Under the pieces are notes generated by a model, which was given only the letters and a program-made list of their open reading frames with translations, was not told the DNA's origin and made no database searches. From JALSIF01 sp026981635 [NCBI: bacterium] (GTDB lineage: Bacteria; 4484-113; JALSIF01): 6,934 bases of DNA. Below are positions 1 to 6,934 of the stretch, piece after piece. The position numbers and the translations under genes were made by a program. The stretch's first letter is position 1. The number at the start of each line of letters is the position of its first letter. The stretch lies in assembly GCA_026981635.1 (NCBI GenBank), contig JALSIF010000004.1, positions 1 to 6,934 on the forward strand, written 5' to 3'.

Positions 1-345
1 CGCCCCCCTTGCCTCCCCCTCCCAGAGGAAAAACCTGCTTCCCCCTTCCGCCCAAAACATTTCTACCACCTCCCCCAGGGGACGGGGGGGAGTGGCCAGG
101 CGGGGAGAACTTCCCCCTCCCACCGAGCTTCCCTGTCTAAGGAGCTCCTCCCCCTCAGCCTTGAGGGTACCCACCGCCTCCTGCCGGTACTCCCGGTCAA
201 GTTCCATCACCACCGGCACCACTTCCTCCACTCCCACCTCCCCCAACATCCGCAGGGCTGGGGCCAGCTCATCCGGGGGGAGCAGCCCCAGAAGGATCGT
301 CAGGGGAAGGGGTTCTGGAGTGCGGCTGGCCCTCTCCCACTCCAC
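1..345 (-). CDS. RsmE-like rRNA methyltransferase fragment (N-terminal PUA-like domain missing, C-terminus beyond window)
   Basis: An open frame runs from a GTG at 345 off the left edge, giving 115 residues. It resembles the central part of RsmE, the SPOUT-class enzyme that methylates U1498 (N3) of 16S rRNA. LPLTILLGLLPPDEL matches the family's start of the catalytic domain, GEVGVEEVVPVV matches its usual 'ATELGV..I.P' stretch, and FFLWEGEA matches its 'LLLWEGE' strand. The S-adenosylmethionine-binding knot would lie beyond position 1. The gene looks odd: the roughly 70-residue PUA-like domain that normally precedes this part is absent, the family's 'ERS' and 'EQSGR' motifs are poorly kept (MELDRE, LLRQGSS), and no ribosome binding site precedes the GTG. 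RsmE-like residues seem to reach about position 357, beyond the GTG and almost to the neighbouring gene. It may be a degraded or rearranged gene, or one side of an assembly join. The family call is from motif pattern only. Confidence 0.45.
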   Translation of the reverse strand, partial: MEWERASRTPEPLPLTILLGLLPPDELAPALRMLGEVGVEEVVPVVMELDREYRQEAVGTLKAEGEELLRQGSSVGGGSSPRLATPPRPLGEVVEMFWAEGGSRFFLWEGEARGA

Positions 346-366
346 CTGGGATAGACTAGCGCAAGA

Positions 367-1086
367 GTGGAGGGCCTGCTCTATCTGGCGGTGGGAATCC
401 TTGCCGCGGCGGGAGCCGCCACCGGCCTCACCACCCTCTCCGGCTCGCTGGGGGGTGGGCTGGTGGGCATCTCCGCGGTGGCGGGCTTCTCCTGGCAGGG
501 GCTGGTCTTCCTCCTCATCTACTTTCCCCTCCTAACCGGTGCCGCCACCGCCTTTCGCTTCGGGGAAAAGCTCTCTCGCGGGCTGGCCGACGAGGTCGGG
601 GGAAGGGACATCTTCCAGGCCCTGGCCAATGGGGGCATTCCCCTGCTGGCCGCACTGCTTACCGCCCTGGGCAGCCTGCCCACCGCCTGGGGTGCCACCC
701 TCTTTATCACCTGCCTGACCAGCTCTGCTGCCGACACGGTGAGCGCCGAGGTGGGCAAGGTGGTGGGCAGGCGCACCTACCTCATCTGGGGTCTGAGGCC
801 AGTCCCTCCAGGTACCGACGGGGGAGTATCCCTGCCCGGCACGGCGGCCGGCCTTGCCACCATCGTCATTATGGGAGCGACCGGAATGGCACTCTTCCCC
901 GGCCTGCTAGAGGCTGACGCCCTGCTTGCCGGTGCGGTGGCGGGGAATCTGGCCGACAGCCTGCTGGGTGCCCTGGCCCAGCGCAGGCTGGAAATGGTCT
1001 TCAGCCGCCGGCGGGCCAACGACCTGGTCAATCTGCTAGCAGGTATAGTTTCAGGGGCGGTGGCCCTGGCAGTGACCCTCATCTAG
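367..1086 (+). CDS. DUF92 / TMEM19-family integral membrane protein
   Basis: This 239-residue protein is very hydrophobic, with about six membrane segments. It carries the hallmarks of the DUF92 family: ANGG (87-90), SSAADTVSAEVG (119-130, usual form ATADTWASE.G), PVPPGTDGGVSLPGT (145-159), GNLADSLLGA (193-202) and NDLVN (218-222). The best-known member is plant VTE6, which phosphorylates phytyl phosphate in chloroplast membranes; bacterial members are mostly untested, so a role with isoprenoid or other lipid phosphates in the cytoplasmic membrane is inference. GTG 367 is the only possible upstream start, because an in-frame TAG lies at 352-354, and no Shine-Dalgarno is visible before it. The N-terminus still aligns with the expected first membrane segment, so the protein seems nearly complete. 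It faces the RsmE-like fragment with only 21 bases between the starts, too few for normal promoters. The unknown gene at 1157 follows in the same direction after 70 bases. Confidence 0.85.
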   Translation: MEGLLYLAVGILAAAGAATGLTTLSGSLGGGLVGISAVAGFSWQGLVFLLIYFPLLTGAATAFRFGEKLSRGLADEVGGRDIFQALANGGIPLLAALLTALGSLPTAWGATLFITCLTSSAADTVSAEVGKVVGRRTYLIWGLRPVPPGTDGGVSLPGTAAGLATIVIMGATGMALFPGLLEADALLAGAVAGNLADSLLGALAQRRLEMVFSRRRANDLVNLLAGIVSGAVALAVTLI

Positions 1087-1156
1087 GCGACTGCCCCGGG
1101 AGGAGAGCGGACCCGTCACGGCCGAGGCGGTGTGTTAGTTGGGAAATGACCCTGCC

Positions 1157-1858
1157 ATGAGAGACTCTTCAGACTCAGAGGGTAACGGCCAAAAAATCTG
1201 GGAGCTGGTCCGCTCACTTCCCGAGCTCATTGATGAGGCCCGCTTTCGGGAGGCGGCCGACCAGGCCCGTCGCCTGCTCAGCTCTCCCCTATCTAGCCTG
1301 CGCATCCGCTGGAATGCGGCCTTTTTTCTCCTCCTCACCGGCTACCTGAGCAGCGACAGCTCCCTGGTGGGCAAGGTGCTTCCCACCCTGAAGGAGCTCT
1401 ACGAGCAGAAATCACCCAAGACCGCCACCTCCGACTACTTCCTGCTCTCCTCCCTGATGATGGCCGAGATGGTGGGGGTGGGGGAGGGGCCCGAGCGACA
1501 GGTGATCGTTGAGGAGCTGGAGAAGCAGCGCGATCCCCGCAACCTGAACCCCTTCATCCACCTGGTCACCGAGTGGGCCTATTATCGGGGAGACCTGGAG
1601 CTCATCCGTCTGGCCCGGGCCAGTCTGTCGGTCAACCGTGAGCGGGAGGCCGACGACTTTGAGTTCCTGCGCATTGAGTTTTACCTCGCCCTCATGGAGG
1701 GAAGGCCGGTCTATCAACTGTTGGACAAAATGATCGGCCTCATAAGGCTTCCCTTGCAGGCCTACGAACTGGGCCAGCGGCTAATCCCCCGTGCCCTGGA
1801 TGCTGGATGCCTCTCTGCCCAGGAGGCACGGAGGCTCAGGGCAAAGCTGTCCGACTAG
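1157..1858 (+). CDS. Helical protein of unknown function
   Basis: I do not recognise a family. From ATG 1157 the product is 233 residues, soluble in appearance, with no signal peptide or membrane segment and one cysteine near the C-terminus. It is rich in charged amphipathic stretches (for example RFREAADQARRLL, then RIRWNAAFFLLLTGYL) that pair up in the manner of TPR- or HEAT-like helical hairpins, but no clear TPR consensus can be read. A TTG at 1139 would add six residues; an in-frame TAG at 1136-1138 rules out anything earlier. Neither start has a good ribosome binding site: GGGA lies 12 bases before the ATG and GAGG 11 bases before the TTG. The gene lies 70 bases after the DUF92 gene and may share its transcript. 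Its TAG stop overlaps the stop of the convergent repeat-protein gene, and no terminator hairpin lies between them. A scaffolding or protein-binding role is possible but unsupported. Confidence 0.75.
   Translation: MRDSSDSEGNGQKIWELVRSLPELIDEARFREAADQARRLLSSPLSSLRIRWNAAFFLLLTGYLSSDSSLVGKVLPTLKELYEQKSPKTATSDYFLLSSLMMAEMVGVGEGPERQVIVEELEKQRDPRNLNPFIHLVTEWAYYRGDLELIRLARASLSVNREREADDFEFLRIEFYLALMEGRPVYQLLDKMIGLIRLPLQAYELGQRLIPRALDAGCLSAQEARRLRAKLSD
1855..1858. other. Convergent stop codons overlapping in a CTAG palindrome
   Basis: The plus gene ends with TAG at 1856-1858 and the minus gene ends with TAG read from 1857 to 1855. The palindrome CTAG therefore serves both, and the two coding regions overlap by four bases. 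No stem followed by a T-run is visible on either strand nearby, so each transcript probably extends into the other gene. Confidence 0.9.
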
Positions 1859-3915
1859 CTGGATCCACCCGCCCCCTCCGGTTCAAGGTCAATGCCTGCC
1901 CCCAGCTCTCCCCTGGTCCAGAGGGCGTTGTTGCGCGCCTGTCCCATCCCCGGGTAGTCCTCCTCCACCAGCGGGTAGAGGTCCCTTCCCGCAAGGTCAA
2001 AGAAGAGCCCCACCCCCGGGTAACCCCGGAGGGGGGTGCCGTGGCCCAGGGCGGCGTTGGGTCTACCCGAGTAGATGTCGTCCCCGCCAAAGTCCACCAA
2101 CAGGCCCAGGGCGTTGAAGTGGCCCTGGCCCAGGCCGATCCCCTCGGTCATGTAGTGGTCGTTTCCCGCCATGTCCACCAGTATCCCCACCGCCAGGTCG
2201 TGGCCACTGCCCTGGCTCGGCCCGTAGGGAGAGGTGTAGGAGTCGTTTCCCGCTCGGTCCATAAGCATTCCCGAGGCGAGATGTATCCCTGCCCCCTGGG
2301 CATAGTGGACCGCCTCGTAGCGGTCGTTTCCCATCTCGTCTATGAGCAGGCCAAGCCCATACCAGTAGCCCGCCCCTTGGCCGTAGATGTCGGTGATGTA
2401 GACGTCGTTTCCCCCCTGGTCAATGAGCGCCCCCACCCCGCCAGCAATCCCCTGGTAGCGCCAGCCGATGGAGAAGCCCTGGGCCAGCCCCTGGAACTGG
2501 TTGTTGTAGAGGGGATAGTGGAGGAACTTCCCCCCCGCATAGTAGAGGTCGTTGCCCCACCGGTCCACCAGCACCCCCACCGCCAGCGGCCCGGCAAACC
2601 CCTCGCAGAAGCGGTAGCAGCGGTAGGTGTCCGCTGCGCCAGCCAGAGCGGTCACCTTCTCCGCCCGCTCCTCATCGCTCTCCCCGCCCACCACCTCGCC
2701 CGGGCCGGGCTCATCGCTTATGAGCAGGGCCACTCCCGCGGTTGCCGCCGCCAGGGCGTGCTCCCCATTGGCCACAAAGAGATCGCCCCGCTTCTCCCGG
2801 GAAGCAAGCTTTCGTTCCACATCCATAAGCACCGCCGTGCCAAAGAAGGCGCTTGCCAGGGTGTAGCCGATCCCCCGGTAGAGGTCATCCCCGGAGAGGT
2901 CCAAAAGCAACCCGATCCCCCCTAGTGCCCCCGCCCCCGAAAGCCGGCGGTCGGCCAGATACTGGTCATTCCCTCCCAGGTCAATGAGCACCCCGAAGGG
3001 TGCCCCGGCGGCGAAGTAGCCCCGGTAGGTGTCATCACCCCCCAGGTCCAAAATCAGGTCGGGCTGGGCAGAGAGACGCTCAATCCTCACCCGGTTGTCT
3101 CCCTTGCCCAGCAAAAGCACCGAGAGCCCGCCCTGCTTCAGATAGCCATAGCGGTACTCCCCGCTGACCTTAAGCCCCGCCGGCAGGAGTGCCCTCCTAA
3201 GCTCCAGCCCGCCGATCTCCCCCCAGCTCGCCTTCTCGGCCAGCATAAGGGAGCTTCTCAGGGCAGTCAGGCTCAGGCGGGCAAGGGAGCTCCAGTCAAA
3301 CTTCCCCACCAGCTCAACCAGCCGATCGCCGCTGAGAGAAGGAGGATTTTCCAGCGGAAGCCCGGCCACCTCCCCGCTGGGCAGCTCGGCAAGCTCCGCA
3401 GGGTCGCTCCACAGGAAGGGAAGCGCCCCATAAAGCTCCTCCACCTCGGACGGTTCCAGGCCCAGCCTGGAATCTTTCAGCTCGCGTTTGACCCGGGCCA
3501 GGTTGGACAGGGGATCAGGGGGCAGGCCCGGTCTGGGGAAAAGCTCTCCCCGCGAGACCAGCTGCCTCCTTTCCGCTCCGTCGTCCAGTCGGGTCATCTC
3601 GCCCAGGGCAAAGCTGAGCAGGAAGACCGGGTTTCGGGCGACCTCCCCAAGCTTCTTCTGGTATGAAAAAAGCGCCAGGGGGTCCTCCAGGGAGCGCTGC
3701 ACCGCCTGAAGCCTGAGCTTTCCCTCCCCCGGCCACTTGTTCCAGCCAAGATCCGCCTCGGTAAGGTTGAGCGCCGCCAGTGCCTCGGCCAGCGGTTGGG
3801 CGAGGGACCCAAACTCGGGGGGAAGTACATCCTCCTCCATCCCCCTGGCCGGGCCCATGACGAGTAGCCCGCAAAGTAGAAGAGCCAAGCTCAGTGCAAA
3901 GCGGAATGCTCCCAT
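1855..3915 (-). CDS. Exported 686-residue protein with GxLxDxxGNDxY repeats
   Basis: The start is ATG 3915, with GGAGG (3929-3925) nine bases upstream. The first 25 residues form a signal peptide (RFALSLALLLCGLLVMGPARG) with a plausible cleavage after A-R-G at 25, so the protein should act outside the cytoplasm. LLLC does not fit a lipobox. Residues 26-280 form a mostly helical N-terminal region without a recognised domain. From about 284 to 650 comes a repeat array with consensus GxLxDxxG(N/D)DxY, anchored by Asp at 290, 312, 339, 365 (degenerate), 451, 499, 526, 553, 581, 608 and 640. Later copies also share a QGxG element, as in YAQGAG. A non-repeat insert occupies about 366-425. The array suggests a solenoid, possibly a beta-helix, with acidic turns that could bind metal; this is inference. 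It differs from the RTX nonapeptide. The gene follows the TetR gene by 60 bases, probably on the same transcript. Function unknown. Confidence 0.85.
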   Translation of the reverse strand: MGAFRFALSLALLLCGLLVMGPARGMEEDVLPPEFGSLAQPLAEALAALNLTEADLGWNKWPGEGKLRLQAVQRSLEDPLALFSYQKKLGEVARNPVFLLSFALGEMTRLDDGAERRQLVSRGELFPRPGLPPDPLSNLARVKRELKDSRLGLEPSEVEELYGALPFLWSDPAELAELPSGEVAGLPLENPPSLSGDRLVELVGKFDWSSLARLSLTALRSSLMLAEKASWGEIGGLELRRALLPAGLKVSGEYRYGYLKQGGLSVLLLGKGDNRVRIERLSAQPDLILDLGGDDTYRGYFAAGAPFGVLIDLGGNDQYLADRRLSGAGALGGIGLLLDLSGDDLYRGIGYTLASAFFGTAVLMDVERKLASREKRGDLFVANGEHALAAATAGVALLISDEPGPGEVVGGESDEERAEKVTALAGAADTYRCYRFCEGFAGPLAVGVLVDRWGNDLYYAGGKFLHYPLYNNQFQGLAQGFSIGWRYQGIAGGVGALIDQGGNDVYITDIYGQGAGYWYGLGLLIDEMGNDRYEAVHYAQGAGIHLASGMLMDRAGNDSYTSPYGPSQGSGHDLAVGILVDMAGNDHYMTEGIGLGQGHFNALGLLVDFGGDDIYSGRPNAALGHGTPLRGYPGVGLFFDLAGRDLYPLVEEDYPGMGQARNNALWTRGELGAGIDLEPEGAGGSS
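1966..3066 (-). repeat. Tandem coding repeat array, about 81 bases per unit
   Basis: The repeats of the exported protein are also visible in the DNA. Read on the plus strand, variants of GTCGTTTCC followed by a (t/c)(c/g)GTC(c/a)A-type segment recur, for example near 2159, 2241, 2325 and 2405. The most regular block is residues 499-608, with spacings of 27, 27, 28 and 27 codons. Copies differ at many positions, so this is an old, diverged array rather than a recent expansion. A gap in the periodicity lies at about 2641-2820. Confidence 0.75.
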
Positions 3916-3936
3916 GGGTCACTTCCTCCCCCCTGA

Positions 3937-3969
3937 GTTTAGTCCTCCCGGGAAGGGCTAGGAGGAAAC
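3937..3969 (-). other. Hairpin in the spacer between the TetR and repeat-protein genes
   Basis: TCCTCC (3943-3948) pairs with GGAGGA (3961-3966), and GTT (3937-3939) extends the stem with AAC (3967-3969) around a three-base bulge; the loop is 12 bases. No T-run follows on the minus strand, so it does not look like an intrinsic terminator. On the minus-strand RNA the UCCUCC arm could also pair with the GGAGG that serves the repeat-protein gene. Confidence 0.4.
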
Positions 3970-3975
3970 AGTAAC

Positions 3976-4608
3976 CTATCCTTCCATCTTCATTCCATTC
4001 CAGCTGCAAGTTAACGCCCTCGCCAGACCCCTGACCAGATTTGAAGGACAACTTCTCGGTTCGTGGAGTAGCAGGTGCCAGATGAGCTGGGCCATGGTTC
4101 CCATCACCAGCTCAGCCGCACACAGGGGGTCCACCCCCCGCCAGCTACCCTCCCCCTCCCCAGGAGTGAGTAGGGAACTAATCAGCTCCACCAGCTTGAA
4201 GCGTAGCTCATCCAACCCCCTCACCCGGTCAGCCGAGCGGGGTGGGGCATACCAAGCATTAAACAGCACCACCAGCCGGTCGGGCATTTCAGTGACCAGA
4301 TTGGCAAAGTGGCGGATGAGGCATTCTGCCCGGTGGAGCTGGGAGGGCCCTTGCAGGTTGGCCTCCCTGAGCCGCTGGCAGAGATGGTTAAAACAGTCCA
4401 ACACTACCTCCCGGTAAAGCTCGTTCTTGTCCCCGAAGTAGTAATAGAGGGTGGGCTTGGCTATGCCTGCCTCGTGGACGATGCGCTTTACCGGGGTTGA
4501 CTGAAAGCCATAGCGGGCAAACACCCTGCAGGCCGCCTCCAGCAGGCGTCTGCGGGTCTCCCCATTGGATCGGTCTGCCTTAACCTCTCCCGACTCTACC
4601 CTCCTCAT
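3976..4608 (-). CDS. TetR-family transcriptional regulator
   Basis: This is a DNA-binding repressor of TetR type, acting as a cytoplasmic dimer. The product is 210 residues, normal for the family. The N-terminal domain is clear: TRRRLLEAACRVFARYGF (18-35), then the helix-turn-helix TPVKRIVHEAGIAKPTLYYYF (38-58) and the usual DKNELYREVV (60-69). The C-terminal ligand domain is divergent, as is normal, so the inducer cannot be read. ATG 4608 was chosen because GGAGG lies five bases upstream; a GTG at 4677 would add 23 unconserved residues. Seven cysteines (27, 72, 77, 96, 163, 187, 201) are many for this length. The gene is divergent from trxB across 139 bases and lies 60 bases upstream of the exported repeat protein in the same direction. 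Control of itself, the repeat protein and trxB is the natural inference. Confidence 0.92.
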   Translation of the reverse strand: MRRVESGEVKADRSNGETRRRLLEAACRVFARYGFQSTPVKRIVHEAGIAKPTLYYYFGDKNELYREVVLDCFNHLCQRLREANLQGPSQLHRAECLIRHFANLVTEMPDRLVVLFNAWYAPPRSADRVRGLDELRFKLVELISSLLTPGEGEGSWRGVDPLCAAELVMGTMAQLIWHLLLHEPRSCPSNLVRGLARALTCSWNGMKMEG

Positions 4609-4613
4609 CGCAA

Positions 4614-4618
4614 CCTCC
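4614..4618 (-). promoter_or_regulatory. Ribosome binding site fixing the TetR start
   Basis: GGAGG on the minus strand ends five bases before ATG 4608. It is a stronger signal than anything before the upstream GTG at 4677, and translation from here gives a protein of standard TetR length. Confidence 0.7.
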
Positions 4619-4733
4619 CGCCTGGTTGACTCACTCCTTGATCCAATATCCGACCACCGCCCGTCAACAGGTTTCACTTATACCCCTAACAAGCGAGGGA
4701 ATTTATTAGACTGCTCAGCGGGTATAGCAAGCC

Positions 4734-4738
4734 GGAGG
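4734..4738 (+). promoter_or_regulatory. Ribosome binding site fixing the trxB start
   Basis: GGAGG lies nine bases before ATG 4748. The frame stays open upstream to 4565, through the divergent promoter region and into the TetR gene, but that extension is unrelated to TrxB. The second ATG at 4757 lies 18 bases from this site, too far. Confidence 0.75.
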
Positions 4739-4747
4739 CCAACGCGC

Positions 4748-5743
4748 ATGGCGGACATGGCAGAGTTCCCCTACGACCGTATCTGGGACATGGTGATCAT
4801 CGGTGGCGGCTGCGCCGGTCTGGGTTGCGCCATCTATGCTTCCCGTAACCAGTTTGAGACCCTGGTGCTGGAGAAGAAGTTTGTCGGCGGCACCCTCGCC
4901 CTCACCTACGAGGTGGAGAACTACCCCGGCTTCTTCAACCCTCCCATAAGCGGGATGGAGCTGACCCAGAAGTTTGAGGAACATGCCCGCTACTTCGGCA
5001 CCAAGTTCCACTACGCCGAAGCGATAAAGCTGGAAAACGACGGCCCCTACCGCCTGGTCCACACCAACGAGGGCAAGGTGCTTCGGGCGCGCACCGTGAC
5101 CATCGCCATCGGCACCGAGGTAAACAAGCTTCCCGCCAAGAACCACGACAAGTTCTATGGCAAGGGGATAAGCTATTGCGCCACCTGCGACGCCCCCTTC
5201 TTCAAGGACAAGCGGGTGATCGTGGTGGGAGGAGGCGAATCGGCCTTTGAGGAGGCCTACTACCTGACCAGGTTCGCCCGTGAGGTCTACCTGGTCCACC
5301 GACGCCAGCAGTTTCGGGCCAGCCCCATCGCGGTAGAGCGGCTTAGGTCTGCCCCCAACGTGGAGTTCATCCTGGACACGGTGGTCACCGAGATCCACGG
5401 CAACGAGCAGGTTGAGGCGGTAACCCTGAAAAACGTAAAGACCAAGGAGGAACGCCACTTCCCCACCGACGGAGTCTTTGTCTTCATCGGCCACCACCCC
5501 CGCACCGAGTGGCTGGAGGGCTACCTGGAGCTTGAGCGGGGCTACATCAAGGTGAACTACCAGCAGGAAACCAGCGTGCCCGGGGTCTATGCGGCAGGGG
5601 ACATCTGCTTGGGGGCAGAGAAGCAGGCGGTGATTTCTGCCGGCCACGGCGCCACCGCAGCCATCAAGGCGAGAAACTACGTGGACGGCATAAACTGGCC
5701 CGACCGAGTGGGCAAGGAGGCCGCCGTCCCGAGACAGGGCTGA
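4748..5743 (+). CDS. trxB: Thioredoxin reductase (NADPH, FAD flavoprotein)
   Basis: The enzyme passes electrons from NADPH through FAD and a redox-active disulfide to thioredoxin in the cytoplasm. The 331-residue product matches the low-molecular-weight TrxB type (usually 310-330). Visible motifs in order: FAD-binding GGGCAG (19-24), the active site CATC (Cys144 and Cys147) followed by DAPFF, the NADPH loop GGGESAFEEA, HRRQQFRA (184-191) whose arginines favour NADPH over NADH, and the second FAD motif GVYAAGDI (279-286) followed by KQAVISAGHGATAA. Small departures from the common sequence are Cys22 where Pro is usual in GPAG, about 12 extra N-terminal residues, and Lys for Arg in the late 'RQ' motif; none should abolish activity. 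It is transcribed away from the TetR gene and converges on the lipoprotein gene. No T-run follows a hairpin on its own strand. A ferredoxin-dependent or other TrxB-like reductase is less likely given the HRRxxFR motif. Confidence 0.95.
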   Translation: MADMAEFPYDRIWDMVIIGGGCAGLGCAIYASRNQFETLVLEKKFVGGTLALTYEVENYPGFFNPPISGMELTQKFEEHARYFGTKFHYAEAIKLENDGPYRLVHTNEGKVLRARTVTIAIGTEVNKLPAKNHDKFYGKGISYCATCDAPFFKDKRVIVVGGGESAFEEAYYLTRFAREVYLVHRRQQFRASPIAVERLRSAPNVEFILDTVVTEIHGNEQVEAVTLKNVKTKEERHFPTDGVFVFIGHHPRTEWLEGYLELERGYIKVNYQQETSVPGVYAAGDICLGAEKQAVISAGHGATAAIKARNYVDGINWPDRVGKEAAVPRQG

Positions 5744-5755
5744 ATACCACCCCCG

Positions 5756-5783
5756 AAATAAAAAACCCCGGCTTTCGCCGGGG
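5756..5783 (-). terminator. Intrinsic terminator for minus-strand transcription
   Basis: On the minus strand CCCCGGC (5783-5777) pairs with GCCGGGG (5772-5766) around a GAAA tetraloop, then TTTTTTATTT follows (5765-5756). The stem is seven perfect GC pairs. On the plus strand the hairpin is preceded by A residues and lacks a T-run, so it serves the lipoprotein gene or the candidate small RNA rather than trxB. Confidence 0.88.
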
Positions 5784-5849
5784 TCGAAAGGAGGTGGTGT
5801 TTGGTGGGAGCTGGTGGCGGCTCCCACTTGCCGGGTCTAACCCGGCCCT
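5756..5849 (-). ncRNA. Candidate small RNA with anti-Shine-Dalgarno sequence
   Basis: In minus-strand order the segment contains stem-loop 1, GCCGGGT (5846-5840) with ACCCGGC (5836-5830); stem-loop 2, GTGGGAGC (5827-5820) with GCTCCCAC (5811-5804) and the loop CGCCACCA; an unpaired stretch holding CACCTCCTTTC (5796-5786); and the GAAA-capped terminator. A promoter-like element lies just upstream, so a separate transcript of about 90 nt is plausible. The alternative is a structured 3' UTR of the lipoprotein mRNA, which could itself be processed. The unpaired CACCUCCUUUC equals the 16S rRNA anti-Shine-Dalgarno end and could bind ribosome binding sites. No known RNA family was recognised; the function is inference. 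Confidence 0.4.
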
Positions 5850-5852
5850 TAG

Positions 5853-5881
5853 AGCATACCAGATTTCCCCTCCCTGCCCAA
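5853..5881 (-). promoter_or_regulatory. Possible promoter of the candidate small RNA
   Basis: On the minus strand TTGGGC (5881-5876) is separated by 17 bases from TATGCT (5858-5853), which has an upstream TG (TGGTATGCT, extended -10). It begins directly after the lipoprotein stop codon. The -35 matches consensus at three of six positions and the -10 at four of six, so it is a moderate candidate with a start site near 5849-5846. Confidence 0.35.
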
Positions 5882-6886
5882 CTAGTTCCAGAAGTGGAAC
5901 CAGTCGGAAGAGAGGACGCTCTCCCTAAATAGCTTGCTTGCCTTGGCCTTGCGAAGGCTTTCCGGCAGGGCTAGGTAGCGCAGGGTGAGGCTTCCGATCT
6001 GCTCGGGACTGCTGGGCTGGCGGGAGATGAACTCAACCTGGCTCCCCCCCTGGTCGGTGAAGGTAATGGATGTCCTGGTCCAGGGATCAACCAGGTTGTT
6101 GTAGATGATCCAGTCTCTACCGTAGTCAAGCAGCTCCTGGGAGCTTGCCGGCACCCTGCCCTTCTCCACGATGAAGAAGTAGGCCAGGTGGGAAAGATCG
6201 CGGATTATACGGGAGGCCTTGACCGCCTTGCGGGCCTCCTCCCGGGTGGTGATGCCCAGGGAAGCCAGCTCGCTGGGGATGGACAGATCGGGACCACCGA
6301 CCTGCCCACCCATCATCTCGCTGGGCAGCATCCCCTCCGGCTGGACCACGATCTGCATGGTGCTGAGCGGGGCGTCGGTCTCGCTTCTCACCTGCCCGCT
6401 TACCACCATACGCAGGGCCTGCTTGGTCAGCTTGAGCCCCCTTACCCCGGGGTCAATGATGGCGTAGCCCATCGCCTTGACCTCCTCATAGGACTCGGGG
6501 AAACGCCCCTCGCCCATGAGGAAGGACCTGACCTGAGCGGCCACGATCTGCAGCTCCCAGTAGTGGTCGGTGGCCAGGCCCTTGCCCAGCATGCGATGGC
6601 GCCACTGCTCGTTGAGGATGATGTCGCCCCCGGTCTCCATTCCCATGATCTTCTGCCCCGGGGGCACACTCTCCTTGGTGGCCTGCTGGTTAGAAGAAGT
6701 GGTGGAAGAGGAGAGAAGGTCAGCACCCCCCTCCCCCTCCCCGTCGGTGTCAGCCTGCTGTTGGGAAGTGGCGGACTGGTTGGCATTGGCCACCGGGGAG
6801 GTCTCCTCCCCCTGTTCCACCTTGGGGCAGCCAGCAGACAGGGCCAAGATCACCAGTCCCAGGGAAAGGCTGAGCCATCTAGTCAT
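5882..6886 (-). CDS. Lipoprotein with two pseudopilin-like modules
   Basis: The 334-residue product begins with a lipoprotein signal (LSLGLVILALSAGC) whose lipobox LSAG|C places the lipid on Cys20; it is therefore anchored on the outer face of a membrane. Residues 21-80 are a flexible linker rich in Ser, Thr, Gln and Glu. Two related segments follow: LQIVAAQVRSFLMGEGRFP with SYEEVKAMG (112-140) and IRDLSHLAYFFIVEKGRVP with SSQELLDYG (228-256), the second continuing to VDPWTR (266-271). The pattern 'long helix, (E)G/KGR(F/V)P, S..EL/EV..(M/Y)G, DPW' recalls the globular part of type II secretion pseudopilins such as GspG, but the pilin N-terminal helix is replaced by the lipoprotein signal. 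No enzyme motif is visible. ATG 6886 has GGAGG (6900-6896) nine bases upstream. The gene ends 138 bases from the convergent trxB, with a terminator between. The role is unknown; export or surface assembly is inference. Confidence 0.82.
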   Translation of the reverse strand: MTRWLSLSLGLVILALSAGCPKVEQGEETSPVANANQSATSQQQADTDGEGEGGADLLSSSTTSSNQQATKESVPPGQKIMGMETGGDIILNEQWRHRMLGKGLATDHYWELQIVAAQVRSFLMGEGRFPESYEEVKAMGYAIIDPGVRGLKLTKQALRMVVSGQVRSETDAPLSTMQIVVQPEGMLPSEMMGGQVGGPDLSIPSELASLGITTREEARKAVKASRIIRDLSHLAYFFIVEKGRVPASSQELLDYGRDWIIYNNLVDPWTRTSITFTDQGGSQVEFISRQPSSPEQIGSLTLRYLALPESLRKAKASKLFRESVLSSDWFHFWN

Positions 6887-6934
6887 CCTTGTCGTCCTCC
6901 TCTCGCCTAAGCGCCAAAGCCGGTTTGGCCGTGA
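6879..6934 (-). CDS. Possible 3' end of an upstream gene
   Basis: A minus-strand frame enters from the right edge and reads TAKPALALRREEDDKDD, then stops at TAG (6881-6879), overlapping the lipoprotein start by eight bases. The acidic tail and the overlap would suit the end of an upstream operon gene with coupled translation. A second frame ends with HGQTGFGA and a stop just upstream, so the choice of frame is uncertain, and 17 codons are too few to name a product. Confidence 0.3.
   Translation of the reverse strand, partial: TAKPALALRREEDDKDD

Follow-up and report, generated by a model that had tools for sequence, protein, structure and literature searches.

The gap between two convergent genes in the window (the whole 6,934-nt stretch of DNA that was analysed) may give rise, on its minus strand, to a discrete RNA some 90 nt long that spans roughly 5847 to 5757 and belongs with the small RNAs derived from 3' UTRs, a reading that we take from the sequence and put forward tentatively, at somewhat short of even chances. 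The minus-strand terminator and the excess of perfect stems are solid, and the further step to an independent RNA, which rests on a marginal promoter, a comparable unit elsewhere in the genome and an exposed stretch of RNA, is plausible. Our verdict is thus of a plausible, unproven small RNA of a kind already known, and an ordinary structured gene end accounts for the segment (5756-5881) almost as well. If the RNA is real, it is a concrete and testable small RNA in a little-studied lineage without detected Hfq; if it is not, the segment is a reminder that extra stems in a convergent gap may belong to either strand.

The convergent gap is 138 bases long (5744-5881) and separates a thioredoxin reductase gene on the plus strand from a lipoprotein gene on the minus strand, the stop codon of which (TAG) lies at 5884-5882. 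The lipoprotein has no Pfam or NCBIfam family at E 0.001. The genome is a draft assembly (1.75 Mb in 317 contigs, 85% complete). The features of the locus are as follows.

4745-5743, plus strand: thioredoxin reductase gene (TIGR01292, 354 bits against a cut-off of 343).
5754-5785, minus strand: intrinsic terminator, a 9-pair stem with a GAAA loop (5785-5764) and then TTTTATTTCG (terminator scan and folding).
5786-5803, minus strand: unpaired 18-base stretch CCAAACACCACCUCCUUUC, which holds CACCUCCUUU (5796-5787), the proposed seed (folding).
5804-5827, minus strand: hairpin 2, a perfect 8-pair stem with a loop of 8, GTGGGAGC-N8-GCTCCCAC (folding and stem counts).
5830-5846, minus strand: hairpin 1, a perfect 7-pair stem with a loop of 3, GCCGGGT-TAG-ACCCGGC (folding and stem counts).
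5853-5881, minus strand: promoter-like element, TTGGGC (5881-5876), a 17-base spacer and an extended -10, TG-G-TATGCT (5861-5853) (sequence).
5882-6886, minus strand: lipoprotein gene, 334 aa, with a lipobox-like LSAGC; its stop codon adjoins the promoter-like element.

An earlier sequence-only reading had described on the minus strand a promoter-like element, two hairpins, an unpaired stretch and a terminator capped by GAAA and followed by a T-run, and all of these are in the sequence; the T-run directly after the terminator stem (5785-5764, minus strand) is TTTTATTT. The 93-nt RNA from 5848 to 5756 (minus strand) folds into exactly three hairpins at -48.0 kcal/mol (z -5.6), and none of 200 shuffles is equally stable. 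The full 126-base segment gives a z of -4.2, and the plus strand of the gap is likewise structured (z -3.9). Hairpin 1 has a mean pair probability of 0.97 in every minus-strand context tried, and that of hairpin 2 is 0.97-1.00 on the minus strand and, depending on context, 0.32-1.00 on the plus strand.

The extra stems of 7 and 8 pairs are perfect, as had been claimed, and lie well beyond chance when set against shuffles and genome windows. The 138-base gap holds three perfect stems of at least 7 pairs, and among 5000 dinucleotide shuffles three such stems never occur and two occur in 14. For the 96 bases upstream of the terminator, five of 5000 shuffles have two stems; in unmasked 96-base genome windows (81 contigs, n=9726, with those at the segment itself excluded) two stems are found in 10 and three in none. 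The segment's gap is the only one of 72 intergenic gaps of at least 60 bases (41 contigs, with genes predicted by a simple caller based on codon usage) to contain three stems, and just one other contains two. The 41 contigs hold nine noncoding terminator candidates: seven of them lack any further 7-pair stem upstream, one is preceded by a single such stem, and that of the 5756-5881 segment by two.

The promoter-like element is marginal evidence, weaker than the stems. Its -35-like TTGGGC lies directly behind the lipoprotein stop codon on the minus strand and the expected start is at about 5846-5849, so the element claimed at the right distance is there, although its score is equalled by 2-6% of background windows. 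That score, 8.75-8.85 with approximate E. coli weights, is matched in 2.4% of unmasked 65-base windows (342 of 14428) and in 5.9% of unmasked 130-base windows (421 of 7186), and a consensus scan requiring 9 of 12 positions lists no promoter anywhere in the 6,934-nt window. Among 30 predicted genes preceded by a gap of 70 bases or longer, four have an upstream region that outscores it, and the element therefore resembles a genuine promoter of this genome, short of proof.

A survey of U-tailed terminators in the genome (81 contigs, 530,755 bases, 60,121 of them masked) gave 13 hairpins with a strong U-tail, six of them outside predicted genes, including the one in the segment. We compared these six noncoding terminators and two at the edges of predicted genes (L140 and L155), and dropped five inside predicted genes. 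The best promoter-like score in the 130 bases upstream is 3.2-7.6 for the four terminators directly behind a same-strand gene and 11.5-13.0 for L111, L099 and L155; the 8.85 of the 5756-5881 segment is intermediate among the eight, with the 95% background level at 8.91 (a background that includes masked windows). Nothing at gathering level was found by Rfam in the compared terminator loci. U-tailed terminators are thus scarce in this genome and some end short promoter-to-terminator units, which offers a simple route to further candidates.

The unit at L111 (contig C225, minus strand, about 2075-1946 or, more narrowly drawn, 2030-1946) is a cleaner small-RNA candidate than the segment. It has a good promoter-like element (TTGACG-18-TATAAG), a 5-pair hairpin, a 28-nt unpaired stretch with CACCTCCT and a U-tailed terminator with a 10-pair stem and seven T. 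As a free-standing candidate it is clean, since the genes on either side run on the opposite (plus) strand and have Pfam domains, one of 3-hydroxyacyl-CoA dehydrogenase and the other of flavin reductase. Its likeness to the segment is one of layout and not of sequence, and homology is rejected: the local alignment score is matched by 15 of 1000 shuffles and by 4% of 7972 windows (masked letters included). A sequence family joining the two through the shared GGGAAATCTGG was considered and discarded, as this sequence is promoter-like at only two of its six exact places in the genome; the other four are in apparent coding stretches.

The unpaired stretch of the segment is anti-Shine-Dalgarno-like, with CACCUCCUUU the complement of an ideal Shine-Dalgarno sequence. 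The organism's own 16S rRNA, sought to confirm the anti-Shine-Dalgarno tail, was not found in the assembly, and the tail is taken to have the sequence usual in bacteria. In predicted folds 5787-5796 has an unpaired fraction of 0.91 within the 93-nt RNA versus 0.17-0.54 in longer lipoprotein transcripts, where pairing with GGGAGGGG of the promoter region partly hides CACCUCCUUU. Among the 941,268 strand-bases sampled, CACCTCCTTT is rare (4 occurrences) and CACCTCC common (479); judging by the list inspected, that for CACCTCCT, most occurrences of the latter lie opposite coding or ribosome-binding sequence.

Target prediction by energy is near chance, no better than with shuffled seeds: when the seed was scored for duplex energy against 423 start regions, with a choice of starts that favours those with a Shine-Dalgarno sequence, the best value was reached by 16 of 100 shuffled seeds and the mean by 41 of 100. 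A 14-nt perfect complement of the unpaired stretch lies over the ribosome-binding site of a FliK-like gene with Pfam Flg_hook (L104:3225-3260, plus strand, start at 3252). This match is equalled by one of 300 composition shuffles; when the anti-Shine-Dalgarno core is kept, shuffled flanks equal it in 33 of 1000 trials and random flanks in 11 of 1000. We regard this putative target site as a lead and not as evidence.

The segment is unique in its own genome. DNA searches of that genome and of 59 others (nine from its own class, the others sharing no more than the domain) gave only matches of 15 to 37 bases, none spanning the whole segment, and the best in the 59 other genomes is 20 bases long (E 0.0025); a plasmid search gave just one match, of 36 bases. 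No relative of the lipoprotein was found in the 59 genomes, nor in a scan of named genomes with short peptide patterns; a search of named genomes for the reductase gave three remote ones (23-36% identity). As no homologue of the segment or the lipoprotein was found, covariation neither supports nor refutes the structure. A covariance model built from the single sequence has nine matches besides itself in 10 genomes of the phylum (best E 0.002); eight of these rest on the generic terminator, with similar GAAA- or TACG-capped ones in several genomes of the class, suggesting that such terminators are common there, and the other is within coding sequence of the same genome (L088). Eight of the nine reductase loci in the class are readable, and one of the eight has a 7-pair stem within 400 bases downstream. 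At one such locus, L037, the opposite strand holds the longest frame downstream of the reductase, possibly a convergent neighbour of another kind.

An Rfam search of the whole window, run by E-value, showed nothing above gathering score, with PsrR1 (22.8 of 42 bits) and BjrC68 (18.8 of 39 bits) the best matches at the segment below that level, and no tRNA was found. A repeat or operator was also considered and set aside, with the segment present once in the genome and the hairpin 1 dyad CCGGGTNNNACCCGG nowhere else. A search for Hfq (PF17209) detected it in none of 10 phylum genomes, this one included, and in five of 14 control genomes. Rho_N was detected in nine of the 10 and not in this genome, where one contig ends in a C-terminal piece of Rho that scores 124 bits, short of the family cut-off.

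The small-RNA reading draws on the z of -5.6 for the fold, the excess of stems, a U-tailed terminator on the minus strand only, a promoter-like element at the right distance and a seed exposed in the short form only, and is opposed by the marginal promoter, the lack of a homologue, the failure to find Hfq and duplex energies near chance. The same material can be read as an ordinary structured 3' UTR of the lipoprotein mRNA, in which the stems stabilise the message or are neutral and the promoter-like element arose by chance. We consider this rather unlikely, even though the terminator is on the same strand 97 bases behind the lipoprotein stop codon, the hairpins and terminator are predicted to form equally well in a long transcript, and the promoter score is only within the top 2-6%; the rarity of a gap with three stems (one in 72) and the lack of any extra stem at seven of the nine noncoding terminator candidates, where the segment has two, argue against it. 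The claim that the segment gives an RNA of about 90 nt, either independent or processed, keeps its anatomy, its stems beyond chance and a similar unit at L111, and is weakened by the marginal promoter and by the fact that the same two stems make an equally good hairpin pair on the plus strand behind the reductase gene.

This last point raises the possibility that the gap holds two terminators, with the hairpin pair at 5804-5846 ending or protecting the reductase transcript on the plus strand, 61-103 bases behind the reductase stop codon, and the U-tailed hairpin ending that of the lipoprotein gene. The stems are perfect palindromes that form on the plus strand in most contexts, our scan of the gap shows no U-tailed terminator for the plus-strand reductase gene, and it has been proposed that clusters of hairpins can act as terminators even when they lack a U-trail (PMC8355165). 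We nonetheless think this arrangement unlikely: hairpin 2 falls to 0.32 on the plus strand when the whole gap is transcribed, and Rho, of which the genome has a fragment, could end the reductase transcript without hairpins. A small plus-strand gene of 42-43 aa behind the reductase gene, starting at 5797, 5801 or 5804 and with the stems in its coding sequence, would explain AAAGGAGGTG (5787-5796) as an ideal Shine-Dalgarno sequence to which TTG at 5801 and GTG at 5804 are well spaced. It has no ATG start, however, and its strongly negative codon log-odds in both frames (-0.34 and -0.35 per codon, where predicted genes have a mean of +0.37 and a fifth percentile of +0.14) disfavour it to the point that we consider it highly improbable.

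Under the small-RNA reading, the RNA would start just past the stop codon of the lipoprotein gene, from the extended -10 element acting as a weak promoter (type I), or alternatively be cut from the lipoprotein mRNA (type II), and would end at the terminator common to that mRNA. In its likeliest mode of action the two 5' hairpins would protect it, and the unpaired CACCACCUCCUUUC could pair with the ribosome-binding sites of other mRNAs without Hfq and so block translation. As the stretch is predicted to be partly paired with GGGAGGGG in transcripts of the lipoprotein gene, only the short form would be fully active. We infer that the promoter fires and that the RNA accumulates and acts.

Small RNAs derived from 3' UTRs have a promoter in or just behind the coding sequence, are about 80-90 nt long and have a terminator common to the upstream gene (PMC8383071; PMC7821165). 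The segment resembles type I of these so described, with its promoter-like element just behind the lipoprotein gene, a predicted length of about 90 nt and a terminator in common with the upstream mRNA, which presumably uses it; it differs in its marginal promoter and in the lack of a detected Hfq in the phylum. The alphaproteobacterial alpha-r14 family (NfeR1 of Sinorhizobium meliloti) is described as having three hairpins with an unpaired anti-Shine-Dalgarno motif, CCUCCUCCC in the unpaired region of each hairpin and stems that are free to vary in sequence, with NfeR1 independent of Hfq (PMC10746234). By that description the segment also has three hairpins and an anti-Shine-Dalgarno motif in unpaired RNA, but it lacks CCUCCUCCC and has a single CACCUCCUUU between hairpins 2 and 3, outside the loops, and the likeness is one of apparent working, not of membership. 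Hairpin clusters consist of stable hairpins set side by side no further than about 100 bases past a stop codon (PMC8355165). The segment likewise has adjacent stable hairpins near a stop codon; on the minus strand, however, one hairpin has a classical U-tail and does not need the other two for termination.

A broader reading, which we consider quite improbable, would make the segment one of several short free-standing RNA genes that share a layout (a 5' hairpin, an exposed stretch with CACCTCC in two of the three units examined, and a U-tailed terminator) but no sequence, and silence mRNAs by covering the Shine-Dalgarno sequence, in a lineage without detected Hfq and with the flagellar FliK-like mRNA as one candidate target. 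In the segment this would include a switch, in that the short RNA would leave the anti-Shine-Dalgarno stretch free and the lipoprotein mRNA would mask it.

Two further units in the genome have promoter-like elements upstream of U-tailed terminators. That at L099 (contig C1, minus strand, about 6075-5980) combines a promoter-like TATACT with a short hairpin and a U-tailed terminator. It is not a clean case: an AT-rich, foreign-looking frame on the same strand, read by eye and missed by the gene caller, ends about 70 bases upstream. At L155 (contig C288, plus strand, about 7650-7755) a promoter-like element and a U-tailed hairpin lie where a predicted gene begins, and this unit may be a leader or attenuator.

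Within the window, a candidate attenuator or riboswitch at the segment would have no gene directly 3' of the terminator on the minus strand, since that strand is there antisense to the reductase gene. A 370-codon open frame at 4715-5827 (minus strand), antisense to the thioredoxin reductase gene, is probably a shadow frame of high-GC coding sequence. The minus strand at 1855-3915 encodes a protein of 686 aa in which GGxDxY-like repeats are numerous; at E 0.001 it matches no family of Pfam or NCBIfam.
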